Program-made: the position numbers and the translations under genes
Assembly (NCBI RefSeq): GCF_029210385.1
Contig: NZ_JARGDQ010000002.1
Location: 124,001-188,000 of the forward strand
From: Desulfurivibrio dismutans
GTDB taxonomy: Bacteria > Desulfobacterota > Desulfobulbia > Desulfobulbales > Desulfurivibrionaceae
Direction: 5' to 3'
DNA: 64,000 bases
Part shown: positions 1-64,000 of the stretch, piece by piece
Position numbering within the stretch: position 1 is the stretch's first letter
How the letters are laid out: each line of letters starts with the position of its first letter
Notes under the pieces: model-generated
What the model saw: the letters and a program-made list of their open reading frames with translations, nothing else
What the model was told of the DNA's origin: nothing
The model's database searches: none

Positions 1-1812
1 TGCATGGGGCGCTCCTCGTTCAACGTCCCCGAAGGCGTCATCCGCGACAAGGTGGCTTGGTTCGCCGTGATCTACCAGTTCGAGAACGAGCAGGTTCTGG
101 TTGCCAAGCCGACCCCGACCGCAGGTGGTGCCAGCTGCAGCACTGCGATGCTGCGGCGGGGAACTCAATTGCGGGCCCCTTCGTTCAAGGACCTGGCAGT
201 CAACACGGACGACGACACCATCGTCGAACTGCTGTCGCGTCTGCTCGGAATTCCCGAGAACCGTACCGAAGTGGCACTCGAACACAGCCGCGACAGCTTC
301 GACGTGAATGTAAAGCATACGATTTATTACCTGTTCCAGAAGCAGGGGCTGGTTGCCAACAAGGACCAGCTTTTCTACCGCCAGAATGAGGACTACCAGC
401 CGCAGACGATCCGCGATACGCTTCCGATCCTTCTCGGCGTTTCCTCCCGCAACCGCTATGAACTCGAGTCCAAGCTGCGCACGGCTAAGAGGGACCAGAG
501 GATCAACACGAAGCAGTTGGAGCATGCGCGCGACGCCGTCGACACGTCGCACGATAAGGCCATCGGCCTTTACTCGGAAGCCAAGGCGGTCGGCGTCATC
601 GGCAAGACCGACGGGAACCCCAATCCCAATGCGATCATCGACGCATTGAGATCGGCCCTGTCGTGGAAGCCCGAAACGGTACCCGACGACGACGGCAGCC
701 GGATTTCGTGTCTGGAGGAAGAACTGGTCCAGTTGCGCAAGCAACGCCGCGAGACCCAGGCCAGGATCGATTCGACGCGCCAGTTTGCCATGCGGGCCGG
801 GGGCTACGAAAGCGAGGCCGCAGAACAGGTGGACCGGCTGTCCTCGATCAAGGCGCTACCGAAGAACCCAGAGACCGGCGAGTGGCAATGGCCGTTCAGC
901 GAGCGGAACCTGGCACTAGAATCGCCCATCGCCACCGTTCTGCTCTACGAGCTGGCGTCGCTCGACAAGGAGTTGCGCATAGCCACCGGCCAGCGTCCCA
1001 AGCTCGAAGCCTACCTCACCGATCTGGCCAGCACGGTGGATGAGATCGCGGGCGCCATCAGGCGGAAGGAAGCGGAGCTTTCCGCGGCGTTTTCGGCCAA
1101 CGAGGTCATCGCACAGATAGGGACCCGCAACAACGCGGCCGCGCGCGTCGTGGGCCGTATAAGCCTGTTCCTTGAAACCCTCCTCCCGAACGAAGATCTC
1201 GCCAGGCTGGAAGCGGATAATCGCCGCATCAAGAACAAGGTGCAGCAGCTAGAGGACCAGATCGGCGCCGACGACAGCGACGAACGCTTAGCTTCGATCC
1301 TCAACAACATCTCCGCACAGGTAACGCGGTACATCCAGACGTTCAACGCTGAATTCGGCTCATACCCAGCGCGGCTCAATCTGTCTCAGTTGACGATCAT
1401 CTTCGATCGACCTGAACGTTGGGTCCCGATGGCCCGGACGGGAGGCGGAGCGAACCATCTGGCCTACCACCTGTCGGTGTTGCTCGCCCTGCATCTGTTC
1501 GCTGCCCAGAACAACCGCCCGATCCCGCGCTTCCTCCTGATTGACCAGCCGAGTCAGGTTTACTTCCCGTCTGAACAGGTCTACAAGGATGCCGATGGCT
1601 CAGTTCAGAGGACCGAAGCCGACGCCGACCTCAATGCCGTGCGCCGGCTATTCGAGTTGTTGCTGCAGTTCACTCAAGAGGACGTCCCCGGCTTCCAGTT
1701 GATCGTTACAGAGCACGCAAATCTTCGAGAGCATTGGTTCCAGGACACCTTGGTAGAACTGCCTTGGACAAAGCCGCCAGCGCTGGTTCCTGAAGACTGG
1801 AATCAAGAATGA
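1..1812 (+). CDS. DUF3732 coiled-coil ATPase-like protein, 5' truncated by the window
   Basis: The frame is open to the first base, and the visible protein begins just after where DUF3732 proteins normally carry an N-terminal Walker A loop, so the true start lies outside the window and the ATG at 4 is internal. The residues near the beginning (SSFNVPEGVIRDKVAWFAV) match the segment that follows the P-loop in this family. The centre (about residues 155-440) is heptad-rich and charged, consistent with a long SMC/Rad50-like coiled coil. The C-terminal part contains FLLIDQPSQVYFP, the Walker B-like signature of DUF3732, followed by a conserved histidine region (VTEHANL). Proteins of this type occur as the ATPase partner in ABC-three-component-like defence systems; that role here is inference, since partners would lie upstream and cannot be seen. 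A separate transcription unit from the downstream hsd operon is likely, given the 185-bp gap. Confidence 0.8.
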   Translation, partial: CMGRSSFNVPEGVIRDKVAWFAVIYQFENEQVLVAKPTPTAGGASCSTAMLRRGTQLRAPSFKDLAVNTDDDTIVELLSRLLGIPENRTEVALEHSRDSFDVNVKHTIYYLFQKQGLVANKDQLFYRQNEDYQPQTIRDTLPILLGVSSRNRYELESKLRTAKRDQRINTKQLEHARDAVDTSHDKAIGLYSEAKAVGVIGKTDGNPNPNAIIDALRSALSWKPETVPDDDGSRISCLEEELVQLRKQRRETQARIDSTRQFAMRAGGYESEAAEQVDRLSSIKALPKNPETGEWQWPFSERNLALESPIATVLLYELASLDKELRIATGQRPKLEAYLTDLASTVDEIAGAIRRKEAELSAAFSANEVIAQIGTRNNAAARVVGRISLFLETLLPNEDLARLEADNRRIKNKVQQLEDQIGADDSDERLASILNNISAQVTRYIQTFNAEFGSYPARLNLSQLTIIFDRPERWVPMARTGGGANHLAYHLSVLLALHLFAAQNNRPIPRFLLIDQPSQVYFPSEQVYKDADGSVQRTEADADLNAVRRLFELLLQFTQEDVPGFQLIVTEHANLREHWFQDTLVELPWTKPPALVPEDWNQE

Positions 1813-1997
1813 ATCATTCGCAATGGGGCAGTAACATAAGATGAACGCTGTCCGTTCTGACGCCTGCAACTGGTTATAGACGGCTGGCGACTTATCCGAG
1901 TGGCGATTCATAACAATCAATTGCACCTGATTAAGCTTGGCTGCGCAAAATTTGCCGGCTGAATTGGACGTTGACCTCCTGACAAACGCGGAGTCAC

Positions 1998-3974
1998 ATG
2001 GAACAGAGCCAACTGAATTGGATCGCCAACTTCATCTGGGGCATCGCCGACGATGTCCTGCGGGATCTCTACGTTCGCGGCAAGTACCGCGACGTCATCC
2101 TGCCGATGACCGTCCTGCGCCGCCTCGATGCGGTGCTAGAACCAACCAAACAGGCCGTCATCGACATGAAGGCCTCCCTCGATCAGGCCAAGATCGTGCA
2201 CCAGGACCAGGCCTTGCGTCTGGCGGCGGGCCAGGCCTTCTACAACACCTCGAAATTCACCCTGCGCGACCTACGGGCGCGCGCCAGCCAGCAGCAGCTC
2301 AAGGCCGACTTCGAGGCCTACCTGGACGGCTTCTCGCCGAATGTCCAGGACATCCTCGAGAATTTCGAGTTCCGCAACCAGATCCCGCGCCTCTCGAAGG
2401 CCGACGCCCTCGGCACCCTGATCGAGAAGCTGCTCTCGCCGGACATCAACCTCAGCCCCAACCCGGTGCCGAACGGCAACGGCTCTGTGAAGCACCCAGG
2501 CCTCGACAACCACGGCATGGGTACGGTCTTCGAGGAACTGGTCCGGCGGTTCAACGAGGAGAACAATGAGGAGGCCGGCGAGCACTGGACCCCGCGCGAC
2601 GCTGTGAAGCTCATGGCCAAGTTGATCTTCCTGCCGGTCGCCGACGAGATCGACTCCGGCACTTACCTCCTTTACGACGGCGCCTGTGGCACCGGCGGCA
2701 TGCTCACCGTTGCCGAAGAGACGCTTAAGGAGCTCGCCACGGCGCACGGCAAGGAGGTGGCCACGCATCTCTATGGGCAGGAGATCAACGCTGAGACCTA
2801 CGCCATCTGCAAGGCGGACCTCTTGCTCAAGGGCGAAGGCGACGCGGCGGACAACATCGTCGGCGGCCCGGAGCATTCGACGCTGGCGAACGACGCCTTC
2901 CCCTCGCACGAGTTCGACTTCATGCTCTCCAACCCGCCCTACGGCAAGAGCTGGAAGAGCGATCTCGAACGCATGGGCGGCAAGGGCGGCGTCAAAGACC
3001 CACGCTTCGTGATCGAGCACGAGGACAATCCCGAGTATTCGCTGCTTACCCGCTCCAGCGACGGCCAGATGCTCTTTTTGGCCAACATGCTCAGCAAGAT
3101 GAAGCGTGACACCAAGCTCGGCAGTCGCATCGCCGAGGTGCACAACGGCAGCTCGCTCTTCACCGGCGACGCCGGCCAGGGCGAGAGCAATATCCGCCGC
3201 TGGATGATCGAAAACGACTGGCTCGAGGCCATCGTCGCTCTGCCGCTCAACATGTTCTATAACACTGGCATCGCCACCTACATCTGGGTGCTCACCAACC
3301 GCAAACCCGAACACCGCCAGGGCCGAGTGCAGCTCATCGACGCCACCCATTGGTTCAAGCCGCTGCGCAAGAACATGGGCAAGAAGAACTGCGAACTCGC
3401 CGACGAGGACATCCGCCGCATCTGCGACACCTTCCTCGCCTTCGAGGAGACCGAGCAGTCGAAGATCTTTCCCAACGCCGCCCTCGGCTACTGGAAGGTG
3501 ACCGTCGAGCGGCCTCTGCGCCTCAAGGGCATCGACCCGGAGCGCGCCCACGCCGCCAAGGAGATCAAGGCACTCAAGGAGACCGCCGAGCGCGGCGACG
3601 ACGCACCTCCGGTCATCAAAAAGATCCACAAGAAGGGCGCCGCCCCTGACCCGCTGCGCGGCCTGTTCGCGGCCACCATTGACGGCAAGCCTGCGGTGGT
3701 CGAGTACGAGCCCGATCCCGACCTGCGCGACACCGAGCAGGTGCCGCTGCTGGAAGAAGGCGGCATTGAGGCCTTCCTGCGCCGCGAGGTGCTGCCCTAC
3801 GCCAAGGACGCCTGGTATGTGCCCGACAGCGTCAAGACCGGCTACGAGGTGAGCTTCACGCGCTATTTCTACAAACCGCAGCCGCTGCGCACGCTGGAGG
3901 AGATCAGGGCCGACATACTCGCCATCGAAAAGGAAGCCGGAGGGCTGCTGGGCGACATAATTGGAGGAAGTTAG
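1998..3974 (+). CDS. hsdM: Type I restriction-modification methyltransferase subunit HsdM
   Basis: This is a 658-residue N6-adenine DNA methyltransferase, the modification subunit that works with HsdS to methylate the recognition site. An HsdM N-terminal helical domain covers roughly residues 8-150. The SAM-binding motif I reads YDGACGTGGML near residue 226, and the catalytic motif IV NPPY lies near residue 311. A C-terminal extension (about 520-658) resembles long HsdM variants that contact HsdS. The ATG is preceded by a short purine-rich sequence (gcggag). It is the first gene of a tight operon; the next gene starts 2 bp after its stop, with a good Shine-Dalgarno (ggagg at 3962) inside the hsdM end. 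Base composition is GC-rich, like hsdR and unlike the two genes in between. Family assignment is secure; recognition sequence cannot be predicted. Confidence 0.95.
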   Translation: MEQSQLNWIANFIWGIADDVLRDLYVRGKYRDVILPMTVLRRLDAVLEPTKQAVIDMKASLDQAKIVHQDQALRLAAGQAFYNTSKFTLRDLRARASQQQLKADFEAYLDGFSPNVQDILENFEFRNQIPRLSKADALGTLIEKLLSPDINLSPNPVPNGNGSVKHPGLDNHGMGTVFEELVRRFNEENNEEAGEHWTPRDAVKLMAKLIFLPVADEIDSGTYLLYDGACGTGGMLTVAEETLKELATAHGKEVATHLYGQEINAETYAICKADLLLKGEGDAADNIVGGPEHSTLANDAFPSHEFDFMLSNPPYGKSWKSDLERMGGKGGVKDPRFVIEHEDNPEYSLLTRSSDGQMLFLANMLSKMKRDTKLGSRIAEVHNGSSLFTGDAGQGESNIRRWMIENDWLEAIVALPLNMFYNTGIATYIWVLTNRKPEHRQGRVQLIDATHWFKPLRKNMGKKNCELADEDIRRICDTFLAFEETEQSKIFPNAALGYWKVTVERPLRLKGIDPERAHAAKEIKALKETAERGDDAPPVIKKIHKKGAAPDPLRGLFAATIDGKPAVVEYEPDPDLRDTEQVPLLEEGGIEAFLRREVLPYAKDAWYVPDSVKTGYEVSFTRYFYKPQPLRTLEEIRADILAIEKEAGGLLGDIIGGS

Positions 3975-3976
3975 TC

Positions 3977-5014
3977 ATGAGCTCGCGTGAAGAGATGCTG
4001 GCTTCGATAGCCAACACGATCAAGGACTACCGGACTGGTGAAATTCCTGTTCTCACTCCGGAGCATGTCGACCTCTGGGTTAAGCAGTTCGACGAAAGTG
4101 TACAATTACCAATGCTCCGCGAGATGGATCACGTGCTTAAAAAAACCTACTTCTCTCTCGAAGCGGTAACCCGATTCTTGAAAGGTCTGGTCATTACGGA
4201 AAACCTGGCTGGCAAGGACCCCTGTGCATTCTGGCGCGGGGTCCACTTCCTGGACATCCAAGGTGGTGGGAACAGCCAGACCGAAATGTTGGCGCTCTTC
4301 AACAAAATACTTCAAGAAACGTGTGGCTTTGGGATCGACCAGTGCGGCGGTCACAGTGCGGTTTATTTGTATCTCGATGATGGTATATTCACTGGTAACC
4401 GCGTGCGTCGTGATCTTGAGAAATGGATAGAGAACCAAGCCCCTGGCGAGGCTTCGCTTCATGTCGTAACCATAGCGCTCCATAGTGGTGGTCAGCACTA
4501 TGCCAGGGGGCACATAAATGCATCTGCCGCTCGCGCAGGAAAAACAATCGATATAACGTGGTGGCGTGCAATCGAGATGGAGGACAGGAAGGCTTATCGT
4601 AATATGGCGGACGTTCTGTTACCCACCGTTATCCCCCAAGACGAGACCGTGGAGAATTATGTTCAGGCGATGAAATACTCGCCTACGCTCCGGCACCCAG
4701 GAAATGTTGGTAAAAATGCGTTGTTTTCAAGTGATGAAGGAAAAATCCTGCTTGAGCAGGAGTTTCTCAAGGCAGGAGCGCGTATTCGCCAATTGTGTCA
4801 GAATTTAGGTGCAACTCAGCGGCCGCTGGGACATATGACACTTGACACGCTCGGATTCGGGTCGCTCGTTGTCTCTTTTAGAAACTGCCCTAACAATGCG
4901 CCCTTGGCGCTTTGGGTCGGTGAACCATGGTACCCCTTGTTTCCACGCACCACAAACACCCAAACCGCTACCAAACGCCTGATTGAAGGATTTACGAAGG
5001 GTCTGGTCCAGTGA
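3977..5014 (+). CDS. Phosphoribosyltransferase-like (PRTase-CE-like) protein embedded in the hsd operon
   Basis: A 345-residue protein, not a standard part of type I restriction systems. The strongest visible motif is YLYLDDGIFTGNRVRRDLEKWI-like, near residues 130-150: two acidic residues followed by T-G, the pattern of the PRPP-binding loop of phosphoribosyltransferases. Secondary-structure texture around it (hydrophobic strand, DD, glycine-rich turn, helix) fits a Rossmann-like PRTase core. The combination resembles the PRTase-CE family, which has been proposed on comparative-genomic grounds to act as a conflict-system effector; this match is from memory of the motif and needs a profile search. 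No signal peptide or membrane segment is seen. It starts 2 bp after hsdM and overlaps the next gene by GTGA, so it is cotranslated with the NADAR-HsdS fusion. Codon and base use are noticeably more AT-rich than hsdM and hsdR, suggesting separate acquisition. Confidence 0.6.
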   Translation: MSSREEMLASIANTIKDYRTGEIPVLTPEHVDLWVKQFDESVQLPMLREMDHVLKKTYFSLEAVTRFLKGLVITENLAGKDPCAFWRGVHFLDIQGGGNSQTEMLALFNKILQETCGFGIDQCGGHSAVYLYLDDGIFTGNRVRRDLEKWIENQAPGEASLHVVTIALHSGGQHYARGHINASAARAGKTIDITWWRAIEMEDRKAYRNMADVLLPTVIPQDETVENYVQAMKYSPTLRHPGNVGKNALFSSDEGKILLEQEFLKAGARIRQLCQNLGATQRPLGHMTLDTLGFGSLVVSFRNCPNNAPLALWVGEPWYPLFPRTTNTQTATKRLIEGFTKGLVQ

Positions 5015-7182
5015 ACTCTGATCAGCTAAGGACATATAACCGTACCACGAGCGTAGTCTTCCTCAAGACGAAGGAGGCGTTCGGTGGTCTGTCCAATATG
5101 GCTGGCGGATTTCCCCTACGAGTGAATAAAATGGGTATCCTCACATCCGAGGCGCTCTACCAGGCTTGCCGCTTTCCACACCTGCCTGACGTGCAGCACT
5201 TGATCATCGAGCAAAGAAGCCCGATGACAGCGAAGATGAAGAGCAAGCCCTATCGGCGTGATTCGCGGCTGGACTGGTTTCAGGCGCGGGTTAAGATCAT
5301 GCGATGGTGTTTGCGGGTGAAGCTCGCGCAGAACTGGCTCGCATTTAGCGAGCTTCTGCTGGAGACGGATGACCGGCCAATCGTTGAACAGTCCCGCAAG
5401 GATGATTTCTGGGGTGCGAAGCCAATTGATGAGCGCACCCTAGTTGGCATGAATGTTCTTGGCCGATTACTGATGGAGTTGCGAGAGGCGGTAAAGACAA
5501 TGAGTCGCGAGTCGCTTTTGATTGTGCAACCACTTGCGATTCCCGATTTCTTTTTAGGTGGAATGCCTATAGGGATAGTCGCCGCAGAGGGTTCTGAGCT
5601 GAGTGGGGCAAGAGAGCAGGCCCCCGCACAACCGGTAATTGGTCATGTAAGTGGCCCAGCGTCAACGCAATTATCCCTGTTTGACCAACCAATGATGAAG
5701 GTATCTCTGACGGCCGTGAATCTGGCAATCAGTGAAAGGTGCATACGCATCACAGACCTCAAACCTTACCCTGAGTTCAAGGATTCGTTGCAGGAGTGGC
5801 TTGGTGATGTTCCTCAACACTGGTCCGTGGTGCCAAATCGTGCGCTATTTGCAGAGGTAAAGGAACGTAATCACTCAGATGAAGAAATGCTGTCAGTCAC
5901 GATTACGAGGGGAATAGTCAAACAGAAAACCTTGCTAGAAAACAGCTCTAAGAAAGACAGTTCCAATCTGGACAGGTCCGCATACAAGCTCGTTCGGCCA
6001 CGCGATATTGCTTACAACAAGATGCGCGCGTGGCAGGGAGCGATTGGAGCTTCTACGCTGCGTGGAATTATCAGCCCGGCGTACGTCGTCATGCGTCTGC
6101 GCAACGTTGAGGATTTGCCGAGCTACTTCCACCACCTCTACCGCACACCACAGTTTGCAAAGGAAGCAGAGCGCCGGTCCTACGGCATTACGTCAGATAT
6201 GTGGAGCCTTCGACCTGAACACTTCAAGATGATTTACACGCCACTTCCCCCAACCGACGAGCAGGCGGCGATCGTGCGCTTCCTCGACCACGCGGACCGG
6301 CGGATTCGGCGCTACATCCGGACCAAGCAGAAGCTGATCAAGCTGCTGGAGGAGCAGAAACAGGCCATCATTCACCGCGCCGTCACCCGCGGCCTTGACC
6401 CCAACGTCCGCCTCAAGCCCTCCGGCGTGGAGTGGCTGGGGGAGGTGCCGGAGCATTGGGAGGTGTGCAGCTTCCCACGCTGCGCCGTCGAACGCGCCGA
6501 CTACCGTGGGGCGACGCCAACGAAAACTGAAAGTGGCGTCTTCCTGGTCACGGCGAAGAATATCCGCAAAGGATGGATCGACTACGAAGCGTCCCGGGAG
6601 TTCGTATCCCAGCGCGACTACCCTGCAATCATGCGGCGCGGACTCCCTCGGATCGGCGATCTTCTGCTTACGACTGAAGCCCCGCTGGGCAACGCCGCTT
6701 TGGTGGATAGGGAGGATGTGGCGCTGGCCCAGCGAGTAATTCGGTTCCGCATGGATTCAGACCTGCTCAATAGCAATTTCGCCTTGCGCGCGGTGCTGTC
6801 TCCCTACTTCCAGCACCAGCTCCTTCAACGGGGCACTGGGTCAACGGCGCTCGGCATCAAGGCAAGCAAGCTGCCGCAACTTCAGATTCTTTGTCCGCCG
6901 GTTGCGGAGCAGAAGGCGATACTGAGCTTTATCGATGGCCGGTGCACGCCACTCGACAGAGCCATCACTCGGGCGCGTTCAGAGATCGACCTCCTCCGTG
7001 AATACCGCACCCGCCTGATCGCCGACGTGGTCACCGGCAAGCTCGACGTGCGCGAGGCGGCGGCGCGGTTGCCGGACGAGGTCGAGGAGCCCGAGCCGCT
7101 CGACGAGATCGAGACCGAGGGTGAGCCCGACGAGGCAGGCGCTGACGACACCGACGCCGTGCGGGAGGAGGCCGAGGCATGA
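5011..7182 (+). CDS. hsdS: NADAR (YbiA-like) domain fused to type I specificity subunit HsdS
   Basis: A 723-residue fusion. Residues about 12-165 are a NADAR/YbiA-like domain: EAFGGLSNMAGGF, then SEALYQACRF (conserved glutamate), and a C-terminal signature LLLETDDRPIVEQSRKDDFWGA that matches the E-S-x-x-D-x-F-W-G end of the family. NADAR enzymes hydrolyse N-glycosidic bonds, including ADP-ribosyl-guanine in DarT-NADAR modules. A linker of about 80 residues leads to a normal HsdS from residue ~245: TRD1 (to ~410), central conserved region (PPTDEQAAIVRFLDHADRRI), TRD2 starting SGVEWLGEVPEHWEV near 471, and a distal conserved region (PPVAEQKAILSFID) near 627, then an acidic tail. Start is GTG overlapping the upstream stop; the stop overlaps the hsdR ATG (ATGA). 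An internal ATG pair at codon ~230 lacks a Shine-Dalgarno, so a single fused product is favoured. DNA of the first half is AT-richer than the rest. Confidence 0.8.
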   Translation: MNSDQLRTYNRTTSVVFLKTKEAFGGLSNMAGGFPLRVNKMGILTSEALYQACRFPHLPDVQHLIIEQRSPMTAKMKSKPYRRDSRLDWFQARVKIMRWCLRVKLAQNWLAFSELLLETDDRPIVEQSRKDDFWGAKPIDERTLVGMNVLGRLLMELREAVKTMSRESLLIVQPLAIPDFFLGGMPIGIVAAEGSELSGAREQAPAQPVIGHVSGPASTQLSLFDQPMMKVSLTAVNLAISERCIRITDLKPYPEFKDSLQEWLGDVPQHWSVVPNRALFAEVKERNHSDEEMLSVTITRGIVKQKTLLENSSKKDSSNLDRSAYKLVRPRDIAYNKMRAWQGAIGASTLRGIISPAYVVMRLRNVEDLPSYFHHLYRTPQFAKEAERRSYGITSDMWSLRPEHFKMIYTPLPPTDEQAAIVRFLDHADRRIRRYIRTKQKLIKLLEEQKQAIIHRAVTRGLDPNVRLKPSGVEWLGEVPEHWEVCSFPRCAVERADYRGATPTKTESGVFLVTAKNIRKGWIDYEASREFVSQRDYPAIMRRGLPRIGDLLLTTEAPLGNAALVDREDVALAQRVIRFRMDSDLLNSNFALRAVLSPYFQHQLLQRGTGSTALGIKASKLPQLQILCPPVAEQKAILSFIDGRCTPLDRAITRARSEIDLLREYRTRLIADVVTGKLDVREAAARLPDEVEEPEPLDEIETEGEPDEAGADDTDAVREEAEA

Positions 7183-10100
7183 CCACCGACACAAGCGAAT
7201 GCGGCCTGGAGCGCCTTGTCTGCACCGCGCTGACCGGCGATGCCTGCGACCCCGGCGTGGGACCAGCCACCGCAATGCACGAACGTCCGAGGGTCTACGG
7301 CGCTCTTTTTAACGCGCCGGTCACGGCACGTTCAGGCGGCTGGATCTGTGGCACGCCCGATGACTACGACCGCGAGTACTGCGTGGATCTGGCCCAGCTC
7401 TCGGCCTTCCTGGTCGTAACGCAGCCCGAGGTCGCCGGGGCGCTGGCGCTCGATGAGGACGGCCCGACGCGGCGCAAGTTCTTGGCGCGGCTGCAAGGCG
7501 AGATCAGTAAGCGCGGCACCATCGACGTACTGCGCCACGGGCTTAAACACGGGTCGCATACCATCGACCTCTTCTACGGCACCCCTTCGCCGGGCAACGA
7601 AAGGGCCGCCGAACGCTATGCCGCCAACCGCTTCAGCGTCAGCCGCCAGCTCCGCTACAGCCGTGACGAGACCCAGCGGGCGCTGGACCTGGGGCTGTTC
7701 ATCAACGGCCTGCCGGTGGCCACCTTCGAGCTGAAGAACAGCCTCACCAAGCAGACGGTGGAGGACGCGGTCCAGCAGTACCAGCGCGACCGCGATCCCC
7801 GCGAGAAGCTCTTCGAGTTCGGGCGCTGCGTGGTGCACTTCGCGGTGGACGATCACGAGGTGCGTTTCTGCACACACCTAAAAGGCAAGGGTTCGTGGTT
7901 TTTGCCCTTCAACCAGGGCTGGCAGAGCGGCGCCGGCAACCCGCCCAACCCGAACGGCCTCAAGACCGACTACCTCTGGAAGCGCGTCCTTACCCGCGAG
8001 GGGTTGACCGACATCCTTGAGAACTACGCGCAGGTGGTCGAAACCAAAGACGAAAAAACAGGCCGCAGAAAGGCGGCGCAGATCTGGCCGCGCTATCACC
8101 AGCTCGATGTGGTGCGGAAGCTGCTAACCGACGCGCGGACGCGTGGCCCGAGCCGGCGCTACCTGATCCAGCACTCGGCGGGCAGCGGCAAGTCGAACTC
8201 CATTGCCTGGCTGGCGCATCAGCTCATCGGTCTGAAAAAAGACGGGGGGGCGCTGTTCGACTCGATCATCGTCGTCACCGACCGCCGCATCCTCGACCAG
8301 CAGATCAGGGACACCATCAAGCAGTTCGCCCAGGTGGGCGCCACCGTCGGGCACGCCGAACGGTCGGGCGACCTGCGCAGGTTCATCGCCGAGGGCAAAA
8401 AGATCATCATCTCCACGGTGCAGAAGTTCCCGTTCATCCTCGACGAGATCGGCAGCGAGCACCGCGGTCGGCGCTTCGCCATCATCATCGATGAGGCGCA
8501 TTCCAGCCAGGGCGGGCGCACCTCGGCGGCGCTCTCGATGGCGCTCTCCACCGCCGGGGCGGAAGAGGACGACGAGACCCTGGAGGACACCATCAACCGG
8601 CTGATGGAGGCCAAGAAGCTGCTGCCCAACGCCAGCTACTTCGCCTTCACCGCCACGCCGAAGAACAAGACGCTGGAGATCTTCGGCGAGCCCGAGCCCC
8701 AGGCCGACGGCAAGGTGAAGCACTGGCCCTTCCACAGCTACACGATGAAACAGGCCATCCAGGAGGGCTTCATCCTGGACGTGCTCAAGCACTACACGCC
8801 GGTGGGGAGCTATTACAAGTTGGTCAAGAAGGTCGAGGGCGATCCCGTATTCGACAGCAAGCGGGCGAAAAAGAAGCTGCGCCGCTACGTGGAGAGCCAC
8901 GAGCACGCCATCCGACTCAAGGCCGAGATCATGGTGGACCACTTCCACGAGCAGGTGCTGGCGCTCAACAAGATCGGCGGCCAGGCGCGGGCCATGGTAG
9001 TCACCAGCGGGATCGAGCGGGCGATCCTGTACTTCCACGCCATCCGCGACTACCTGGCCGAGCGCAAGAGCCACCATCAGGCCATAGTAGCCTTCTCCGG
9101 CGAGCACGAGTACGGCGGGGCCAAAGTCACTGAGTCGTCGCTTAACGGCTTCCCGTCGAGCCGGATCGCCGACCGGATTCAACAGGACCCCTACCGCTTC
9201 CTGATCTGCGCCGACAAATTCCAGACCGGCTACGACGAGCCCCTGTTGCACACCATGTACGTGGACAAGGTGCTCTCGGGGATTAAGGCGGTGCAGACGC
9301 TCTCGCGGCTCAATCGCGCCCACCCCAAGAAGCACGACGTCTTCGTGCTCGACTTCATGAACGACGCCGACACCATCCAGGAGGCATTCGCCGACTACTA
9401 CCGGACCACGATCCTGGCCGAGGAGACCGACCCGAACAAGCTGCACGACCTCAAGGCCGCGCTCGATGACTCTCAGGTCTACGCTCCCGAGCAGATAGAC
9501 CAGCTCGTGGCGCTCTACTTAGGCGGGGCGGATCGGGACCGGCTCGATCCCATCCTTGATGTCTGTGTCGCCGTGTACAAGGGGCAGCTCGACGAGGACG
9601 GGCAGGTGGACTTCAAGGGCAAGGCCAAGGCGTTTTTGCGCGCCTACGGCTTCCTTTCGTCGATCCTGCCCTACACCAACGCCGAGTGGGAGAAGCTCTC
9701 GATTTTCCTCACCTTCCTCGTGCCCAAACTGCCGGCGCCGGTGGAGGAGGACCTGTCCAAGGGCATCCTCGAGGCGATCGACATGGACAGCTACAGGGTG
9801 GAGAAGCAGGCGGCGATGAAGATCCAGCTCTTCGACGCCGACGCGGAGATCGAACCGGTCCCGACCACCGGCGGCGGCCACAAGCCCGAGCCCGAGATCG
9901 ACCGGCTCTCGAACATCCTCAAGGTCTTCAACGACCAGTTCGGCAACATCCCGTGGACCGATTCCGACCGCGTGCACAAGCTCATTACCGAAGACATTCC
10001 TGGGCGAGTCTCCGCGGACGTGGCTTACCAGAACGCCAGGAAGAACTCCGACAAACAGAACGCCCGTATCGAGCACGACAAGGCCCTGGCTCGCGTGATG

Positions 10101-10214
10101 ACCGCGGTGCTGAAAGACGATACCGAGCTGTTCAAGCAGTTCATGGACAACGAGGGCTTCCGACGCTGGCTGACCGACACGGTGTTCGGGCTGACTTACG
10201 AGGCGGCGGGGTAG
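7179..10214 (+). CDS. hsdR: Type I restriction endonuclease subunit HsdR
   Basis: A 1011-residue ATP-dependent restriction and translocation subunit. The N-terminal nuclease domain carries the E-x-K part of the PD-(D/E)xK site in [11 protein letters not shown] near residues 178-187. The helicase motor has Walker A ([10 protein letters not shown], near 330), the DEAH motif ([11 protein letters not shown], near 434), FTATPK (motif III-like), and a late helicase motif region around LSRLNRAHP. The C-terminus ends in [14 protein letters not shown], typical of this HsdR subtype, so the protein is complete. The ATG overlaps the hsdS stop by 4 bp, indicating translational coupling. Together with hsdM and hsdS it forms a full R2M2S complex. 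All motifs look intact, so the system is probably active. Confidence 0.95.
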
Positions 10215-10320
10215 ATGGCCTGACCCGCCGATAAGGGGAAATAGGGGTTCTTCCCGGTTTTCAGTGCGTAGCCGGATATATATCGAGTCCACCGAAATGA
10301 AACAAGATCAGGAGAAAAAT

Positions 10321-10593
10321 ATGTCGCAAATTAAAACTGGTTTGTGCGAGGAATGTGGCAAGGATTACAGTGAGATTAAGACCGTCTGCGGTCATTGCGG
10401 CTATTCTCCCCATGGCGAAGCCATCATGACCAAGGAGGATCCTCATTGGAAGTGCGGGAATTGCGGCAGGACCGTTCAAGCGCTTCAGCCGCCGGAAAAA
10501 TGCCCAAGCTGCGGCGAGATTTGTGATTTCAAAAACGTTTCCTGCTACCTCCCTGAATGCGGGGGGCCGGGCAATGTTGACCCGCGGCTTTGA
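10321..10593 (+). CDS. Small zinc-ribbon / rubredoxin-like protein
   Basis: A 90-residue cysteine-rich protein. CxxC pairs occur as CEEC, CGHC, CGNC and CPSC, with additional cysteines near the end ([15 protein letters not shown]). The middle segment [23 protein letters not shown] is typical of the rubredoxin-like zinc/iron ribbons seen in rubrerythrin C-termini and many small anaerobe proteins. The ATG at 10321 is chosen because aggag lies 7-10 bases upstream; an upstream in-frame ATG at 10297 or the start at 10264 has no such site. It is downstream of hsdR with a 106-bp gap and is probably an independent gene. Metal binding is well supported by the motif; a specific function is not. It could be a redox carrier or a structural zinc protein. 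Confidence 0.65.
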
Positions 10594-10697
10594 TGGTTGC
10601 AGATTCTTCCAAAAGCGACAGCTCGATCAGATGGTAAGTATTTGCCGATTAACTTGATTAATTTATACTCGGAATTAACACCCACCAACAAGGCCTG

Positions 10698-10720
10698 GGG
10701 GTAACTTTGGGGGTAACTGA
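10698..10720 (+). repeat. Paired 11-bp direct repeat TGGGGGTAACT
   Basis: Two exact copies of TGGGGGTAACT at 10698-10708 and 10710-10720, spaced 12 bp start to start, in the non-coding stretch between the zinc-ribbon gene and the HsdR fragment. Closely phased repeats of this kind are typical arm-type binding sites of tyrosine integrases. No integrase gene is visible nearby, so this is a candidate scar of a past insertion, not a proven attachment region. The rest of 10594-10775 contains no other recognisable element. Confidence 0.4.
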
Positions 10721-10775
10721 ATATAATTGAAAAATGATTATCGCACGAAAACATTGTGATAATTCTTGTTTTCAG

Positions 10776-11297
10776 ATGACGGCGCCGGAGCAGAAGAACC
10801 TCGCCCTGGAGACGCTCCGCAAGCTGCTGAACGACCAGATTCGCATCACCGAGCGCACGAACCTTGTCCAGAGCAAGAAGTTCCGCGAGGCGCTCGAAGA
10901 CGCCATGCTGCGCTACACCAACAAGGCGATCTCCACCGCTGAGATGATCACTCGGCTGATCGACCTGGCGAAGCATCTGCGGGACGCCCAGAGGCACGGC
11001 GAGGAGCTCGGCCTTAACCGCGAGGAGACCGCGTTCTACGACGCCTTGGCAGAGAACGAGTCGGCCCGCGAAGCGATGCAGAGGGATTCGCTGCGACTCA
11101 TGGCCCGCGAGCTGACCGAGATGGTCAAGAACATGCCCAAGCTCGACTGGACCCAGCGCGAGTCGGTACGGGCGAGCCTGCGGCGGAATGTACGTCGGCT
11201 GCTGGCCAAGTACGGCTATCCGCCAGATCTGGCGGAGGGTGCAACCCAACTCGTGCTCAGGCAGGCAGAGGTTTCGACGGAAAACTCGGAGCAGTGA
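10776..11297 (+). pseudogene. Orphan C-terminal (DUF3387) fragment of a second type I HsdR
   Basis: The 173-residue product (MTAPEQKNLALETLRKLLND onward; the frame is open from 10734) matches only the C-terminal helical DUF3387 domain of HsdR proteins: NLVQSKKFREALEDAMLRY, GEELGLNREETAFYDALAEN and the terminal LAKYGYPPDLAEGATQLVL are characteristic. The nuclease and helicase domains that should precede it are absent. The intact hsdR upstream belongs to a different subtype with its own normal C-terminus, so this is not its displaced tail. It is best read as the remnant of a second, deleted restriction system. A separate small domain protein expressed in trans is possible, but no clear ribosome-binding site is seen before either ATG. 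It ends 22 bp before a candidate attC site. Confidence 0.75.
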
Positions 11298-11319
11298 TGG
11301 CTTGGTTCGGTGGCGGGAC

Positions 11320-11379
11320 GCCCAAGAACAACATGCAGCTGACAGCGCTTCGCGCCGCAGCTGTTGCTGGGCGTTGGGT
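11320..11379 (+). other. Candidate integron attC (59-base element) site
   Basis: A 60-bp imperfect palindrome with the layout of an integron recombination site. The 3' core GTTGGGT (11373-11379) fits the consensus GTTRRRY. The 5' core GCCCAAG (11320-11326) fits RYYYAAC except for the last base. Between them lie paired arms containing GCAGCTG/CAGCTG and GCGC-TT-CGCGC, and the TGGGCGTTGGGT end is typical of proteobacterial attC sites. It sits between the HsdR fragment and the HNH gene, so the HNH gene would be the next cassette. No second attC follows the HNH gene and no integrase is visible. A covariance-model search would decide this. Confidence 0.45.
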
Positions 11380-11417
11380 GCGAGTGCCAGACGCGTTACG
11401 TTTGAGCAGGACGACCT

Positions 11418-12506
11418 ATGTCTAGTCGGGACGACTTTACGCAGGAAGCCAAGCGCCGACTCGCTCACCGGGCGGGGTACAGGTGCTCCAACCCTATCTG
11501 CCGTGCGCTTACTGCTGGCCCAAGTGATGCCACGTCGGATGCCACAACTAGCATTGGCGTGGCGGCGCATGTTAGCGCTGCTTCGCCTAAGGGGCCGCGA
11601 TTCCGCGAAGAGCTCTCGGCCGAAGAAAGAAGCTCCATTGATAATGGAATATGGCTTTGTCAAAACCACGCGAAGGAAATCGATGATGATCCACGGCGGT
11701 TTCCTGAGACCATATTACTTGCGTGGAAGGAAGAAGCGGAGCGCGTTGCACGGGAAGAAGTCGGAATTCCCGCTGGAGAAGCACCATACCTTGTCAAGGT
11801 AGAAGCGTTTGCCGAGCGAGATGAGGGCGGGCGGATCATTGTTTTCGGGAAGGCGAATCTCCCCAACGATACAAAATTAATGATTTCCGTTAGAGAGTCC
11901 GGCGGTGGATGGCTCTACGGCCAGGATAAGTGTGCAGTTAGGCATGGCGCCTTCTCAAGCAAGGGCTTTTCTGACAAAGGTGATCCGTTACCCGCGAAGC
12001 GCTATCATATCGAGATATTTAGCTACTTCAATGTTGCGTGGAGGCAACCAGAGGCGGTTCTGTCCGGCGTCGGGAGCTTAGGTCGCAGGTTGATTGGTCC
12101 ACAGGTTGATAAGGTGGATCCCGAGTTTGAAGACTCGGAGAAATACGTTTCAGCAGTGTTTGAGTTTCCCGTAGGGAACCATCCTAGCTCCCGCAGCGAA
12201 GGCTATTCTGAGGGCGCTGCGCTTGAGGCTGTGAAGGCGGCTGTCTTGACAGTACAGGGGCGTGGAAAGTCCAGTGAGCCGGTGGGCAAGGTAGTTGAAT
12301 GGTTTCTAGGCGTCCCCGGCCTGAAGGCAAAGGACGGGTGGTCGGCTCGTGAGTTAAAGGATGGCGTTTACGAGGTCGTATTTTCCTACTGGGAAGGAGA
12401 CTCCACGTCGCTTGCCAAGTGGACCGTCGTGGCCGGATCAAGGCAGGTCACGTACGAGAACAGAAACGCGAAGATTATGAGCTACCTGTCCGATGAGGAG
12501 AAGTAA
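11418..12506 (+). CDS. HNH-domain nuclease-like protein with uncharacterised C-terminal half
   Basis: A 362-residue protein. The first ~95 residues are an HNH-like zinc finger module: RAGYRCSNPICRALT supplies the two cysteines, GVAAHVSAASPKGPR the first catalytic histidine, and SSIDNGIWLCQNHAKEID the N and last ligand region. This arrangement is common in nuclease domains found in defence islands, fused to varied partner domains. Residues ~110-215 look like a beta-rich domain, and ~235-362 form a separate alpha/beta module that I do not recognise. The ATG has a Shine-Dalgarno-like agga 6 bases upstream. It lies directly after a candidate attC site and before the tRNA-Arg boundary. A role in defence is inferred from the domain and position only; the target is unknown. 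Confidence 0.7.
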   Translation: MSSRDDFTQEAKRRLAHRAGYRCSNPICRALTAGPSDATSDATTSIGVAAHVSAASPKGPRFREELSAEERSSIDNGIWLCQNHAKEIDDDPRRFPETILLAWKEEAERVAREEVGIPAGEAPYLVKVEAFAERDEGGRIIVFGKANLPNDTKLMISVRESGGGWLYGQDKCAVRHGAFSSKGFSDKGDPLPAKRYHIEIFSYFNVAWRQPEAVLSGVGSLGRRLIGPQVDKVDPEFEDSEKYVSAVFEFPVGNHPSSRSEGYSEGAALEAVKAAVLTVQGRGKSSEPVGKVVEWFLGVPGLKAKDGWSARELKDGVYEVVFSYWEGDSTSLAKWTVVAGSRQVTYENRNAKIMSYLSDEEK

Positions 12507-12511
12507 ACTAT

Positions 12512-12643
12512 TAAAATAGCCCATCTGGCCAGACAGCCACGGCCATCGAAGCCTGCCAGCAGGCGATCAGGATTGACCCGGAATATGCCGTTGCCTGGTA
12601 CAACCTGGGGGCTACCTACGGGTTTTGCGTGAAGGGGCGGTAA
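12512..12643 (+). pseudogene. Fragment of a TPR-repeat gene
   Basis: Translating this strand gives AIEACQQAIRIDPEYAVAWY followed by NLGATYG and a stop at 12641. That is one nearly perfect tetratricopeptide repeat. There is no start codon or upstream coding frame: the sequence directly before is non-homologous and follows the HNH stop. It is a broken end of a larger TPR protein gene, probably carried to or left at the island boundary. Confidence 0.7.
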
Positions 12644-12669
12644 ACGAAAATCGTTCTTTGGTTGAAAAA

Positions 12670-12688
12670 GTTGGACAGGAGTTGGACA
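12670..12688 (+). repeat. Paired direct repeat GTTGGACA beside tRNA-Arg
   Basis: Two exact GTTGGACA copies at 12670-12677 and 12681-12688, one helical turn (11 bp) apart, about 60 bp from the 3' end of tRNA-Arg. Such phased repeats next to a tRNA 3' end resemble integrase arm-type sites at an island junction. The flanking composition is AT-rich. No integrase gene is present within the window. Confidence 0.4.
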
Positions 12689-12705
12689 AAAAAAGAACTG
12701 ACAAA

Positions 12706-12745
12706 AAGGGGTTACAGCCTCTAGTGCTGCAACCCCTTGATTTTT
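12706..12745 (-). terminator. Bidirectional terminator after tRNA-Arg
   Basis: AAGGGGTT at 12706-12713 pairs with AACCCCTT at 12731-12738, extended inward by CAGC/GCTG. A T run follows on the plus strand (12741-12745) and A runs precede it (giving U runs on the minus strand). It begins 8 bases from the tRNA 3' end, so it most likely ends the leftward tRNA transcript. Confidence 0.75.
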
Positions 12746-12746
12746 C

Positions 12747-12823
12747 TGGTGCGCCCGACAGGATTCGAACCTGTGACCTACGGCTTAGAAGGCCGGTGCT
12801 CTATCCGGCTGAGCTACAGGCGC
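12747..12823 (-). tRNA. tRNA-Arg (UCU), CCA encoded
   Basis: Read on the minus strand, the sequence folds as a standard tRNA: acceptor GCGCCTG/CGGGCGC, D arm AGCTCAGCCGGATAGAGC, anticodon loop CTTCTAA giving anticodon TCT, and T arm with GGTTCGAATCC. The 3' ACCA is encoded (TGGT on the plus strand at 12747-12750). One C-U mismatch at the top of the anticodon stem is visible. Its 3' end faces the defence island at 1-12746, the usual geometry for integration into a tRNA gene. Confidence 0.95.
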
Positions 12824-12970
12824 AAAATCGGTAAGCGGTCAAGGGGCATCAACATACCGGGTTTCCTTGAGCGGTGCAGCAAAAAATTAGTCATCACGCC
12901 GCCGGCTATTGACTCCGGTAAACGCTTGCCAAAATCCAAGTTGCACTCTAAAGGGCTCGGCCCTGCCCAT

Positions 12971-13009
12971 AAAAAAAACGCCCCGGCCAGAAAAAAGGCC
13001 CAGGGCGCT
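12971..13009 (-). terminator. Rho-independent terminator of groES-groEL
   Basis: On the minus strand, CGCCCTGGGCC pairs with GGCCGGGGCG across a loop of TTTTTTCT and is followed by eight T residues (A run at 12971-12978 on the plus strand). It lies about 150 bp downstream of the groEL stop, beyond palindromic repeat A1. Confidence 0.75.
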
Positions 13010-13047
13010 GTAAAAACTTACAAAACGGTAAAACCGGCAAGCCGGAA

Positions 13048-13157
13048 GGAAAACGTTCAGCAGTGCCGCAGGTTGCGGCAAGCGGGACGGCGCCGCGTAC
13101 ACCAGGTACGCAAGCCGGCCCGATCGCCGCAAGATGCGGTGCTGCTGGACGTTTTCC
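13048..13157. repeat. Palindromic intergenic repeat, copy A1
   Basis: A 110-bp near-perfect palindrome ending one base before the groEL stop codon (13158-13160). Outer arms GGAAAACGT/ACGTTTTCC enclose the family core with CCGCAGGTTGCGGCAAGC on one side and GCCGCAAGATGCGG on the other, and a central GTAC-loop-GTAC. Related copies are at 15464, 41428 and 55173 (A type), and at 16795 and 56280 (B type). Confidence 0.9.
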
Positions 13158-14837
<1,680 letters not shown>

Positions 14838-14866
14838 CTACATCTGTATTTGAACAATTATTATGC

Positions 14867-15157
14867 TTACTTTTCCACCACGCCGAGGATGTCATCCTCG
14901 CGCATGATCAGGTACTCCTCGCCCTCGATCTTAACCTCGGTGCCGCCGTACTTGGAAAACAACACCCGGTCGCCGACCTTCAGCTCCACCGGCACGCGCT
15001 CACCCTTGTCGTTATGCCGGCCGTTACCAACCGCTTCCACGGTGCCTTCCGCCGGTTTTTCTTTGGCGCTGTCGGGGATGATGATGCCGCCTTTGGTCTT
15101 TTCTTCTTCTTCCAGTCGTTTGACCAGAATACGGTCGTTCAATGGCCGAATTTTCAT
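14867..15157 (-). CDS. groES: Co-chaperonin GroES (Hsp10)
   Basis: A 96-residue co-chaperonin of normal length. Diagnostic segments are [20 protein letters not shown] at the start, the mobile loop [18 protein letters not shown] (which contacts GroEL), and the roof loop and C-terminal strand [15 protein letters not shown]. It caps the GroEL folding chamber in the cytoplasm. The start has a good Shine-Dalgarno (ggaggt on the minus strand, 6 bases upstream). It is first in the groES-groEL operon. Confidence 0.98.
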
Positions 15158-15463
15158 GGACTACCTCCGTCTTGCATTAATCTGAAAGTTAATGTGGGTC
15201 ACATATAACAACAATGGAAACGGACCGCCCGCATGGACAGCCCGAAAACAAACCAAACCCAAGCTTAGCTGCGTGATGGCGCAAACACTATGTACGGCAA
15301 AAGGAAAAATCAAGAGCCGGCTAAAAATTTTTTCCAGCCAAAGAAAGGGAACGCGGCGACAATAATATCGCTGCCACCAGGGCGGTTCAACGGCAGCCCC
15401 AAAACGGGTACTGGACCACCAGGACCCATACCCCGCCCGGTCACCCATCGGGGCAACGGAGGG
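15158..15463. other. Non-coding leader region upstream of groES
   Basis: About 300 bp without a gene. On the minus strand a weak promoter-like pair (TTGATT at 15312-15307 and TAGTGT at 15290-15285, 16-bp spacer) could drive groES, but the fit is poor. I looked for a CIRCE operator and a convincing heat-shock sigma promoter and found neither. A small inverted repeat GGCT-A/T run-AGCC-like sequence lies near 15330-15350. Confidence 0.4.
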
Positions 15464-15570
15464 GTAAACGCCCAGCAGTGCCGCAGGTTGCGGCAAGCGG
15501 CCCGGCGCCACGTACCTCAGTACGCAAGCCGGGCCGATCGCCGCAAGATGCGTTGCTGCTGGGCGTTTAC
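15464..15570. repeat. Palindromic intergenic repeat, copy A2
   Basis: A 107-bp palindrome with outer arms GTAAACGCCCAGCAG/CTGCTGGGCGTTTAC and the A-type core. The ilvE stop codon (15567-15569) is inside the right arm, so the element starts exactly at the end of the coding sequence. Confidence 0.9.
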
Positions 15571-16637
15571 AGGCGGACCACCCAGCCGTGGGGATCGGCT
15601 TGGCGACCATACTGAATGGCGGTGAGCTCGTTGAAGAGCCGCAAGGCCAGTTCCCCGATCTTACCCCGGTTGATCAGGCAGTCCCGCCCCTTATAATGGA
15701 GGGAACCCACCGGGGATATCACCGCCGCCGTGCCGGTGCCGAAAACCTCGCGCAACTCGCCACGCTCATTGGCGGCAAAGACCTCGTCGATGGTGATACT
15801 GCGCTCCTCCACCGGCAGGTTCCAGTCGGCCAGCAACCGAAGCACCGAATCCCGGGTAATGCCGGGCAGGATGGTGCCGGACAGCGGCGGGGTGACGATA
15901 CGATCCTTGAAGACAAAAAAGATGTTCATGGTCCCGACTTCTTCCACCAGCCGACGCTCCTTGGCATCCAGCCACAGCACCTGGGTAAAGCCCTCCTGCT
16001 GGGCCTCCACCGCAGCCATGATGCTGGCCGCATAGTTGCCCGCGGTCTTGGCCTCGCCTACCCCGCCGGGCACCGCCCGGACATATTTGTCGGTGACATA
16101 GATCTTCACCGGGTTGAAACCCTCCGGGTAGTACGCCCCCACCGGGCTGAGGATGATGAAGAAGAGATATTCCATGGCCGGCCGCACCCCCAAGCCGGCC
16201 TCGGTGGCCACCATGGTGGGGCGCACATAAAGGGAGGCCCCGTTGTCCGCCGGCGGCACCCAGTCGGCATCAATTTGCAGCAGGGCTTTAAGCCCGGCGA
16301 ACACCGTTTCCACCGGCAGCGTCGGCATGCACATCCGGGTGGCGGAGCGGTTCATGCGCTCCAGGTTGGCCAGGGGCCGGAACAGATAGATACCGTCATC
16401 CTGGCCCCGGTAGGCCTTCAGGCCCTCAAAAATCGCCTGGCCGTAATGCAGCACCATGGCCGCCGGATCCAGGGAAAAGGGGCCGTAGGGCCGTACTTCC
16501 GGCTCATGCCAGCCCTGTTTGGCGTCGTAAGGCATGACCAGCATGTGGTCGGTGAAAATTTTCCCGAACCCCAGCGCCTTGTCGCTGGGGAGGCTGCGGC
16601 GCTGGTCCGGGGGCAGGATCTGGGTTTTGATTTCCAT
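15567..16637 (-). CDS. ilvE: Branched-chain amino acid aminotransferase
   Basis: A 356-residue class IV PLP aminotransferase of the longer (BCAT type 2-like) branch, performing the last step of leucine, isoleucine and valine synthesis. Features include KALGFGKIFTDHMLVMPYD near the N-terminus, the substrate-loop segment YGQAIFEGLKAYRG, RMNRSATRMCMP, the stretch GGVGEAKTAGNYAAS containing the likely PLP lysine (GxxKxxGNYA), and EVGTMNIFFVF. All key regions are present. It is flanked by palindromic repeats: A2 at its 3' end and B1 in its upstream region. Transcribed alone, divergent from the AI-2E-family gene. Confidence 0.95.
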   Translation of the reverse strand: MEIKTQILPPDQRRSLPSDKALGFGKIFTDHMLVMPYDAKQGWHEPEVRPYGPFSLDPAAMVLHYGQAIFEGLKAYRGQDDGIYLFRPLANLERMNRSATRMCMPTLPVETVFAGLKALLQIDADWVPPADNGASLYVRPTMVATEAGLGVRPAMEYLFFIILSPVGAYYPEGFNPVKIYVTDKYVRAVPGGVGEAKTAGNYAASIMAAVEAQQEGFTQVLWLDAKERRLVEEVGTMNIFFVFKDRIVTPPLSGTILPGITRDSVLRLLADWNLPVEERSITIDEVFAANERGELREVFGTGTAAVISPVGSLHYKGRDCLINRGKIGELALRLFNELTAIQYGRQADPHGWVVRL

Positions 16638-16755
16638 CAGGCAACCTGTTGCTTTTATGGGGTAGTCGCCACGGGCGTGGTTTGTTTTTAGTTTTTACAA
16701 AAATTTTCCGCAATATAACGGAGTTCTGGGGCCAGGGAAACAACTTATTTCATAA

Positions 16756-16903
16756 GTAACTATCCAGATCATCCTGGCCAGATCATTCTGACACGTAACT
16801 GTCCAGCAGTGCCCCAGGTTGCGGTAAGCTGAGTCGGCGTAGCGTACATCAGGTACCCAAGCCGACCTGATCGCCGTAATATGGGGTGTTGCTGGACAGT
16901 TAC
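16756..16903. repeat. 148-bp repeat unit B1 containing a B-type palindrome
   Basis: The unit begins GTAACTATCCAG and ends CTGGACAGTTAC, i.e. 12-bp inverted ends with one mismatch. Inside, 16795-16903 is a 109-bp palindrome related to the A-type elements but with CCCCAGG/ATGGGG in place of CCGCAGG/ATGCGG. A second unit of exactly the same length, inverted, is at 56280-56427. The left 39 bp contain two TGGCC-flanked TCATxCTG repeats also present in the second copy. Confidence 0.9.
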
Positions 16904-16960
16904 ATTCCATCGCGCATTTCACTTGGCAACCAGCGGTGCTTTTAGTTACAGTGGGCAAAG

Positions 16961-16998
16961 GCTGTCCGGCAGCCGCATTCATTCGGCTGCCGGACAGC
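16961..16998. repeat. 15-bp perfect inverted repeat upstream of the AI-2E-family gene
   Basis: GCTGTCCGGCAGCCG (16961-16975) and its exact complement (16984-16998) surround an 8-base loop CATTCATT. There is no T run, so it is not a classical terminator. It lies about 90 bp before the start of the transporter gene and could act in its leader or as an operator. Confidence 0.7.
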
Positions 16999-17090
16999 AC
17001 CCTCGACATGAGCCGGGTGGTCAAAACGCCAGGCGGAAATAACGTCCCCACCCCCATACGGACCGCCATCTTCTGAATAAAGGCAGAGCA

Positions 17091-18173
17091 ATGCAAGAAT
17101 CATCACCATCCCCCATGGTACTGCGCTATTTTCTGCTCCTTTTTCTGGTTTCCATGCTGTTGCTGGGGTGGCTGTTCTGGCCTTTTATTTCGGTTCTGGT
17201 GCTGTCCTATCTGCTTACCCGGTTGTTTCGCCCCATTTACCAGTTCATCAACCGCCGTCTCCCGGATTTTTTTGCCTCCCTGGCCACTTGTACCCTGGTG
17301 GTGCTGCTGGTCTTTATCCCTTTGGTCTTCTTTGTCATGGCCCTGGCCCAGGAGGCGCAAGGGCTTTATGACTGGGGCCGGGGGGCCGGGGCCACCCTGG
17401 GGGCCAGGCTGCGCGAATTTCAGACCAGCCCGCTGTTCGTTCACCTGCAGGAAACTGCCGCCCTGCTGGGTTATTCCCTGCAGCCGGAAGATATTGGCCA
17501 GGCCCTGGCCGGTATGGCCAGGGAATTGGGTTTGTTTCTCTATAATCAGGCCAGCAACTGGGCGGCCAACCTGATGATGTTCGTCCTGGGTTTCTTTCTG
17601 ACCATCGTCACCATTTTTTTTCTGCTGATGGAGCACGACCGGTTGCTAAACTATATTTTCCGGCTCTCGCCGCTGCCGGACAACCAGGAACGGCAGCTGT
17701 TCGCCAAGTTTGATGAAATCACCGGAGCGGTGCTGATCGGCAACGGCATCTGCGCGGTGATCCAGGGCATTCTGGGGGGGCTGATTTTCTGGATGTTCAA
17801 TCTTGGTCCGCCGGTGCTCTGGGGGGCGATCCTGGCGGTGCTGGCCTTTCTGCCCATTGTCGGCATCGGGCTGGTGATGGTGCCGGCCACCATTTTCCTG
17901 TTGATTAAAGGCAACCTGGCGGGAGCTGTCCTGCTGGTGATCCTGTACGGCATGATCACCGTCCTGATTGAATCGGCGCTTAAGCCCAAACTGGTGGGCG
18001 ACCGGGCCAAGATGCATATCCTGCTGGTCTTTTTAAGCATCATCGGCGGCTTGAACGCCTTTGGGTTTCTCGGTATCATCTACGGTCCGCTGATCGTCAC
18101 CGCCTTTCTGACCCTGGCGGAAATTTACCTGACCAGTTACGACCGGTACGTCAAAAAGTCAGTCCCGCGCTGA
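17091..18173 (+). CDS. AI-2E family transporter (PerM/YdiK-like membrane protein)
   Basis: A 360-residue inner-membrane protein with about eight predicted hydrophobic segments. The pattern is characteristic of the AI-2E exporter family: an N-terminal pair of membrane helices (FLLLFLVSMLLLGWLFWPFI), a long soluble amphipathic region (about residues 80-160), then a membrane bundle with GAVLIGNGICAVIQGILGG, LWGAILAVLAFLPIVGIGLV and the C-terminal GFLGIIYGPLIVTAFLTL. Members of the family have been linked to autoinducer export, sodium/proton antiport and other efflux; the substrate cannot be deduced here. It is followed 89 bp later by the phosphorylase gene. Assignment to the family is firm. Confidence 0.85.
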   Translation: MQESSPSPMVLRYFLLLFLVSMLLLGWLFWPFISVLVLSYLLTRLFRPIYQFINRRLPDFFASLATCTLVVLLVFIPLVFFVMALAQEAQGLYDWGRGAGATLGARLREFQTSPLFVHLQETAALLGYSLQPEDIGQALAGMARELGLFLYNQASNWAANLMMFVLGFFLTIVTIFFLLMEHDRLLNYIFRLSPLPDNQERQLFAKFDEITGAVLIGNGICAVIQGILGGLIFWMFNLGPPVLWGAILAVLAFLPIVGIGLVMVPATIFLLIKGNLAGAVLLVILYGMITVLIESALKPKLVGDRAKMHILLVFLSIIGGLNAFGFLGIIYGPLIVTAFLTLAEIYLTSYDRYVKKSVPR

Positions 18174-18262
18174 AGTCTCTTTTACTCCTGAAGTTGAGCA
18201 ATATGGGCAACCTGTCTGACTCACAGCCAACCACCACCTCCAACCACGTGGATCGACAAATT

Positions 18263-19027
18263 ATGAGCGTTATCGGCATCATCGGCGGCTCCGGCCTGGA
18301 AAGCCCGCAGATCCTGGAAAACACCCGGGAAATAACAGTAGAAACCACCTACGGCCCCCCCTCCGGCCCGCTGCTACGCGGGCAAATTGCCGGCCGGGAG
18401 GTGGTACTGCTGGCCCGTCACGGCCGAGAACACACCATCCCCCCTTCTCAGGTGAATAACCGCGCCAACCTGCTGGCTCTGCAACAGCAGGGTTGCACCC
18501 ACCTGCTGGCCAGCGCCGCCTGCGGTTCTTTACGCCGGGAAATAGGCCCTGGCGAGCTGGTAATTCCCGATCAGTTGATCGACTTTACCCGCTTCCGGGC
18601 CGTTACCTTCCACGACCAGTTTCCCCCGGGGATCGAAAACGCCCGGCATACCGCCCTGGCCGAACCGTTCAGCGACGAAATTCGGCAACAGTTGCTCAGC
18701 GCCGGCCAGCGCCTGGAACTGCCGCTGCATCCCGTGGGAACCATGTTGACCATTGAAGGGCCGCGTTTTTCCACCCGGGCCGAATCAAGGATGTTTCAGA
18801 CCTGGGGGGCGGATCTGGTCAACATGACCATCGCCCCCGAGGCCGTTTTGGCCGCTGAGCTGGGGCTGCCTTACGCGGTGGTGGCCATGGTTACCGATTA
18901 CGACTCCTGGAAGGAAGATGAGCCGCCGCTGCGGGTGCCGGAGCTGGTGGCGGTTTTCCGGGGCAATATCGAAAAACTTAGCCGGCTGCTACAGGCCGTC
19001 CTGCCTCGAATCACTGAGCCTCGTTAA
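18263..19027 (+). CDS. S-methyl-5'-thioadenosine phosphorylase-like nucleoside phosphorylase
   Basis: A 254-residue purine nucleoside phosphorylase of the MTAP/PNP class. Visible signatures are IGIIGGSGLESPQIL at the start (phosphate-binding glycine-rich turn), LLARHGREHTIPPSQVNNRAN, and EGPRFSTRAESRMFQTWGADLVNMT, followed by TDYDSW. The ATG at 18263 fits the family start; ATG 18203 or TTG 18194 would add an unrelated 20-23 residue extension. It cleaves 5'-modified adenosines with phosphate, normally methylthioadenosine. It lies 34 bp upstream of a fused arsenosugar-type glycosyltransferase, and in that context it may act on 5'-deoxy-5'-dimethylarsinoyl-adenosine instead; this alternative is inference. 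Confidence 0.85.
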   Translation: MSVIGIIGGSGLESPQILENTREITVETTYGPPSGPLLRGQIAGREVVLLARHGREHTIPPSQVNNRANLLALQQQGCTHLLASAACGSLRREIGPGELVIPDQLIDFTRFRAVTFHDQFPPGIENARHTALAEPFSDEIRQQLLSAGQRLELPLHPVGTMLTIEGPRFSTRAESRMFQTWGADLVNMTIAPEAVLAAELGLPYAVVAMVTDYDSWKEDEPPLRVPELVAVFRGNIEKLSRLLQAVLPRITEPR

Positions 19028-19061
19028 AAACTGTTGTTATCTTTTGCCAACCGGACTTTGC

Positions 19062-20501
19062 ATGCCGACCATGCCACCATCCTCGCCTGTCCACCTTAAA
19101 CTGCTGATTTTCACCCGTTATCCCGGGCCGGGCCAGGTTAAAAGCCGGTTGACCCCGGCGCTGGGCGCGGCGGAAGCCGCCCGCCTGCAGCGCCGGATGA
19201 GTGAGGCGACGGTGCAGACGGCCCGCCGTTTGCGAAACATTTTGCAAGATTCCGAGGTGGTCGAGGCCACGGTGCGGATTTGCTATACCGGCGGGCGGGC
19301 CGCCTCCTTCCGGGCCTGGCTGGGTGAGGATCTGGAGTATCAGCGCCAGGCGGAAGGTGACCTGGGCCGGCGATTACAGCAGGCTTTTGAGCTGGCCTTC
19401 CGGCCGCGGCTGGCCCATCAGAGCTGCGACGGCCTGGAGTGCGGGACTCCCTTAAAGGACCGGCGCCTTGGCAATGAAATAGAGATGACCCTGGCGGTCG
19501 GCTCCGATGTGCCGAGGCTGACGGCGGAACTGCTGCGGGAGGCGATGAAGAAGCTGACCACCCACGACCTGGTGCTGGGCCCGGCCGAGGACGGTGGCTA
19601 TTACCTGCTGGGCCTGAAAGAGCCACAACCGGAACTGTTTCGCAATATCAAATGGGGGAGCGACCAGGTGGCCGCCCAAACCAGCGCCGCCGCCGCCCGC
19701 CTCGGCCTGACCACCGCCTTCTTGCCCCCTCTGCCGGATATTGATCGCCCCGCCGACCTGACGGCCCTGGCCAATGATGAACGGTTTACCGACTTTTTCG
19801 GCCAACCCCCCAGGCTGTCGGTGATCATTCCCACTCTTAACGAAGCCGCGGTTTTACCCTCAACCCTTGAACACCTGCAGCAGGCGGCAAGCCGCCCGGG
19901 ATCGGAAATTGAAATTATTGTGGCCGACGGCGGCAGCCATGATCAGACCCGCCAACTGGCCAGAAGCTTCGGAGCCACAGTGATTGAGGCCACCAGGGGC
20001 CGGGCGGCCCAGCTCAATGCCGCCGCCGCCGAAGCCCGAGGGCAGGCGCTGCTGTTTCTGCATGCCGACACCGTGCCGCCCCGGGATTTTCCAGCTCTGA
20101 TTTTCCAGACGCTGGCCGACCCAACCACGGTGGCAGGGGCTTTCAGCCTGCAAATTGACGCCGCCGGGGCGCTGTTGCGCCTGCTTGAACGGGGCGCCAA
20201 CCTGCGCGCCCGGCTCCTGGGCCTGCCGTACGGTGATCAGGGAATTTTTCTCAACAAAAGGGTGTTCGAGGAAATGGGCGGCTTCCCGCCGCTGCCGATC
20301 ATGGAGGATTTTCAGTTGGTTCGGTGGCTGGCCCGGCGGGGCCGGGTGGTCATCCGCCCCGAAAAGGCACGCACCAGCGCCCGGCGCTGGCGACAACATG
20401 GAGTCCTGCGGACTTTTTTGATCAACCAGGTTATGGTCCTGGGCTTCTGGTTGGGTATCAGCCCGGACCGTCTGGCCCGGTTCTACCGTAACCAGAGGTA
20501 A
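19062..20501 (+). CDS. Fused TIGR04282-TIGR04283 (arsenosugar-type) glycosyltransferase
   Basis: A 479-residue two-domain protein. Residues ~8-245 form a DUF2064/TIGR04282 nucleotidyl-sugar-like domain: [22 protein letters not shown] at the start, the acidic GSDVP motif and [13 protein letters not shown]. Residues ~251-475 form a family-2 glycosyltransferase of the TIGR04283 type: [47 protein letters not shown] and FLHADTVPP. These two domains are usually separate neighbouring genes in arsenosugar biosynthesis clusters; here they are one protein. The ATG at 19062 is chosen (another at 19071) because upstream residues in the frame overlap the previous gene and are unrelated. Likely in one operon with the phosphorylase. 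No arsM or arsS gene is visible nearby. Confidence 0.85.
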
Positions 20502-20509
20502 GCATGAAA

Positions 20510-20586
20510 TGGTCGGGGCGAGAGGATTCGAACCTCCGGCCTCCTGCTCCCAAGGCAGGCGCGCTACCAGGCTGCGCCACGCCCCG
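20510..20586 (-). tRNA. tRNA-Pro (UGG), CCA encoded
   Basis: On the minus strand: acceptor CGGGGCG/CGCCCCG, D arm GCGCAGCCTGGTAGCGC, anticodon stem CCTGC/GCAGG with loop CTTGGGA giving TGG, and T loop GGTTCGAATCC. The terminal ACCA is encoded at 20513-20510. Its 3' end lies 8 bp from the stop of the glycosyltransferase gene. Confidence 0.95.
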
Positions 20587-20606
20587 ACTTACTGCAAGGG
20601 AATGAT

Positions 20607-20635
20607 TTATTAGCATCCCCCCGAGTTAAGGTCAA
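20607..20635 (-). promoter_or_regulatory. Sigma-70-type promoter of tRNA-Pro
   Basis: On the minus strand TTGACC (20635-20630) and TAATAA (20612-20607) are separated by exactly 17 bp, placing the transcription start a few bases before the mature tRNA 5' end at 20586. Confidence 0.6.
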
Positions 20636-20711
20636 GGAGAAAGCACCGATGGGGAGGGCGCCAGGCGCGGCCAAAAAAAAGGCGCCACCGGACATAACAG
20701 GTGCAAAACTG

Positions 20712-20740
20712 TTGACGCGAGTCCGCCGGCTTGCTATATT
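20712..20740 (+). promoter_or_regulatory. Sigma-70-type promoter of tRNA-Asn
   Basis: TTGACG (20712-20717) and TATATT (20735-20740) are separated by 17 bp, and the tRNA begins 12 bp after the -10 box. This is the best consensus promoter in the window. Confidence 0.8.
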
Positions 20741-20752
20741 TGCCGCTTTCGT

Positions 20753-20828
20753 TCCCGGGTAGCTCAGTTGGTAGAGCAGGTGGCTGTTAACCACCCTGTC
20801 GGGGGTTCGAGTCCCTCCCCGGGAGCCA
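20753..20828 (+). tRNA. tRNA-Asn (GUU), CCA encoded
   Basis: Acceptor TCCCGGG/CCCGGGA, D arm AGCTCAGTTGGTAGAGC, anticodon stem GGTGG/CCACC with loop CTGTTAA giving GTT, and T arm with GGTTCGAGTCC. GCCA is encoded at the 3' end. Divergent from tRNA-Pro. Confidence 0.96.
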
Positions 20829-20867
20829 TTTGAAAATCTGGTATCAACAGATGCCAAACGATAGTGA

Positions 20868-20899
20868 CCCCGCCTTCCATCCGGAAGGCGGGGTTTTTT
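20868..20899 (+). terminator. Rho-independent terminator of tRNA-Asn
   Basis: An 11-bp perfect stem CCCCGCCTTCC/GGAAGGCGGGG with an ATCC loop followed by six T residues, about 40 bp after the tRNA. Confidence 0.9.
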
Positions 20900-21136
20900 G
20901 TTTTTCAATACTGAACATGACGCGCTGTTATCTGGTTGACCAGGTAATTTTTTGTTTGTTTTTGCTCACTGGTGTCCGATCAGATGTCAAATAATTTTAA
21001 CTGGCTTTTTGTTTCGGATTTATTTACAATTCCACGCAGAGTGCGTTCTTCGCAAAACCACGTGCCTCCCAATGGTTAGGCGGTAAATCTTTTGTGATGT
21101 GACTACCACTACATGGTTGTCACGGAGGACTGCAAA
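20900..21136. other. Non-coding leader before the hybrid histidine kinase
   Basis: AT-rich stretch with no gene. A small CTGGT-TGA-CCAG dyad lies near 20933-20944. No consensus promoter stands out; the Shine-Dalgarno ggagg at 21124-21128 belongs to the kinase gene. Confidence 0.5.
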
Positions 21137-23836
21137 GTGGCAGCACATAAGAGCCTGCAAGTGCCCTTTGGTGGAAACGGACTCAGGCGCCGCATTCTGC
21201 TCCCCCTTGGCCTCGCGTTACTGCTCAGCACGGTGGTTACCATTTTCGCTGGCCTCCACATCCACAGTCTGCATGTGGCCAGAGAGGGGGGACAGCGCCA
21301 GGAGGCAATCCAGGCGCTGCTACCGATTCTGCTGAATAAAGAGCTTTTCCACCTACGCGCCCACCTCGACGGTCTGGCCACCTGCCCGAACTTTCAGCAA
21401 GCCTGGCTGACCGGCGACCTTAACGCTCTTGAAGCCCGGGTAGCCCAATTACCCGCCGGGCTCAAGTCACACCATGAATTCTTTGATCTCTCCCTGCTGC
21501 AACCCGACCAAACGTTGCTTCTGCGCTGGCAAACACCCTTATGGCACCATGAACGTTCAGGCAGCGAGGTTCTGGCCCGGGCCGCACAATCGGGCGAGCC
21601 GGCTCATGGGCTGGAACTTGATCCGGCCGGGATACTTTTGCTGCGGCTGGTGTATCCGCTGCCGTCGGAAGGTAAACTGGCGGGTTTTATTGATCTCAGC
21701 GCTGAAATTCATGGACTGACGGCAACTCTCCAACGCTCGGTGGGCAGTGATATCTGGCTGGTCACAGCCAAAGAAAAACTTGACCGGAAAAGCTGGCTGC
21801 GCCTGGCCGGGCCTGACGGGCCCTGGGAGTGGGGGCGCTTGGCCAGGCATGTGGTGCTGGGCGACAACCGGAAGAATATCCCACCGGTACTGCGCGACTT
21901 TATGGCTCGGCCGCATCATCAACATACCCTGAAAACTTTCACCTCCACCGAAAAGGGCTGGACGGTGCAGGGCGGCCAGGTCCCGTTGCTGGACGATACC
22001 GGCCTTGAAATCGGCGAGATTTTCTTTCTTGACGACACTTCGGGGCTGATCGCAGAGCTTAACCGGTTGCGCCTGTTTTTCCTGGTAATTACCGGAAGTA
22101 CGGCCGCCGCTGTCTTTACCTTTCTCTTTTTCTTTCTCGGCCGAATCCAGGCCACCCTGTTTGCACAGAAAAAGGCCTTGCTCGACGAAATTGACAGCCG
22201 GAAACACACCGAAACCGCTCTTCGCCAGCTGCAGGAGGACCTTGAACGCCAGGTGGCCGAACGGACCCGGGCACTGAGCGATACCAACCAGGCGCTGCAG
22301 CGGGAAATCACCGAGCGGCAGCAAACCGGAGAAGAGTTGCGCCGGGCCAAAGAGGAGTGGGAAGAAACCTTTAACGCCATGGCCGATACCGTTACCATCC
22401 TGGACCCGGAACTGCGCATTATGCGCGCCAACCGGGCGACCGGCGAACTTTTGGGGCAGTCGGGGGAGCAGTTGGTCGGCCGGCACTGTTACGAATTATA
22501 CCGGGGAACAGCCGAACCCTGCCAAGGCTGTCCGGTGACCAAAACCCTTGGCGACCACCGTCAGCATACCAGTGAGATTGAACACTGTACCCTGGGCAAA
22601 ACTCTGCTGGTTGCCGCCTCGCCTCTGATCGGCGACGACGGTGTCTGCCGCGGAGTGGTGCATGTCGCCAGGGATATCACCGCCCATAAAAAATTCGAGG
22701 CCAGGCTCCAGCAAACAAAAAAAATGGAGGCCGTAGGCACCCTGGCGGCGGGAGTTGCCCACGACTTCAACAATATTCTCACCGGCATCCTCGGCCACAG
22801 CGAGTTGATCTTGCGTGGCAACACCGACGATTCGGCTCTGCGGGAGGATATCAACCGGATACTGGAAATGGGCCGGCGGGGGGCGGGCCTTACCCGCCAG
22901 CTCCTGGCATTCAGCCGTGAGCAGAGTGCCAGGATGCAACCGCTAAACCTTAATGAACTGGTGGAAAATCTAATGAAAGCCCTCGGCCGCCTCATTGGCG
23001 AAGATATCGAGGTCACCTTCAATCTCAACCCTGATCTCGGCATCGTCAACGGTGATCCGGGGCAACTGGAACAGGTCATCCTTAACCTGATGGTCAACGC
23101 CCGGGATGCCATGCCCACCGGCGGCACCATTACCATTTCGACCAGCAACGTCGAGCTTGATACCGATCAGGCGGCCCGTCATCCCGGAATGACCCCAGGC
23201 TCCCATGTAATGCTGGCCGTTTCCGATACCGGCAGCGGCATGGACCCTGAAACCCAGGAGCATATCTTCGAACCGTTCTTTACCACCAAAGAAATCGGGA
23301 CCGGAACCGGGCTGGGGCTGGCCACCGTGTACGGCATCATCCAGCAGCACCACGGCAGTATCTGGGTGTACAGCGAAATCGGCGGCGGGACCGTGTTCAA
23401 AATCTTTCTACCACAGACGGCGGCGCCGGACAGTACCCAAGCCACCCGGGTTTTTCCGGATCTGCCCGGAGGTCGGGAAACCATTCTGCTGGCTGAGGAT
23501 GAAGCGGCAGTGCGCGACATCCTCAAGCGCACCCTGGGTGCCTTAGGCTACAAAGTTTTGACGGCCCGAGGTCCAGCCGAGGCGGAAGAGCAGTTTGCCG
23601 CCGAACCGGAGATCGACCTGTTATTCACCGATGTGATCATGCCGGGCGGCAACGGCATGGATCTTTACCGGCGGCTGGCGGCCCAGCGATCCGGCCTCAA
23701 AGTGCTGTTCATGTCGGGTTACGGTGAGGCGGTCATGAAACAGAAGGAGATGGATTTTGCCGGGTTTCCCTTTATCCAAAAACCTTTTGCCACCGTCGAT
23801 GTCGTCCAGGCGGTGCGGAATGCCCTGGATACATAA
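21137..23836 (+). CDS. Hybrid sensor histidine kinase with PAS and receiver domains
   Basis: A membrane-bound hybrid kinase of 899 residues. One membrane helix near residues 17-38 (ILLPLGLALLLSTVVTIFAG), a periplasmic sensor of about 270 residues, and a second helix near 312-335 (LFFLVITGSTAAAVFTFLFF). A coiled coil leads to a PAS domain (~400-515) carrying a cysteine cluster CYELYRGTAEPCQGC. The kinase core has the phospho-accepting histidine in AAGVAHDFNN near residue 541, an N box NLMVNARDAM, and G boxes SDTGSGMD and GTGTGLGLATVYGI. A C-terminal receiver has the phosphorylatable Asp in LLFTDVIMPGG. GTG at 21137 is preferred over ATG at 21113 because ggagg lies 8 bases before it. No partner response regulator is adjacent, so output is unknown. 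Confidence 0.88.
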   Translation: MAAHKSLQVPFGGNGLRRRILLPLGLALLLSTVVTIFAGLHIHSLHVAREGGQRQEAIQALLPILLNKELFHLRAHLDGLATCPNFQQAWLTGDLNALEARVAQLPAGLKSHHEFFDLSLLQPDQTLLLRWQTPLWHHERSGSEVLARAAQSGEPAHGLELDPAGILLLRLVYPLPSEGKLAGFIDLSAEIHGLTATLQRSVGSDIWLVTAKEKLDRKSWLRLAGPDGPWEWGRLARHVVLGDNRKNIPPVLRDFMARPHHQHTLKTFTSTEKGWTVQGGQVPLLDDTGLEIGEIFFLDDTSGLIAELNRLRLFFLVITGSTAAAVFTFLFFFLGRIQATLFAQKKALLDEIDSRKHTETALRQLQEDLERQVAERTRALSDTNQALQREITERQQTGEELRRAKEEWEETFNAMADTVTILDPELRIMRANRATGELLGQSGEQLVGRHCYELYRGTAEPCQGCPVTKTLGDHRQHTSEIEHCTLGKTLLVAASPLIGDDGVCRGVVHVARDITAHKKFEARLQQTKKMEAVGTLAAGVAHDFNNILTGILGHSELILRGNTDDSALREDINRILEMGRRGAGLTRQLLAFSREQSARMQPLNLNELVENLMKALGRLIGEDIEVTFNLNPDLGIVNGDPGQLEQVILNLMVNARDAMPTGGTITISTSNVELDTDQAARHPGMTPGSHVMLAVSDTGSGMDPETQEHIFEPFFTTKEIGTGTGLGLATVYGIIQQHHGSIWVYSEIGGGTVFKIFLPQTAAPDSTQATRVFPDLPGGRETILLAEDEAAVRDILKRTLGALGYKVLTARGPAEAEEQFAAEPEIDLLFTDVIMPGGNGMDLYRRLAAQRSGLKVLFMSGYGEAVMKQKEMDFAGFPFIQKPFATVDVVQAVRNALDT

Positions 23837-23895
23837 GCCTGTCTTTCCCTGGACCCACTCATTATCAACCGCCGGCAACAGCGCCGAAATTTCAC

Positions 23896-24543
23896 CTACA
23901 GGGAAAGGGCCTTCTTGGGGCAGTTGACGACGCAGTTTTCACAGCGCATGCACTCCAGGCTGGGCACGTAACCCTGCTCTTTGTAGGCCCCCGGATAAGT
24001 CTGGATCGGGCAGACCTTTTGGCACAGACCGCACTGCTTGCAGTCGTCGGCCACCTTCAACAGATGCGTCTTTGGCGCCATCACCCCCTGCATCGAGGCC
24101 ATGGGGCAGAAATTACACCAGGATCTGGGTTTAAAGTAGAGCCCGAAAGCCACGGCGATGGTGGTGGCCACCGTCCACATCATGACAAAAACCGCCCCGA
24201 TTTTGGCCGGATCACCGCCGGAGGCGATCAGCCGGCTGACCATCAAACCCATGAGCAGCACAAAAAACAGCCAGCGAAACCAGGTTTTCTTGAACAGCTT
24301 CGGCATCTCCCGGTGCAGGCTGATCTTGCTCAGCACCCGCTCGTGAAAGGCCCCCATGGCACAAAGCCAACCACAGTAGAGGCGCCCCCAGAAAAAAGTC
24401 ATCACCATCATGGTAACCATCATCGCCAGGGCCAGATACCCCAGGTAGGGCTGGTAAACCCCGCCGATAATCACCAGCGGCACCAGCGGCGCCAAAAAAT
24501 ACTGTATTATTCTACGATTCTTTTTTTCTTTAATGACCCTCAT
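23896..24543 (-). CDS. NapH/polyferredoxin-like membrane 4Fe-4S protein
   Basis: A 215-residue inner-membrane iron-sulfur protein. Four to five hydrophobic segments (APLVPLVIIGGVYQPYLGYL, ALAMMVTMMVMTFFWGRLYC, WLFFVLLMGLMVSRLI, IGAVFVMMWTVATTIAVAFG) carry two characteristic membrane-border motifs, CGWLCAMG and CNFCPMASMQG. Two ferredoxin-type [4Fe-4S] motifs follow: CKQCGLCQKVCP and CMRCENCVVNCP. This architecture matches NapH and related proteins that take electrons from quinol and pass them to periplasmic or membrane partners. It is a single gene here, so the partner is unknown. The ATG has an AGGGG ribosome site. A good promoter with AT-rich operator-like dyads lies upstream. Confidence 0.82.
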   Translation of the reverse strand: MRVIKEKKNRRIIQYFLAPLVPLVIIGGVYQPYLGYLALAMMVTMMVMTFFWGRLYCGWLCAMGAFHERVLSKISLHREMPKLFKKTWFRWLFFVLLMGLMVSRLIASGGDPAKIGAVFVMMWTVATTIAVAFGLYFKPRSWCNFCPMASMQGVMAPKTHLLKVADDCKQCGLCQKVCPIQTYPGAYKEQGYVPSLECMRCENCVVNCPKKALSL

Positions 24544-24573
24544 GACAACCGCCCCTTAACTGAAGATTAAGCG

Positions 24574-24624
24574 TTAAATAATTTAATCAAACAATTAAAT
24601 AACACAGCTCGCTTATTTCGTCAA
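24574..24624 (-). promoter_or_regulatory. Promoter with overlapping AT-rich dyads for the NapH-like gene
   Basis: On the minus strand TTGACG (24624-24619) and TATTTA (24601-24596) have a 17-bp spacer. Two perfect inverted repeats overlap or follow the -10: TTTAAT-N6-ATTAAA (24582-24599) and TTAAAT-A-ATTTAA (24574-24586). They are placed where a repressor or FNR/CRP-type regulator would act. Confidence 0.6.
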
Positions 24625-24656
24625 GGGGCAACAAAGGCCAGAAATGGCGGCTCGGT

Positions 24657-26399
24657 TCAGCGGGTGGTGATCTGGCGGCGGGCCAGCAGGGAGCCGTCCA
24701 AACGATAAAGCTCGGTCAGGGCCAGACGGTAGGCTACTTTGGCATCCACTTCCGCCAACTGGCTTTCCAGCAAATCGCGCTGGGCCCGGGCCACGTTCAG
24801 GGCGGTGCTGCGCCCCACCTCGAACTTGACCTCTTCCACCCGCAGCACCTCCTCCTGGAGGCGGCGGCGCTCGGCGGAGGCATCAATCTGGGTGCGGGTT
24901 CGGTGGGCCTCAAGATGGGCCTTGCGGACATCCAATTCCACCAGTTGGCTCAGATTGCCAAGGCTGGCCTCGGCCTGGTTGCGACTGGCGCGGGCCCGGG
25001 CATCAACGGCAGCGGCGGCCCGGTTGCCTCGCAACGGCAAGGAAAAACGCAACCCCGCGGAGCCGGCGTAGGTCGAGTCATCGATTAACTCACGGAAGGA
25101 GCGACCGAAACTGTCGGCGTAGCCGGTTTTGCCCAGGGTGATAAAAAGATCCAGGCGGGGCAGCAAGCCGTTGCGGGTCTGCACCACCTCCAGCTCGCCC
25201 TGTTCCAGCCGTAGCCGGGCCTCACCCAAATCTGGCCGCATTTGCCGGCTCAGGGCCACATGCTCCAACACCGGGTCGGGTGCCGTTTGGGGAACATAAG
25301 GGGTTTCCCGCGGCACCGGCTGGAGGGTCCAAATCTCGGCCATCTCAGCATAGCGGCGTTGCTGGGCCATACCGGCAGTCGAACCGGCAGGCGCCGGGTT
25401 AACAAGGTTCAGCAACTCCAACCGTGCCTGGTCCCGGCTGCTTTCCCCGTCGATCAGGCTTTGGCGGCGGAAAGCCAGTTCCGCCTCGGCGGCGGCCCGT
25501 TCCACCGCCGCCACCGTTCCCACCTCGATGCGGCGCAACACATCCTGTAACTGGGATTGTGCCACGGCCAAAGATTGGCGGTAGATGGCAATCCGGCTTT
25601 CCGCCAGCACCAGCTCCCAATAGGCCCTTTCCACCTCCGCCACCAGGCTCTGGGTAAAGCCGCGCAGTTCATACAAAGAAACCAGCACCTCGAGATCGGC
25701 CTGACGCACCCCGACCAGGTTGGCCTCTCGACTGCCGCCGCGCAGCAGGGCCTGGGTCAGGCTCAGGCTGGCGCCGGCCCGATGGTGCAGGCCATCGGGG
25801 GTATTTTCGGCATCGCTGCGCCGTTGCTCCAGGGCCAGCTCCAGGGCGGTGCCGGTGGCCAGTTCCTGCTCCACCCCCAACCGGTAATTCTCCGTTTCCG
25901 TGCGCCGGTAATCGTCACCAAAAGGGATTTTTTCGCGGCCGGCTGATGCTTCGGCAAACAGCGTCGGATCAAACACCGCCCGCTCCTGTTCGGCAAAGGT
26001 GCCGCTGATCAACGGCCGGTAGAGCTGAATTCCCAGCGAACGGTTATTGGCCAGGGCCATGACCACCGCTTCTTCCACCGACAGCTCCAACCGCCCCTGT
26101 TCATCGGGTCGGGGAAACTGGTCGGCCGCCGAGCGGGGCAGATAGCGCTCCAAGTCCAGCCGACGGGCGGCGGTAGCCGCCTCCCTGGCACTGGCCGCCG
26201 CCTCCGGCGTCTCTGGCATGACCAAATCCGGCGGCAGTTCACCGGCCTCACTGGCAACGACTCCCGCCGGCAGCGCTGCCACCGCCAGCCCGGCCAGCAG
26301 AACCACCAGCAGGGCGGCCCAGTAGCTTTTCCGGTGCGGCTCTTTTGTCCGCATACCTTGCAGGCTGTCAGCCCTTTGCCGTTTTTCCCGATAAAGCAT
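24657..26399 (-). CDS. TolC-family outer membrane efflux protein
   Basis: A 580-residue outer-membrane factor. An N-terminal signal segment (YWAALLVVLLAGLAVAALPAGVVAS) is followed by two OEP repeats of long alpha-helical hairpins: the first (~120-330) includes LELSVEEAVVMALANNRSLGIQ, the second (~360-570) includes RPDLGEARLRLEQGELEV and ends LALTELYRLDGSLL. It forms the trimeric outer-membrane channel for the RND pump encoded directly upstream (43 bp gap). The ATG at 26399 has a GAGAGG ribosome site. Last gene of the leftward MFP-RND-TolC operon; the divergent pump operon lacks its own TolC and may share this one. Confidence 0.9.
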   Translation of the reverse strand: MLYREKRQRADSLQGMRTKEPHRKSYWAALLVVLLAGLAVAALPAGVVASEAGELPPDLVMPETPEAAASAREAATAARRLDLERYLPRSAADQFPRPDEQGRLELSVEEAVVMALANNRSLGIQLYRPLISGTFAEQERAVFDPTLFAEASAGREKIPFGDDYRRTETENYRLGVEQELATGTALELALEQRRSDAENTPDGLHHRAGASLSLTQALLRGGSREANLVGVRQADLEVLVSLYELRGFTQSLVAEVERAYWELVLAESRIAIYRQSLAVAQSQLQDVLRRIEVGTVAAVERAAAEAELAFRRQSLIDGESSRDQARLELLNLVNPAPAGSTAGMAQQRRYAEMAEIWTLQPVPRETPYVPQTAPDPVLEHVALSRQMRPDLGEARLRLEQGELEVVQTRNGLLPRLDLFITLGKTGYADSFGRSFRELIDDSTYAGSAGLRFSLPLRGNRAAAAVDARARASRNQAEASLGNLSQLVELDVRKAHLEAHRTRTQIDASAERRRLQEEVLRVEEVKFEVGRSTALNVARAQRDLLESQLAEVDAKVAYRLALTELYRLDGSLLARRQITTR

Positions 26400-26442
26400 G
26401 ACGCCGGCCTCTCTCCAGATGGTGTAATGTTGCTGTTTTGTT

Positions 26443-29400
26443 TTACTGCTGCCGCTCAGCGCGGTGCCGGTACATTAAGGAGTAAAGCACCGGAATCAGC
26501 AGCAGACTGATAAAGGTGGAGCTGAGCAGGCCGCCGACCACCGCTCGGGCCATGGGGGCCTGCTGCTCGCTGCCCTCCCCCATTCCCAGGGCCAGGGGCA
26601 ACATGGCGAAGGTGGTGGTCAGGGTGGTCATCAGGATCGGCCGCAGTCGCCGTCGCCCCGCCTCCCGGGCCGCCTCCAGGGCCGGCCAGCCCGCGTCACG
26701 TCGCAGCCTGGTGGCCTGGTCCACCAGCAGGATGGCGTTGTTGACCACGATCCCCACCAGCATGATGCCGCCGATGTAGGACTGGGCATTGAGGGTGGTG
26801 CCGGTAAGCAGCAGCATCAGCACCACCCCGATCAGGGCCATGGGCACGGCGAACATTACCACCAGGGGATCACGCAGCGATTCGTAAAGGCTGGCCATCA
26901 CCATGTAAACCAGCAGCACCGCCAGCAACAGCCCCAGGGCCATTTCGCTGAAGGCCTTCTCCTGCTGTTCGTAATCGCCACCGAAGGTAATGTCAATCCC
27001 CCGGGGGACGGGAATGGTTTCCAGTCGCTGGCGAATATCGGCCACCACCGAGCCCAGGTCCCGGCCGGCCAGGTTGGCCTGCACCCGGCTGACCCGCTGC
27101 TGGTCCTGGCGCTCGATGGTCAGCGGACCTTCCGAGCGTTCCACCGTCACCACGTTGGCCAGGGTGACGAACTCGCCGGCGTCGTTGCGCACGGCAATAT
27201 TCAAAATATCGTCAAAATCAAGCTGTTCCGCCTCTTGCAGGCGCATGAAGATGCGGTACTCTTGGCCGCCGTCGCGGAACTCGCCGGCGGTGGCGCCGGC
27301 CATGGCAAGCTCGACGGTGCGGGCTATGCGGGCCACCGACAGACCCAGGTCGGCGGCCCGCTGCCGGTCTATACGCAGCAGCTCCAATGGCACCCCACCT
27401 TCCCGGCTCAGGCGCAAATCGGAGATTCCCTCGATATCGGCAATGGCGTCCCGCACCTGGCGGGCCACTTGGTCCAACTGCGCCAGCTCAAAACCACGTA
27501 CCTCGATGACCAGCCGCTCATCCTCGGCTCCGGCAGCCAGGCGCAGAATAAACAGCCCCCCGGTACGGGTGCGGATCTCCACCCCGGGAATATCACGCAA
27601 CAGAGGCCGCAGGTCGGCGGCGATCTGCTCGCTGGAGCGCTCCCGCTCCCGCATCGGCACCATGACCAGACGAATATCGGCGTTGGCCGGCGCCCCGGTG
27701 CGCCAGGAAGTGCCCCCGACCCGAACCACCGAGGCCCTGGTTTCCGGGACCGCCGGCATGATGATTTTTTCCACCTGCCGCACTTTTTCATCCAGCAGGG
27801 CCAACTGGGTGCCGGTTTCCATCTCTACGCTGATCCGCACCTGGCCCTCATCGGCCTGGGGCATGAACTCGCTGCCCAGGTGGGGCAGCAACATCAGGGC
27901 CAGGACAAACATCGTGACGAAAAAGATCACCACCGGTCCACGGTTGTTTAAGGCCCCATCCAGGGTGCGCTGGTAAAAAGTTTCCAGGCCGTTAAACATT
28001 CCCGCCAGCAGCCGCAGCAGGGACGCCCGCAATCCCCGCTCCCCTTCCCCGGCCACCGCCGCCGGCCGTACCAGGTGGGCGGCCAGCATGGGGGTCAGGG
28101 TCAGGGCGGTGATCAGGGCCGCCAGTAGGGCAAAACCAACCACCAGGGCCAATTGGCGGAACAGCACCCCGGCCAGTTCCTGGGCAAACAGGATGGGGAA
28201 AAAGATCACCAGGGTGGTCAGGGTGCCGGCGACCACGGCGGCGGCCACCTCGCCGGTGCCCTGCTCCGCCGCTTCATGGGCCGCCTTTTTTTCCTTATCC
28301 CGCAGGCGGGCGATGTTTTCCAGCACCACGATGGAGCTGTCCACCATCATCCCCACGCCCAGAGCCAGACCACCCAGGGTCATCAGGTTGAGGGTAAAGC
28401 CGCCAAAGTAGATCAGGGCGAAGGTGGAGATCACCGCCACCGGGATGGCGGTGGCCGCCACCAGGGTGGAACGCAGGCTGCGCAGGAAAAAGAGCAGCAC
28501 CAGCACCGCCAGGGAACCGCCATAGAGCAGGGAGCGGCCGACATTGTCGATGGAGCGCTGGATGTACTCGGAAAAATCAATGATGGGAACGATCTCCATC
28601 TGGGGGAAATCCCGGTTGAGCCGCTCCACCTCATGCAACACCCCCCGGGCCACCTGCACGGTGTTGGCGTCTGGCTGTTTGCGGATGGCCAGCCGCACCC
28701 CCGGTTCATCGTTGATCCGTACAATGCGGCTTACCTTGCGGTGGGTGTCGACGATCTCGGCCACCTGCTCCAGGGTGATGGTAGCGCCGTCGCGCACCGC
28801 CAGCACGGTGGCGGCCAGTTCCGCCAAACTGGTGAACTGGCCAGGGGTGCGAAGGGTGACCTCCAGTCGGCCCCGCTCGATCTCGCCGGCGGGCACGGTG
28901 ATGTTGGCATCCCGCAGGGCCTGGCGGATGCCGTCCAGGGTCAGGCCCAGGGCGGCAATCTTGTCGGCGTGGAGATTGACCTGGATCTCCCGCTCCAACC
29001 CCCCCCAGACATCCATGGAGGCCACCCCCGCCACCCTTTCGATCCGGAAGCTCATCTGCTCATCGATGAGCCGTCGCAATTCCAGGGGGTCCATGGCGCT
29101 GGCGGCCCCCAGGATCAGCACCGGGGTGGCGGAGATATCGAATTTGCGCACCTGGGGCCGGGACACCTCATCGGGCAACTGATTCATCACCCGGTCCAGC
29201 CGGTCCCGCAGGTCATTGGCCGCCACATCGATATCGGTCCCCCAGGCAAAGGAAACCCGGACGCTGCTTACCCCTTCCGAAGAGTTGGAGTTGATGCTCT
29301 CCACCCCGGCCACCGCCGCCACCGCCTGCTCGATGGGGCGGGTGATCAGCTCTTCCACTTCTTCGGGACTGGCATTTTCGTAACTGGAGGAGATGGTGAG

Positions 29401-29532
29401 GGTGGGATAGGTGACCTCGGGCATCAGGTCGATGGGCAACCGGGAGAGCGACACCGCCCCGATGATCACCGCAATCAAGGTGACCATGGTGGTAAAAACC
29501 GGGCGACCGACGGTGAAACGGGCCGGGTTCAT
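26443..29532 (-). CDS. RND efflux pump permease (AcrB/HAE1-type)
   Basis: A 1029-residue inner-membrane proton-driven pump, normal length for the family. N-terminal [20 protein letters not shown] is the first membrane helix; two large periplasmic loops follow helices 1 and 7. The proton-relay helix has [20 protein letters not shown]. The C-terminal membrane bundle includes [16 protein letters not shown] and ends in short basic residues. The sequence is closer to general HAE1/MdtB-like members than to metal-specific HME pumps, though the substrate cannot be told. Its start overlaps the upstream MFP stop (TGATG). Confidence 0.92.
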
Positions 29533-30734
29533 CAGCCGCCCTCTCCCGGCGCCACCGGTTCAGAAATATTGATCCGGGCACCGTCGCTGAGCAGGTGCTG
29601 GCCCAGGGTGACCACCCGGCCGCTGATCTCCGGGGCGACGATCTCCACCATCTCCCGGCTCTGCAGGCCCAGCTCCACCGGCAGGTAACGGACGCTTTCA
29701 CCGTCTTCATGCACCAGGAAAACGGCGTACTCACTGGGGCGCTCGACCAGGGCGGCGCGGGGCACCAGCAGGGCGTCATCCTTGCGGGCCACCTCGATCT
29801 CCAGGCGAACGAACATGCCGGGCTTGAGCATCTGCTCGGGGTTTGCCACCTCCACCTCCAGACGGGCCTGGCGGGTGGCCTCCCGCACCACCGGGGCCAG
29901 GCGGGCCAACTCCCCGGTGAAGGAGCGCCCGGCCACCGCATCGGCCCGCACCGTTACCGCCTGACCGGGCCGCAGCAGCGGGTAATCACGCTCCGGGGCG
30001 TGGGCCACCGCCACCAGGCGGTCAATACCCACCAGGGAGAACAGCGGGGTGTTGGCGGCCAGCAATGAACCTTCATCCACCAGGCGCGCGGCAATCACCC
30101 GTTCCGGCTCACCGCCCTGCCAGTCGGCCCGGATTTCGGTGTAGGAAAGGCGCAGCTCGGTGGCGGCCAGGGCAGCCCGGCGTTGGGAAACCTGGGCCGC
30201 GGCCACCTGGGCCTTGGCCTGCTGGGCCTCGTAGTTGGCCAGGGCGCCGTCCAGTTCCGCCTCGGAGGCCACCCCCTGGCGGCGCAGGCTCTGGGCCCGC
30301 TCGTACTCCCGGCGGCTGGTGGCCAGGGCGCTTTCCGCTTCCGCCAGGCCGGCCTTGGTCACCGCCAATTCGGCCCGCGCCTTGTCCACCTCCAGGCGAT
30401 ACTCGTCACTATCCAGCCGGGCCACCACCTGGCCCCGCCGGACGGTATCACCCAGATCGACGTAAAGCTTCAGCAACCGGCCGCCCACCCGGGCGGCCAC
30501 ATCAAAACGGGAGACGGGCTGGAGGGTGCCGGTGAAGGTGCGCCGTTCGACAATCCCGCCCCGCTGTATGGGCGCCACCTCCACCGCCACCGCCGCCTCC
30601 CGGCGGGGACCGTCGCCAACCACCGACACCGGACCGCGTTCGTCCGTCCGGCCAAGCAACCAGTGGACGCCGGCCAGCAAAAAAAGCGCCAACACGGCGC
30701 CGATCAATGTTTTCAGGGTTGCTCTGTTCATCAT
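29532..30734 (-). CDS. RND periplasmic adaptor (MFP) subunit
   Basis: A ~400-residue membrane-fusion protein linking the RND pump to TolC. An N-terminal anchor (LIGAVLALFLLAGVHWLLG) precedes a biotinyl-lipoyl-like domain (VAARVGGRLLKLYVDLGDTV), an alpha-helical hairpin (about residues 100-170), a beta-barrel and a membrane-proximal domain ending before EPVAPGEGG. The start MMNRATLK at 30734 is favoured over an upstream ATG at 30788 because the extra residues are unlike any signal anchor of the family; no strong ribosome site is visible at either. First gene of the leftward efflux operon. Confidence 0.88.
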   Translation of the reverse strand: MMNRATLKTLIGAVLALFLLAGVHWLLGRTDERGPVSVVGDGPRREAAVAVEVAPIQRGGIVERRTFTGTLQPVSRFDVAARVGGRLLKLYVDLGDTVRRGQVVARLDSDEYRLEVDKARAELAVTKAGLAEAESALATSRREYERAQSLRRQGVASEAELDGALANYEAQQAKAQVAAAQVSQRRAALAATELRLSYTEIRADWQGGEPERVIAARLVDEGSLLAANTPLFSLVGIDRLVAVAHAPERDYPLLRPGQAVTVRADAVAGRSFTGELARLAPVVREATRQARLEVEVANPEQMLKPGMFVRLEIEVARKDDALLVPRAALVERPSEYAVFLVHEDGESVRYLPVELGLQSREMVEIVAPEISGRVVTLGQHLLSDGARINISEPVAPGEGG

Positions 30735-30843
30735 ATTTTGGATGATAATAAATCTTGCCTGAGTTGTAAAAAATATAACCACGGTCAAAACAGTTTACCA
30801 TAACAAAGGGAGGACAACCGGGGTGACGGGAGGTTCCTGGTTC

Positions 30844-30886
30844 TTGACAGATCGGCAAACAGGAGTAAGATAGTAATCAATTACTC
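30844..30886 (+). promoter_or_regulatory. Promoter and candidate TetR operator between the two efflux operons
   Basis: TTGACA at 30844-30849 and TAAGAT at 30866-30871 (16-bp spacer) form a promoter toward the TetR gene. Immediately downstream is a perfect dyad AGTAAT-CA-ATTACT (30872-30885), nested with GAGTAA/TTACTC (30864-30869 and 30881-30886). The position over the start site fits autorepression by the TetR-type regulator, and the element also sits in the shared divergent region. Confidence 0.6.
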
Positions 30887-30905
30887 ACTTTGTTCGGAGC
30901 AATTC

Positions 30906-31550
30906 ATGACCAACACCACTAAACATCTGCCCGCCGAACAGCGCCGGGCCGCCACCGTCAACGCCGTGCTTGAACTGGCCGCCCGGCACAATCCGGGTAA
31001 AATCACCACCGCCGCCATCGCCCGCCAGATGAACCTGACCCAGGGGGCGCTGTTTCGCCATTTTCCCAACAAGGAAGCAATCTGGCAGGCGGTGATGGCC
31101 TGGGTGGCCGAGCAGTTGCTCAAACGGGTGGACAAGGCAGCCCGCCGGGCTCCGGGACCGCTGGCCGCTTTAGAGGCCATGTTCCAGGCGCACATTGCCT
31201 TCGTTGTCGCCCACCCCGGTATTCCCCGCATGCTGTTCCATGAATTGCAGCACCCCCACGATTCGCCGACCAAAACCATGGTCCGCAACCTGGTGCAGCG
31301 TTATCGGCAACGAGTGATCGAACTGCTCGAGGCCGGCAAAAACGCCGGCCAACTAGCCCCGGAGGTTGAGGCCGACAGCGCCGCCGTCCTCTTTGTGGGG
31401 ATGATCCAGGGGTTGGTGGTCCAGTCCCTGCTGGCCGGCGGGCCCGAACAGATGGAGGCCGCCGCCCCGGGGGTTTTTGCCCTGTTTAAACGGGGGATTG
31501 CGGCCTCCGGACCGGCCGGCAACCAATTTCAAACAGGGGAATCACCATGA
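30906..31550 (+). CDS. TetR/AcrR-family transcriptional regulator
   Basis: A 214-residue regulator. The N-terminal DNA-binding helix-turn-helix is clear: KITTAAIARQMNLTQGALFRHFPNKEAIWQAV (about residues 33-65). The rest is an all-alpha ligand-binding domain with HPGIPRMLFHELQ. It is the first gene of the rightward efflux operon and overlaps the MFP gene by ATGA, so it probably senses a pump substrate and represses both divergent operons from the dyad located about 20-30 bp upstream of its start. Confidence 0.9.
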   Translation: MTNTTKHLPAEQRRAATVNAVLELAARHNPGKITTAAIARQMNLTQGALFRHFPNKEAIWQAVMAWVAEQLLKRVDKAARRAPGPLAALEAMFQAHIAFVVAHPGIPRMLFHELQHPHDSPTKTMVRNLVQRYRQRVIELLEAGKNAGQLAPEVEADSAAVLFVGMIQGLVVQSLLAGGPEQMEAAAPGVFALFKRGIAASGPAGNQFQTGESP

Positions 31551-32917
31551 GGTTTGCTTTCTTAAGACCCGCGGGCCGGCTACTGCCGATTGCAGCCGGT
31601 CTGCTGGCGGGAATCGGCTTGTTGGTGCTGCTGGTGGTCAATCGCCAGATCCCGGACCACGGCGAGACCGGGCCCAAGGTACCGACCTTGGCGGTGATAA
31701 AAGTGCAGCCTCAGCAGTTGCGCCTGGAAGCCCGGGGGCACGGGGTGAGCCGTCCCGCCGAAACCTGGCAGGCCATTGCCAACGTGGCCGGACGGGTGGT
31801 GGAACGTCATCCAAAACTGGAAAGCGGCAATCTATTGCCCAAGGGAACCTTGTTACTGGCGCTCGACCCGAGCCGCTACCGGCTGGCCATCGCCGAGGCC
31901 GAGGCCGAACAGGCCTCGTTGTCCGCCGAGCAATCCCTGCTCGATACCGAGGAGGAAAACACCGGCCGCCTGCTGGCGCTGGAGCAGGAGCGACTGAACC
32001 TGGCCGAACAGGAACTGGCCCGCTTTGAACAACTGGTGGAGGAGGGTTCCGTGTCGCGCTCCCAGCGCGATGAACAACGCCGCGCCACGGTGGCGCAGCG
32101 CCAGGCGGTGGCCTCGCTGGAAAACCAGCTGGCGCTGCTGCCCAGCCGCCGTGACACCCTGGGGGCCCAGATGGCGCGGGCCCAAGCCCGTCTGGAACAG
32201 GCTCGGCAGGATCTGGCGGATACCCGCTTCGTCGCCCCCTACGATCTGCGCCTCGGCGAGGTGGAGGTCGAGCTTCACCATTATGCCGCCGCCGGCCAGC
32301 GGCTGTTTAGCGCCGACAGCATCGAAGCGGCCGAGATCGAGACCCATATCCCGCTGCCCATGTTGCGCCGACTGATGGGCAGCGTGGTGCGCCCCACCCC
32401 GCCAGAAGACACCCTTGATATTGGCCAGCGGCTCGACTTTTCGGCCATCGAGGCGCAGGTGCGGCTGGCCGGTTTTGACGACATCCGCTGGCCGGCGCGG
32501 GTAACCAGGGTGACCAGCGGGCTGGACCCGACTACCCGGGCGGCGCGGGTGGTGGTAACGGTAAAGGCTCCCTACGCCGGGGTGGCGCCGCCCGACCGAC
32601 CGGCCCTGCAGCCCGGCATGTATGTACAGGTGCGGCTCAACGCCATGAGCCGGGAGTCGCAGTTGGTAATCCCGGCCACGGCGGTGCACGCCGGGGAGGT
32701 TTATCGAGTCACCGATGATGACCGCCTGGAACGGGTGGCGGTGACGGTGGCCTTCGAACAACACGATCTGGCCGTCATCACCGAAGGGCTTTCGCCCGGC
32801 GATCGGGTAATTGTCGACGATCCGGTGCCGGCGCTCGACGGCATGGCCCTCGAGCCGCGGCGCGATACCGCGCTGGAGCGGCGCCTGCAGGCCCTTGCCC
32901 GGGGTGAGACACCATGA
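31547..32917 (+). CDS. RND periplasmic adaptor (MFP) subunit, second system
   Basis: A 456-residue adaptor. An N-terminal membrane anchor (LLPIAAGLLAGIGLLVLLVV) leads to a lipoyl-like segment (AIANVAGRVVERHPKLESGN), a long alpha-hairpin coiled coil (roughly residues 110-210, rich in Glu/Gln/Ala), and beta-barrel domains ending in RVIVDDPVPALDGM. The hairpin is longer than in the first system, which may reflect a different docking distance. It overlaps TetR by 4 bp and the RND gene by 4 bp. Confidence 0.88.
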   Translation: MRFAFLRPAGRLLPIAAGLLAGIGLLVLLVVNRQIPDHGETGPKVPTLAVIKVQPQQLRLEARGHGVSRPAETWQAIANVAGRVVERHPKLESGNLLPKGTLLLALDPSRYRLAIAEAEAEQASLSAEQSLLDTEEENTGRLLALEQERLNLAEQELARFEQLVEEGSVSRSQRDEQRRATVAQRQAVASLENQLALLPSRRDTLGAQMARAQARLEQARQDLADTRFVAPYDLRLGEVEVELHHYAAAGQRLFSADSIEAAEIETHIPLPMLRRLMGSVVRPTPPEDTLDIGQRLDFSAIEAQVRLAGFDDIRWPARVTRVTSGLDPTTRAARVVVTVKAPYAGVAPPDRPALQPGMYVQVRLNAMSRESQLVIPATAVHAGEVYRVTDDDRLERVAVTVAFEQHDLAVITEGLSPGDRVIVDDPVPALDGMALEPRRDTALERRLQALARGETP

Positions 32918-35900
32918 TTCGCTGGTTCGCCGGCCATCCCACCGCAGCCAACCTGCTGCTGGTCATCCTGCTGGCGGCGGGGCTCTTTGCCGCGCCGTCA
33001 CTCAAGCGCGAGACCTTTCCCGATTACCGGCCGGTGGAAGTGAGCGTCGAGGTGGTCTATCGCGGCGCCAGCGCCGCCGATGTGGAGGATGCCGTCTGCC
33101 GGCGACTGTACGATGCTGTCAAGGGCGTCGATTACCTTGATGAGCTGATCTGCGTGGCCCAGGACAACCTGGCCAGCGCCACCGCCACCATGCAGGCAGG
33201 CGGCGATCCCATCCGTTTTCTCAACGAGATCGACACCGAGGTCAACGCCATCACCGATCTGCCGGCGCGCGCCGAGGCGCCGGTGGTGCGGGAGCTGCAC
33301 CGCAGCGATCTGGTGGCGGCGGTGGCGGTAGCTGGCGACATGCCGCCGGAACAACTGGAGGATTACGCCCTGGCCCTGGAGGCGCGGATCATGACCCTGC
33401 CCGGGGTCGCCGGGGTCGTGATCCATGGTCTCTCCCAGCGCCAGTGGCAGGTGGAAATCCCCCGGGAGGTGCTGGGCCAGTATGGCCTGTCGGCACGTGA
33501 GCTGGCGACCCGGGTGGCACGCCAGAATGTCGACATGCCGCTGGGCACCCTGGAGACCCGGCAGCGCGACATCCAGCTGCGTTTTACCGATCAACGCCGC
33601 TCGCTGCGCCAGCTGCGGCAACTGGTGGTGGTCTCCGACGAACGGGGCGGCGAGCTGACCCTGGGGGAGATCGCCACCCTCAAACAGGTCGGCGAGCGGG
33701 AAGAAGAGCGGGTCCACTTCAACGGCGAACGGGCGATAGTGCTGGAGGTGAGCAAGAGCCTGCGCGACGACTCCCTGCGGGTGATGGACGATCTTACCGG
33801 GCTGGTCGAGGCCGAACGCCAGCGCTTTGGCGGCGGCGTGCGCCTTGCCGTCACCCAGGACATGACCAGCATCGTGCGCGATCGCCTGCAGATGCTGGTA
33901 AAAAACGGCCTGCTGGGGTTGGTGTTGGTGGTGCTGGTGATGAGCCTGTTTTTCCGCCCGCGCCTGGCCCTGTGGGCGGTGTTGGGCCTGCCGGCCGCCT
34001 TTATGGGCGCCTTTTTCGTCATGGCGCTGACCGGCCTGTCGCTGAACATGATCACTCTGGTGGCCCTGCTGATGGCGATCGGTATCGTCATGGACGATGC
34101 GGTGGTGATCACCGACAACATCGCCGCCCACGCCGCCGAGCAGGACTCCCCCCTGTCGGCGGTGGTCGCCGGCACCCGCCAGGTGCTGCCGGGGGTGCTG
34201 TCGTCGTTTCTGACCACGGTCGCGGTCTTCCTGCCGCTCTCCTTTCTGGCCGGCGAACTCGGGGCGGTGCTCGAGGTATTGCCGGTGGTTTTGATCGCCG
34301 CCCTGGCCGCCAGCCTGATCGAGGCGTTCTGGGTCCTGCCCCATCATCTTAAAGGCAGTCTGCCACGACTGCGCGACAGCCACGACTCGCGCTTTCGCGC
34401 CGCCTTCGAGCGGGGCTTCGAGCGGTTTCGCGAACGGGTGGGGACGCTCGCCGACCGGGCCATCGTCTGGCGCCGCACGGTGTTGGGACTGGTGCTGCTG
34501 GTCATCCTTGGCTCGGCCGGGTTCATGGCCGGCGGCCACATCGGCAGCGAGGCGATGCCCGACATCGAAGGGGACGTGCTCGAGGCGCGCATCCTGATGC
34601 CCCAGGGCACGCCGCTGGCGCGCACCGGGGAAGTGGCCGCGCAGGTCGAAGCGGCCATGCGCCAACTCGATGAACGCCTGACCCCGCAACAGCCGAAGGG
34701 AGCACCGCTGGTGCAGGCCATCCAGACCCGCTTTAACTACAACCCCAGCGCCCGCGAGGCCGGCGCCCATGTCGCCACGGTGATGGTGGATCTGCTCACC
34801 GCCGAGCAGCGCAGCGTCACTCTTGACGAGCTGACCGCAGCCTGGCGCCAGGCGATCGGCCCCGTCGCCGGGATCCACAGCCTGATCATCCAGGAACCGG
34901 GTTTCGGGCCGGCCGGGATCCCGGTGGAGCTGCGCCTGCAGGGCGAGGATCTGACCGCCCTGAAGGCGGCGGCCCGCGACGCGGCGGCGCACCTGACCGG
35001 TTATACCGCCGTCTATAACGTCATGGATGATCTGCGCCCCGGCAAGCCGCAGCGCAGCCTCTCCCTGGCCCCGGGTGCCCACGGGCTGGGGCTGAGCGCC
35101 GAGGAGGTGGCCGCCCAGTTGCGGGCGGCGCTGCTGGGCGAAGTGGCCGATACCCTGCGCATCGGTGAACGGGACGTGGAGATCCTGATCCGCCAAGCCG
35201 AGGGCGATCGCGACAGCCTCGATGATCTGGCTGATCAGACCATCATGCTGCCCGACGGCAAACAGGTGCCGCTGGGCGAGGTGGCCCGGATCAGCCAGCG
35301 GCGCGACTGGGCCCGCATCACCCGCATCGACGGCCGGCGCACCGTCACCGTCGAGGCCAACGTGGATGCGCGCCTGAGCAGCGGCCAGGCGATTGTCAGC
35401 GATCTGCGCGCCGGCTGGCTGGCCGACTTCCAGGCGCGTCATCCGAAGGTGGACGTGATCTTCGAAGGCCAGGTGGCCCGTTCCGCCGAGACCGGCGGCT
35501 CCATCGCCCGCGGCCTGCTCATCGGCCTGGTCGGCATTTTCGTGATTTTATCATTTCAGTTCCGCAGCTATGTGGAACCATTGATCGTCATGCTGTCGAT
35601 CCCGCTGGCCTTCATCGGTGCGATCTGGGGTCATGTGCTGATGGGCTATTACCTGTCGATGCCGTCGCTGATCGGTGCCGCCGGGCTGGCCGGTATCGTG
35701 GTCAACAATGCCATCTTGCTGATCCACTTCATCAAGGGCCATCGTGAGCGGGGCCTGCCGGCCATCGCCGCCGCCGGCCAGGCCAGCCGCGATCGCCTGC
35801 GGGCGATCCTGATCTCCTCGTCCACCACCATCGCCGGGCTGGCGCCGCTGCTGGCGGAAACCAGCACCCAGGCCGACGCCATTAAACCATTGGTTATCTC

Positions 35901-36021
35901 CGTGGTATTCGGCCTGCTCAGCGCTACCGTACTGGTGCTGCTGGTGATCCCGGCGCTTTATGTACTGTTCGACGACTGGGGGTGGACCCGGCCCACCGAG
36001 GCCGGCGGGGAGCAAGGATAA
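32914..36021 (+). CDS. RND efflux pump permease, second system
   Basis: A 1035-residue RND permease. Helix 1 is TAANLLLVILLAAGLFAAPSL; the proton-relay helix contains GIVMDDAVVITDN (two adjacent acidic residues, as in AcrB). The periplasmic loops and the C-terminal helices ([20 protein letters not shown]) are complete. It is divergent in sequence from the leftward pump (different residues throughout helix 1 and the porter loops), so this is not a recent duplication. No outer-membrane channel gene follows. Confidence 0.92.
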   Translation: MIRWFAGHPTAANLLLVILLAAGLFAAPSLKRETFPDYRPVEVSVEVVYRGASAADVEDAVCRRLYDAVKGVDYLDELICVAQDNLASATATMQAGGDPIRFLNEIDTEVNAITDLPARAEAPVVRELHRSDLVAAVAVAGDMPPEQLEDYALALEARIMTLPGVAGVVIHGLSQRQWQVEIPREVLGQYGLSARELATRVARQNVDMPLGTLETRQRDIQLRFTDQRRSLRQLRQLVVVSDERGGELTLGEIATLKQVGEREEERVHFNGERAIVLEVSKSLRDDSLRVMDDLTGLVEAERQRFGGGVRLAVTQDMTSIVRDRLQMLVKNGLLGLVLVVLVMSLFFRPRLALWAVLGLPAAFMGAFFVMALTGLSLNMITLVALLMAIGIVMDDAVVITDNIAAHAAEQDSPLSAVVAGTRQVLPGVLSSFLTTVAVFLPLSFLAGELGAVLEVLPVVLIAALAASLIEAFWVLPHHLKGSLPRLRDSHDSRFRAAFERGFERFRERVGTLADRAIVWRRTVLGLVLLVILGSAGFMAGGHIGSEAMPDIEGDVLEARILMPQGTPLARTGEVAAQVEAAMRQLDERLTPQQPKGAPLVQAIQTRFNYNPSAREAGAHVATVMVDLLTAEQRSVTLDELTAAWRQAIGPVAGIHSLIIQEPGFGPAGIPVELRLQGEDLTALKAAARDAAAHLTGYTAVYNVMDDLRPGKPQRSLSLAPGAHGLGLSAEEVAAQLRAALLGEVADTLRIGERDVEILIRQAEGDRDSLDDLADQTIMLPDGKQVPLGEVARISQRRDWARITRIDGRRTVTVEANVDARLSSGQAIVSDLRAGWLADFQARHPKVDVIFEGQVARSAETGGSIARGLLIGLVGIFVILSFQFRSYVEPLIVMLSIPLAFIGAIWGHVLMGYYLSMPSLIGAAGLAGIVVNNAILLIHFIKGHRERGLPAIAAAGQASRDRLRAILISSSTTIAGLAPLLAETSTQADAIKPLVISVVFGLLSATVLVLLVIPALYVLFDDWGWTRPTEAGGEQG

Positions 36022-36112
36022 ACAGCCGCAAGAGGCGGTGGCCCTGATCCATTTCCGGTTGCTGGCCGGGGTCGACCGCTGGAATCAAAACTCCATCAAA
36101 GGTTAGAGCTAC

Positions 36113-36661
36113 ATGAACAAAGTAAGGGAATATTTCTGCAAGATGAAAGGAACGGGCCAGTGTCCGCCCCGAGTCAGCACCAGCGAGATCTTCTGGTCCT
36201 GGCTGGGGGCCTTTGTGGGAATCATCGCGGTGGGCCTGCTCCACTACCGGTTGGTGGACGGCACCGGCCTGCTGCTCATCGTCGGTTCTTTCGGGGCCTC
36301 GGCGGTGCTGATCTACGGGGCCCCGGCCGGTCCCTTGTCCCAACCACGCAACCTGGTCGGCGGCCATGTGCTTTCCGCCCTGATCGGGGTGGTCTGCTAC
36401 CAGCTGCTGACGCCCCATCTCTGGCTGGCGGCGGCCCTGGCGGTGGCCACGGCCATTGCCTTGATGCACCTCACCCGGACCCTGCACCCGCCGGGCGGGG
36501 CCACTGCCCTGATCGCGGTCATCGGCGGCCCGGAAATCTACGACCTGGGTTACTGGTATATTCTGCTGCCGGTGGGCAGCGGGGCGTTGATCATGCTGCT
36601 GGTGGCGTTGCTGATCAACAACATCCCGGCCTCCCGCCGCTATCCTGCCTTCTGGGTATAA
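36113..36661 (+). CDS. HPP family membrane protein
   Basis: A 182-residue inner-membrane protein with four or five hydrophobic helices. The family signature HPPGGATALIAVIGG is present near residue 124, preceded by AVATAIALMHLTRTL. Other conserved parts are GSFGASAVLIYGAPAGPLSQPRNLVGGH. HPP proteins have been connected with nitrite transport in some organisms; the substrate here is not known. It starts 91 bp after the RND gene and is probably a separate unit or operon end. Confidence 0.88.
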   Translation: MNKVREYFCKMKGTGQCPPRVSTSEIFWSWLGAFVGIIAVGLLHYRLVDGTGLLLIVGSFGASAVLIYGAPAGPLSQPRNLVGGHVLSALIGVVCYQLLTPHLWLAAALAVATAIALMHLTRTLHPPGGATALIAVIGGPEIYDLGYWYILLPVGSGALIMLLVALLINNIPASRRYPAFWV

Positions 36662-36705
36662 ATCGGCGGCACCAGCCGGACAACTCTCCGACCAAGGGAA
36701 AACAA

Positions 36706-37224
36706 ATGGGTAGGATGGAGCAGCATCAACGTTTTATGGATATGGCCCTGGAGCAGGCCCGGGCGGCCTTGAAGGCCGGAGAATTTCCGGTGGGGGCGAT
36801 CCTGGTGGCCGAAGGCGAGGTGGTGGCCGAGGGCTGCCGGCAAAACAGCGGCGGCGTCGCACCCACCGAGCTGGACCATGCCGAAATTGTGGCCCTGCGC
36901 CGGCTGCTGACCCAAAATCCGGAGATCAAGCGCAGCTCGTTGACCCTGTATGCCACCATGGAACCCTGCCTGATGTGCTACGCCACCCTGCTCCTTAACG
37001 GCGTGCGGCGCATTGTTTACGCCTACGAAGACGTGATGGGCGGCGGCACCTCCCTGGAGCTTGCCCGGCTGGCCCCCCTCTACCGGGAGATGGCCCCGGA
37101 CGTGCAAATCATCCCCCATGTCCGGCGGCGGGAAAGCCTGGCACTGTTCCAGGAGTTTTTCCACCGGCCGGACAACCGCTACTGGCAGGACAGCCTGCTG
37201 GCGAAATACACCCTTGCACAATAA
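36706..37224 (+). CDS. Nucleoside/cytidine deaminase-family protein
   Basis: A 172-residue zinc-dependent deaminase. The HAE motif (LDHAEIVALRRL) supplies the zinc histidine and the catalytic glutamate, and MEPCLMCYATLL supplies the two zinc cysteines (PCxxC). The loop after PCxxC (NGVRRIVYAYEDVMGGG) differs from the canonical TadA sequence, so guanine or another base/nucleoside may be the substrate instead of tRNA adenosine. The ATG at 36706 has an aaggga site 7-12 bases upstream. It follows the HPP gene by 44 bp. Confidence 0.82.
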   Translation: MGRMEQHQRFMDMALEQARAALKAGEFPVGAILVAEGEVVAEGCRQNSGGVAPTELDHAEIVALRRLLTQNPEIKRSSLTLYATMEPCLMCYATLLLNGVRRIVYAYEDVMGGGTSLELARLAPLYREMAPDVQIIPHVRRRESLALFQEFFHRPDNRYWQDSLLAKYTLAQ

Positions 37225-37306
37225 CCCCTCAATTTTACAGCCGTTTCAAAAGACTTAAACGTGTATATGATCACGGGTTTCGAGCGAAAATAAGCGGTTG
37301 CGGTTA

Positions 37307-37333
37307 CGGCCTGCCGCAGGTTGCGGCAGGCCG
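37307..37333. repeat. Strong hairpin related to the palindromic repeat core
   Basis: CGGCCTGCCGCA/TGCGGCAGGCCG with a GGT loop, a perfect 12-bp stem. The TGCCGCAGGTTGCGGCA centre equals one half of the A-type palindrome, but the other half is missing, so this is a partial or degenerate member. It lies between the convergent deaminase and TVP38 genes. The rest of 37225-37407 has no gene. Confidence 0.7.
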
Positions 37334-37407
37334 GACGACACCCATACATCGGTAAGTGAGCTGGCCAAACAACACCTACGTCGGTGCTACCAGAGGGGTT
37401 ACGAAGC

Positions 37408-38094
37408 TTACCAGGAGCCGTTGGTCAACGCCGGCTTGCGGCCGAAAATCAGCTTGGCGGCGATAAAGAGGGCAGAGAGCAGCAGCAGCGGTGCCAGCAG
37501 TTGCCAGGAGAGAAACTCGCCGGGCTCATCCATGGTGGTCAACTGATAGATGGCGGCGGAATAGAGATAGCCCTTGATCACAAAGCCGACAACGGTGGAG
37601 AGCACGAAGTAGCGCAGAGGCAGGCCCAGTATCCCGGCGCCGTAGTTGATCACCGAGTGGGGGAAGCTGGGAAAGATCCGCACCGCGCAGAGGGCGACGA
37701 AATCGCCGTGGCGGCGGATAAAGTTGAACAGCGGCTTATGGCGGAGCCGGGCGCTTTCATGGCGGGACAGTCGCCGGGAAAGAAAATAGCCCCCAACCGC
37801 CCCGCCAACCCCACCGATGACAATAAGCACCGTGGCCACCACCGGCACGAACAGGGCGCCGGCCAACCACATGAAAAAGGAACCCGGCAGGGCCAGGGCG
37901 TAAAAGACCACCATGGCCAGAATAATCAGGGGTGGAAACCACCAGTGATGAGCATAGTGACGACTGGCCTCCAACACCTCCAGCCAGTCCACCAGCTCCA
38001 GCCGCTGAGCCAGTATTCCCAGCACCAGCAAGGCCGCCAGCACCAGCAACTGGTACGAAGGGCGACGTTTTTTGGGGTTGCTCAGTTCATCCAT
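37408..38094 (-). CDS. TVP38/TMEM64 (DedA-like) family membrane protein
   Basis: A 228-residue inner-membrane protein of the TVP38/VTT superfamily. Hydrophobic segments include YQLLVLAALLVLGILAQRL, WWFPPLIILAMVVFYALALPG and a typical central region PGSFFMWLAGALFVPVVATVLIVIGGVGGAVGGYFLSR, followed by the conserved VRIFPSFPHSVINYGAGIL. Family members act in membrane homeostasis and lipid scrambling. The ATG at 38094 is preferred over GTG 38100 because GGGGA sits at correct spacing. It starts 15 bp after the acyltransferase stop, so both belong to one leftward operon. Confidence 0.85.
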   Translation of the reverse strand: MDELSNPKKRRPSYQLLVLAALLVLGILAQRLELVDWLEVLEASRHYAHHWWFPPLIILAMVVFYALALPGSFFMWLAGALFVPVVATVLIVIGGVGGAVGGYFLSRRLSRHESARLRHKPLFNFIRRHGDFVALCAVRIFPSFPHSVINYGAGILGLPLRYFVLSTVVGFVIKGYLYSAAIYQLTTMDEPGEFLSWQLLAPLLLLSALFIAAKLIFGRKPALTNGSW

Positions 38095-38109
38095 CGACAC
38101 TAATCCCCA

Positions 38110-41094
38110 TCAACTGCTCACCAGCGCAGCGACCTTTTTCTGCAGGGCGGCGGCAATCCGGCCGGCCCGGCCATTTACCGGCCGACCAGTAACCGTTACC
38201 GGCTCTGACGACCGTTGCTCATCTTGCTCTCTCTTTTCCGCCAGCAACTGCTCGGCGGTCATTGGCCGGCCAAACTTGATGCTGATGGGGTGCGGTTTAA
38301 AAAAATTGCGCCCCCGGGGCCAGGCCAGGTTGGCGCCGGCGATATGGGCTGGTACCACATAAACCGGCCGGCGGTCAAGCAGCATCCCGATTCCTGAACG
38401 GAAGGGCTGCAGCCGACCGTCCCAGGAGCGCTCACCTTCCGGAAACCAGACCAGGTTGCAGCCATTATCCGTAATAACCGCGCCATAAGCCAGGCTGGTG
38501 GCAGTGGCCCGGCGTGGATCGATGGGCACCGCCTGGCCCAGGCGGCAGACCAGGCGAAAAAAAGCATTGCGGAAAGCCACCTCGGCGTTGCCAGCGTAAT
38601 AGGTGCGGCGAAACAGCGGGAAGGGCAGCGCTGCGCCAATGGCAAAGGAGTCCAGAAAACTGACATGATTGGGGGCCAGAATAAAAGGTTTTTCTTTTGG
38701 CAGATGTTCCAACCCCTCCACCCGAAGCCGGAACAGTAAACGAAAAAGAAACCGGTTTAGTTGATACAGCCCCCAGGCCATGGCTATCTGCAGAGAGTTG
38801 AGGGGCTTGAGCCAGCGACGGCTCTGCTCTTTGAGCACCGTTTCCGGCTCGTCCAGAGGATCAAAAGCGGTAAAACCCTTGCCCAGGGCGCTGAGCTCAA
38901 TAACCTCGTGTAAAAGATCCCGCACCGTTTCCACCCGGCCGATGACCTCCTCGGTCAGCTGCACGTCGGCCTGACGGCCGATTTCGGTGGCCAGGTTAAG
39001 CCAGCCCAAAGAATCAACCCCCAAGTCCAGGTGCGGGCTGGTGTCCGGGCTGAGCCGCACCTTGGGATAGTGCCGGGCCAGCCAATCCCAGACCCGGCGG
39101 GCCGCCGGGTCCTCCAGCAGGGCCCGATCGTGGTCGGACATTTCGGACCAGGACACCGGCCCTGCCTCACTGGGCTGGTGCTGGTGGTCCCGAGCTTGCC
39201 GGTAGCGCTCCGGCAGCAGGTGGCGGCGGATCTTGCCCAGCCGGGTGCGGGGCAGGGCCTCACGGCTGAGGGCAAACTCGTCGGGCCGCTGGTAGGAAGG
39301 CAAGTTATGGGAAACCGCCAGCAGGGCCTGGCGCAGAGCCGCCTCTTCGTCCTGTTCGCCGGCCCGGCGCAGCGCGGCCAGTTCCGGCACCAGCAGCACC
39401 GCCAGCCGGCCTCCCCGGCTGAGCACCCCGGCTTCGCGGATGAACGTATGGGTGACCAGCCGGTCTTCCAGGGCCTCGGGCTGGATATTCTTGCCACCGG
39501 CGGTGACGATCAGGCTGGAGGCGCGGCCGACCAGGAAGAGAAAACCGTCCCGGTCGAAATAACCCAGGTCGCCGGTACGAAACCAGTCATCTTTGAAGGC
39601 TGCCCCCGTCTTTGCCGGTAAGTTGTGATAACCGGCAAAGACGTTGGGGCCTTTGGCCAGCACCTCGCCCATGGGCTGATCCTGTGCCCCAGCCGCTGTT
39701 TGTTCCCCGGCCCTTTCGCCTGCCGGCTCGGGGTCGGTGGCCGATGCCCCGTTCGCCCGCTCTTCCCGGCTCTTCTCGCCTTCACGAGCCGGCTGCTTTA
39801 CCCGGCTCTCCCCCTCTTCCCGATCGTTTTCGGCCCGGTCATTTTCCGCCGCCACCGGCTCCAGCCGCAGTTCCACCCCCGGCACCGCCCGGCCGACGCT
39901 GCCGAGCCGACCGCCCACCGGAGGGTTGATGGTTAGCAGCGGGGCGGTTTCGGTCAGCCCGTAGCCAATGGCCACCTGCCAGCCCAAGGCCTCCAGCCGC
40001 TCGGCCAGTTCCGGGTCCAGGGCCGAGCCACCGGAGGCCAGCAGCCGCAGAGAAGCCCCAAAGCGGCGATGCAGGGGCGCCAGCAGCAGCTTGCCCGCCC
40101 GCAGCCCCAGCCGCCGCTTGAGCCAGGCGCTCACCCCAAGGGCACTACGGAAATATAGCCGGGCCGGCGCCCCGCCGTCCGCCACCTTGTCGGCAATGCC
40201 CTGGTACAGGGCCTGGTAAAGACGAGGCACGCCGATCAGGGCGGTGGCCCGGCCGGCCTTCACCGCCCGCAGAATCCGGGGCCCGGTCAGCACGTCGGGC
40301 ATGATCAGGGGCAGGCCCAAGGCCAGCGGGGTGAACATGCCCACCACCAGGGGATATACATGATGAAAAGGTAAAGGGAGCAGCACTCGGTCGCTGGCAC
40401 TCACCAGTCTGGCGCCACCCACGGTCTTGAGCTGAAAGACCAGGTTGGCATGGCTCAACGGCACCCCCTTGGGCGGCCCGGTGGTGCCGGAGGTATAAAA
40501 CATGGCGGCGGGATCTTCCGGGCGGCGGCGGGGGAAAGCGGACGGTGGTGGACCGGTGGGTAAATCATCGAAGGGCAGCAGTTCCAGTTTCCCGTTTTGC
40601 TTTGGCCCCGCCCGCTCGGGGTGCGGCTCATTCTCGGCGGGCTGACGGCCCGCCTCCAAGGCGCCGGCTGACGCCGGCAAACCCGCCGCCGCCGGGAAGC
40701 GGGCCTCCCGAGAACCGCCCGGCTGGATTTTGGCAAAGCGCGACTCCAGCCCGGCGCCGATGAAAAAATAGCGGGCGCCGCTGTCCGCCGCCACATGGGC
40801 CAGGCCGTCGTCGTCGAGCTGGGCGTCCAGCGGCAGCAGCACCCCGCCGGCCCGCAGCACGGCCAGGGCGGCAAAGATCCATTCCGGCCGGTTTTCCCCC
40901 AGTAGGCCCACCAGCTCGCCAGGCTGAAGCCCCATGGCCAGCAGCCCCCCGGCCACTTCATCCACCCGGGCGCCCAACTGCCGATAAGACCACCGCCGAA
41001 TCTGCTCCGCCTCCACCAGAACCAGGGCCGGCTGTTCCCCCCATTCTGGTAATCCCACCAGCAACTCCGTCAATGACCCATATTCTTTCGCCAT
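38110..41094 (-). CDS. Three-domain AMP-binding - ACP - acyltransferase enzyme (Aas-like)
   Basis: About 994 residues. An AMP-forming acyl-activating domain comes first, with MFYTSGTTGPPKGVPLSH (P-loop) and later GYGLTETAPLL and WFRTGDLGYFD. Next is an acyl-carrier domain with HLDLGVDSLGWLNL, where the serine would bear phosphopantetheine. Last is a PlsC-type acyltransferase with NHVSFLDS (NHx4D) and WFPEGERSW. E. coli Aas has the reverse order and no ACP. Probably activates fatty acids and transfers them to lysophospholipid. Odd: a ~55-residue charged insert (about residues 415-470) interrupts the AMP-binding domain. ATG at 41094 is chosen; an upstream in-frame ATG (41133) lies in a repeated sequence. 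Confidence 0.88.
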   Translation of the reverse strand: MAKEYGSLTELLVGLPEWGEQPALVLVEAEQIRRWSYRQLGARVDEVAGGLLAMGLQPGELVGLLGENRPEWIFAALAVLRAGGVLLPLDAQLDDDGLAHVAADSGARYFFIGAGLESRFAKIQPGGSREARFPAAAGLPASAGALEAGRQPAENEPHPERAGPKQNGKLELLPFDDLPTGPPPSAFPRRRPEDPAAMFYTSGTTGPPKGVPLSHANLVFQLKTVGGARLVSASDRVLLPLPFHHVYPLVVGMFTPLALGLPLIMPDVLTGPRILRAVKAGRATALIGVPRLYQALYQGIADKVADGGAPARLYFRSALGVSAWLKRRLGLRAGKLLLAPLHRRFGASLRLLASGGSALDPELAERLEALGWQVAIGYGLTETAPLLTINPPVGGRLGSVGRAVPGVELRLEPVAAENDRAENDREEGESRVKQPAREGEKSREERANGASATDPEPAGERAGEQTAAGAQDQPMGEVLAKGPNVFAGYHNLPAKTGAAFKDDWFRTGDLGYFDRDGFLFLVGRASSLIVTAGGKNIQPEALEDRLVTHTFIREAGVLSRGGRLAVLLVPELAALRRAGEQDEEAALRQALLAVSHNLPSYQRPDEFALSREALPRTRLGKIRRHLLPERYRQARDHQHQPSEAGPVSWSEMSDHDRALLEDPAARRVWDWLARHYPKVRLSPDTSPHLDLGVDSLGWLNLATEIGRQADVQLTEEVIGRVETVRDLLHEVIELSALGKGFTAFDPLDEPETVLKEQSRRWLKPLNSLQIAMAWGLYQLNRFLFRLLFRLRVEGLEHLPKEKPFILAPNHVSFLDSFAIGAALPFPLFRRTYYAGNAEVAFRNAFFRLVCRLGQAVPIDPRRATATSLAYGAVITDNGCNLVWFPEGERSWDGRLQPFRSGIGMLLDRRPVYVVPAHIAGANLAWPRGRNFFKPHPISIKFGRPMTAEQLLAEKREQDEQRSSEPVTVTGRPVNGRAGRIAAALQKKVAALVSS

Positions 41095-41427
41095 AAAAAA
41101 ATGCCAACCTTCCAAGTCATTGGTTTTGGTCACGGGGTGGGTGCCGCAAAACCGGGTAGCGACTCATTCTCGGCCGGCATCCTGCCGTCCTCCGAGGTGC
41201 CCGCCGCCTCTTGCGCGTCCATGCGCCCGGCGGCGGGCAAACCCGTCGCTACCCGGTTTTACGGCACCCGTCCAGGCACCATGCTGCCTTCATCTTGCCC
41301 TGCTACCCCGCTACCGGTTTCCGCAGCCCCCGTCCAAGGATCACGCGGCTTGCTTCTCGCCCTGGAATATCCCGTGATTGCATACAACAACCGAGCCGTT
41401 TTTTGTCACCAACACCCTACATGCCCC
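41095..41427. other. Non-coding region between the Aas-like gene and repeat A3
   Basis: About 330 bp without a convincing gene. It contains a ~50-bp sequence shared with the start of tamA (41112-41160) and a long inverted repeat: 41139-41163 pairs with 41245-41269 at 24 of 25 positions, with an inner TGCCCGCCGCC/GGCGGCGGGCA stem inside the loop. A promoter for the leftward Aas-like gene should be here but is not clear. Confidence 0.6.
41139..41269. repeat. 25-bp long-spaced inverted repeat with nested stem
   Basis: Arms GGGTGCCGCAAAACCGGGTA... at 41139-41163 and its near-exact complement at 41245-41269 enclose an 81-bp loop holding a second perfect 11-bp stem. The complete structure would be a large cruciform or RNA fold in the leader of the Aas-like gene. 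Confidence 0.8.
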
Positions 41428-41536
41428 GGCTGAAGCCCGGCAGCGCCGCAGGTTGCGGCAAGCGGACCGGCGCCGCGTACTCCAGTACGCAAGCCGGGCC
41501 GATCGCCGCAAGATGCGGTGCTGCCGGGCTTCAGCC
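41428..41536. repeat. Palindromic intergenic repeat, copy A3
   Basis: A 109-bp palindrome with outer arms GGCTGAAGCCCGGCAG/CTGCCGGGCTTCAGCC and the A-type core. It begins 8 bp past the copA stop codon (41545-41547) on the minus strand. No T run follows. Confidence 0.9.
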
Positions 41537-41544
41537 TCTTCAGC

Positions 41545-44157
41545 CTAGCGGAACCAGCGTAGGCGCAAGGTGTTCAGCACCACCGAAATGGAGCTGAAGG
41601 CCATGGCGGCGGCGGCCAGCATGGGGTTCAGAATAATGCCCCAGATGGGGTAGAGCGCCCCGGCCGCCACCGGGATCAGCACGATGTTGTAAAAAAAGGC
41701 CCAGAACAGGTTCTGCCGGATCATCCGCATGGTGGCACGGGAGAGCCGGATGGCGGTGGGCACGCCGCCCAAATCGCCGGAAATCAGGGTGATGTCGCCG
41801 GCCTCCATGGCCACGTCGGTGCCGGTGCCGATGGCAATACCCACATCGGCCCGGGCCAGGGCCGGGGCATCGTTGATCCCGTCGCCCACCATGGCCACCA
41901 CCCTGCCCTCGTCCTGCAGATTTTTGACCGCCTTTTCTTTGTCCTCGGGCAGCACCTCGGCCAGTACCCGGTCGATACCCACCTTGGCGGCAATGGCTTG
42001 GGCGGTGTGGCGGGCATCGCCGGTGAGCATCACCACCTCCAGGCCCATTTCCCGCATCTTGGCAATGGCCCTCGCCGATGATTCCTTGACCGGGTCGGCC
42101 ACCGCCAGCAATCCGGCAAACCGGTTATCCACCGCCACCAGCACTGGGGTTTTGCCCTGGCCGGCCAACTCCCCGGCTCTCTCCCGCCAGCCCGGCTCCA
42201 GCGTCACCCCTTCCCGTTGCAGCAGCCGGGCATTGCCCACCAACAGGTGGCGGCCGGCCACCGTGGCCTGCAGGCCATGGCCGGGCACGGCGGTGAAATC
42301 GCTTACCGCCGCCAACTCCAGGTCGCGCTCCACCGCCGCCCGGACCACGGCTTCACCCAACGGGTGTTCCGAGGCCTGCTCCACCGCCGCCACCAGGGCC
42401 AGTAGCCGATTTTCGCCGCCGGCCGAGGTCTCATCCCGGTCGGCCGCCGGGGCGGCAAATTCCCCCGCCGGCAGGATATCGGTCATCGCCGGGGTGCCGG
42501 CGGTGATGGTGCCGGTCTTGTCCAACACCACGGTGTTTAGCTTGTGGGCCAGCTCCAAGGATTCGGCTCCCTTGATCAGAATGCCGTTTTCCGCCCCCTT
42601 GCCGGTGCCCACCATGATCGCCGTGGGAGTGGCCAGCCCCAGGGCGCAGGGGCAGGCGATGATCAACACCGCGATAAAGACGGTGAGGGCGAAGATCAGC
42701 GATGGTTCGGGGCCGAAAGCCCACCAGAACAAGGCGCTGACGGTGGCGGTGAGGATCACCGCCGGCACGAACCAGGCGGCGATCTGGTCCACCAGCTTCT
42801 GCACCGGCGCCTTGGAGCCCTGGGCCGCCTCCACCAGGCGGATGATCTGGGCCAGCATGGTGTCCTTGCCCACCTTGGTGGCCCGCATCCGGAAGCTGCC
42901 GCTCTTGTTGATGGTGGCCCCGATCACCTGGTCGCCGGGCTGTTTGCTCACCGGCAGGCTCTCGCCGGTGAGCATGGCCTCGTCGATACTGGAGCGGCCC
43001 TCGATGATCTCGCCGTCCACCGGGATTTTTTCACCGGGCCGCACCAGGATGACATCACCCGTCTGAACCTCTTCAATGGGGATGTCGAGCACGGTTTCCG
43101 CCCCGGCCGGAGCGGCGGAATCCCCGGCGGCCGGAGCGGCGGAATCCCCGGCGGCCGGAGCCGACGACGCTGTCGCCGGCTGGGCCGATGGGGCCGTCTC
43201 CACCGCAGCCGAGGACGACGGGACGGCGGGAAACGAAGCCAGCGCGGCCGGTTCCCCCGCCGCCGGCAGCTCGCAGGCCGCGCCGTCTTCGCCCAACCCG
43301 CAGGCCGGTCCGGCGGCATCGTCCCCGGCGGCCGCCGTAGCCGACGCGGCCGGGCGCACCACCCGGGCGGTCTTGGCCTTGAGCCCCATGAGCTTGCGCA
43401 TGGCCTCGGAGGTCTTGCCCTTGGCCCGGGCCTCAAGCAGACGGCCTAGCAGGATCAGGGTGGTGATCACCGTCGCCACGTCGTAGTAAAGCTGGTAGGG
43501 AAAGCCAAGATTGGTGAGGAAAGTCGGCGCCACGGTCATGGCAGCGGAGTAGAACCAGGCCGAGCTGGTGCCCATGGCCACCAGCACGTTCATGTCGCTG
43601 GTGCCGTGGCTCAGCGAGGCCCAGGCGCCCCGATAGAAACGCCAACCGGAAAAAAACTGCACCGGAGTGGTGAGCAGCAACAGGGTATAGGGGTTGCCCA
43701 GCCAGGCCGGCACCACCACCAACGCCCAGTCGTGCAGGCCCATGGGGACCATCTCCGGCAGGCTGCCGTACAGCACCACGGTGGTCAGCAAGGCGGCTAT
43801 GGAGAAATCAATTTTAAGCCGCCGCAGGGCCCGGGCCCGCTCTTCCCGTTCCCGGTCCACCGCCGCCGCGTCCTGCTCGGCGGGGGCGGCCTTAAATCCC
43901 AGGGATTCGATGGCCGCCATCAACTCTCCGGTGGTGACCTGCGCCGGATTGTAATCAATGTATGCCTTTTCCGCCGCCAGGTTGACCCTGGCGGCAAGCA
44001 CCCCTTCGTGGCGGGAAACCACCTTTTCAATGCGGGCCACGCAGGAGGCGCAGCTCATGCCGGAGATTTTCAACTCCAGGCGGTCCGGGGTTGCTTTGGG
44101 GTCTTTAAGAACGGTTTTTTTCAAGGTTTGATGCTCCGACGGGCCCAGCGCCATCAT
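41545..44157 (-). CDS. copA: Copper-translocating P-type ATPase (CopA)
   Basis: An 870-residue P1B-type ATPase that exports Cu(I) to the periplasm. One HMA domain with GMSCASC lies at residues 33-39. Transmembrane metal site is CPC in [13 protein letters not shown] near residue 500; the phosphorylation motif DKTGTITAG is near 543; the hinge [26 protein letters not shown] is near 756. The family is usually ~750-800 residues with one HMA; here about 90 residues rich in Ala/Pro/Ser (roughly 264-354) are inserted between the second membrane pair and the actuator domain, containing an exact 24-bp tandem duplication. Start MMAL; both ATGs follow a GGTGGAAAA ribosome site that lies inside a leader hairpin. 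Repeat A3 follows its stop. Confidence 0.93.
43106..43153 (-). repeat. 24-bp tandem duplication inside copA
   Basis: Two exact copies of a 24-bp unit (43106-43129 and 43130-43153) encode the repeated peptide AAPAAGDS-like segment of the low-complexity insert. A third partial copy begins at 43154. In-frame expansion of this kind changes linker length without breaking the protein. Confidence 0.9.
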
Positions 44158-44213
44158 TTTTCCACCACGGATAACAGTGACCTCACCTGTCGTCTGAGGT
44201 CCGTGGCGGAAAA
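44158..44213 (-). promoter_or_regulatory. Hairpin in the copA leader that covers its ribosome-binding site
   Basis: TTTTCCACCACGGA (44158-44171) pairs with TCCGTGGCGGAAAA (44200-44213) at 13 of 14 positions; an inner CCTCA/TGAGG stem extends it. On the copA mRNA the 3' arm includes the GGUGG Shine-Dalgarno and stops one base before the first AUG, so folding would hide the start site. This could be a translational switch or part of an operator. Confidence 0.6.
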
Positions 44214-44342
44214 GGATTAAGCACCGGTATATTAATGGAAATCACCGGTAAAGTTTTCTAAGATAATGTAAGATACCGTATGATACATAATTGTTCTTCA
44301 TTTTAAAACCTCTCACCCGGTCACGGTTCATCATTCACCAGC

Positions 44343-47300
44343 ATGCCCACCCGCCTTTTTACCATAAGCGCGATTTTACTCGCGCTGCTGCTGTTGCTGG
44401 CCGCCGGCCTTTACGCCCTCCGGGCGGAGGTGATCGGCCCGCGCCTGCTGGCCGCCGCCAACACCTATCTGGGCCCGGCTCTGGGGGTTGAACTGGCGGC
44501 CGGCAAGGTCGGGGGAAACTACCTTAACTCATTAATTTTAAAAGATATTTACACCGTAAAAAAAGTTGCTGCCGACGGCGAGTTACCAGCCTTCCAGCCG
44601 GAACTGGAGGCCCGGCAACTGCGCCTGCGCTATCAACTGCCGGCCCTGCGCCATGGGACAGAAGCCTTTCTGGCCACCCTCCGAATCGAACTGAGCCGGG
44701 GCCGCCTGACCCTGCAGCTGCCGCCCGGAGCCGAAGTCGACTCCGAAAAAACAGCGGCCCTGCCCGAAGCGGCGGAACTCCAGCAACTGTTTGCTACCAT
44801 CGTCGAACTGGCCGCCCTACTGCCGGCCATCAGCCTGGATCGGGTTGATTTGCGGCTGCAAAGCCAAGACCTTGCCCTGGCGGCCAACGACCTTGCCCTG
44901 AGCTTTTCTCCGGCAACCGACCCCGCCAAGGATACCTCCCGGCTCACCCTGCAAAGTGGGTCCTTCAGTCTGCAACATCCCCGGCTGCAGCTTCTGCAGG
45001 CCCCGCTGGCACTGGAACTGCAGGCCGGCGGCGACAAACAGGACGGCAGCCTCACCATCTCCCGACTGGAATGGCAAAACCTGCTGGCGGTCAGCACCGG
45101 CCGCCTCTCCTGGTCGGAACCACCCGCCGGCGAAGTCAACTTATACGACCCGCTGAATCAACCGGCTCAAGCCATCCCTGAGCTCGACCTTGAAGTGCAA
45201 CTGCAGCTTCTGGAGACGGCATTGCATGGGCGGGCAACCCTGACTCCGGACCACTGGCGTGGCGAGCTGGCCACCGGTTCCTTCAACCTCGCCCGACTGG
45301 CCGAGTTCTGGTTTGAACCACCCCGGTTGAGCGGTAAAGTCACGCTCGCCAGCCGCCTTGAGATGGCCCCCGCCGCCCCTTGGGAAACCCTGAGCGGTGA
45401 GCTGGAGCTGCAGCTTGCACAGGGAGCGGTGGCGGAACATCGGCTGGACGACCTGGAGCTGCAGGCCCGCTTCCGGCAAGGTGAACTGCAGTTGGCCCGG
45501 TTGACCGCCGGCCTGGCGGACAACCGGCTGGAGTTGGCACAACTGCACCTGCCTTTGCCGGCCCTGCTTGCAGCCGACCTTAAACAGTTGCTGCACCGGA
45601 GCCGGCTGGCGGAGTTACGGCTCGATTTTCGCAACCTGCCCGAACTGCTCAATGCCGCCGGCCTGGAGGCAGCGACCCTGATCCCGGCGCCATTTTTGGA
45701 GCTGACCCGGCAGCAACTTCAACTGCAGGCCGGCCTGGAACACGGCCTCCTGCAGGTCCGGGAGTTAAACCTGATCAACGATACCGGCCGCCTCACCATC
45801 CCCCGGGCGGTCATCGGCCCCTGGCCACCAGATGATGATTATTGGCAACTTCCGGTGGAGGGTGAGGCGCACCTGGAAATCAGCAACCTGGGTGAATTCA
45901 CCCGCCGCTGGCAATTACCCGCCCTGAGCGGCCGGCTGCAGGGCGAACTGGCCGTGCAGGGCATCCCGTCCGATCCTCGAGGTTTTGTTATCCTGGAAGC
46001 CGCCGATCTCCGCCGACCGGGTCTGGAACTGGATCACCTGCAGCTCACCCTGCGGGGCGACCGCCAGCAGTTGCACCTGGAACGTCTGCACCTGAAACAC
46101 GACACCGATTACTTTCAGGCCGGCCTGACGGTTGACCCCTCTCCCCTGCTGGAGGCGGTGCTGGCCAAAGAACCGATCGCCGCCACTGCCGAGGGAAGCG
46201 AAGGGAAGAAACCCAGCCCCGCGATCAACCTGGAAAAACTGCTGGCCGCCCTTAACTGGGAAAACCTGCAGGTTTCTTTTAACTTCGCCGACCTGGCCGC
46301 ATACCACGAACTGCTGCCGCCAGCCTGGCACACCGGCGGCCGGCTGCAGGGCGAACTCAGCGGCGACGGCACCCTGGAACAGCCCCGCCTGACCGCCAAC
46401 CTGCAGCTTTACGACCTGCAGCTGCCGGCCGGTGACCGGCCGGCGCCGTGGCCCAAGCTGGATCAGGTAACGGCCGACCTGCAACTGGCGGAGCAGCAGT
46501 TGCAGGTTAAGCAGTTTTCCGTCCGGCGCCACCATGACCGGCTTCAGGTAGCCGGCCGGCTCCGGCTGCCCGGCTATCGCCTGCCGGAATTGCCGGAACC
46601 TGCCGCCATGGAGTTGCAGGAATTAGAAATTACTCTTGCGGTGTCGGAACTGGCCGCCTATGCCGATTTGCTGCCACCGCCGTTGCAACCGGCAGTCCCC
46701 CCGGCGCCGCTGCCGATTGCAACCGGAGAAGAACCAGCAGCCGAAGCCGGAACTGCCCCGCCGGCCGGCCGCGGCCTGGATGGCGCCCTGACCGCCCGGG
46801 TCCAGGGCGGCGGCACCCTGACCGACCATGCTTTCACCGCCACGGCCGAACTTACCCGAGGCCGGCTGGCGGATTTCCGCCTGCAGAGCTTTAGCGGGCA
46901 GGCTGAATTCCGCCTGCCGGGGGGTGATCCGGGCGCCTTGCAGTTGACCGGCTCCTTTCAGGCCCAAGAGCTTTACCGCCAGGCCGATCTCCTGGTTCGG
47001 GAACTCAGCAGTGACTTAGGCTATACCGCCGGCCGCCTCACCGTTACACGGGGGAAGGCGAGCAACGACCAGGGCCGATTGCGGATGGGGGGCGAAATGC
47101 ATGGTCTGGGGACCGAAACTCTGACCTTGCATTTCAACCAGCTGGAGCTTGCCACCGATGATTTAACCCTGATTCTGGCCGCCCCGGCCAGGCTGCATTT
47201 TTCCGGCGGCCGGCTGCATGACGCCGAACTGGAAATGACGGGGCTGGGCGCCTACCTCCATCTCCAGGGCGGCTATGACCCCAACGCTCCCGGCGCCGAA

Positions 47301-48578
47301 CTGGACTTCCAGGCCCGTTTGCGCAGCGATGAGTTGAGCTGGCTTGGCCCCTTGCTGCCCGGTGTCCGCCGGCTGGAAGGAAAGGTGGCGGCCGAGTTGG
47401 AACTGTTCGGCTCACCGGCCGACCCGCAAGTTCGGGGGACATTCGAGTTGGAAGAGGGCGAGTTGCGGCCCGAAGGCGACACCCCGGCTTTTCGGGAAAT
47501 CCGGGCCCGGGCCGATTTTGATGCTCAAGGCCTGGAACTGCGTTATATCGATGGTCAGTGGAGCGGCGCCCCTCTGACCATCCGGGGCCGGGTCGACTTC
47601 CCCCCCGCTTTCCCTCTGGCTTTCAGCGGTGACAACATCAGCCGGGAACTGCGTTTAAACCTTACCCTGCAAGGTGAAGAACTGCTTTTTTACCGGGCGG
47701 AAGGGATCAGGCTCCGGGGCCGAACCGACCTCAACCTGACCGGCCCCCTGGCCGCCCTGCACCTGGCCGGAGAGGTGGCCATCAGTGAAGGCCGCTACAC
47801 CCGCAACGTCGATTTCCTGGAGATGTTCCGGGCCCCCGGCGGCCCTCGACGGTCCGGCGGCCTGCAGCTTTTTTCCCTGACCGCACCACCCTGGCGTGAA
47901 ATGACCTTCAATATCCGGATCATCGCCGACCATCCCTTCACGGTGGCCAACAACATGGCCCGCGGCAGCCTGCGGCCCAACCTGCGCCTCGGCGGCAGCG
48001 GCGAACTGCCGGTGCTAACCGGAGAAATTTATCTGGACCCCACCCGGCTCACCCTGCCTTCTGGTCGCTTCCAGATTGAATCGGGCCTGATCCGTTTTCC
48101 CGAACAGGATCCCGACCGGCCGGAGTTTGACCTGCTGGCCACCGCCCGGCTGCTGGGTTACGACATCAACATGGTGCTACAGGGAACCGCCGACGAACCG
48201 GTGCTGACCTTGAGTTCAACCCCACCGCTGGGCGACGACGAACTGCTGCTGCTGGTGCTTACCGGCCAGCCCCCGTCAGCGCTGGGCCATGAAACCGCCC
48301 GGCGGCGGGCCGGGATGAACATGGCGGTCTTTCTTGGCCGCGACCTGCTGGCCCGGATCTTCCACGGCGATGATCCGCCCAGCGACGAGGCGATCCTGGA
48401 GCGTTTCCATATCGACGTGGGCCGTGACATCACCCGCCGCGGGGATGAAACCATCGAAGCCGAACTGCGGCTGGTGGACGACCTGATCCGCCCCGGCAAC
48501 CGCCTGTTCATCACCAGCGAAAAAGATGTCTACGACGACTTCAACATCGGTCTTAAGATCGTTTTCCGGTTCCGCTGA
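44343..48578 (+). CDS. tamB: Translocation and assembly module protein TamB (DUF490)
   Basis: A 1411-residue AsmA-like protein anchored in the inner membrane by one helix (LFTISAILLALLLLLAAGLYAL) with the rest spanning the periplasm. Long repetitive beta-strand content with leucine-rich spacing is visible throughout. The conserved DUF490 C-terminus is present: NLRLGGSGELPVLTGEIYL, FDLLATARLLGYDINMVLQG, LLLVLTGQPPSAL and the final FNIGLKIVFRFR, which inserts into TamA. Such bridges move lipids or assist outer-membrane protein assembly. Its stop overlaps the tamA start (TGATG). The gene order tamB-tamA is the reverse of E. coli. The 185-bp upstream region is shared with copA and is AT-rich. Confidence 0.9.
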   Translation: MPTRLFTISAILLALLLLLAAGLYALRAEVIGPRLLAAANTYLGPALGVELAAGKVGGNYLNSLILKDIYTVKKVAADGELPAFQPELEARQLRLRYQLPALRHGTEAFLATLRIELSRGRLTLQLPPGAEVDSEKTAALPEAAELQQLFATIVELAALLPAISLDRVDLRLQSQDLALAANDLALSFSPATDPAKDTSRLTLQSGSFSLQHPRLQLLQAPLALELQAGGDKQDGSLTISRLEWQNLLAVSTGRLSWSEPPAGEVNLYDPLNQPAQAIPELDLEVQLQLLETALHGRATLTPDHWRGELATGSFNLARLAEFWFEPPRLSGKVTLASRLEMAPAAPWETLSGELELQLAQGAVAEHRLDDLELQARFRQGELQLARLTAGLADNRLELAQLHLPLPALLAADLKQLLHRSRLAELRLDFRNLPELLNAAGLEAATLIPAPFLELTRQQLQLQAGLEHGLLQVRELNLINDTGRLTIPRAVIGPWPPDDDYWQLPVEGEAHLEISNLGEFTRRWQLPALSGRLQGELAVQGIPSDPRGFVILEAADLRRPGLELDHLQLTLRGDRQQLHLERLHLKHDTDYFQAGLTVDPSPLLEAVLAKEPIAATAEGSEGKKPSPAINLEKLLAALNWENLQVSFNFADLAAYHELLPPAWHTGGRLQGELSGDGTLEQPRLTANLQLYDLQLPAGDRPAPWPKLDQVTADLQLAEQQLQVKQFSVRRHHDRLQVAGRLRLPGYRLPELPEPAAMELQELEITLAVSELAAYADLLPPPLQPAVPPAPLPIATGEEPAAEAGTAPPAGRGLDGALTARVQGGGTLTDHAFTATAELTRGRLADFRLQSFSGQAEFRLPGGDPGALQLTGSFQAQELYRQADLLVRELSSDLGYTAGRLTVTRGKASNDQGRLRMGGEMHGLGTETLTLHFNQLELATDDLTLILAAPARLHFSGGRLHDAELEMTGLGAYLHLQGGYDPNAPGAELDFQARLRSDELSWLGPLLPGVRRLEGKVAAELELFGSPADPQVRGTFELEEGELRPEGDTPAFREIRARADFDAQGLELRYIDGQWSGAPLTIRGRVDFPPAFPLAFSGDNISRELRLNLTLQGEELLFYRAEGIRLRGRTDLNLTGPLAALHLAGEVAISEGRYTRNVDFLEMFRAPGGPRRSGGLQLFSLTAPPWREMTFNIRIIADHPFTVANNMARGSLRPNLRLGGSGELPVLTGEIYLDPTRLTLPSGRFQIESGLIRFPEQDPDRPEFDLLATARLLGYDINMVLQGTADEPVLTLSSTPPLGDDELLLLVLTGQPPSALGHETARRRAGMNMAVFLGRDLLARIFHGDDPPSDEAILERFHIDVGRDITRRGDETIEAELRLVDDLIRPGNRLFITSEKDVYDDFNIGLKIVFRFR

Positions 48579-50890
48579 TGCCTTTTTTTCTCATACATCA
48601 TGCCCCCTCAAGGTCATTGGCTTTGACTCCGGGGTGGGGACCGCAACCGGGACGGTGGCTGCCGTTGATGCTGGGCTGGTGGCTACTGCTCCTGCTGACG
48701 GCTTGGCCCGGCCCGGCGCCGGCTGAAGATTACGTTGCCCCCGACCGGCCACCGGAACCAGAGGTCGTTTTTCACTTTATCGGTAATCGGGACTTGACCG
48801 AAGAACGCCTGCGCACCGCTGCTGCCGTCGATCTCCGGCTTTTTACCCGCCACCGCCGGCCTACCGCCATCGATGATGCCGCCTACCTGATGCAGCTGGC
48901 CTACCGCCGGACCGGCTACCATTTTGCGGAAGTGGCATACGAACTCCATGAAACTCCCAACGCCCTGGCCGTAACCAGGGTGGACTTCCTGATCAGCGAA
49001 GGCGCAAGGGTGCTGCTGGGCGATTCGGGGTTTGCCGGCAATACCGTGTTCAGCAACCGGGAGTTGCGGGAGTTGCTGGAAAACATCATGCGCGGCGAGG
49101 GCACCGGGCCGCCGCCTTTCATTGAGGCCAGGCTTAACGAAGCCACCAGCCGGATCAGGGAGCTTTACCTCAACGAAGGCTACCGGGGTGTCCAAATCGA
49201 GGTGGGCGAGGTGCTTTTCCTGCCAGCCAATCGGGAAACCAGAACACTGGCCAACGGCGCCTTGTTGGCCACCGTTACTATTAACATCGACGAAGGCGAA
49301 CGCTGGCTGATTGCCGGGATCGAACTTGATCGGTCGCCGCCGGACCCGGCAACGGCGGAGATTGACCGGGCCCTGGCCGCCGCCAAAGATGAACTGCTCG
49401 ACAGACCCTATTTCACCCGGCGCAAACTGGTCCTGCGTAGCCATCTGCTGGAGGCCTTCCATGCAACCGGCTACCCCGAAGCCCGGGTGCAAATCCACGA
49501 CCAGACCGGCGATGTCCCGGGGGAAATTTTCCTGCTGGCCGAAACCGCCAGCGGTCCCCGGGTGATCATCGAGGAAGTTGAGATCAGCGGCAATCGGCGC
49601 ACCAGAGACAGTTTCATCAACCGGCGGCTACTCCTCTCTCCCGGTGAATTGTACAACGAACGCCACCGCCGAGAATCCTTCCAGGAGCTTTACCGCAGCG
49701 GTCTTTTTAACCGAATCGATTTCGAACTGCTCCCCATGGATGAAGAAGAGTCTGCGCCAGTCCTGATCCCCACCGATCCGGCCGCACCGCCCGACCCAGC
49801 AACAACGACGGTCCGCCGGCGGCTGCTGGTGGAGGTTGATGAAGCCGACAGCCGGGAGCTTTTCCTGGCTGGAGGCTGGGGTTCTTATGAGATGCTGCGG
49901 CTCAGGGCCGGCTTTGTTAACCGCAACCTCTTTGGACACGGCCGCATTCTGCGCCTGGAAACCGGCGCCTCAATGAAAGGCACCGAGGTGGAGACCGGCA
50001 TCACCGATCCCTGGTTCCTGGAAAGCCGGGTACAGGCCGATTTCCCGATTTTTTACCGGGTCCGGGAAGAGCCTTCCTTCACCCGCACCGAAAAAGGGCT
50101 GGGGCTGCTTTTTTCCCGGGAGCTGACCCGGGACCGTACCGCCTCAGTGGGCTACCAGGTCCGACGCAGCGATATCAGCCAAATCAAGGCCGACACCGAC
50201 ACCGAAAGCCTGGAGAGGGGCTACGGGATTGCCAGCCTCAAGTTTCAGCTCAGCCGCGACACCCGCAACGACATCTTCTTCCCCACCGCCGGCCATCGCA
50301 CCTACGGGGCGGTGGAAACCGCCGACAAGGTGCTGGGCAGTGAGTTGGAATTTTTCCGTTTTACCGCCGGCTGGCGCAAATTCCGGCCTGTCAGCCCTAC
50401 CCTGACCCTGGGGGCGCGGGTCGATTCCGGCCTGATCATCCCCAGCCGCGACCAGGTAACCATTCCCTTGGGGGAGCGGTTTTACAGCGGCGGGGAAAAT
50501 TCAGTGCGCAGCTTCCGGGAAGGGCGGCTGGGCCCCAAAGATCTCAAAGGCCGGCCGGTGGGGGGCATGGGTTTCAACACCCTGAGCCTTGAGTTGCGGC
50601 GCCGGCTCACCGACAAACTGGCCCTGTCGGTTTTTGCCGATTACGGCAATATCTCACCCAACCGTTCCCGGGCCGAGGAAGATGAAGAGGCCTTCACCAG
50701 CGGCTCCGAGGTAATCGACGCCACCCTGGATGATTTTTTTAGCGATTTTCGTCCCGGCCTGGGCGCCGGCCTGCAGTATCTGCTGCCGGTGGGCCCGGCC
50801 CGCCTGGATGTGGCCTTCAACCCCGACCGCCAAGACGACCGCCACGAAACCACCTACGTGATCCACTTCAGCCTGGGCATGGCTTTTTGA
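48578..50890 (+). CDS. tamA: Outer membrane assembly factor TamA (Omp85/BamA family)
   Basis: A 770-residue Omp85 protein. A signal peptide (LMLGWWLLLLLTAWPGPAPA, cleaved before EDY) is followed by three POTRA-like domains, roughly residues 55-375, with VVFHFIGNRDLTEERLR and VIIEEVEISGNRRTRDSFI. The C-terminal 16-strand barrel includes the conserved GEEFYSGGENSVRSFRE-like lid loop (ERFYSGGENSVRSFREG) and ends in a phenylalanine (FSLGMAF), the barrel-insertion signature. The start at 48578 is coupled to the tamB stop; an internal ATG at 48668 would give a shorter signal peptide without basic residues. The first ~30 codons fall in a sequence repeated at 41112. Confidence 0.9.
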   Translation: MPFFLIHHAPSRSLALTPGWGPQPGRWLPLMLGWWLLLLLTAWPGPAPAEDYVAPDRPPEPEVVFHFIGNRDLTEERLRTAAAVDLRLFTRHRRPTAIDDAAYLMQLAYRRTGYHFAEVAYELHETPNALAVTRVDFLISEGARVLLGDSGFAGNTVFSNRELRELLENIMRGEGTGPPPFIEARLNEATSRIRELYLNEGYRGVQIEVGEVLFLPANRETRTLANGALLATVTINIDEGERWLIAGIELDRSPPDPATAEIDRALAAAKDELLDRPYFTRRKLVLRSHLLEAFHATGYPEARVQIHDQTGDVPGEIFLLAETASGPRVIIEEVEISGNRRTRDSFINRRLLLSPGELYNERHRRESFQELYRSGLFNRIDFELLPMDEEESAPVLIPTDPAAPPDPATTTVRRRLLVEVDEADSRELFLAGGWGSYEMLRLRAGFVNRNLFGHGRILRLETGASMKGTEVETGITDPWFLESRVQADFPIFYRVREEPSFTRTEKGLGLLFSRELTRDRTASVGYQVRRSDISQIKADTDTESLERGYGIASLKFQLSRDTRNDIFFPTAGHRTYGAVETADKVLGSELEFFRFTAGWRKFRPVSPTLTLGARVDSGLIIPSRDQVTIPLGERFYSGGENSVRSFREGRLGPKDLKGRPVGGMGFNTLSLELRRRLTDKLALSVFADYGNISPNRSRAEEDEEAFTSGSEVIDATLDDFFSDFRPGLGAGLQYLLPVGPARLDVAFNPDRQDDRHETTYVIHFSLGMAF
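48606..48655 (+). repeat. ~50-bp diverged repeat shared with the Aas-like leader
   Basis: The segment CAAGGTCATTGGCTTTGACT and following GGGGTGGGGACCGCAACCGGG resembles 41112-41156 (CAAGTCATTGGTTTTGGTCA, GGGGTGGGTGCCGCAAAACCGGG). Here the copy encodes part of the TamA signal peptide; there it is non-coding. Confidence 0.55.
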
Positions 50891-51090
50891 AGCCAACATC
50901 CAAGTCGCACCCAGCCAGGACGGGGGCCGTAAAACCCGGGGCCAAAAACTAATGACTTTAACGGCGCTCGGAAAGGCCGTCGTCAGGGCGTGAAAAAATC
51001 CCTCTTTTATGGTAACTAGACCACCAGACTACCAGACTACCAGACCACTTTGCCCCTTAACCTCAATTTCTCGCGGGAGGATATTTTTTC
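50891..51090. other. Non-coding region between tamA and dapL
   Basis: About 200 bp. A triple 8-bp tandem repeat ACCAGACT/ACCAGACT/ACCAGACC lies at 51023-51046. CCAAAAACTAATGACTT at 50950 resembles an inverted fragment of the 50-bp repeat. The gggagga at 51075-51081 is the dapL ribosome-binding site. No gene or recognised riboswitch is seen. Confidence 0.5.
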
Positions 51091-52323
51091 ATGGCACGGA
51101 TCAACGACAACTACCTCAAACTCAAGGCCGGTTACCTCTTTCCCGAGATCGGCCGACGGATCAAAAACTTCACCGAGGCCAACCCCGAGGCCAAGGTTAT
51201 TCGTTTAGGCATCGGCGATGTCACCCGGCCCCTGGCCCCGGCAGTAATTGAGGCCTTTCACCGGGGCATTGATGATCTGACCAAGGTTGAATCCTTCATG
51301 GGCTACGGTCCCGAGCAGGGCTATGACTGGCTGATCGATACCATCATCGAACACAGCTTTGCCCCCCGCGGGGTGCAGTTGAAACGCTCCGAGGTCTTTG
51401 TCTCCGACGGCTCCAAGTGCGACTGCGGCAACATCCTCGACATCTTCGATTTGGGCAACAAGGTGGCCATTGGCGATCCGGTCTACCCGGTGTACAACGA
51501 CACCAACGTCATGGTGGGCCGCACCGGCGAGGCCGATGACAAGGGGCATTACGAGGGTATCGTCTATATCCCCTGCACCGAGGAAAACAACTTCACCCCG
51601 CCGATCCCGCAAGAAAAGGTGGATCTGATCTACCTTTGTTTCCCCAACAACCCCACCGGCGCGGTGGCCGGCAAGGAGCAGTTGCAGCAGTGGGTGGACT
51701 ACGCCCTGGCCCATGAGGCGGTGATCCTCTTTGACGCCGCCTATGAAGCCTTTATCACCGACCCGGCCATTCCCCATTCCATCTACGAAATTCCCGGGGC
51801 GGAAAAGTGCGCCATCGAGTTTCGTTCCTTCTCCAAGACCGCCGGCTTCACCGGGGTACGCTGCGCCTTTACGGTGGTGCCGGAAGGCTTGACGGGCAAG
51901 ACCGCCGACGGTAAAGAGGTGGCCTTAAACGGCCTGTGGAACCGCCGCCAGGCCACCAAGTTCAACGGTGTGTCCTACCCGGTGCAGAGGGCCGCCCAGG
52001 CTGTCTACTCGCCAGAGGGCTGGCGCCAGAACCAGGAGATCATCGCCTACTACCTGGAAAACGCCCGGCTGATCCGGGAAGGGCTGCAGGCCGCCGGGGT
52101 CACCTGTTTCGGCGGCACCAACGCCCCCTATATCTGGCTCAAAACCCCAAACGGGCTCTCCTCGTGGGACTTTTTCGACCGGCTGCTCAACGAATGCCAC
52201 GTGGTGGGCACCCCCGGCTCGGGCTTCGGCCCCGCCGGCGAGGGGTACTTTCGCCTGTCGGCCTTCGGCCAGCGGGAAAACGTCGAAGAGGCGGTGGCCC
52301 GGATCCGCAAAAACCTGGCTTAA
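51091..52323 (+). CDS. dapL: LL-diaminopimelate aminotransferase
   Basis: A 410-residue PLP enzyme that converts tetrahydrodipicolinate directly to LL-diaminopimelate for lysine and peptidoglycan synthesis. The N-terminus [20 protein letters not shown] and [19 protein letters not shown], the segment [25 protein letters not shown] and the PLP lysine in [15 protein letters not shown] (near residue 249) are all diagnostic of DapL. This enzyme replaces the succinylated or acetylated pathway in a limited set of phyla including Desulfobacterota. The recQ ATG follows its stop immediately. Confidence 0.97.
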
Positions 52324-54183
52324 ATGGGCGATATTCAACAAACCCTGCAGGATGTTTTCGGTTTTGCAAGCTTTCGGCCCCAGCAGCGGGAGATCATTGA
52401 AGACCTGCTGGCCGGCCGCGACGCCTTCGTGCTGATGCCCACCGGCGGCGGCAAATCGCTCTGCTACCAGCTGCCTGCCCTGCACCGCCCGGGGGTGGCG
52501 ATCGTGGTCTCGCCGCTGATCTCGCTAATGAAGGACCAGGTGGACGCCCTTAAGGCCCACGGCATCAGGGCCGCCTGTTACAACTCGGCCCTGGAGGCGC
52601 AGGAGGCCCGGCAGGTACTGGCCCGCCTGCACGGCGGCGAACTGGATCTGCTCTATGTCGCCCCGGAACGGCTGATGAAAGAGGATTTCCTGGGCCGCCT
52701 GCAAGAGCTGCCGCTGGCCCTTTTTGCCATCGATGAGGCCCACTGCGTCTCCCAGTGGGGTCATGATTTCCGGCCCGAGTACATCCAGCTGGGCCGGCTG
52801 CGGCAAAAATTCCCCGCCATCCCGCTGATCGCGCTGACTGCCACGGCCGAGCCCCATACCCGCCAGGATATCATCCAGCGGCTCAACTTGGAGAAGGCCC
52901 GCTGCTACCTCACCAGCTTCGACCGGCCCAATATCCGCTATACGGTGCTGGAAAAGAAAAAACCTTTCCAGCAGTTGCTGGATTTCCTGAGCGACCGCCG
53001 GGACGAAGCGGGGATCATTTACTGTCTGAGCCGCAAACGGGTGGAACAACTCACCGCTAAACTTCAGGAGGCCGGTTTTGCCGCCGCCAGTTATCATGCC
53101 GGCTTAAGCGGCGATGAACGGGGGCGGGTGCAGGATGCCTTCCTGCGCGATGATCTGCCGATTATCGTCGCCACCGTGGCCTTTGGCATGGGGATTGACA
53201 AGTCCAACATCCGCTATGTGGTGCATCATGACGTGCCCAAGAATATCGAGGGCTATTACCAGGAAACCGGCCGGGCCGGCCGTGACGGCCTCGACTCCGA
53301 AGCCCTGCTGCTTTTCGGCATGGGGGATGTGGCCCTGGCCCGCGGGCTGATCGACAACTCCCAAAACGAGGAGCGTCGCCGCATCGAGACCCACAAACTG
53401 TCGGCCATGGTGGGCTTTGCCCAGGCCACCGGCTGCCGCCGCCGGGTATTGCTGGGTTATTTCGGCGAAACGTTGGCCGCCGACTGCGGCAACTGTGACA
53501 CTTGCCTGGATCCGCCGGAGATGGTGGAGGTCACCGAGGACGCCCGTAAGGCCTTAAGTTGCATCTACCGGGTCAACCAGCGTTTCGGCCTGGGCCATGT
53601 GGTGGACGTGCTGCGGGGCTCGAAAAACCAGCGGCTGCTGGAGCTGGGCCATCACCGGCTCTCCACCTACGGTATTGGCGCCGAGCAGGACAAGGATTAC
53701 TGGCAGGCTCTGCTACGGCACCTGATCCACCGGGGTTATGTCGAACAGGACGTGGGCAACTTTTCCGTCCTCAAGCTGCACCCTTCCAGCCGCCCCCTGC
53801 TGCGGGGCGAGACCACCCTGCAGATGGGCCGCCCCCGCACCAGACCGACCACTACAGACAGCGCCGGCCCGGTTGGAGCCGGCAGCAAAAGTGTTCGGTC
53901 CGGGGCCAGTAAAGGACCGGCAGGGCTGGCGGCGCAAAACCGGGAAATGTTTGAACAGCTGCGACGGTTGCGCAAGGAGATCGCCGACCAGGACGGGGTA
54001 CCGCCCTTCGTAGTTTTCAGCGACGCCGCCCTGGTGGCCATGGCCGCCCGGCAGCCGGCCGATGAAAAAGAGTTTCTGCAGATCCACGGGGTGGGCCAGT
54101 ACAAACTGGAACGCTACGGTGAACGTTTCCTGGCCGCCATCAAAGAAAAGCGGGCGGCCGGGGTGGCAACAGACCAGGGTTGA
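52324..54183 (+). CDS. recQ: ATP-dependent DNA helicase RecQ
   Basis: A 619-residue RecQ with the complete layout. Motif I is MPTGGGKSLCYQLP, the DEAH box is FAIDEAHCVSQWGHDFRPEY, and late motifs include GMGIDKSNIRYVVHHD and YYQETGRAGRDG. A RecQ C-terminal zinc site is given by ATGCRRRVLLGYFGE and CGNCDTCLDPP. An HRDC domain (about residues 536-610, QLRRLRKEIADQDGVPPFVVFSD) follows a Pro/Thr/Gly-rich linker. Works in recombination and replication-fork repair. No intergenic bases between dapL stop and this ATG, suggesting an operon. Confidence 0.97.
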   Translation: MGDIQQTLQDVFGFASFRPQQREIIEDLLAGRDAFVLMPTGGGKSLCYQLPALHRPGVAIVVSPLISLMKDQVDALKAHGIRAACYNSALEAQEARQVLARLHGGELDLLYVAPERLMKEDFLGRLQELPLALFAIDEAHCVSQWGHDFRPEYIQLGRLRQKFPAIPLIALTATAEPHTRQDIIQRLNLEKARCYLTSFDRPNIRYTVLEKKKPFQQLLDFLSDRRDEAGIIYCLSRKRVEQLTAKLQEAGFAAASYHAGLSGDERGRVQDAFLRDDLPIIVATVAFGMGIDKSNIRYVVHHDVPKNIEGYYQETGRAGRDGLDSEALLLFGMGDVALARGLIDNSQNEERRRIETHKLSAMVGFAQATGCRRRVLLGYFGETLAADCGNCDTCLDPPEMVEVTEDARKALSCIYRVNQRFGLGHVVDVLRGSKNQRLLELGHHRLSTYGIGAEQDKDYWQALLRHLIHRGYVEQDVGNFSVLKLHPSSRPLLRGETTLQMGRPRTRPTTTDSAGPVGAGSKSVRSGASKGPAGLAAQNREMFEQLRRLRKEIADQDGVPPFVVFSDAALVAMAARQPADEKEFLQIHGVGQYKLERYGERFLAAIKEKRAAGVATDQG

Positions 54184-54203
54184 CTTTCGGCAAGGAGCTA
54201 GCA

Positions 54204-55148
54204 ATGGACATCTTCGGCCAGTACCTGCAAGAAATAAGCTGGGATGAAATCATTCTCACCAGCCTCCGCATCATGCTGATTCTGCTGGCGGCTTGGGGGT
54301 TGATGCTCTTTGTCCGCAAAACCCTGGCCCGGCTGGAAGAAAGGCTGCTGGAAGAGGGCAAAAAAGAAGGTGAACCCCCCAGTGAAGCGGCCAAGCGAGT
54401 GGAAACCCTGATCCGGCTGATCCGCCAGGCGGCCCTGATCATGGTGAATATAACCGCCGCCCTGATTGTGCTGCGGGAAATGGGGGTGGATATCGCCCCC
54501 ATTCTGGCCGGCGCCGGCATCGTCGGCCTGGCGGTGGGCTTCGGCGCCCAGAACCTGGTCCGCGATATAATCGCCGGGTTTTTCTTTATTCTCGAAAACC
54601 AATTGCGGGTGGGGGATGTGGCCGTGGTCAATGGCACCGGCGGGCTGGTGGAAAAGATCAACTTCCGCACCCTGGTGCTGCGGGACCTGGGCGGGGTGGT
54701 CCATGTCTTTCCCAACGGCACGGTTACCACCTTAAGCAACATGACCAACGAGTGGTCGGCCTACATCTTCGACATCGGGGTGGCCTACAAGGAAAACACC
54801 GACCGGGTGATCGAGGTGATGAAAAAGGTGGGCGATGAATTGCGAGCCGACCCCGAGCATGGCCCGCTGATTCTGGAAGATCTGGAGGTTTTCGGGGTGG
54901 ACAAATTTGCCGACTCAGCGGTGGTGATCAAGGGTCGGATCAAGACCAGGCCCATCCGCCAGTGGATGGTGGGCCGCGAGTATTTGCGTCGCCTAAAACT
55001 GGCCTTTGACCAGCACAAAATCGAAATCCCCTTCCCCCACCGCACTCTGTACTTCGGCGAGGCCAGCAAGCCGGTGAACCTGCAACTGCTGAGCCCCAAC
55101 TTCAACCTGACCCCAACAACAACAAGCAACCCAACGGACCAACAGTAA
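54204..55148 (+). CDS. Small-conductance mechanosensitive channel (MscS family)
   Basis: A 314-residue MscS-type channel. Three hydrophobic helices: IILTSLRIMLILLAAWGLML, LIRQAALIMVNITAALIVL and the pore helix MGVDIAPILAGAGIVGLAVGFGAQNLVRD, followed by the hallmark FFFILENQLRVGDVAVVNGT. The beta domain and cytoplasmic C-terminal domain follow. The ATG at 54204 has aagga six bases upstream; an earlier start at 54180 overlaps recQ and lacks a site. Opens under membrane tension to release solutes on osmotic downshock. Confidence 0.93.
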   Translation: MDIFGQYLQEISWDEIILTSLRIMLILLAAWGLMLFVRKTLARLEERLLEEGKKEGEPPSEAAKRVETLIRLIRQAALIMVNITAALIVLREMGVDIAPILAGAGIVGLAVGFGAQNLVRDIIAGFFFILENQLRVGDVAVVNGTGGLVEKINFRTLVLRDLGGVVHVFPNGTVTTLSNMTNEWSAYIFDIGVAYKENTDRVIEVMKKVGDELRADPEHGPLILEDLEVFGVDKFADSAVVIKGRIKTRPIRQWMVGREYLRRLKLAFDQHKIEIPFPHRTLYFGEASKPVNLQLLSPNFNLTPTTTSNPTDQQ

Positions 55149-55172
55149 GGCCCATCCCCCCCCGCCAAGGCA

Positions 55173-55281
55173 GAAAAGCGCCGGCAGTGCTGCAGCTTGC
55201 GGCAAGCGGCCCGGCGCCGCGTACCCTAAGGTACGCAAGCCTGGCCGATCGCCGCAAGATGCGGTGCTGCCGGCGCTTTTC
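55173..55281. repeat. Palindromic intergenic repeat, copy A4
   Basis: A 109-bp palindrome with outer arms GAAAAGCGCCGGCAG/CTGCCGGCGCTTTTC. It lies between convergent mscS and the DUF481 gene and touches the latter's stop codon (55282-55284). T runs on both ends make it a plausible bidirectional terminator. Its left half has TGCTGCAGCTTGCGGC, slightly diverged from the other A copies. Confidence 0.9.
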
Positions 55282-56028
55282 CTATTGCCAGCTGAGGACC
55301 AGGCGGGTGTAGTAAGTGGTATCCAGCCGCTCTTCCACCACCGGCCGGCTTTCATAATCGTTGCGGACCCCCATCCGCAGCTTCCAGAAGTCGCCGGTGC
55401 CCACCGGAATCTCCAAGGCGCTGTCGTGGAACACCCGATAATCGCCAAAGTCGGCAAGACTGGGGGAGTAGGTCAGCTCGTTGCGCAGGCTCCACTGGCG
55501 ACCAAACTCATAACGGTGAACCAGCCCCAGGTCCATGGTGGGGTCGGAATCACTGCCTAGCTCGTTATCATAACGGGTATAGCGATAGCCGATACCACTC
55601 CTGGCTACCAGGGTATGATGCTCCCGGTTGAGGAGCCGGTAGGACAAACCGGTGCCGGAGGTGGAGCGCCACCTTATCCGATCGATCACATCCTTTTCCA
55701 GTGCCGTCCGGACGTACCAACCCAGGTACTTGCTGGGGAAAGATTCATAATCGGCCGCCCCCAGCATTCGATCGGTGGTTTTCTCACCATCGGTTTTCCG
55801 GCGCTCATATTCCGTGATCAGCTTCAGAGCATCATCGGTCCCCTTTAAAGTGGCGGTCAGACCGCCCCCCAGCCCGAACTCCCGGGTATTGCCCTCCTTG
55901 CCCACCAAATCCAGTTCCGCCTCATACAGCCAGCGCCGCAACTCCTCCCCGGAGGCATCCGACACCCAGGCCGGCAAGGAGAAAGAGATGAGAAAAACCA
56001 CCAACACCAACGTACCGCGAGCAAACAT
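55282..56028 (-). CDS. DUF481 outer-membrane beta-barrel-like protein
   Basis: A 248-residue exported protein. The start MFARGTLVLVVFLISFSLPA provides a signal peptide, and GAGG sits 7 bases before this ATG; a possible ATG at 56043 and the longer frame to 56211 lack both. The mature part alternates hydrophobic and polar residues in about ten beta strands (YESFPSKYLGWYVRTALEKD, HTLVARSGIGYRYTRYD, HRYEFGRQWSLRNELTYSPS) and ends in YYTRLVLSWQ. This matches the DUF481/YdiY family of putative small outer-membrane barrels. Function is unknown. Its upstream region carries repeat unit B2. Confidence 0.75.
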   Translation of the reverse strand: MFARGTLVLVVFLISFSLPAWVSDASGEELRRWLYEAELDLVGKEGNTREFGLGGGLTATLKGTDDALKLITEYERRKTDGEKTTDRMLGAADYESFPSKYLGWYVRTALEKDVIDRIRWRSTSGTGLSYRLLNREHHTLVARSGIGYRYTRYDNELGSDSDPTMDLGLVHRYEFGRQWSLRNELTYSPSLADFGDYRVFHDSALEIPVGTGDFWKLRMGVRNDYESRPVVEERLDTTYYTRLVLSWQ

Positions 56029-56498
56029 AAAAAACCTCAGCATTTGGTCACATGGAAGATCGTGCCATTGGCTCTCAATCTGTAGAAACAAACCACATGA
56101 CAACATGTCATTAGTCAACAAAAAATGATCATTCCAGTCAACCTTAAATGGCCTGCTGCCACAAGAGTTTTTTTCAAAATATAACTTCCCGGCTGTCAGC
56201 AAAGCACCCACCGGGCAATACGCTTGACAACCACCTCGGTAAGCCCCTATGGTAACTTGCGATTGAGGTGTAATTTTTTGTAACTGTCCAGCCGCACCCC
56301 ATCTTGCGGCGATCAGGTCGGCTTGAGTACCTGATGTACGCTACGCCGACCTGGCTTACCGCAACCTGGGGCACGGCTGAACAGTTACGTGCCAGAATGA
56401 GCCGGCCAGAATGAGCTGGATAGTTACATTTTTTTTATGTTAGTCGGTCCTTTGGCCGGTTGACGGCCTGACCCCAAATAAACCGAGGAGTTGCCCTT
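56029..56498. other. Divergent intergenic region between DUF481 and alcohol dehydrogenase genes
   Basis: About 470 bp without a supported gene. It contains repeat unit B2 (56280-56427). The alcohol dehydrogenase start is preceded by gaggag at 56480-56485. The segment 56029-56270 is AT-richer and holds nothing recognisable apart from the DUF481 ribosome site. Confidence 0.6.
56280..56427. repeat. 148-bp repeat unit B2 containing a B-type palindrome
   Basis: Inverted relative to B1, exactly the same length (148 bp) and similar throughout. The 109-bp palindrome is at 56280-56388; the extra 39 bp with TGGCCGG-separated CCAGAATGAG repeats lie to its right. The unit is directly flanked by ATTTTTT on both sides (56273-56279 and 56428-56434), a possible target duplication, although the sequence is low complexity. 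Confidence 0.9.
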
Positions 56499-57647
56499 AT
56501 GGATGATTTCATTTTTCACAATCCCACCAAAATTCTGTTCGGCCCCGGCCGGGAGACGGAAATCGGCCGGGAACTGAAGGAGGCCGGAGTCGGCCGAGTG
56601 TTGCTGGTCTATGGCCGCAACTCAGTAAAAAAAAGCGGTCTGCTGGCGCGGGTGAAGGATTGCCTGAAGGCGGTAGGAGTGGAATTTATCGAGCACGGAG
56701 GGGTGGTCTCCAACCCGGTGCTGAGCCATGTCCGCCAGGGTATCACCCTGGCCCGGGAAAACAGCGTGGAGGCGGTGCTGGCGGTGGGCGGCGGCTCCGT
56801 ACTGGATGAGGCCAAGGCCATCGCCGTGGGGGTGGCCGCCGATGTTGATGTCTGGGAGTTTTTCACCGGCCGGGAGGTAACCACCGCCCTGCCGGTGTTT
56901 ACCGTACTGACCCTGGCCGCTTCCGGCAGCGAAATGAACGGTAACGCGGTGATCACCAACGAAGAGACCAGGCAGAAGTACAACATCGGTACCATTCACG
57001 TCTACCCGAAAGTTTCCGTCCTCAATCCGGAACTGACCCATTCGGTAAGCCCTGAATACTCCGCCTATGGCGCGGTGGACGCCATCGCTCATCTAATCGA
57101 GGCCTACTTTACCAAAAAGCCGGGTACCCACCTGCAGGACCGCCTGGTGGAAGGCCTGATCCTGACCATCATGGAAAACGCCGAGGTTATCCGTGATCAA
57201 CCCGAGAACGCCCAGGCCCGAGCCACCATGATGTGGGCCGCCACCCTGGCCTTAAACGGCCTCACCCCGGCCGGAGTCGGCCCCTACACCTTCCCCAACC
57301 ACATGATCGAGCACTCCCTGAGCGCCCTCTACGACATTGCCCACGGAGCAGGCCTGGCCATCGTCATTCCGGCCTGGATGCGGTGGTACCGGCCACAAAA
57401 CTCCGAGCAGTTCGACCGCTTTGCTCGCGAGGTTTTCGGGCTGGATCAAGGAGAAGAAGGTATTACCGCTTTGAAGAAGTGGTTCAAGGAACTGGGCTGC
57501 CCCGTCACCCTGGGTGAAGTCGGTATCGCCGCCACCGATATTCCGGCCATCCGGGACAACGTTTATGATACCGCCAAACTCTGGGGGGTCGATCAGCTTT
57601 ACCCGCCCGCCGCCATCGAGGAGGTCCTGCACCTGACGGTGGCCTGA
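56499..57647 (+). CDS. Iron-containing alcohol dehydrogenase (YqhD/BdhA-like)
   Basis: A 382-residue group III dehydrogenase. Starts MDDFIFHNPTKILFGPGRE, typical of butanol-dehydrogenase/YqhD proteins. The NAD(P)-binding glycine motif is AVGGGSVLDEAKAIAVG. Metal ligands are visible as Asp and His in GAVDAIAHLIEAYF and in NHMIEHSLSALYDIAHGAGLA. It reduces aldehydes or oxidises alcohols in the cytoplasm; substrate is not predictable. Ribosome site gaggag is 13-18 bases upstream. Ends 14 bp from the convergent cytochrome gene, with no terminator visible in between. Confidence 0.92.
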   Translation: MDDFIFHNPTKILFGPGRETEIGRELKEAGVGRVLLVYGRNSVKKSGLLARVKDCLKAVGVEFIEHGGVVSNPVLSHVRQGITLARENSVEAVLAVGGGSVLDEAKAIAVGVAADVDVWEFFTGREVTTALPVFTVLTLAASGSEMNGNAVITNEETRQKYNIGTIHVYPKVSVLNPELTHSVSPEYSAYGAVDAIAHLIEAYFTKKPGTHLQDRLVEGLILTIMENAEVIRDQPENAQARATMMWAATLALNGLTPAGVGPYTFPNHMIEHSLSALYDIAHGAGLAIVIPAWMRWYRPQNSEQFDRFAREVFGLDQGEEGITALKKWFKELGCPVTLGEVGIAATDIPAIRDNVYDTAKLWGVDQLYPPAAIEEVLHLTVA

Positions 57648-57661
57648 GTTGAACGTCTACC

Positions 57662-58771
57662 CTAGAACAGGTCCGCAATGTAACCGGCCCCGTGATAATG
57701 GCAGGAGACACAGTCACCGACATAGCCGGCAAAGTGCAGCGACCCGCGAAGCCCGTTACCAACGTCCCCGCCCTGCTCATGGGTATGACAAACCGCGCAG
57801 AGCTGTTCAAAGTTACGTTCGCTGACCGCCACCGAAGAACTTAAGACCGCAGCGTCGGTCAATTCGCCGGCGGTATCGGCCCGCTCGGTAATCAGATAGG
57901 GGTTACCGGAAGAGTGGACGAAGTGGCAGTCGGTGCAACTGAGCACCATGCCGGCTTCATAACCGGCCCGGTAGACGTTGGGCAAGCCGGCCGACACCAC
58001 TGGTTTGTCGGCCTGGGAGGTGCCGGACCGGAATCCGTGAATGTCGGCGGTGGCCCGGCGTTCGGCATCGGTGCTGCCGGCACCCATAAAGGACCGCTGC
58101 AGATCGGTATAAACCGGGGCCTGAGGCAGTTCGGGATATCTCAGCGGCGGCGGGATAATATCGCCGACGGGGGTGGAAACCCCGTCAAAGTCGTGGCAGG
58201 TGAGGCAAAAATCGTTGATGGAATCATAGCTGACCCCGGCCCGAAAACGGGTCAGATCATCGTTCAAATCAAAGGTGCCGTCCATGTTGGAGCGTTCATG
58301 GCAAACCACGCAATCGACGTCCCGCAAGGCGTTGCCGCCGATATGGGTGATGGTGTGGGCATGCTCCTTTTTGAATTGCCCGGCGCCGGCCATGACCCCG
58401 CTGTTGCCGTGGCAAATCAGGCATTCCCGGCCCTGGACGGGATCCAGGCCGTTGGTGTCGTGACAGGCCAGGCAGGACCGCTGGACATCACCGCCCACCC
58501 GGTCGGCCAATCGCACCAGGCTGTCGGCGATCCCTTTCATCTCGGCATGCATGGCCTCCACCCGTTCCATGGGGTGGCAGGTAAGGCAGTCTTTGCGGCC
58601 CCAACCCAGTCCACCGGCATGATCATCGGAGCTGAGCAGCCGCGGCGCCACCCCGGTACCGGGGGGATCATAGTCATCTTTGGCCGCAGAGCTGCTGCCG
58701 CCGCAGGCGGCCAGCAACAGGCCGGCGGAGATGACAAGCACTGCCAGGGTTATCGGGTTCCAGCTTTTCAT
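57662..58771 (-). CDS. Octaheme c-type cytochrome lipoprotein
   Basis: A 369-residue exported cytochrome. The start MKSWNPITLAVLVISAGLLL with lipobox LLAAC indicates a lipid-anchored protein; agagg lies 8-12 bases upstream, and in-frame codons further up overlap the next gene. Eight CXXCH motifs are visible: CLTCH, CLACH, CLICH, CVVCH, CLTCH, CTDCH, CAVCH and CVSCH. Extra histidines near several of them suggest bis-His ligation. It is the last gene of the cytochrome operon, 19 bp after the 20-heme cytochrome, and could be the periplasm-facing or surface lipoprotein partner. Confidence 0.9.
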   Translation of the reverse strand: MKSWNPITLAVLVISAGLLLAACGGSSSAAKDDYDPPGTGVAPRLLSSDDHAGGLGWGRKDCLTCHPMERVEAMHAEMKGIADSLVRLADRVGGDVQRSCLACHDTNGLDPVQGRECLICHGNSGVMAGAGQFKKEHAHTITHIGGNALRDVDCVVCHERSNMDGTFDLNDDLTRFRAGVSYDSINDFCLTCHDFDGVSTPVGDIIPPPLRYPELPQAPVYTDLQRSFMGAGSTDAERRATADIHGFRSGTSQADKPVVSAGLPNVYRAGYEAGMVLSCTDCHFVHSSGNPYLITERADTAGELTDAAVLSSSVAVSERNFEQLCAVCHTHEQGGDVGNGLRGSLHFAGYVGDCVSCHYHGAGYIADLF

Positions 58772-58790
58772 CAAGCTACCTCTGTCTTGC

Positions 58791-61304
58791 TTAATTACCG
58801 CGGAATCGCCGCAGCAGTTCCCGCAGAGCGCCAACCGGATCGTCGGCGTAGTAGGGGCTGTCTTCGGTGCGTGCCTTTTCCTCGTGATAAAAAAGGTACT
58901 TGGTCCGCACCTGGCTGCCGTGACAATCAACACAGAAGGTGGCGGCGGGGTCACCCATTTTGAGGAAGGCCTGCTGGGGCGAAGTTATCACCTTGTCTTC
59001 CCGGGCCAGCAGCTGCCGACTCCAGATATGGGGATCATGGCAGGTGGCGCAGACAAACTCCCGCTCCACCGCCGCCATGGTCTTCTCAGGGTCGGAGAGA
59101 TCCAGCCGGGCCAGCAGGACCGGGTCGGTGAGCAGCAGGGCCTCCGGGTGGCGGTACAGACTCACCCGGGAATCCTCACCGGGCTCGCCGGGCCGGTGGC
59201 AATCCAGGCAGAGACGGTTCTGTTCCTTGTCATCGGGCAACACACCGGCAAGATCCCGCCCCCAGAGCCGATCACCATGGGCGTTGTGGGGAGCGTGACA
59301 CTGTTCGCAAACCCCCAGTTCCATCGCCCGGCCGGCATGGGCCGAGAGGTCATGGTCACTGTCGATGACCAGGGCCGGAGTGCGGTGGCATTGGGCGCAG
59401 AGCTCACCCCCGCGGTTATCGACCAGCAGAAAGCTGCTGCTCACGTCACCCTCCAGCAGGTAACCCGGCCCCGGTTCTGTCTGGCCGGGCGCCCAGCGAT
59501 GGACATCATGGCAGGAAAGACAGGTAACCTCCTGGTCGGCCAGTTCCTCGCTGCTCTCGCTTTCTTCCGGTTTTTCGCCCATGGGGTGGCTGATCTCACC
59601 GATCAATCTCTCACGCCCCACCCGGTTTTCTTCATGGCAGGAAAGGCAATAGAAATTTTCCGGATTGCGGCTAATGGCCTCGGGATAAGTCACCTCCGGC
59701 GGTGCCACAGCAAACCCAACCGGTTCTGGCCCTTCGTGCATCAGGTGGCAGGCGCCGCAGGCGCCGCTCATTCCCGGTTTCTCCCCCCGGATGTTGCGGT
59801 ATTCCAGTTCAAAGAGGCGAGGATCGTGATTGGCGCCTTCCACCACCATCTGGTCGGTGTGGCACCGGGAGCACATCTCGGTGAAGTCCTCGATCCGCAA
59901 AAAGCGGGTGGAGATCAGGCCGCGTTCATCTCGGCCCTCCGGAGTGCCGTAAACCTGCCCCAATGACTGATGGGAGTCATGGCAGGTGTTGCAGTAAATT
60001 TTGTCGCCCGGTGTGAAATCGTGGTTATAGAGCGGCAGGCCATGGTCATCCCGGGGGCTGGCTCCATCCAGGTTGACCCCGACGCTGTGGCTGTAAGGTC
60101 CGGCCAGTTCCATTTCCAGCCGGCCCCGGCCGGGAGCGTGACAGGTGTTGCAGGCCTCGGTGGCGGGATCCTCCCCGGCCCGCATCTCCTGCTGCCAACC
60201 GTGGGCGCTATGACAGATGCCGCACAGACCGGCGTCGGCCACGTGCTGTTCATTAAGATTTTGCAGTTGCAACTCGAGATCGGTGATCAGCAGGTTGTGG
60301 GGGGTATCTTTGATCACCTTTTTGCTGTCGTGGCAGGACAGGCAAAGGTCCGACTCCCGGGTATCGGCCATCACCAGCAGGGCCTCTTCATCCTGCCCCT
60401 GGTGAATATTATGGCAGGACTGGCAGGTCAGCTTTTCATCCTCCAGCCGGGCGCCGGCTTCTTCCAGGGCGGCGGGAAACTCGGCCTGATCAAAATCCAC
60501 ATCCATTACATGGGCCAGGAAATCACCTTCACCGGCTTGCCGTATATTCTGCTCTTCGTGGCACTGACCACAGAAATTGGCCATCCCCGCCGCCACCGGC
60601 AGCAGGCTCTCCTGCTGCTTGGCGCCATGGACCACATGGCAGGAGTTGCAGATCACCTCTTCGGCCATTTTGCGCCCCGGTCGCAGGCGCAACTCCCGCA
60701 GATCGCCGGGAAACCCCTGGGCGATCTCCTCCCCCACCGAATGGCGCCCCTTGGCGGGACCGGTATCGTAATCCTGATGACAGGCCATGCACATCTCGGA
60801 GTTGGGGTTTTCCATGCGCAAGAAAAGATCATAGCTCAACTCTTCCACTTCGCCGGACTGGGCCGAATGAATGGTATGGCAGGTACCGCAATAAATTTCG
60901 TCGTTAACACTGAGCGGAAAGCGGCGCTCATCGATTTCCATTTCCTCGGAGGGTTTTTCAAACACCGTGTGACGCTTGCCGGTCCAGACATAGCGGGAAT
61001 CGGCGATATAACCGTCGTGGCAGCTGTAGCACATCTCCTCGTCGCTTACCAGCCCGTAGGTGCTCTTCATCAACACATTATCGCCCACCCAGGGGATCAG
61101 GGTTTCAACCTCCTGTTTAAACTCGTCCATCCACATGACATGGCAGACGGCGCATTCCCGCTTGGACGACTCTTCCAGCAAAGCGCCGGGGTGGGCTTGG
61201 ACCTGACCGCCAAACAGCAGCAGCAATGCCGCCAGGGTCAGGGCCGACAAAAGCGGGCGCCAGCGCCGTGTCGAGTTATCTCCGTTCCACCCCCGACCGC
61301 TCAT
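58791..61304 (-). CDS. 20-heme c-type cytochrome
   Basis: An 837-residue exported multiheme cytochrome with 20 CXXCH motifs counted by eye (from CAVCH near residue 50 to CVDCH near 790), spread evenly over the whole protein, with many CXXCHxxH patterns (e.g. CHTIH, CHVVHG, CHNIH, CHSAH, CHDSH, CHLMH, CHDVH). A signal peptide is present (RPLLSALTLAALLLLFGGQVQA). ATG at 61304 overlaps the NHL gene stop (ATGA) and has GGAGA upstream; ATG 61319 lacks such a site. No porin or membrane helix is present. It could store or conduct electrons over nanometre distances in the periplasm or at the cell surface. Exact family not recognised. Confidence 0.92.
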   Translation of the reverse strand: MSGRGWNGDNSTRRWRPLLSALTLAALLLLFGGQVQAHPGALLEESSKRECAVCHVMWMDEFKQEVETLIPWVGDNVLMKSTYGLVSDEEMCYSCHDGYIADSRYVWTGKRHTVFEKPSEEMEIDERRFPLSVNDEIYCGTCHTIHSAQSGEVEELSYDLFLRMENPNSEMCMACHQDYDTGPAKGRHSVGEEIAQGFPGDLRELRLRPGRKMAEEVICNSCHVVHGAKQQESLLPVAAGMANFCGQCHEEQNIRQAGEGDFLAHVMDVDFDQAEFPAALEEAGARLEDEKLTCQSCHNIHQGQDEEALLVMADTRESDLCLSCHDSKKVIKDTPHNLLITDLELQLQNLNEQHVADAGLCGICHSAHGWQQEMRAGEDPATEACNTCHAPGRGRLEMELAGPYSHSVGVNLDGASPRDDHGLPLYNHDFTPGDKIYCNTCHDSHQSLGQVYGTPEGRDERGLISTRFLRIEDFTEMCSRCHTDQMVVEGANHDPRLFELEYRNIRGEKPGMSGACGACHLMHEGPEPVGFAVAPPEVTYPEAISRNPENFYCLSCHEENRVGRERLIGEISHPMGEKPEESESSEELADQEVTCLSCHDVHRWAPGQTEPGPGYLLEGDVSSSFLLVDNRGGELCAQCHRTPALVIDSDHDLSAHAGRAMELGVCEQCHAPHNAHGDRLWGRDLAGVLPDDKEQNRLCLDCHRPGEPGEDSRVSLYRHPEALLLTDPVLLARLDLSDPEKTMAAVEREFVCATCHDPHIWSRQLLAREDKVITSPQQAFLKMGDPAATFCVDCHGSQVRTKYLFYHEEKARTEDSPYYADDPVGALRELLRRFRGN

Positions 61305-62236
61305 GGTTCCAGTCTCCATACACTTACTCGGTTTTCCAGCTGTTCCACCACGTAGAGGCGATTATTGGCAAAGGCCATGTTGGTGGGAGTCCGAAAGCGG
61401 ATATTTTCTCCCTGACCATCAGCCAGGATCCCCATCAGTCCACCGGCCGTTCGAAAGACCTGAATCACCCCGGTATAGCTGTCGGAGACAAAAGCCCGGT
61501 CACCCACCACCAGTACTCCCTTGGGGCGAAACAACCGCCCCGGGGTGATGCCCCACCCCCCCAGCCACTGGGCCTGGCGCCCGGAAGTCCGGAACCCCTT
61601 GACCCGGTTGTTGATCACATCCACCACAAAGATGACGCCATCGGCATCGATATCCAGAGTGGCCGGGAAACGAAACTCGCTGCTCCCTTCTCCAAATCGT
61701 CCCCAGTGCCGCAGCCTTTCACCTTCCCGGTTGTAAACCTGAACCCGGTGATTGTTGTTGTCGGCCAGAAATATCTCACCGGCAGGGGAAACCACGCAAT
61801 CGGTAATATCCGGTTTTTCGCCCTCCTGTACCGGGACTACGTCAAAGCCGCCCAGCAGCGCTCCACGGGTTGAATAGGCCAGCAGGCGACCGGTTTCCGC
61901 ATCCGGCACGTAAAGGCCGCCGTCACCGCTGGCACAGATGCCGATGGCCCGGGGAATTTCACGGGGGCTGCCAAACTGGCGACGATAGTTGCCCTCCAGG
62001 TCGTACACTGCCACCCGGTGATTCATACCATCCAGGACATAGAGCTCGCCATCAACGATGGTGAGATCGGTGGGCAGTTCCATGGCCAGGCCGGCGGCGT
62101 CCTCAATGGCAAAGTCAAATTCCACCAGGATCTTCTCGTAGGCCAGGGCCGCACGCGGCCCGGCGACCGAAAGCAGGGTCAGCGCCAGCAACAGCAGCAG
62201 CAACCGGCTTGGTTTATGACTTGGGCCGGCAACCAT
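61301..62236 (-). CDS. NHL-repeat beta-propeller protein, exported
   Basis: A 311-residue protein with a signal peptide (LLLLLLALTLLSVAGPRAALA). At least five NHL-type blades are visible: LPTDLTIVDGELYVLDGMNH-RVAVYD, AIGICASGDGGLYVPDAETG, CVVSPAGEIFLADNNNHRVQVYN, FPATLDIDADGVIFVVDVIN-NRVKGF, RPKGVLVVGDRAFVSDSYTG and a last TNMAFANNRLYVVEQLENRV, consistent with a six-bladed propeller. In cytochrome operons such propellers probably act as scaffold or assembly partners. Overlaps the upstream gene by TGATG and the downstream one by ATGA. Confidence 0.88.
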   Translation of the reverse strand: MVAGPSHKPSRLLLLLLALTLLSVAGPRAALAYEKILVEFDFAIEDAAGLAMELPTDLTIVDGELYVLDGMNHRVAVYDLEGNYRRQFGSPREIPRAIGICASGDGGLYVPDAETGRLLAYSTRGALLGGFDVVPVQEGEKPDITDCVVSPAGEIFLADNNNHRVQVYNREGERLRHWGRFGEGSSEFRFPATLDIDADGVIFVVDVINNRVKGFRTSGRQAQWLGGWGITPGRLFRPKGVLVVGDRAFVSDSYTGVIQVFRTAGGLMGILADGQGENIRFRTPTNMAFANNRLYVVEQLENRVSVWRLEP

Positions 62237-63984
62237 CAGCGACCCTCCCGGCGCGGTGAAAACAGCTGGGGTAGATGGAAACGCTCATCCTGGTCGTATT
62301 TCTCAATCAGGCCAAGAATGGCGCTGCCGGTCAACTCCCGGATCCGCTGTTCGGAGTAGCCCAGCTCCCGGAAGGGCAGGTACTGGATCTCCGGGTCGTG
62401 GCAATCCCGGCAGGAGACCGGCTCCGGGGTCAGGCCGTCGTGGAGGCGGCGCAGGTAATCGACCCGCTGGCCACGACTCAGGGTCGCCTGCAGATCCTGA
62501 TATTCGCTGCTCAGGATGGCCCGGTCGGGCCCGTCAAAGCGTTCCAGCCGGCCGTTGCGCCGGACAAAGGGAGCAATGCGGCAATCAACCCGCTCCTCCA
62601 CCCGGGTGTCGCAACCCAGGGCCTCGTCCTGAACCTCGCCGCCATCCTTGGAGAACCAGTAGAAATTGGCAAACAGCTCTTCCCCGTTCTGCTGCCGGGG
62701 CACATGGCACACCTCGCAAGAGAAGTAGAAGGTGTGCATATTGATGTAAGAACGCTTGATATCGATATCCTCATGGACCAGATCACCATGGCACGCCACA
62801 CAGGAAGAATGCTGGTCGGAGGCGATATCGATCCCCACGTTATGGAAATGCCCGCTCAAGTCCTCGATGGAATCCAGCCGGTACCCCCGATACTCCTCCT
62901 TGTTGTTGAAACCCTCCAGGGCACTGATACCCTCCAGCCGGACCTCTTTCAGTACGGTCTGGGGTGGCGGCTCGATTTTCTTGGGCCGCTCCCGGGGGAA
63001 AAAGCCATGGGAGCTGTAAATCGACAGATCCAGGATCATCCAGATCAGGACCACGGCAACAGCCGAAATCACCCCGCCGAAGATCAGCTTGGTGGACTTT
63101 CTTTCCTGCCAGTGATGCTCATGCTCCCCGGGCTCGTACTGGCCCTTGATCTCATGCTCCAGCCCCTCGGCCTTCATCATCGTCACGTACTCATCGTAGT
63201 GCTCCTCAATCATGTCGTGTTCCGACAGGTAGCCGGTGATGAAGACCCGCCCCATGGGGAATTTATGGCGGTGCAGATGGGTGTTGTAAATATGCCAGAC
63301 CAACAGGAAGCTGGCGGCCAGCAAGGCCTCGTCGGTATGGGCGATGTAGGAGATGTTGAATACGATGCCGGGTAGGTAATGGGAGAAAAACTCCAGGTTC
63401 CACATAAAGATGCCGGTCAGGCCCAGCAGCGGGGTGCCCCAGTAAACAGCGAAGTAGTCGAACTTCTCTTTCCACATGAACTTATCGTAGCGGGGCTTTT
63501 TGTCACTGATAAAAAGGTGATACTTGATGTAATCCACCAGGTCGGTGCCATCTTTGACATGGGGAATCATCGGGACGTTGTAAAAGGCCACCAGGGCGTT
63601 CCAGAAGGTGAATTCCCCCCGTTGCCTCATGGGCTTGATGTCCTCCCGGTAAAAGACGGCGATGAAATAGATCATGTGGTAAACAAACAACGTACACAGT
63701 GCCACCCCGGCAATGCGGTGCAGGATGGGGGCCATCTCGATGCCGCCCAGCAGGGCAAAAACGTGCTGCCAAAAGACGGAATCCGGAAATTTAAGGGGAA
63801 AGCCGGTGAGGATCAGAATCAATACCGACAGGGCCAGCCAGATATGCTGGATCCGCTGGTGCAGGCTGAACCGGAAGAAGAACTTATCCCCATTGTAGAC
63901 ATATATCCGGTTTCTCCGAAACTCGTAGGGAGAAACGGGCAGTTCCGTCCTGGGCCGTTGATTATCATTGCCGCTACTTGTCAT
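62236..63984 (-). CDS. Membrane cytochrome b fused to triheme cytochrome c
   Basis: A 582-residue fusion. The N-terminal ~335 residues form a di-heme cytochrome b of the formate-dehydrogenase-gamma/CbcL type, with about five helices (LALSVLILILTGFPL, IAGVALCTLFVYHMIYFIAVF, YFAVYWGTPLLGLTGIFMW, ALLAASFLLVWHIYNTHLH, LIFGGVISAVAVVLIWMILDL) and candidate heme histidines in LHQRIQHIW, LHRIAG, VYHM and VWHIYNTH. The C-terminal half has three CXXCH motifs (CVACH, CEVCH, CRDCH) and faces the periplasm. It would oxidise menaquinol and pass electrons to the following cytochromes. GGGAC precedes the ATG. It is the first gene visible in the operon; more may lie beyond the window. Confidence 0.88.
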   Translation of the reverse strand: MTSSGNDNQRPRTELPVSPYEFRRNRIYVYNGDKFFFRFSLHQRIQHIWLALSVLILILTGFPLKFPDSVFWQHVFALLGGIEMAPILHRIAGVALCTLFVYHMIYFIAVFYREDIKPMRQRGEFTFWNALVAFYNVPMIPHVKDGTDLVDYIKYHLFISDKKPRYDKFMWKEKFDYFAVYWGTPLLGLTGIFMWNLEFFSHYLPGIVFNISYIAHTDEALLAASFLLVWHIYNTHLHRHKFPMGRVFITGYLSEHDMIEEHYDEYVTMMKAEGLEHEIKGQYEPGEHEHHWQERKSTKLIFGGVISAVAVVLIWMILDLSIYSSHGFFPRERPKKIEPPPQTVLKEVRLEGISALEGFNNKEEYRGYRLDSIEDLSGHFHNVGIDIASDQHSSCVACHGDLVHEDIDIKRSYINMHTFYFSCEVCHVPRQQNGEELFANFYWFSKDGGEVQDEALGCDTRVEERVDCRIAPFVRRNGRLERFDGPDRAILSSEYQDLQATLSRGQRVDYLRRLHDGLTPEPVSCRDCHDPEIQYLPFRELGYSEQRIRELTGSAILGLIEKYDQDERFHLPQLFSPRREGR

Positions 63985-64000
63985 GATGCTTGTCCCTTTC

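Follow-up and report, generated by a model that had tools for sequence, protein, structure and literature searches.

A 56-nt stem-loop, lineage-specific among the genomes searched, lies directly before ATG 44157 of the copper ATPase gene copA in the window (the whole 64,000-nt stretch of DNA that was analysed). The dyad is real, and it is unusual, not extreme, compared with the start sites of its own genome. The most likely reading, held tentatively, is that of a leader hairpin that passively damps initiation at this ATG, and protein alignments with a congener point to an in-frame TTG at 44124 as an alternative start of copA, with weak codon statistics in favour of the ATG.

Structure and rarity of the hairpin before copA

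The features of the region are as follows.

41545–44157 (− strand): copA, copper-translocating P1B-type ATPase, 870 amino acids if the start is ATG 44157.
44122–44124 (− strand): TTG, alternative start, in register with the ATG of the congener G001 in protein and pairwise DNA alignments.
44134–44137 (− strand): GGAG, alternative Shine–Dalgarno sequence for TTG 44124, −5.8 kcal/mol, outside the hairpin.
44152–44157 (− strand): ATG ATG, tandem candidate starts, with a weak coding signal right after them (+2.3 bits over nine codons).
44158–44213 (− strand): leader hairpin, with a 14-bp outer stem (5′ arm 44213–44200, 3′ arm 44171–44158) and an inner 5-bp CCUCA/UGAGG pairing, from repeat search and folding.
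44162–44166 (− strand): GGUGG in the 3′ arm, possible Shine–Dalgarno sequence for ATG 44157/44154, duplex energy about −6.0 kcal/mol.
44219–44250 (− strand): a pair of ACCGGT copies spaced by 21 nt in the proximal leader, a possible weak hairpin or operator from folding and repeat search.
44270–44318 (− strand): promoter-like block that aligns with the congeners G001 and G002, with −35-like TTTAAA (44307–44302) and −10-like TATCAT (44285–44280).

The copA product matches TIGR01511 (604.6 bits) and TIGR01525 (649.6 bits), both above cut-off, and contains HMA and E1-E2_ATPase domains. Upstream of the gene lies a divergent TamB-like gene whose start is at 44343; next to that one is an Omp85-family gene. 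A copA of this kind is present in 4 of the 5 genus genomes, its own included; the fifth genome is 77% complete.

At residues 275–350 (approximately), encoded at about 43108–43335 of the window (− strand), CopA contains a stretch rich in Ala and Pro that spans up to about 76 residues and includes short tandem repeats. This stretch is largely missing in CopA of G002, the match to which is interrupted between residues 274 and 351. Among the matches listed for CopA (41545–44157), the first six belong to Bacillaceae-type species, judged alkaliphilic from their names, at 63–64% (best segment), with Desulforamulus at 65% lower down, compared with 52–58% in relatives of the same family or order. The pattern hints at horizontal transfer.

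The inverted repeat consists of two 14-nt arms (44158–44171 and 44200–44213) that are 93% complementary and 28 nt apart. On the copA strand all 14 positions of the outer stem pair, 13 as Watson–Crick pairs and one as G–U; this single imperfect pair is a mismatch on the + strand. The 3′ arm, which contains GGUGG, ends directly at ATG 44157. The inner CCTCA/TGAGG pairing forms in the centroid structure and is absent from the minimum-energy structure. The 14-bp stem with an inner extension described in the first-pass annotation was thus confirmed by repeat search and folding, the extension in the centroid structure only.

The exact 59-nt hairpin piece, selected for its stem before the comparison with shuffles, has a folding energy of −28.1 kcal/mol compared with a shuffle mean of −14.0 (z −4.68; none of 200 shuffles as good), and the deviation shrinks in longer pieces (84 nt, z −3.19, 1 of 200 shuffles; 149 nt, z −2.96, 2 of 200). 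A helix of at least 14 bp was found in 0 of 6,000 dinucleotide shuffles of the 59-mer and in 0 of 3,000 shuffles of the 120-nt leader. Under lax rules, the 64-kb window contains 17 helices of at least 12 bp per strand, the copA hairpin counted. In 445 kb of the same genome, a helix of at least 14 bp occurs at 2 of 327 crude start sites (the copA hairpin counted); this background is rough, each open frame being taken to start at its earliest possible codon. In fold energy the hairpin, itself counted, ranks seventh among these 327 sites and sixth among the 194 whose upstream DNA is non-coding. A 17-bp stem at L160 8073–8131 (− strand), directly before and including a crude TTG start, may be the terminator of the upstream gene or mark a wrong start.

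Start codon and ribosome-site accessibility

The first-pass annotation placed the stem over the 56 bases before the first copA codon and assigned GGUGG in its 3′ arm as the Shine–Dalgarno sequence. Both assignments stand, the second by sequence and predicted pairing, if translation begins at ATG 44157, but neither would apply if the in-frame TTG 44124 is the start, which has its own GGAG upstream and outside the hairpin. The two candidate Shine–Dalgarno sequences pair nearly equally well (−6.0 kcal/mol for GGUGG versus −5.8 for GGAG, with an assumed anti-Shine–Dalgarno sequence), and ATG is a commoner start codon than TTG.

In BLASTP and MAFFT comparisons of the N-terminal 100 residues, Met1 of the G001 protein corresponds to residue 12 of the CopA studied here, which is encoded by TTG 44124 (LKKTVLK versus MKTPVLK). 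In a four-way MAFFT protein alignment the first Met of each protein slid to column 1, while K13 and VLK keep the TTG register. The sequence TCGGAGC precedes both TTG 44124 and the G001 start. In G001 a TAG lying 27 nt before the start closes the frame, and the interval holds a TTG but no ATG. A pairwise DNA alignment agrees with the TTG 44124 register, its anchored extension score being reached by 4 of 20,000 shuffles, with the anchor picked after the alignment had been seen; the unanchored DNA match at TTG 44124 scores 18, below the shuffle maximum of 26, and a three-way DNA MAFFT alignment pairs this TTG with an inner G001 codon instead. The first possible start of the G004 copA is likewise a TTG, following AGGAGG. 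The nine codons from ATG 44154 to TTG 44124 score +2.3 bits as coding, the best of the three frames. This measure is weak, because the next ten codons after TTG 44124, which are coding on either reading, score −3.64. The G001 protein and pairwise DNA alignments, the shared TCGGAGC and the closed G001 frame favour TTG 44124 as the copA start; the unanchored DNA score and the three-way DNA alignment speak against it, the codon statistics weakly favour ATG, and both codons are candidates. If TTG 44124 is the start, the hairpin leaves the Shine–Dalgarno sequence uncovered.

By predicted accessibility, the region before ATG 44157 is among the most closed of 261 crude starts, 7 of which (probably counting this one) have values at or below its own, and the region before TTG 44124 lies close to the median (136 of 261). 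When a shorter transcript ending at 44120 is modelled, GGAG is largely taken up in pairing (unpaired fraction 0.14 at 37 °C). The predicted unpaired fraction of GGUGG is 0.000–0.003 from 10 to 80 °C, corresponding to more than 99% pairing.

Promoter-like block, relatives and regulators

The alignment of the three leaders (its own, G001 and G002) is marked by a prominent promoter-like block, extending from 44318 to about 44270, with a −10-like TATCAT/TATTAT. A BLAST search with this block retrieved G002 (E 4.8e-6) and not G001, so that the match is significant in G002 only; the same search gave no match in G004. The promoter scan found 1 site, compared with 0.4 expected in shuffles. A promoter upstream of the copA hairpin is likely, not proven, and from its position we infer a transcription start near 44273 and a leader of about 116 nt. 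Since the hairpin follows this promoter-like block, with which two congeners align, it is probably part of the copA mRNA. Transcription starting inside or below the hairpin, which the first-pass annotation named as evidence against a leader structure, is thus not what the block suggests, its start position being read from sequence. The G002 leader has one ACCGGT, at a place matching the 44219–44250 region. A terminator was considered and rejected: on both strands the stem lacks a U-run after it, and the terminator scan returned zero.

Downstream of the promoter block, up to the coding sequence, the three leaders diverge in both sequence and length, and the 56-nt hairpin is absent from the aligned leaders of G001 and G002; there is also none in G004. 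In G002 the leader measures about 27 nt when counted from the putative transcription start, and copA is read as beginning MKEAKTATDRLEL. G001, whose protein begins MKTPVLK, has another leader with a different, promoter-proximal hairpin. That leader (L114, about 2420–2490) contains GGAGGAG, a 14-codon short frame (MSTRYPGVMNMTTQ, read by eye) and the hairpin, of −15.2 kcal/mol. It was rejected as a conserved counterpart, as it is nearer the promoter, leaves the copA Shine–Dalgarno sequence uncovered and scores only 18 in similarity to the 3′ arm studied here (shuffles of two related though non-identical stretches reached 26).

Among 58 genomes the hairpin turned up in one, its own, both by DNA search at E ≤ 0.001 and with a covariance model at E ≤ 0.1 under strict filters; the model was built from one sequence and reaches near relatives only. 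Run on nine sources, the covariance model recovered this hairpin, detected on each strand, and a further two matches at chance level, and the stem pattern occurs once in its own genome. In loci of CopA homologues the longest helix in the last 56 nt is 11 bp, with a crude start settable in 58 of 80 loci; these starts are rough, and the frame may belong to another gene in loci whose match starts elsewhere than at 3001. A search of the whole window against Rfam at the gathering score gave three tRNAs only; in the leader, at E up to 10, it gave two below-cut-off C/D box matches at 44280–44338, outside the hairpin, and no metal riboswitch family. A mobile or repeated element was also rejected: the exact 21-mer has no matches in viral contigs, there is no phage match, and the one plasmid match is at chance level (31% covered, E 0.9). 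The conservation of the stem with compensatory changes that the first-pass annotation proposed as a check was not borne out in this small sample, with no homologous stem in G001 or G002 and none in the 57 other genomes; a lack of structural conservation is also what that annotation had named as a ground for refutation.

CsoR (PF02583) was found in none of the 5 genus genomes, 3 of which are at least 90% complete, in a search whose control was positive in 6 of 14 genomes. MerR_1 proteins are present in 4 of the 5, and its own genome has two matches, one strong and one weak (L131). The strong one has a single cysteine, near the N terminus, and CueR carries a C-terminal cysteine pair; judged by sequence, this protein does not have the look of CueR, and no CueR was recognised, the strong one of the two MerR_1 proteins being the one judged.

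Competing readings and known systems

In the reading that we prefer, the 56 nt would form a stem-loop inside the transcribed 5′ leader of copA, apparently too stable for a thermometer and with no recognisable sensor domain. The hairpin would passively keep the ribosome-binding site of ATG 44157/44154 closed, and copA translation would consequently be low and fixed, or would proceed chiefly from TTG 44124, served by the GGAG before it. The hairpin may influence mRNA stability as well, and any copper control of copA would be exerted elsewhere, for example at the promoter. The stable hairpin, the closed ATG site, the evidence for TTG, the alignment of the promoter block in leaders from which the hairpin is absent the lack of a match in 57 other genomes and the absence of an Rfam family all count for passive damping, tentatively the most likely reading. 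Counting against it are the commoner use of ATG as a start, the slight coding signal after ATG 44154, the weaknesses of the DNA match at the TTG, the pairing of GGAG in the shorter transcript, the exact abutment of the hairpin on the ATG and a wobble confined to the copA strand, which would suit selection at the mRNA level. Without any selected function, the hairpin could also be the by-product of a small insertion or template switch in a fast-changing leader. The variation of the three leaders in length and sequence below the promoter block and the 17 helices of at least 12 bp per strand in the window (copA hairpin counted) are consistent with such an origin, but few starts are directly preceded by a 14-bp helix (2 of 327 crude ones, this hairpin counted; 0 of 6,000 shuffles), and we consider such an origin rather unlikely.

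The translational switch on copper export proposed in the first-pass annotation agrees with the identity of copA as a copper P1B ATPase, with a probably transcribed hairpin and with predicted pairing of GGUGG, but no relative searched has the hairpin. An actively opened version, starting at ATG 44157/44154 with the ribosome-binding site blocked by the hairpin and freed by a copper-dependent factor or an upstream ribosome, has a rather low probability. It draws on the full predicted pairing of GGUGG in a stem that abuts the ATG, a ribosome-binding site among the least accessible (7 of 261), the weak coding signal after the ATG and a comparable copper-controlled hairpin over a ribosome-binding site described in PMC9973294. 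It is opposed by the absence of the hairpin from both congeners with an aligned promoter block and from 57 other genomes, and by a leader that, read by eye, has no ATG past the putative transcription start and a longest GTG frame of about 20 codons lacking a Shine–Dalgarno sequence. With CsoR not found and CueR not recognised, it seems quite improbable that a newly acquired hairpin gates translation from ATG 44157 and has to be opened actively, through a copper-responsive protein or a ribosome translating a short leader frame; a recent gain of a real switch is still conceivable, because only two leaders with the promoter block were compared. The alternative of a CueR/CsoR operator fares poorly in its CsoR part, CsoR having been found in none of the five genus genomes; in its CueR part no such regulator was recognised, on the strong MerR_1 protein only, and the dyad lies downstream of the promoter-like site, outside the −35/−10 spacer. 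More generally, the inverted 14-bp arms within the divergent intergenic region, 42 bp apart from start to start (about four helical turns), could be half-sites for a regulator of copA or tamB. This is quite improbable: the arms lie about 60–115 nt downstream of the putative transcription start, they are missing from both aligned congener leaders, neither regulator was seen (CsoR in 0 of 5 genus genomes; CueR in its own genome, the strong MerR_1 judged), and arm copies with at most one mismatch in its own genome, both arms included, number 9, compared with 9 for a reversed-pattern control. The thermosensor also suggested in the first-pass annotation is disfavoured, and an RNA thermometer governing copper export is extremely improbable: the ribosome-binding site of ATG 44157 is paired at every temperature modelled, and a thermometer upstream of the czcD zinc exporter gene in Campylobacter is described in PMC7592916, but predicted pairing of GGUGG never falls below 99% up to 80 °C.

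Among the open-access titles and abstract openings listed on copA leader riboswitches, copA thermometers and Desulfurivibrio copper or CopA, none describes this copA leader. Should the hairpin control translation, it would add to the examples of copper regulation after transcription, in a genus whose five genomes gave no CsoR-family repressor. For now its main value is cautionary: a conspicuous hairpin next to an ATG may be confined to one lineage, and the apparent start of the gene may be wrong.

Three published systems offer comparisons. The Campylobacter jejuni czcD thermometer (PMC7592916) resembles copA, read from ATG 44157, in that a leader structure masks the ribosome-binding site of a metal exporter gene, whereas predictions keep the copA stem closed up to 80 °C. 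In Bordetella pertussis, CruR (bp2923) exerts post-transcriptional copper control through a DUF2946 upstream frame and Rho-dependent termination (PMC9426467); the likeness to copA would lie in such control from an upstream region, but no DUF2946 frame was seen in the copA leader. On the copA strand the leader has no open reading frame of at least 80 amino acids for a DUF2946-like protein and, by eye, no ATG, and the next upstream gene is the divergent TamB-like one. No CutF-like leader protein fits, because the leader has no ATG and only the GTG frame of about 20 codons lacking a Shine–Dalgarno sequence. In the CutF–cutO system of Rhodobacter capsulatus (PMC9973294), a stem-loop shields the Shine–Dalgarno sequence of a copper-tolerance gene, and an exported copper-binding upstream protein controls its opening. 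The copA leader differs in its putative length of about 116 nt, in encoding no DUF2946/CutF protein, in having a P1B ATPase as its target and in lacking a conserved counterpart; what it would share with CutF–cutO, if ATG 44157 is the start, is a stem-loop predicted to lie over the Shine–Dalgarno sequence of a copper-tolerance gene.

What the first reader, a model, noticed from the sequence alone, without database searches (positions are those of the whole stretch)
57662..63984. Four-gene electron conduit: cytochrome b-c fusion, NHL propeller, 20-heme and 8-heme cytochromes
Overlapping stops and starts tie the genes together. Hemes add up to 31 c-type plus the b hemes. The order matches a path from menaquinol to periplasm to a long multiheme conductor and a lipid-anchored octaheme protein. 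Known Geobacter systems use CbcL-like b-c fusions and NHL partners, but a porin is missing here, and the 20-heme protein does not match an OmcB-type protein that I recognise. It may be a new conduit for extracellular or interspecies electron transfer.
Basis: partly seen in the sequence, partly recalled or inferred. Interest (0 to 1): 0.62.

Follow-up and report, generated by a model that had tools for sequence, protein, structure and literature searches.

The report
Envelope-spanning cytochrome conduit operon
The four cytochrome genes at the window's edge are the second half of a nine-gene operon in a Desulfurivibrio-type sulfur bacterium that appears to encode a complete wire, outer-membrane porin included, for moving electrons between the inner membrane and the cell surface; it is an unusual combination of known kinds of parts, not a new kind of system.

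Summary
The four genes are real: a cytochrome b fused to three c-hemes, an NHL propeller, a 20-heme and an 8-heme lipoprotein cytochrome (31 CXXCH). The porin is not missing: the window stops inside the operon. The contig continues with a 6-heme membrane-anchored cytochrome, an 8-heme and a 7-heme cytochrome, a 440-aa outer-membrane barrel candidate and a 9-heme surface lipoprotein: nine genes, 61 c-hemes. The order is conserved in Desulfurivibrio alkaliphilus (71-93% identity), and all nine genes recur in another genus of the family.

Parts: (1) a CbcL-like quinol module, but split (6c + b-3c) and in a sister clade to true CbcL; (2) a porin plus OmaB-like plug, as in Geobacter-type Pcc conduits; (3) a surface cytochrome of the OcwA/NrfA family without OcwA's His-His pockets. 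The inner module recurs, mostly without this porin, across Desulfobacterota and Deferribacterota. D. alkaliphilus has one strong CbcL-like gene, this one, so the "CbcL homologue" reported as up-regulated on ferrihydrite is probably from this operon (inferred; locus tags not seen).

Verdict: conduit reading supported; "no porin" is a window-edge artefact. New variant of a known kind. Direction and substrate unproven.

The parts
62236..63984 (-). Gene A: cytochrome b (FdnI/b561 type, four invariant His H47, H89, H216, H231, five predicted TM helices) fused to a C-terminal periplasmic 3-heme c domain, 582 aa
   Evidence: best fold match FdnI 1kqf_C, TM-score by target 0.72
61301..62236 (-). Gene B: exported NHL-repeat propeller, 311 aa, no heme; starts on the last base of A's stop codon
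58791..61319 (-). Gene C: exported 20-heme cytochrome c, 842 aa, signal peptide, no lipobox, no internal TM
   Evidence: homologues with 14-31 hemes
57662..58771 (-). Gene D: 8-heme lipoprotein cytochrome, 369 aa from ATG 58771 (the GTG 58954 start is unlikely)
63974..64000 (-). Last bases of gene E (6-heme cytochrome with C-terminal TM anchor, 364 aa, L002:3975-5069), cut by the window's end. Beyond the window on the same strand, in L002 (G000:C12:184000-203000) coordinates: gene F, exported 8-heme cytochrome, 5066-6220; gene G, 7-heme OmaB-like plug, 196 aa, probable lipoprotein, 6193-6783; gene H, outer-membrane barrel candidate, 440 aa, 6780-8102; gene I, 9-heme OcwA/NrfA-family surface lipoprotein, 786 aa, 8102-10462
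   Evidence: E-F; G; H; I:

Best explanation
The locus is a nine-gene operon (I-H-G-F-E-A-B-C-D) encoding a complete electron conduit across the Gram-negative envelope. Inferred route: menaquinol is oxidised by the diheme cytochrome b of A; electrons pass to the 3 c-hemes of A and the 6 c-hemes of its membrane-anchored partner E; they cross the periplasm through the 20-heme C and 8-heme F, with the NHL propeller B as a non-redox scaffold; they enter the outer membrane through the 7-heme plug G inside barrel H; and they leave through the 9-heme surface lipoprotein I (and perhaps 8-heme lipoprotein D) to an extracellular acceptor, most likely Fe(III) oxide and possibly solid sulfur. Shown here: gene order and conservation, heme counts, export and lipoprotein signals, FdnI-like b domain, OcwA-like I, and recurrent porin-plug pairing. 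Inferred: physical assembly, order of transfer, outward direction, acceptor.
For: Tight nine-gene operon with 61 CXXCH, conserved gene for gene in G002 (71-93%) and with all nine genes in G013 (38-55%; D moved next to the outer-membrane genes). G002 carries both published D. alkaliphilus RT-qPCR primer sites. A: FdnI fold match and four invariant His; its b domain is sister to the CbcL clade. H: distant homologues have a G-like cytochrome beside them in five of seven loci, usually with a surface multiheme lipoprotein; barrel-like alternation; Phe C-termini in homologues. I: profile matches OcwA at 1.5e-20, cytochrome cf at 1.2e-14 and NrfA at 1.6e-10. G002 has one strong CbcL-like b gene, this one, and PMC12545173 reports up-regulation on ferrihydrite of a CbcL homologue and of MHC genes from a porin-cytochrome cluster in D. 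alkaliphilus.
Against: No experiment on these proteins; the link to the published transcriptome is by exclusion, since locus tags are in supplements that could not be read. H has no Pfam or PDB match of its own, only one distant homologue matches OMP_b-brl weakly, its barrel signal is weak in the window's own sequence (z 1.5), and the single-sequence structure model failed (pLDDT 32). I belongs to a family that includes soluble-substrate reductases. Most E-A-B-C operons elsewhere show no H homologue within the stretch examined, so the inner module can serve other outlets.
Confidence: 0.72

Rival explanations
1. Same conduit, opposite direction: it takes up electrons from extracellular donors (Fe(II)/FeS, Fe0, or a syntrophic partner) and delivers them through C and A to menaquinone.
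For: Anatomy of conduits does not fix direction; related conduits are proposed for uptake in ANME-partner sulfate reducers (OetABI, PMC10553843).
Against: The b-c entry module is closest to CbcL, an outward menaquinol oxidase (PMC9129911); a CbcL homologue of D. alkaliphilus is up-regulated on ferrihydrite with sulfide, FeS and formate as donors (PMC12545173).
Confidence: 0.15
2. A respiratory enzyme system: I is a surface or periplasmic reductase of nitrite, hydroxylamine, polysulfide or another soluble acceptor (NrfA/OTR/MccA-like) and the other proteins feed it.
For: I is in the NrfA/OcwA family; OcwA itself reduces nitrite and hydroxylamine slowly (PMC6703420).
Against: No CXXCK catalytic heme in any of the nine proteins; the two His-His motifs above OcwA's open hemes align to non-His or a single His in I; a barrel plus plug would be needless for a periplasmic enzyme.
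Confidence: 0.08
3. Two separate systems placed side by side: an inner-membrane/periplasmic E-A-B-C-F module with another outlet, and a Pcc conduit I-H-G(-D) charged by other periplasmic cytochromes.
For: E-A-B-C recurs mostly without H; the genome has a second outer-membrane conduit set at C12:1-9.7 kb that could be fed too.
Against: Overlapping stops and starts run through the whole operon, and all nine genes stay together in two genera.
Confidence: 0.2

Closest known systems
Porin-cytochrome (Pcc) conduits of Geobacter and relatives (OmbB-OmaB-OmcB; Shi 2014, PMC4245776)
   Same: Barrel, adjacent small periplasmic multiheme plug and outer-membrane multiheme lipoprotein encoded together; H and G align with porin/plug pairs of other Desulfobacterota
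   Different: G has 7 hemes with a rearranged N-terminus; I is OcwA/NrfA-type; the same operon also carries a quinol module and a 20-heme cytochrome
CbcL, inner-membrane bc cytochrome of Geobacter sulfurreducens (PMC9129911)
   Same: FdnI-type diheme b plus nine c-hemes counted over E + A; probable menaquinol oxidase
   Different: Two polypeptides (6c+TM and b+3c) instead of one (9c then b); b domain falls in a separate, supported clade
OcwA, nonaheme surface reductase of Thermincola potens (PDB 6i5b; PMC6703420)
   Same: Nine CXXCH that align one to one, C-terminal DGSxGxHN helix region
   Different: His-His motifs of OcwA's two open hemes not conserved; in a Gram-negative porin operon; PKD-like domain added
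OetABI conduit of ANME-partner sulfate reducers (PMC10553843)
   Same: Porin with periplasmic and extracellular cytochromes in Desulfobacterota
   Different: Homology of H to OetI not tested here (no OetI sequence at hand); no OmcX/OmcS-like gene among the nine genes
MISO electron-transfer genes of D. alkaliphilus (PMC12545173)
   Same: Same genus; CbcL homologue and a putative porin-cytochrome cluster up-regulated on ferrihydrite, probably including this operon
   Different: The window's genome has no detectable homologue of that study's top OmcS-like cytochrome DA_402

Membership tests
[quoted passage not shown]
   H: signal peptide, no internal TM helix, weak barrel periodicity, homologues beside plug cytochromes; no Pfam/PDB match of its own; failed single-sequence model
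Porin-cytochrome (Pcc) conduit | Adjacent gene for a small periplasmic multiheme plug | tested here: met
   G, 7 CXXCH in 196 aa, overlapping H by 4 nt; aligns with the 5-9 heme proteins next to the H homologues
Porin-cytochrome (Pcc) conduit | Outer-membrane multiheme lipoprotein | tested here: met
   I, 9 CXXCH, lipobox-like FTSC; and D, 8 CXXCH, LAAC; localisation itself not testable here
[quoted passage not shown]
   needs mutants or proteoliposomes
CbcL | Nine c-hemes N-terminal to a diheme b domain in one chain | tested here: not met
   A has b then 3c; the 6c domain is the separate gene E
CbcL | b domain within the CbcL clade | tested here: not met
   9c+b proteins form their own clade (100/99); A lies in the sister clade (99/96)
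CbcL | FdnI-type diheme b with four His ligands | tested here: met
   H47, H89, H216, H231 invariant in 8 sequences; FdnI top fold hit
OcwA | Nine CXXCH in an NrfA-family fold | tested here: met
   profile vs 6i5b E 1.5e-20, nine motifs aligned
OcwA | His-His motifs over open hemes 2 and 5 | tested here: not met
   positions read non-His and a single His (H612) in I
MtrCAB | Decaheme MtrA with MtrB/PioB porin | tested here: not met
   H has no MtrB/PioB Pfam match and G has 7 hemes; an MtrA/OmcA-like set lies elsewhere on the contig
OetABI | Porin homologous to OetI | not tested

The most novel reading that the evidence does not exclude
The E-A-B-C core (split CbcL-like quinol oxidase, NHL scaffold, 14-31-heme cytochrome) is an unnamed, widespread inner-membrane-to-periplasm wiring module of Desulfobacterota and Deferribacterota, and in Desulfurivibrio it is joined to a Pcc outlet to form one continuous complex of about 61 c-hemes that spans the envelope without soluble triheme shuttles.
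Probability: 0.3. Interest if true: 0.7.

Novelty: new variant of a known kind. Interest (0 to 1): 0.47.

Why it matters
Extracellular electron transfer is usually pieced together from scattered genes; here every step from quinol to cell surface sits in one operon, in a genus shown to grow by coupling sulfide oxidation to Fe(III) oxide reduction. That gives a compact, testable gene set for that metabolism, and a window genome in which no OmcS-like filament protein was detected lets one ask whether a conduit suffices without it. It also puts an OcwA-type cytochrome, best known from Gram-positive bacteria, at the outer end of a Gram-negative porin conduit, and points to a recurrent, apparently unnamed quinol-wiring module in other anaerobes.

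Tried and rejected
Porin missing: rejected, window-edge artefact. CbcL membership of A: rejected by architecture and tree. MtrCAB: rejected for this operon; a separate MtrA/OmcA-like set sits at C12:1-9.7 kb. Reductase reading of I: lowered by absent CXXCK and His-His motifs. A viral-contig scan with the porin alignment was not possible (no conserved stretch). PDB searches for H gave nothing useful; a sequence search of C against PDB gave nothing. The NCBIfam hit of I to 'UshA-like (seleno)protein' is far below its cut-off (46.8 vs 275 bits) and was not used. The locus tags of the published ferrihydrite-induced genes could not be read (supplements not available).
Full report
Where the window lies. 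The window is bases 124001-188000 of contig 12 of a 2.84-Mb genome. A same-genus genome, G002 (3.10 Mb, one contig), contains exact sites for two published Desulfurivibrio alkaliphilus RT-qPCR primers (DA_402 at 468.7 kb, recA at 2,211.4 kb; primers from PMC12545173), so G002 is D. alkaliphilus or a near-identical strain and the window is a Desulfurivibrio-type bacterium.

What is really there. The four ORFs exist as described, with 3, 0, 20 and 8 CXXCH. The 8-heme gene was started too far upstream: ATG 58771 gives 369 aa with a signal peptide and lipobox LAAC, and the orthologue begins at the same place. The finding stops at the window's edge, not at the operon's edge. On the same strand (L002) follow E (6 CXXCH, C-terminal TM; L002:3975-5069), F (8; 5066-6220), G (7, 196 aa; 6193-6783), H (440 aa, no heme; 6780-8102) and I (9, 786 aa; 8102-10462). 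L002 position p is window position p + 59999. Neighbouring genes overlap or nearly touch throughout. The nine genes hold 61 CXXCH. The order is I-H-G-F-E-A-B-C-D in transcription sense, flanked by a beta-lactamase-fold gene upstream and a convergent Fe-dependent alcohol dehydrogenase downstream.

Conservation. All nine genes are present in the same order in G002 (71-93% identity) and in G013, another genus of the family, published as Deltaproteobacteria bacterium RIFOXYD12_FULL_56_24 (38-55% identity), where D sits between G and F. A third, fragmented genome of the genus, from MAG CSSed10_361, carries E-A-B-C with the start of D and the end of F on a 7-kb contig. Within the family H is found in 3 of 27 genomes, so the full operon is patchy.

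Inner-membrane module. A has five predicted TM helices; its AlphaFold model is moderate only in the b domain (blocks mostly 52-88) and its only credible fold match is E. coli FdnI, chain 1kqf_C (TM-score by target 0.72, Foldseek probability 1.00, though E-value 0.067). Four His, H47, H89, H216 and H231, are invariant in eight relatives; their spacing matches the four heme ligands of FdnI (from memory). The C-terminal domain carries three c-hemes. E adds six c-hemes on a C-terminal anchor. Together they equal CbcL's nine c-hemes and two b-hemes (PMC9129911), but split and rearranged; in one other genome E and A are fused as 6c-b-3c (889 aa). In a tree of the b domain the 9c+b CbcL-type proteins form their own clade (100/99), and A lies in the sister clade (99/96) with A-type proteins of other E-A operons. 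So A works like CbcL but is not a CbcL by architecture or clade.

Periplasmic part. B is an exported NHL propeller without heme motif; C (20 hemes) and F (8 hemes) are exported and have no further TM or lipobox. E, A, B and a C with 14-31 hemes recur together in many Desulfobacterota and in a Deferribacteraceae genome; Calditerrivibrio has E, A and F. They are sometimes repeated two or three times in one locus and showed no H homologue within the stretches examined.

Outer-membrane part. H has no Pfam match and no PDB match of note but has distant homologues in seven further genomes of the phylum. In five of these loci a G-like 5-9-heme protein stands next to the H homologue, usually followed by a surface multiheme lipoprotein; that is the Pcc arrangement. 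Several homologues end in a Phe barrel signature, one matches OMP_b-brl weakly, and hydrophobic alternation in the family is like that of barrel controls and unlike soluble controls, though weak for the window's own H (z 1.5). A single-sequence model of the G013 orthologue was useless. I is the most distinctive part: a profile of seven I-like proteins matches OcwA (6i5b) at 1.5e-20, cytochrome cf (6qvm) at 1.2e-14 and NrfA at 1.6e-10, with all nine heme motifs in register and a shared C-terminal DGSxGxHN region independent of the heme motifs. The His-His pairs that OcwA places over its two open hemes (PMC6703420) are not conserved in I, and no CXXCK occurs. I is therefore better read as a surface electron-transfer or mineral-contact cytochrome than as a nitrite reductase; this is inference.

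Expression evidence from the literature. PMC12545173 reports that D. alkaliphilus, growing by sulfide oxidation with ferrihydrite, up-regulates 13 of 46 multiheme genes, among them a CbcL homologue, and labels some as belonging to a putative porin-cytochrome cluster. G002 holds only one strong match to the A-type b domain, in this operon; the next is a 225-aa protein at E 6.4e-4. The reported CbcL homologue is thus probably A (or E) of this operon. This is by exclusion. The AHT2 porin named in PMC5539420 (DaAHT2_2270) would by interpolation lie near 2.60-2.68 Mb, where a different MtrA/OmcA-like set sits (2.638-2.648 Mb), not at 2.449 Mb; numbering schemes differ, so this is not proven.

Other conduits in the genome. 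The same MtrA/OmcA-like set (9-, 10-, 8- and 10-heme proteins and a barrel candidate) is at C12:1-9.7 kb here, and in G013 it directly adjoins this operon. The window genome (99.99% complete) gave no match to the D. alkaliphilus OmcS-like cytochrome DA_402.

Conclusion. Best reading: an envelope-spanning electron conduit of Pcc type with a CbcL-like quinol module and an OcwA-like surface cytochrome, most likely exporting electrons to Fe(III) oxides. Shown: genes, conservation, families. Inferred: assembly, route, direction, acceptor. It is a new variant of a known kind.

Noticed in passing
L018 (G000:C12:1-9709), L016/L017 (G002:C1:2638712-2647680), L020 (G013:C18 about 44.2-50.5 kb): A second outer-membrane conduit set: 9-heme, barrel candidate (C-terminal Phe), 10-heme MtrA/GSU2203-like, 8-heme and 10-11-heme OmcA/MtrC-like lipoprotein; in G013 it directly adjoins the operon studied here.
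   Followed up: partly
G000 whole genome: No detectable homologue of the D. alkaliphilus OmcS-like cytochrome DA_402, and far fewer Paired_CXXCH matches than D. alkaliphilus (11 vs 69): the large cytochrome clusters at 450-486 kb and 889-911 kb of D. alkaliphilus seem largely absent.
   Followed up: partly
L043:7089-9758 (G107), L062, L064, L058: Tandem repeats of the E-A-B-C module in single loci, in one case with E and A fused into one 889-aa 6c-b-3c protein; Deferribacterota carry it too (L059, L060).
   Followed up: partly
L073:8517-12761 (G214), L081:818-4989 (G163): A related module: 9-heme cytochrome, cytochrome b, then a 16-heme protein with an N-terminal NapC-like anchor.
   Followed up: no
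window 55282-56211: DUF481 outer-membrane-type protein (Pfam 2e-30) next to the convergent Fe-alcohol dehydrogenase; both are conserved beside the operon in D. alkaliphilus.
   Followed up: no
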